A DNA stretch of 8,766 bases, from contig CABQOJ010000042.1 in the NCBI GenBank assembly GCA_902465775.1, positions 1-8,766 on the forward strand, written 5' to 3'. Origin of the DNA: an uncultured Porphyromonas sp. Lineage in GTDB: Bacteria; Bacteroidota; Bacteroidia; Bacteroidales; Porphyromonadaceae. Of this stretch, positions 1 through 8,766 are shown piece by piece. The notes under the pieces are model-generated. The model had not been told where the DNA came from. It made no database searches and worked only from the letters and a program-made list of their open reading frames with translations. Each line of letters starts with the position of its first letter. The stretch's first letter is position 1. Position numbers and translations under genes: made by a program.

Positions 1-63
1 AAAGTTCGGAAGAATGAAATGAAACTTCGGAAGAGAGAAATCAAAGTTCCGAAGAGTTTTTCC
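1..63. repeat. Three tandem copies of a 21-bp repeat
   Basis: Three head-to-tail units with an exact 21-bp period lie at 1-21, 22-42 and 43-63. All share a core of AAA, a G/C-containing TTCGGAAG or TTCCGAAG block, and an A/G-rich tail. A weaker fourth copy may lie at 64-84 (TTCCGAG core). The array starts flush with the window edge, so it probably continues to the left. Units 1 and 2 carry the core as TTCGGAA and unit 3 as TTCCGAA, the same near-palindrome read in the other orientation. Short intergenic tandem repeats of about 21-23 bp are a known feature of Porphyromonas genomes, but I cannot say that this one belongs to a named family. Confidence 0.8.
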
Positions 64-81
64 GTTGCTTCCGAGGGAAAT

Positions 82-121
82 AAAAAACCCCACCGAGGCG
101 TTTACAACTTCCTCAGTGGGG
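82..121 (-). terminator. Rho-independent terminator reading leftward
   Basis: An 11-bp stem pairs 88-98 with 111-121 around a 12-nt loop. On the minus strand it is followed directly by six U residues (complement of A82-A87) and then more A/U. The one imperfect position, C94 opposite A115, is a mismatch in a plus-strand transcript but a G-U wobble in a minus-strand transcript. No U-run follows the stem on the plus strand. Both facts point to leftward transcription. It could still act partly on rightward transcripts. Confidence 0.75.
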
Positions 122-280
122 TAGTGAAATATCTGCTTGATGTATTGGGATAGCAACTCTTCAAGCGTCTCATGTGCTTTAGTCTTGTAGGATTTAGACT
201 GGGAGTGTGAACCGCCAGCTCGGGCGAGTCAAAGGAAAATCTGGTAGAACTTTCTTTTCCTTCGGAGTGGCGAAAAAAGC
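82..280 (-). ncRNA. Candidate small non-coding RNA gene on the minus strand (about 200 nt)
   Basis: Reading right to left, this stretch is bounded by a perfect Bacteroides-type -7 box (285-292) and a strong intrinsic terminator (82-121). Between them lie four inverted repeats able to form hairpins: 255-262 with 232-239 (8 bp, 15-nt loop), 223-226 with 213-216 (4 bp, GC-rich), 196-200 with 181-185 (5 bp, 10-nt loop), and 161-166 with 135-140 (6 bp, 20-nt loop). All arms are perfectly complementary. No convincing start-codon ORF fits either strand. The individual stems are short and could arise by chance; the case rests on their serial order and on the orientation signals at both ends. I do not recognise an RNA family: 6S is a possibility by size, but I do not see the terminal pairing it needs. 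A multi-copy intergenic element is the main alternative. Confidence 0.4.
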
Positions 281-284
281 TCTA

Positions 285-292
285 CAAAAGTA
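285..292 (-). promoter_or_regulatory. Bacteroides-type -7 box (TACTTTTG) on the minus strand
   Basis: The minus strand reads TACTTTTG here, a perfect match to the TAnnTTTG -7 consensus of Bacteroidota promoters. A transcript would start near 278-281 and run into the terminator at 82-121. I find no -33 TTTG/TTG element at the usual 19-21 nt distance; the nearest TTG is about 34 nt away. Activity is therefore uncertain. Confidence 0.35.
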
Positions 293-470
293 TGCCCCAT
301 TTAGAAAAGAAAGCGTATCTTTATGGCAACGGTTTTAGAAACCTTATAAAGTATGTTTATCTCACTTTTCCCCTCAAACTAGTAGTGGAGCGACCATTTC
401 GTCGAGCTTCAATGCAAGTCTCATTAAGCCATATAGTCCCAAGTACACTAAATACGAATCACTTACCTGT
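293..470 (+). other. Upstream leader of the operon, no convincing gene
   Basis: This 178-bp stretch precedes the lipoprotein gene. A 60-codon plus-strand frame at 292-474 fills it, but the peptide has no recognisable motif, overlaps the next start by four bases, and looks like chance. A small inverted repeat (391-394 with 401-404, 6-nt loop) is the only local structure I see. The operon promoter should lie here. Confidence 0.5.
352..359 (+). promoter_or_regulatory. Weak candidate -7 box for the operon (TATGTTTA)
   Basis: TATGTTTA matches seven of eight positions of the TAnnTTTG -7 pattern, counting the two free positions. It would give a 5' leader of roughly 100 nt before the ATG at 471. No clear -33 TTTG is present at the correct spacing. 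A similar octamer, TATCTTTA at 316-323, is equally plausible. Treat as a guess. Confidence 0.2.
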
Positions 471-1835
471 ATGAATAAAACCTTAACTTCTCTTCTCACA
501 GCGACACTTCTAGTCGTCACTCTCCTACAGCTCGTGTCCTGTAGCAACAAAGTCCCAACGGCCGACGATGCTAAGTATCTGCCAGAGTTTCATGACACCT
601 ACTTCGGAGGTGTCTCTGATATGCTCTCGTCTAATGAGCTAACGCTCTATGTAGACTACTCTACTTGTATAGCACTCGGGCAGGAGGCTCCCTTCTTTCA
701 GGCACTCGTCCCCTCATGGACCAATGCTGCAAAAAGATTCTTTGCCATCAAGGGTAGCTCCATCGAAGAGCACTCGGCAGACTCCACCTTCCTCCTGCTA
801 CGCAATGTCAGTGAGGTCAACTATGCAGACATCAAGACAGCAGCAGAGCGCATCACAGCTGGCTCTACAGAGGCTGTACTCCTGACTGACGGAGAGTACT
901 TTCAGCCATCTGAAGCTAAGGGGAATATCAACAACCCCTACTTAGCAGAAGCCTTTAAGACGTGGCTCAAGAAGGGGCACGACATCTACATCTTTGCAGA
1001 GCCATACGAGGAGCTATACAAAGGTGACACTTACCAGAAGAAGAGATTTTACTTCATCTTCACAGACAGCAGGCTGACAGGCAATATCTATGAGCGGATC
1101 ATACAGACTGTGGATCTGAAGCAATTTCCCAACGTGAGTCTATTCCATCTCTCTGCTGACCATCCTACTCTATATACGGCTGATGGTCGCGCCACAACTC
1201 CACACTCCACGCTCAATGCAAAGGTGACACCTGGAGCCAATGGGTACTATGAGATACAAGACTGGGAGATAGACTGGAAGAGTGGCATCGAGCCCCTACT
1301 AGTCAATGCTACAGATCCAGAAACTGGAGAGCCACTACCATCTGGAGAGCCCTTTACATCTGGTCTCAAAGTGGACAAAGGTAGCTTCGGTGGGTATCGT
1401 ATCACAGGCGTCTCTGCCAAAGTGTACAATATCAATCAGGAGTACACTGACTTCTACACAAACAAGGAGGCTAAGGTAGCACCTGCCAAGCAAATTACCC
1501 CCGCTGAGTGCGATAACTTTGTTGAGATCGATAACAAAGCATGGCAGAAGGATGGCGTCATCAACCTGCACTTTAATACAGAGTACTACGACCCCGCCTC
1601 TGTCCTAAATGGTAGCCCGTTTAACTACTTCAAGATTGACCTATGCGTTGCCGAGGTACAGCCAGACGTAGAGCAGTATCAGAACAAGCTCTCTTTCGAC
1701 AGTATCGACATGCCAGGCAATCAAAACGTCTCTGTCGTATCAAGCATACAGCAAAGTCTAGCGGACCCCGACATCATGAACAAGATGAACTCGTGCGTCA
1801 TCTACTCAATCTATGTCAAAGCAAACCAACGATAA
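471..1835 (+). CDS. Lipoprotein with divergent vWA-like domain (454 aa)
   Basis: A type II signal peptide is clear: Lys3, a hydrophobic stretch from about residue 5 to 22, and the lipobox L-V-S-C with the lipidated cysteine at residue 24. The residues just after the cysteine (S-N-K-V-P) lack the acidic surface-export signal common in Bacteroidota lipoproteins, so a periplasm-facing position is more likely (inference). Residues about 57-230 look like a vWA/Rossmann-type fold: a strand ending in D62-Y-S-T-C66 sits where the metal-site DxSxS motif is expected, and the strand with L-L-T-D140-G-E matches the later metal-site aspartate loop. C66 replaces the last serine of DxSxS, so metal binding may be altered. 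Residues about 235-454 look beta-rich and are unrecognised. It is the first gene of the operon, 22 bp before the next start. Gene call is firm; the vWA assignment is moderate. Confidence 0.9.
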   Translation: MNKTLTSLLTATLLVVTLLQLVSCSNKVPTADDAKYLPEFHDTYFGGVSDMLSSNELTLYVDYSTCIALGQEAPFFQALVPSWTNAAKRFFAIKGSSIEEHSADSTFLLLRNVSEVNYADIKTAAERITAGSTEAVLLTDGEYFQPSEAKGNINNPYLAEAFKTWLKKGHDIYIFAEPYEELYKGDTYQKKRFYFIFTDSRLTGNIYERIIQTVDLKQFPNVSLFHLSADHPTLYTADGRATTPHSTLNAKVTPGANGYYEIQDWEIDWKSGIEPLLVNATDPETGEPLPSGEPFTSGLKVDKGSFGGYRITGVSAKVYNINQEYTDFYTNKEAKVAPAKQITPAECDNFVEIDNKAWQKDGVINLHFNTEYYDPASVLNGSPFNYFKIDLCVAEVQPDVEQYQNKLSFDSIDMPGNQNVSVVSSIQQSLADPDIMNKMNSCVIYSIYVKANQR

Positions 1836-1857
1836 ACATCAAACAACATAAACTACT

Positions 1858-2247
1858 ATGACACCTATCACTAATGTCAATCAGCTCAACCAACTAATGA
1901 GCAGTACCATGATTTATGCCGTCGTGGTAAGTCTTATCGCCTTAGCTATAGCCTGGGTCATCACAAGCTATATGATCCCCTGGGAGGGAGGCAATGATCG
2001 CTCTTACATCAAGCGTCGCATAGTCTACATCGTCGTCGGGCTCCTAGCGGTGCTAGGCTTCTGGCTCTACAATGACCTCGCAGTAATGGGGTACATCAAG
2101 AACTCCGGCCTGAAAAACATGTTTGCTGCATGCAACTTGAAGTGTGTGGGCATTAACCTCGGCATCTATCTAGTCGCAGGTGTAGCGCTCATGTTCACCT
2201 TCCGTCGCTCTAAGTTTGGCTCCATCCTTGGTAAGGAAAAGAAATAA
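1858..2247 (+). CDS. Small three-helix inner-membrane protein (129 aa)
   Basis: Three hydrophobic segments are visible at about residues 19-39, 55-72 and 98-114. The positive-inside rule gives a consistent topology: N-terminus in the periplasm, first loop cytoplasmic (R-S-Y-I-K-R-R near 48-54), second loop periplasmic, and a lysine/arginine-rich C-terminal tail (from F-R-R-S-K at 115, ending G-K-E-K-K) in the cytoplasm. The periplasmic loop holds two cysteines, C92 and C96, spaced C-x3-C just before the third helix, which could form a disulfide. I recognise no family. Its place between a lipoprotein gene and a tubulin-like gene suggests it anchors the cytoplasmic filament proteins or links them to the lipoprotein. 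The start ATG is 22 bp after the previous stop, with an A-rich leader and no Shine-Dalgarno sequence. Confidence 0.88.
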   Translation: MTPITNVNQLNQLMSSTMIYAVVVSLIALAIAWVITSYMIPWEGGNDRSYIKRRIVYIVVGLLAVLGFWLYNDLAVMGYIKNSGLKNMFAACNLKCVGINLGIYLVAGVALMFTFRRSKFGSILGKEKK

Positions 2248-2261
2248 CAGACACTATAGCT

Positions 2262-3878
2262 ATGAATGAATTCTTTGTATTAGGTATCGGAGGTACAGGA
2301 ATGCGCTGTATCGAATCCTTGATTCACCTCTGTGCGATAGGCATGTTTGACAATACTGTAATACATCTCCTCGCACTAGATACGGATAAAAACAATGGTA
2401 ACTTCTCTAGACTCAAAGAGCTCAAAGAGGCATACTGCAATGCCAAGGGAGCTGATGAGGCCAATCGAGTTGCCCTTGAGAACACTTTCTTCTCAGCCAA
2501 CTTGAAGTACTACGAGTTTAGCCCCGACTACGAAAAGAAGAGCACCTTTAGAGCGGTCTTTGGATATGGCGATACACGCGATCACAATTACGAGGAGGCT
2601 GATCTAGCAAATCTCGTCTTCTCTGAAAATGTCCAGGAATTCAACCTGCTTCATGGCTATCGAGCTCAGACGCACCTCGGCTCTATGATGATGTATCACT
2701 CCATCATAGAGGCAGCCAAGTCTCCTCGGGACAACGACCTAAAGCGCTTCTTGAGCAAGCTGACTACGGCTTCTCAAAATGGACAGCCCCGAGTCTTCAT
2801 CCTAGGCTCTGTTTTTGGAGGTACTGGAGCCTCATCCATCCCCATCATCCCTCAGGCCATCTCGCAAGCTGCTGGGATCATAAGTAATGGTGTCGCCAAT
2901 GTACTGAGTAATGCATACTTTGGATCTACGCTACTGACAGCTTACTTCACCTTCAAGGCTCCAAATAGCAATGAGCTCAGCAATCAAAAAGTCATCGCGA
3001 CGAGTGATAAGTTTGCTCTGAACTCGCAAGTGGCCATGATGTTTTACAATGATGACAAGACAGTAGCAAGCACCTATCAGAAGTTCTATATGCTCGGCAC
3101 AAGGGGCTTGGACTGGGATCCTATGCAGAAGCAGTCAGACCAAATCACTGCGACCATCACGGGTGGAGAGCAGCAGAAGAATGACTCGCACTACATAGAG
3201 TTACTAGCGGCTTGCGCTGCTCTCAACTTCTATAGGATGGATGAAAGCCAGCTCAAGGACAACAAGGCTCAGAATCATACAGACTACCTCTATCGAGCCG
3301 TAGATGAGAGTGACAAGCTAGACTTCCAAGACTTCGTAGGCAAGGATCGAGCTAAGGAGTTTGCTCAGAAGTTTGGCAGTCTCATCGCCTTCGCTCTCTT
3401 TTGCAATGGAGAGGATGACTTCATCGAGAGTGTACGCGCTGGAAAACAGAAAGAGATAACAGAGTTTTCCGAGATGGATGTGACCCAAGTGACAAGTCTA
3501 CGTGACTACTTCAACTTATTCTTCGTCAAGCGAGACAACGACACCCTACAAGAAGGGTGGCTACGTCAGCTCCATAGATCTGCAGGTGGTGGTGACTCAT
3601 TTCTATTTAATGCAGCGCTATTCTCTCCATCAACCTATAAGGAGCTGATGAAGGTCAACTGGAATGAAGATCTCTATCGCACTGAGGGAATAGGCAAGGA
3701 TTATAAATATAGCAAGACAGGGATGCTCCTGGCTAAATCAAAGTTTGACCCCTTCAAGAAGAAGCTAATCGCAGTACGAGATAAGCAAAAAGACTGGGCC
3801 AAGATTACCAACAAAGGAGAGCAACTCTATAAGCTAGTGTTTGATACGCTTGCTGAGCTATATAACTTCAACAAATAA
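2262..3878 (+). CDS. Tubulin-like (FtsZ/tubulin superfamily) GTPase, 538 aa
   Basis: This is a member of the divergent 'tubulin-like' family (Pfam Tubulin_2 type, from memory). The N-terminus is a strand followed by the first GTP loop G8-I-G-G-T-G13, comparable to GxGGxG in FtsZ. A second strand ends in L-A-L-D40-T-D42-K-N-N, matching the FtsZ N-T-D region. The hallmark T4 loop is V-F-G-G-T-G-A at 184-190, the equivalent of GGGTGTG/A. The segment G-G-E-Q-Q-K-N-D-S-H followed by E-L-L-A-A (about 301-317) is typical of this family. I cannot place a canonical T7 catalytic loop, so GTP binding is well supported but hydrolysis is uncertain. Residues about 380-538 form a family-specific C-terminal region. 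No signal peptide or membrane helix: the protein is cytoplasmic. It lies 14 bp after the membrane-protein gene and likely polymerises at the membrane (inference). Confidence 0.9.
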   Translation: MNEFFVLGIGGTGMRCIESLIHLCAIGMFDNTVIHLLALDTDKNNGNFSRLKELKEAYCNAKGADEANRVALENTFFSANLKYYEFSPDYEKKSTFRAVFGYGDTRDHNYEEADLANLVFSENVQEFNLLHGYRAQTHLGSMMMYHSIIEAAKSPRDNDLKRFLSKLTTASQNGQPRVFILGSVFGGTGASSIPIIPQAISQAAGIISNGVANVLSNAYFGSTLLTAYFTFKAPNSNELSNQKVIATSDKFALNSQVAMMFYNDDKTVASTYQKFYMLGTRGLDWDPMQKQSDQITATITGGEQQKNDSHYIELLAACAALNFYRMDESQLKDNKAQNHTDYLYRAVDESDKLDFQDFVGKDRAKEFAQKFGSLIAFALFCNGEDDFIESVRAGKQKEITEFSEMDVTQVTSLRDYFNLFFVKRDNDTLQEGWLRQLHRSAGGGDSFLFNAALFSPSTYKELMKVNWNEDLYRTEGIGKDYKYSKTGMLLAKSKFDPFKKKLIAVRDKQKDWAKITNKGEQLYKLVFDTLAELYNFNK

Positions 3879-3903
3879 GTCAATTGACACAACGGATACA
3901 ACT

Positions 3904-6900
3904 ATGTCTAAAGCACTACTGATAAAGAGTGATACCAACGTAACGACAGGCACCCCTGGGCAATGGAACGAGCTCAATATGCCCGACTCGTACATTCAAG
4001 GTATCGAAACAGGTAAAATCCTTGATGACCTCACGGCGGACAAATTAAATGCAATAATCTCTGGAATCCCCACGCCATGGGCTCGTGCCAAGCTTTTTAA
4101 GTTTGCACTAAGCACACTCGATTCTTCCAATTCAAATACTAGTAGATCGGGACTAGAGCAACTCTATAAAATGCTGTGTGATGAGTGGAAGGGGCTACTG
4201 GCTGTCATCGCTCTATACCCTGACAGAATCCGCTTTTCTGATCCTATCAAGATGGATGTCAGTGGCCAGGCTTATGGCATTGCGTCAGCCTTCGGTCGTA
4301 TGCTTTTTGACGACAAAGACCTTTGGTGCAATCAAGACAAGCTAGCACAAGAGCCTGACACGCAGCCTTTCATCCAGCTGATTTACTATCGCGATTGTTT
4401 GGTCGGAGGTACATCTCCTATGACGGGCGTATTCACTGGTGTGGAGTATGACAATCTACCTGAGACTACTGACATACGCTGGTATCGAAATGGACGATTT
4501 GAAGACCCTACTCCCTATCTATCGCCAGACCATCTGCAGAAGCTATATCTCTTTGTCAAGAACCTCAACAGTAATCTGAAAGCCTTCGAAGAGAAAATCA
4601 ACTCGCAGCGTGGAAATAAGAAAGAAGAGGACATTGAAGGGTTTAAAACGATGATTCGTCGCTGGAAAGATGAGCTACTTCAGAAAGGCACTGACCTGAG
4701 GGATAGAGGTCCTGTAGCCCCCTACTCCAATCTAGAGTGCCCATTTTCTTTGCTTTTTGAGAGCGATGTGCCTGTTTATCTGAAGCTGGACGACTACACC
4801 TTTACCTATACAAATGAAGGCATCGGTGAGTACAAACTTATCGGGGATATCCAAAAGCTACTTAGCGATGATAAGTTTGTCATCGGCTGGGTGGAAGATG
4901 AAGATGCCCGCCCTAAGCTGTCCGAAGCGCCCGTCTTCTACTTAAAGACGAGAGACTTACAGTCTAAGAAGAATTACTACTTCACGATCCCCCTATCAGA
5001 GTCAGGAGTAGATGTCTTTAAGAACGATCTCTCAGGGATGCTTGGCTATAATAACTCTGACAACGTAAATCTCTCTGGTGTAATCACTGACTCAGGACAA
5101 CTAGCTGCGACACTCTCCGTCAAGGTAGATGGGCAGAGAGTCACACTCAACACGCGAGAGTACGCCATTCACTGGATGACAGATCTTGGGAAGGTTATCA
5201 TGTGGCCCAACTTCGTCTCAGAAAACTGGAACAAGTACTACCTCTACTCCGAGTTTACCTCTGATGCACAGGAGCTGTTTGAACCGATCTTCAAGGTCCA
5301 GAATCAATTCATCAAGACTATCAAGGGGGCTTTCTGGACAGGAGATTATCAAGCAGAGGTAGACGAGCCTAAGCAAGTAGATATCAAGAAGCTCATCACC
5401 TACCCAGCTGGAGAAGGTGAGGATCTACATAAGTACAACATTATCTCTTCGGATAAGCCTCTAGGTGGTATGGTCGCATACGTCAAGGATATGGGTAAAC
5501 CACGACACGCCGGGTTCCTCATATTCCGTCCTCAGGTAGTTGAGGATCGCACTTCGCTATCCATACAGACGGAGGCTGTAGTAGGCTTTGACTTCGGGAG
5601 CAATAACTCTTGTGTTTTCTACAATGAAGAAAACAGAGAGCCCGCTCCTATACAGTTTGAGAACTACCGTCTAGTACTTGTAGGCAAGGAAAACAGTAAC
5701 CTACAAGCGGTAGCCGAAAACAATGAACTGCTATTCTTCTCGAACTACCCTGCGCTCAATGGCCAACTCAAGTCTTGGCTACACGAGCAAGACACTAGAT
5801 ACAACACCTACAACCAAGACTTAGAGATCGCTGGTGGTGTACCAGTCAACCGTCCCAACGTATTGGTTCGCAAGATGGATCGCTTTGTCATCACCACGCA
5901 AGCTGGCACCCTGCACTATAATATGAAGTGGCTCAGTGGAGACAAGGGACTTGAAAAGAAGAAAGCCTTCCTCAAGACCATCTGGCTACAAGCTTGCGCT
6001 TATCTCTACAAAAACAGAATTCATCCAGCCAAGCTAGTTTGGAGCTATCCTGGCTCTATGATGCCAGCTGACTGCTCTGAGTTAGATCGCATCTATGCTG
6101 AGTTAGTCAAGCTAACGCCTATATCAAATTCTGGTAAGACGACTGTGCTGAGCGACCGACCTACTACAGAGGCTGAGGCTGTCTGCAGCTTTGCCTTATC
6201 ACAGGATTTCGGACTCAATGCAAACAATCTCTTCCTAGGCATTGACGTAGGAGGTAGTACCAGCGATATCCTGATCCTAGGCAAAGACCCTAAAAACGGC
6301 AATAGGTCCGCACTCCTGAGAGAGAGCTCGGTGCGGATGGCTGCTGGTGTCTTCTTTAATACGGTTATCAAGTCCCAAGCGTTTAGAGAAGCGCTTATAG
6401 CCTTCCACGAGGGGAGGCGGACGAACGTCTATGTAAGCAATATTAAGGAGCTTCAGCAAGAGCCGTCGAAGGCTCCTTACTTCCTCAATAGTATCTTTGA
6501 TCAGCTACAAACTAGCGAGGAGTACGATGAGTTCTATAGCTCGATAAACAACAACGCCAAGTCTGTCTTCACGATACCAGCTTATGTGACAGGTCTACTG
6601 CTCTTCTACTCTGGTATGCTAATCGGTAAGACGATCAAGACTGAGCAACTAGACGAAGTCAAAAGAGTTGATATACTCTCCTTTGGCAAGGGTGGACGTC
6701 TCTTCCATTGGTTGAAGAACTCTGCAGGTAGTAGATCTACAAATGATTACTACCAAACCTGTCTCAACGCAGGTGTTAGCTGCGTTATAGACAAGGAGCT
6801 AGAGGTGTGCTATAGAGAGGAGATTGCTGTAGACAACAAAGCCGAAGTGGCAAAAGGTCTCGTCAATCCAAAGGAGCTCCACAAAAAGGAGCAAGGAGCA

Positions 6901-7290
6901 TCCTCCGACATCTGTGGAGAGGCAGACGTCAGGTACACCATGGAGGATGGAAGCATACGTCAGCTACTTGTAGATGATGAGCTAACGGGAGAGTATTTTG
7001 CCAATGAGATGAACAACTTCACATTCCAAAGCGTTCCAAACTTTGAGAAGTTCATGAACATCTTCATTGACTTCGTCTGCCAAAAGACACACTTGTATCC
7101 GGAGGCTGATAAGCTACGTGAAGATCTAGCAGACCTCCCCAACAGGATCGCCAGCTTCATCTGCAACTCTGATGATGAGTACAAAAAGGCACGCAATAGT
7201 CAGCGTGACGGATTTCACTATCACCAGCCACTCATCATCGCAGAGGGCGCTTGCTTCTTAGAAACGCTTATCAAGCGGGTGTTTAACTAA
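3904..7290 (+). CDS. Large actin/Hsp70-fold (ASKHA) ATPase with unknown N-terminal half (1128 aa)
   Basis: The C-terminal half carries the full set of ASKHA landmarks. Phosphate-1 loop: V-V-G-F-D563-F-G-S-N-N-S-C. A strand with V-W-S-Y-P-G-S (about 715-725) stands where Hsp70 has V-P-A, and T-T-E-A-E-A-V (about 755-762) where Hsp70 has E-P-T-A-A. Phosphate-2 loop: L-G-I-D781-V-G-G-S-T-S-D. Adenosine-type loop: D-I-L-S-F-G928-K-G-G-R. ATP binding is therefore likely. The first about 555 residues match nothing I know; a helical segment D93-E-W-K-G-L-L-A is the most family-like stretch. I chose the ATG at 3904: an in-frame TTG at 3841 would add 21 residues but overlaps the upstream gene by 38 bp. 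There is no signal peptide or membrane helix. The gap to the upstream gene is 25 bp. It is about twice the length of DnaK because of the N-terminal half. Partner role with the tubulin-like protein is inferred. Confidence 0.9.
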   Translation: MSKALLIKSDTNVTTGTPGQWNELNMPDSYIQGIETGKILDDLTADKLNAIISGIPTPWARAKLFKFALSTLDSSNSNTSRSGLEQLYKMLCDEWKGLLAVIALYPDRIRFSDPIKMDVSGQAYGIASAFGRMLFDDKDLWCNQDKLAQEPDTQPFIQLIYYRDCLVGGTSPMTGVFTGVEYDNLPETTDIRWYRNGRFEDPTPYLSPDHLQKLYLFVKNLNSNLKAFEEKINSQRGNKKEEDIEGFKTMIRRWKDELLQKGTDLRDRGPVAPYSNLECPFSLLFESDVPVYLKLDDYTFTYTNEGIGEYKLIGDIQKLLSDDKFVIGWVEDEDARPKLSEAPVFYLKTRDLQSKKNYYFTIPLSESGVDVFKNDLSGMLGYNNSDNVNLSGVITDSGQLAATLSVKVDGQRVTLNTREYAIHWMTDLGKVIMWPNFVSENWNKYYLYSEFTSDAQELFEPIFKVQNQFIKTIKGAFWTGDYQAEVDEPKQVDIKKLITYPAGEGEDLHKYNIISSDKPLGGMVAYVKDMGKPRHAGFLIFRPQVVEDRTSLSIQTEAVVGFDFGSNNSCVFYNEENREPAPIQFENYRLVLVGKENSNLQAVAENNELLFFSNYPALNGQLKSWLHEQDTRYNTYNQDLEIAGGVPVNRPNVLVRKMDRFVITTQAGTLHYNMKWLSGDKGLEKKKAFLKTIWLQACAYLYKNRIHPAKLVWSYPGSMMPADCSELDRIYAELVKLTPISNSGKTTVLSDRPTTEAEAVCSFALSQDFGLNANNLFLGIDVGGSTSDILILGKDPKNGNRSALLRESSVRMAAGVFFNTVIKSQAFREALIAFHEGRRTNVYVSNIKELQQEPSKAPYFLNSIFDQLQTSEEYDEFYSSINNNAKSVFTIPAYVTGLLLFYSGMLIGKTIKTEQLDEVKRVDILSFGKGGRLFHWLKNSAGSRSTNDYYQTCLNAGVSCVIDKELEVCYREEIAVDNKAEVAKGLVNPKELHKKEQGASSDICGEADVRYTMEDGSIRQLLVDDELTGEYFANEMNNFTFQSVPNFEKFMNIFIDFVCQKTHLYPEADKLREDLADLPNRIASFICNSDDEYKKARNSQRDGFHYHQPLIIAEGACFLETLIKRVFN

Positions 7291-7298
7291 TACGATTA

Positions 7299-8766
7299 AT
7301 GACACAGTCTCTAGCACTATACATTGACAAGTATTACATCGTCGGAGCAACCATCTCCGACGGTGTAGCTCGTCGTGTGTTACCATCTAATAATGAGGAT
7401 CGCTTTTGGCTTTACTTCTATGAAGACACCGCTAGCGATAATATTATATACGGCAAGAGCTACAAGAAGGGTTGTCTTAGCAACCAGCTCCGCCATCACG
7501 GAGATGTGTTTGCTCACTTGACAGACAGAGAGTTTACATTCAAGCGATATGGTCGAGATCAAGAGTTGCGCAGGATCTTTAAGGCTGCAGGTATCGTAGA
7601 TGAGTTGAAAAATGCTCTAGACAGAGACGGTCTAGCCCCCATAGAGACCTACCTGTCCTTCTCTCAAGACATATCCGATGCGGCTCGCGTCACCTTCATT
7701 AACGACGTACTGCAACCAGAGGGCTTTGATGTCAAGGAGTCAGCCGCCCGCATCGGGCACCTCGCCTTAGAACAGAGCTTTAGAGATAAGCGATATGACC
7801 AAGACGGACACTATCTACTACTCAATGCCTGCAATGAGAATCTGCACTATGCTATCTACAAGCATACGGGAGACATTTTAATCAGAGTATTAGAGGGGTG
7901 CCTTGAGGGATTAGGTATCAACCTCACTAGTAGAGCGCTCTTAGAGCATGTCTTGAAGGAGATCAATGCGAGACAACTCATCATCGGTGAGGAAGATCGC
8001 AAGGCAGAGTATCTACACCTTGAGAGTTACGTAAGTGACTGGCTCGCGGAGCTACAAGCAGCACGACCTGGGCTACCCATTCAACTCCGCAATATCAAGC
8101 TCTCCAAGATGGGTAATAACTCCTATGATGTCATACTCCTCAAGCAAGACGTTGATGAGCGGTCTAGGGTCATCATTGAAGATATTATCCAGGAGATCAC
8201 CACCAGCATAGCACGTGGCAAGATTGATCCAAGTGATCTCAAGGGGGTGCTCTTCTTAGGCAATACCTTTGAGAACTCTCTATTTGAGCAGGCTCTGCTC
8301 AGGAAATACTCCTTTCCCTCTAAGGCTTGCATTCACTACACGGAGAGTGACCTCGTTTCAATAGTCGGGGTGTATCCGCTGATGGATTGTAGCCAGTTCT
8401 CCGAAGCGACACAGAGTACACTCGCTAGAGGCGAAGATGAGTTAAAGCGACAGCAACTAGCCAAGGAAGAAGCACAGCGAAAACTCGAAGCCGAGCAAAG
8501 TCGCTCTGAGCAAGCTGAAGCTGAGCGTAAAGCCTTTGAGACTAAGAAAAACTATGAGGAGGCTATGTACAATGTCTCCAACTATGAGAAGCAGGGAGAG
8601 TATGCACAGATGCTTGACTGGGCTAAAATAGCTCTAGAGCATCAACCCGACAGTGCTGAAGCCAAGAAAAAAGTTGAGGAGAGTACTCGTCTGCTCTCCG
8701 AGATGAAGGTTCGAGAGGAGCAGTACAAAGCCACTATGATGCGAGCTCAGAAGAGCTTTGGAGAGG
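7299..8766 (+). CDS. Degenerate Hsp70/actin-like protein with coiled coil and TPR-like segment, 3' end outside window
   Basis: The frame is open from the ATG at 7299 (8 bp after the previous stop) to the window edge, 489 codons seen. Its outline follows Hsp70: an N-terminal strand L-Y-I-D10-K-Y-Y-I-V-G in the phosphate-1 position; S-Q-D-I-S-D-A-A-R (about 122-130), F-D-V-K-E-S-A-A-R-I-G-H-L-A-L (143-157), like the Hsp70 P-A-Y-F-N-D-A-Q-R and N-E-P-T-A-A-A segments; a strand H-Y-L-L-L-N176-A-C-N-E-N (171-181) in the phosphate-2 position; and G-V-L-F-L-G-N-T-F-E-N (316-326) like the adenosine loop V-V-L-V-G-G-S-T-R. The glycine-rich phosphate loops and the phosphate-2 aspartate are lost, so I predict a pseudo-ATPase. 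A charged coiled coil spans about 372-416, and a TPR-like helix pair about 433-465. It ends the visible operon and probably scaffolds the other components. The fold call is by eye and moderate. Confidence 0.85.
   Translation, partial: MTQSLALYIDKYYIVGATISDGVARRVLPSNNEDRFWLYFYEDTASDNIIYGKSYKKGCLSNQLRHHGDVFAHLTDREFTFKRYGRDQELRRIFKAAGIVDELKNALDRDGLAPIETYLSFSQDISDAARVTFINDVLQPEGFDVKESAARIGHLALEQSFRDKRYDQDGHYLLLNACNENLHYAIYKHTGDILIRVLEGCLEGLGINLTSRALLEHVLKEINARQLIIGEEDRKAEYLHLESYVSDWLAELQAARPGLPIQLRNIKLSKMGNNSYDVILLKQDVDERSRVIIEDIIQEITTSIARGKIDPSDLKGVLFLGNTFENSLFEQALLRKYSFPSKACIHYTESDLVSIVGVYPLMDCSQFSEATQSTLARGEDELKRQQLAKEEAQRKLEAEQSRSEQAEAERKAFETKKNYEEAMYNVSNYEKQGEYAQMLDWAKIALEHQPDSAEAKKKVEESTRLLSEMKVREEQYKATMMRAQKSFGE

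Follow-up and report, generated by a model that had tools for sequence, protein, structure and literature searches.

Since 2010, FtsZl1-type tubulins have stood as an orphan branch whose role has been guessed to be membrane remodelling. As described in the available text of Makarova and Koonin 2010 (PMC2875224), their operons combine a Tubulin_2-type divergent tubulin, a vWA-like protein and membrane proteins in a single operon, and also involve kinases and a TRAFAC GTPase; the founding family protein has 1051 aa. Tubulin, HSP70 and vWA proteins, some of them membrane-bound, also occur in the GTPase-centric conflict systems of Kaur et al. 2020 (PMC7159879), which proposes, in the sections available, that these parts form regulated near-membrane assemblies. 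Those systems are defined by a GTPase plus GAP1, and section 29 presents the tubulin and HSP70 themes as non-overlapping. Ter stress systems (TerB/TerD/TerF) bring TerD and TerB proteins together with a membrane part, and are modelled in the accessible portion of PMC7824862 as sub-membrane structures blocking phage or xenobiotics.

The locus analysed here lies in an 8,766-nt stretch from an uncultured Porphyromonas sp. (the window), whose ORF listing contains five + strand ORFs (g1 to g5) separated by 22, 14, 25 and 8 nt, as in the initial annotation, which had described five tightly spaced co-directional genes. Its features are as follows.

471..1835, + strand: g1, lipoprotein with vWA-like motifs, 454 aa (ORF, invariant residues, co-occurrence with g3)
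654..668, + strand: g1 MIDAS-like DYSTC, D62-C66 (alignment)
885..896, + strand: g1 TDGE, residues 139-142, vWA loop-3-like (alignment)
1858..2247, + strand: g2, predicted three-helix membrane protein, 129 aa (ORF, hydropathy)
2262..3878, + strand: g3, predicted divergent tubulin/FtsZ superfamily protein, FtsZl1/Tubulin_2-like, 538 aa (profiles, homologues)
2814..2837, + strand: g3 T4-like glycine loop FGGTGASS, residues 185-192, invariant in 20/20
3904..7290, + strand: g4, predicted ASKHA-type protein, 1128 aa (ORF, start from the homologue set)
5590..5607, + strand: g4 phosphate-1 motif DFGSNN, residues 563-568, invariant in 17/17, aligning with the DnaK phosphate-1 motif
6238..6267, + strand: g4 phosphate-2 motif GIDVGGSTSD, residues 779-788, invariant in 17/17, aligning with MreB phosphate-2 (E=0.013)
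6679..6705, + strand: g4 candidate adenosine motif SFGKGGRLF, residues 926-934, F927-R932 and F934 invariant
7299..8766, + strand: g5, N-domain, coiled coil and TPR; ORF to 8765, 489 aa, gene cut by the window end
8571..8684, + strand: first TPR region of g5, about residues 425-462 (designed TPR proteins, E=3.8e-8)

The g4 ORF as called spans 3841-7290; its start was taken as 3904 because aligned homologues begin at or near the Met of MSKALL. In relatives, g5 is 621-896 aa long. Searches of the stretch for tRNAs and Rfam families returned none, and Pfam, NCBIfam and PADLOC scans of the five proteins gave only a weak Tubulin_2 match, with no PADLOC model fitting better than E=0.028; a sequence search of solved structures with g1, g3 and g4 found nothing real. 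The locus resembles the FtsZl1/vWA operons in its Tubulin_2-type tubulin, vWA-like protein and membrane protein, and in the kinase of one related locus (L150), and the annotation's link to Makarova and Koonin 2010 was correct (Bacteroides caccae is named in the Figure 1 legend of PMC2875224). Unlike those operons, its five proteins include no TRAFAC GTPase, and the ASKHA pair, together with the downstream module and tag co-variation described below, is not found in the available text of that paper. Neither a TRAFAC GTPase nor GAP1 was matched in the five proteins by Pfam or NCBIfam at E<=10, and on these five a GTPase/GAP1 system was rejected; moreover, tubulin and ASKHA genes here adjoin, in contrast to the separate themes of section 29. 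That paper nevertheless makes the annotation's claim of an uncommon fold combination overstated, at least from the parts available, as tubulin, HSP70 and vWA conflict systems were already on record.

Sequence evidence for the individual assignments is uneven. By its sequence, g3 is a divergent FtsZl1/Tubulin_2 protein: it matches Pfam Tubulin_2 (PF13809) at E=1.2e-4 (21.9 bits, below the cut-off of 27), and precomputed PF13809 assignments occur in many of 120 homologues among the matches listed, which are 65-77% identical. At 538 aa it is shorter than the founding protein of that family, which is marked by a coiled coil and a helical C-terminal domain behind the GTPase part. It carries GIGGTG as well as FGGTGASS, in which the GGTG core of the family pattern GGGTG(S/T)G is retained while the first and last positions differ. 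Plasmid and phage searches returned distant tubulin homologues only, on 5 cyanobacterial plasmid records. For g4, an ASKHA assignment is suggested by motif and, weakly, by profile: FGKGGR is, like the two phosphate motifs, invariant in 17/17 aligned proteins, and the order phosphate-1, phosphate-2, adenosine (candidate) is that of ASKHA proteins. A Pfam scan of g4 gave no ASKHA match; pairwise hhalign comparison gave 5e-4 with DnaK (probability 30%) and 0.013 with MreB, and the g4 of a distant sister system gave 2e-4 and 4.5e-5 (69%), respectively. The ASKHA half begins at about residue 555, and the fold of residues 1 to about 550 is unassigned. In g5, the annotated TPRs were confirmed by profile matches, whereas its degenerate ASKHA N-domain was not confirmed by profiles (hhalign DnaK 0.021 and MreB 0.67, both at control level) and stays putative.

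A similar split applies to g1, which had been read as vWA-like. The lipobox Cys24, D62, S64, T139, D140 and E142 are invariant across 17/17 aligned proteins, and the distant relatives L025, L113 and L114 have DYSGS or DYSSS at the MIDAS-like site, with Ser as the fifth residue rather than the Cys seen here. Across a broader sample of 25 loci, L104 and L105 lack the TDGE-like loop, and L007 did not match the MIDAS-like pattern. No vWA model matched g1 in profile scans, and hhalign comparison with 12 vWA proteins (E=0.013, probability 3%) did no better than an unrelated control, the g5 N-domain (0.0072), so that g1 is termed vWA-like by motif alone. Hydropathy peaks of g2 lie at residues 17-35, 58-76 and 97-115; homology to its sister-system counterpart C3 is not claimed because profile comparison shows no similarity. 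The annotated combination of a membrane component with tubulin-family and ASKHA-type proteins is supported.

The five genes are a co-inherited unit with a patchy distribution. Among about 8000 scored candidates for each protein, at least 1734 g3 homologues and at least 439 g4 homologues were found at E<=0.001. Of the 24 related loci in which an ORF lies beyond g4, 19 keep the order g1-g2-g3-g4-g5, and of the 31 with an ORF beyond g3, 28 have g4 after g3. Given these many homologues and the conserved gene order, chance adjacency of the five genes is ruled out. Strong g1, g3 and g4 matches all fall in the same 4 of 120 Prevotella genomes (p=1e-7, kinship ignored). In the order sample (295 genomes), 10 genomes have strong g3 matches, 9 of which have g1 and 9 g4, and g1 occurs in 1 of the remaining 285; g1 and g3 lie on separate contigs in 5/9, and in a sixth genome this holds for one copy out of two. 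This conserved order and co-absence bears out the proposal of a single multi-gene Bacteroidota system.

In relatives, the operon continues into a module beyond the window end, which the annotation therefore missed. In 16/16 loci extending there, g5 is followed by one or more TerD-type genes and these by a gene for a single-TM CW_7 protein; a plasma-membrane-type Ca2+-ATPase is present in 11/16 of these long loci (13/33 of all), and a TerB-like unit in 5/16. The CW_7 domain, which by its family is expected to bind peptidoglycan, matched PF08230 at 5e-11 to 3e-14 in all six proteins scanned; the CW_7 protein of L004 had no match to solved structures by sequence. The best solved match of the ATPase is a plasma-membrane Ca2+-ATPase (3e-134), and from its family the operon's pump is presumed to be Ca2+-specific. 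TerD proteins in the slot score above the Pfam cut-off in L104 and L105 (1e-41 to 5e-45) and L013 (2.5e-16), the locus of the type strain Phocaeicola sartorii DSM 21941. The commoner TerD-like family in this slot, c0, gave no Pfam TerD match (0/6 members scanned) and none to solved structures by sequence, and is weakly similar to a TerD profile (E=5e-6 over 48 columns). The TerB-like unit of L003 just reaches its model (24.6 bits, cut-off 24.4), those of L010, L014, L103 and L105 are under the cut-off, and TerB is fused to CW_7 in L105. For the present genome, the module is predicted from L002, the closest relative in the set reaching there (g3 83% identical). Ter coupling is not universal, since L020-L023 and L025 have g3-g4 without adjoining Ter genes and TerD-type matches occur in 2/10 g3-strong genomes of the order sample; in P. 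jejuni, the Ca2+-ATPase is absent from 15 kb downstream. TerD and TerB proteins and a membrane part are shared with Ter systems as presented in the accessible portion of PMC7824862, as is the idea of structures below the membrane that keep out phage or xenobiotics; unlike those, the core here is tubulin plus ASKHA, a CW_7 wall anchor takes the place of the membrane part, and a Ca2+-ATPase is linked.

The CW_7 protein bears on its cytosolic tail a copy of the TerD N-terminus; this tag exists in three versions, which co-vary between the two proteins (17/17, permutation p=1e-5), although the L104 tag score was matched by 139/2000 shuffled tails. The co-varying tag is a molecular clue to how Ter proteins may be tethered. 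In L013, a charge swap between the g5 tail and the tag was seen as a single case and is not used as evidence.

The calcium-stress (Ter) proteins and the wall-anchored protein following this operon of gut/oral bacteria in relatives suggest an envelope-damage-sensing machine. Our leading, still tentative reading, which we put a little short of an even chance, is that the window holds the first five genes of an accessory system for stress or conflict that spans the Bacteroidales envelope, with a core that is coupled to the Ter module and senses envelope breach. Starting from the observed parts, order, co-inheritance and tag co-variation, we infer all of its functional steps. The core would comprise the periplasmic lipoprotein g1, the membrane protein g2, the tubulin-type GTPase g3, the large ASKHA ATPase g4 and g5 as a TPR/pseudo-ASKHA adaptor; the module would add Ca2+-binding TerD, sometimes TerB, the CW_7 protein, presumably with its peptidoglycan-binding domain outside and its TerD-like N-terminal tag inside, and often the Ca2+-ATPase. 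An envelope breach (phage DNA entry, a pore former or wall damage) would let Ca2+ flow in and change the state of TerD, which would bind or leave the wall-anchored tag. Adaptor g5 could then pass the signal on to the tubulin/ASKHA pair, which would assemble under the membrane at the breach and seal the site or block entry, before the Ca2+ pump returns the system to its start.

Much of this evidence can be read differently. An anti-phage conflict system (abortive or entry-blocking), centred on GTPase, tubulin and HSP70 as in Kaur et al. 2020 and with Ca2+ incidental, is possible, if on the doubtful side. It would suit the patchy occurrence (4/120 Prevotella), a tyrosine integrase directly upstream of g1 in L012, L013, L015 and L117 and one ORF off in L103 (5/33 loci), the kinase and PP2C-motif genes adjoining the core in L150, the ZorA/B-like parts of the sister system and, as far as the available text of PMC7824862 goes, the interpretation of Ter systems as blockers of phage entry. 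However, the operon proteins scanned include no notable nuclease or toxin model, the PADLOC result for the five proteins is no better than given above, and the Ca2+-ATPase also turns up next to Ter genes at two loci that lack strong g3 (52% and 46% identical). A phage gene set was rejected: the one IMG/VR locus found (L117) has an integrase and is possibly an integrative element.

A general role in remodelling membranes or forming vesicles, which Makarova and Koonin 2010 proposed for FtsZl1/vWA operons, draws on the proximity of g3 to the FtsZl1 family and on the neighbouring genes for a vWA-like lipoprotein and membrane proteins, but leaves TerD, TerB, CW_7 and the Ca2+ pump unexplained; the operon is also missing from most sampled relatives and is therefore not housekeeping, and we regard this explanation as improbable. 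An operon for resistance to metals/oxyanions (tellurite) or to oxidative stress, kin of classical ter, seems very unlikely. TerD/TerB families do occur in the relatives' operons, and loci of the present kind (type A) share the C15 family with the Ter loci of G368 and G378, and CW_7 and C16 with that of G368. Against this, a DTSGSM pattern search (ORFs >=90 aa, 33 loci plus L138 and L139) found none of the vWA genes of the G368/G378 Ter loci in type A loci, its one stray match lying in an integrase.

The distant sister system (type B, 8 loci) retains tubulin and ASKHA. Three of the eight loci (L109, L111 and L116) continue with ZorA/ZorB-like genes. ZorB-like genes match PADLOC models in L111 (7e-14) and L109 (1e-11) and are assigned by relatedness in L116; the MotA/ZorA-like gene of L111 matches ZorA at 4e-7, but across a coiled-coil part, that of L116 has LeoBC as its best match (6e-8; ZorA 0.028), and that of L109 is assigned by relatedness. 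Likeness to Zorya is limited to these loci: none of the five window proteins matched a Zor model of PADLOC, and Zorya membership was rejected for the window. It is conceivable, though we would not favour it, that the tubulin-ASKHA pair serves beneath the membrane as a general receiver for swappable, mostly wall-touching sensors, which would be the Ter/CW_7/Ca2+ pump in type A, a ZorAB-like proton motor in some type B loci and the kinase/PP2C in L150. The type A plug would then be a coded TerD/anchor strand, the anchor docking TerD or its partner by mimicry, as the code is swapped jointly in both proteins. If true, this would be a Ca2+-gated, peptidoglycan-tethered cytoskeletal alarm in bacteria. 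Conserved order and co-absence now tie one FtsZl1-type lineage to an ASKHA ATPase, and its position connects it with Ter proteins, a wall-binding anchor and a Ca2+ pump. Predictions about Ca2+, wall damage and phage entry follow that can be put to the test, and the ZorB-like parts of the sister system link the tubulin/ASKHA core to a known anti-phage motor.

An ORF reading of the 8766-nt window bears out the initial annotation's claim of five tightly spaced co-directional genes (gaps of 22, 14, 25 and 8 nt): a vWA-like lipoprotein (g1), a membrane protein with three hydrophobic segments (g2), a tubulin-type protein (g3), an ASKHA-type protein (g4) and a TPR protein (g5), left incomplete where its gene runs off the window end. 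The long ORF from 3841 opens with TTG and, because the proteins aligned with it start from the Met of MSKALL or a neighbouring position, g4 was set at 3904–7290. The window is nearest to Porphyromonas; over the best segment, g3 is 83% identical to that of locus L002 (P. uenonis 60-3) and 84% to that of L001. The gene-free stretch preceding g1 includes a terminator-like inverted repeat at 87–122 (12-nt arms, 92% complementary), and a 13-nt sequence (AAAGTTCGGAAGA-like) occurs three times with 21-nt spacing at the extreme start of the window (1–55).

Gene neighbourhoods, whose tabulation had been proposed as a check, were compared across 33 loci (29 from a genome-contig scan with two g3 peptides, L103–L105 from whole-genome searches, and one viral contig, L117). 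The g1-g2-g3-g4-g5 order is kept in 19 of the 24 loci with an ORF past g4 (18 and, once its g2 had been recognised in the correct frame, L028; exceptions L020–L023 and L025). Of the 31 loci that have an ORF beyond g3, 28 carry g4 after it (exceptions L026, L027 and L029). The g4 of L020, L021, L023 and L025 is 38–40% identical. Past g5, all 16 continuing loci encode one or two TerD-type proteins and then a CW_7 protein, i.e., a single-TM protein with a presumably wall-binding domain. In L002 and L103 another ORF comes ahead of the TerD-type genes, L010 has its two TerDs separated by a TerB-like gene, and in L005 the CW_7 gene is followed by a third TerD-type gene. The tubulin of L026 and L027 is 44% identical and lies downstream of a hybrid two-component regulator, without an adjoining g4. 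On L117, the only IMG/VR match, the operon directly follows a tyrosine integrase, with a relaxase-looking gene further upstream (by eye). In MAGs labelled Eubacteriales and Clostridia, the operon is 71% identical at L007 and 65% at L011, and these contigs are probably mis-binned Bacteroidales.

Among 295 genomes from the order to which P. uenonis belongs, a strong g3 (E ≤ 1.1e-94) was detected in 10 (19 at E ≤ 0.001). These 10 include all nine genomes with a strong g4 (10 at E ≤ 0.001), 9 of the 10 with g1, 9 of the 14 with the g5 N-domain, and 2 of the 4 with a TerD-type protein (A5). Hypergeometric p-values for co-occurrence with g3, in which kinship is ignored, are 2e-15 for g1, 2e-16 for g4 and 5e-13 for g5, and some strong-g3 genomes are close kin (the g3 of G132 shares 98% identity with that of G230 and 91% with that of G014). 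In five of the nine genomes having both, g1 and g3 are on separate contigs (G014, G020, G040, G230, G259), and in G132 one g1/g3 pair is split and another together. The initial annotation named co-loss as support for a single system; in Prevotella, strong g3, g1 and strong g4 are confined to the same 4 of 120 genomes (30 for g3 and 9 for g4 at E ≤ 0.001), while a TerD-type protein is found in these four and two others. Distance matrices of g1–g5 correlate with r = 0.88–0.99 (15–16 loci), and correlations with TerD and CW_7 are 0.61–0.79 (14–15 loci). Overall, g1–g5 is a tight core, and TerD plus CW_7 a looser module.

The slot past g5 is mostly occupied by c0, a ~192-aa family with TerD-like landmarks. 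No TerD match was found by Pfam in the six c0 proteins scanned, nor any match among solved structures; profile comparison of c0 with TerD gave E = 5e-6 over 48 columns. The same slot holds a TerD at 2.5e-16 (Pfam) in L013 and two apiece, at 1e-41 to 5e-45, in L104 and L105, one of which matches the solved TerD 2kxt/2kxv at 4e-25. In the CW_7 proteins, a short cytosolic tail leads into a single TM segment and then a low-complexity stretch, and the C-terminus carries a CW_7 repeat, called by Pfam in six proteins and by a home-made model in the others. TerB-like units, exceeding the Pfam cut-off in L003 only, occur in L003, L010, L014, L103 and L105 (two, fused to the CW_7 protein); those of L105 (L105:12498-14072) are near-identical and lie in the cytosolic part of this membrane protein.

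A P-type ATPase whose best solved match is plasma-membrane Ca2+-ATPases (3e-134) is present in 13 of the 33 loci (upstream of g1 in three, downstream in ten) and in 11 of 16 long loci; the copies checked have PEGLP and, where complete, NLIMD. None was found within 15 kb downstream in P. jejuni, and the 470 nt before g1 in the window contain no ORF of at least 80 aa and therefore no Ca2+ pump. Two Prevotella Ter loci without strong g3, in G368 and G378, have a Ca2+ pump (46% and 52% identical) within ~20 kb and the C15 family in common with the g1–g5 (type A) loci, and the G368 Ter locus also has the CW_7 and C16 families of type A loci. The large Ter loci of these genomes (L146, L147, L156, L157) contain several TerD-like genes, along with three or four vWA-like ones whose sites, by eye, resemble DTSGSM.

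The TerD-type N-terminus recurs, as a tag, in the cytosolic tail of the same-locus CW_7 protein, in three versions.

Versions of the tag shared by TerD-type and CW_7 proteins
LKKKVTLRxK-like: 13 loci
RFNLxKGERF-like: L104 and L105
FxxxDFxK-like: L013 and the Ter locus L146

With only three classes, first drawn by eye, and tail cut lengths chosen by us, the TerD N-terminus was placed in its own class in 17/17 cases judged from other loci alone, and shuffled TerD/tail pairing reached the observed sum with p = 1e-5 (1.3e-4 in a 16-locus version). Of 2000 shuffled tails, 139 matched the own tag score of L104, 5 that of L105 and none that of L013. DFF repeats near the g5 end are present in 10 of 13 LKKK-class loci and DFxF in L014 and L103; neither was found there in L002, L013, L104 or L105.

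For g4, phosphate-1, phosphate-2 and adenosine-like motifs follow the order of Hsp70 and are unchanged in 17/17; no match was found for its first ~550 residues. Pairwise profile comparison aligned the g4 phosphate-1 motif with DnaK (E = 5e-4, probability 30%) and the phosphate-2 motif of a sister ASKHA family with MreB (4.5e-5, 69%), controls mostly giving 0.13–0.78 and two g5 N-domain pairs lower values, 0.0072 (vWA) and 0.021 (DnaK). The g5 N-domain does not rise above control level in these comparisons; the TPRs of g5 are certain, with TPR_14 matched in 9 of 12 members. On g3, Pfam Tubulin_2 scores 21.9 bits, under the cut-off of 27, and this model is precomputed for many g3 homologues among the 120 matches listed; the g3 loop FGGTGASS is unchanged in 20/20. 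A 2023 paper (PMC9871819) equates Tubulin_2 proteins and the FtsZ-like sequences that Makarova and Koonin described. In g1, the lipobox Cys, D62, S64, T139, D140 and E142 are unchanged in 17 aligned sequences, and the MIDAS-like site has Cys at its fifth position, with DYSGS or DYSSS in L025, L113 and L114. Among 25 loci checked, the MIDAS-like pattern was not found in g1 of L007, nor the TDGE-like loop in that of L104 and L105. When the g1 profile was compared to those of 12 vWA proteins, E was 0.013 and TDG fell in register; because a control pair scored better (0.0072), a vWA fold remains putative for g1.

A distant sister system was represented by eight loci, from six of 26 further weak-g3 Prevotella genomes, G186 (L116), and P. 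jejuni, which carries type A and a sister system (L111, its second copy) together. Its layout is lipoprotein C2, membrane protein C3, tubulin and ASKHA, with C3 in 7/8 loci and the other three in 8/8. Profile comparison with type A gave 3.5e-24 for the tubulins, 7.8e-14 for the ASKHA parts, 5.5e-5 for C2 vs g1 (probability 66%, signal peptide included), and no similarity between C3 and g2. Three of the eight loci (L109, L111, L116) run on into two further families. The first is ZorB-like (7e-14 in L111, 1e-11 in L109; the L116 copy placed by relatedness) and also matches a solved MotB-related protein (2.4e-5), while the second is ZorA-like in L111 (4e-7, over the coiled-coil part), best matches LeoBC in L116 (6e-8; ZorA only 0.028), and was placed by relatedness in L109. 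In some loci of this very distant Prevotella system (L106–L112, L116) the lipoprotein is of the gag-asp-protease kind and there are zinc-ribbon membrane proteins; others have ZorB-like genes.

As to how these parts may work, we consider it plausible, if slightly short of an even chance, that an envelope breach would be sensed via Ca2+ and the wall anchor, after which a tubulin/ASKHA structure would be built at the membrane. We propose this because two presumably wall-binding module types (CW_7 and MotB/ZorB-like) attach to one core, because a Ca2+ pump adjoins TerD even without the core, and because PMC7824862 reads Ter systems as barriers beneath the membrane that keep phage and xenobiotics from entering. 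Ca2+ binding by TerD is stated in PMC8123226, citing Pan et al. 2011. The parts, their order, their co-inheritance and the tag co-variation are direct observations, and we regard it as much likelier that these genes work together as a single system than that the breach-sensing mechanism holds. While the FtsZl1/vWA operon and tubulin/HSP70 conflict systems are already known, the arrangement of tubulin, ASKHA, TerD and CW_7 is new, with no description found in full-text literature lacking most subscription papers and bioRxiv. The 2012 Ter survey by Anantharaman and colleagues may touch on parts of it. The word “tubulin” is absent from the Zorya paper (PMC11890865).

At L150 (G081:C8), a PP2C-motif gene comes after the core, then a 472-aa protein and, on the opposite strand, a Ser/Thr kinase matching solved kinases at 8.6e-23. 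At L152 (G059), a g5-like gene lies next to PP2C-motif and kinase-like genes, without tubulin.
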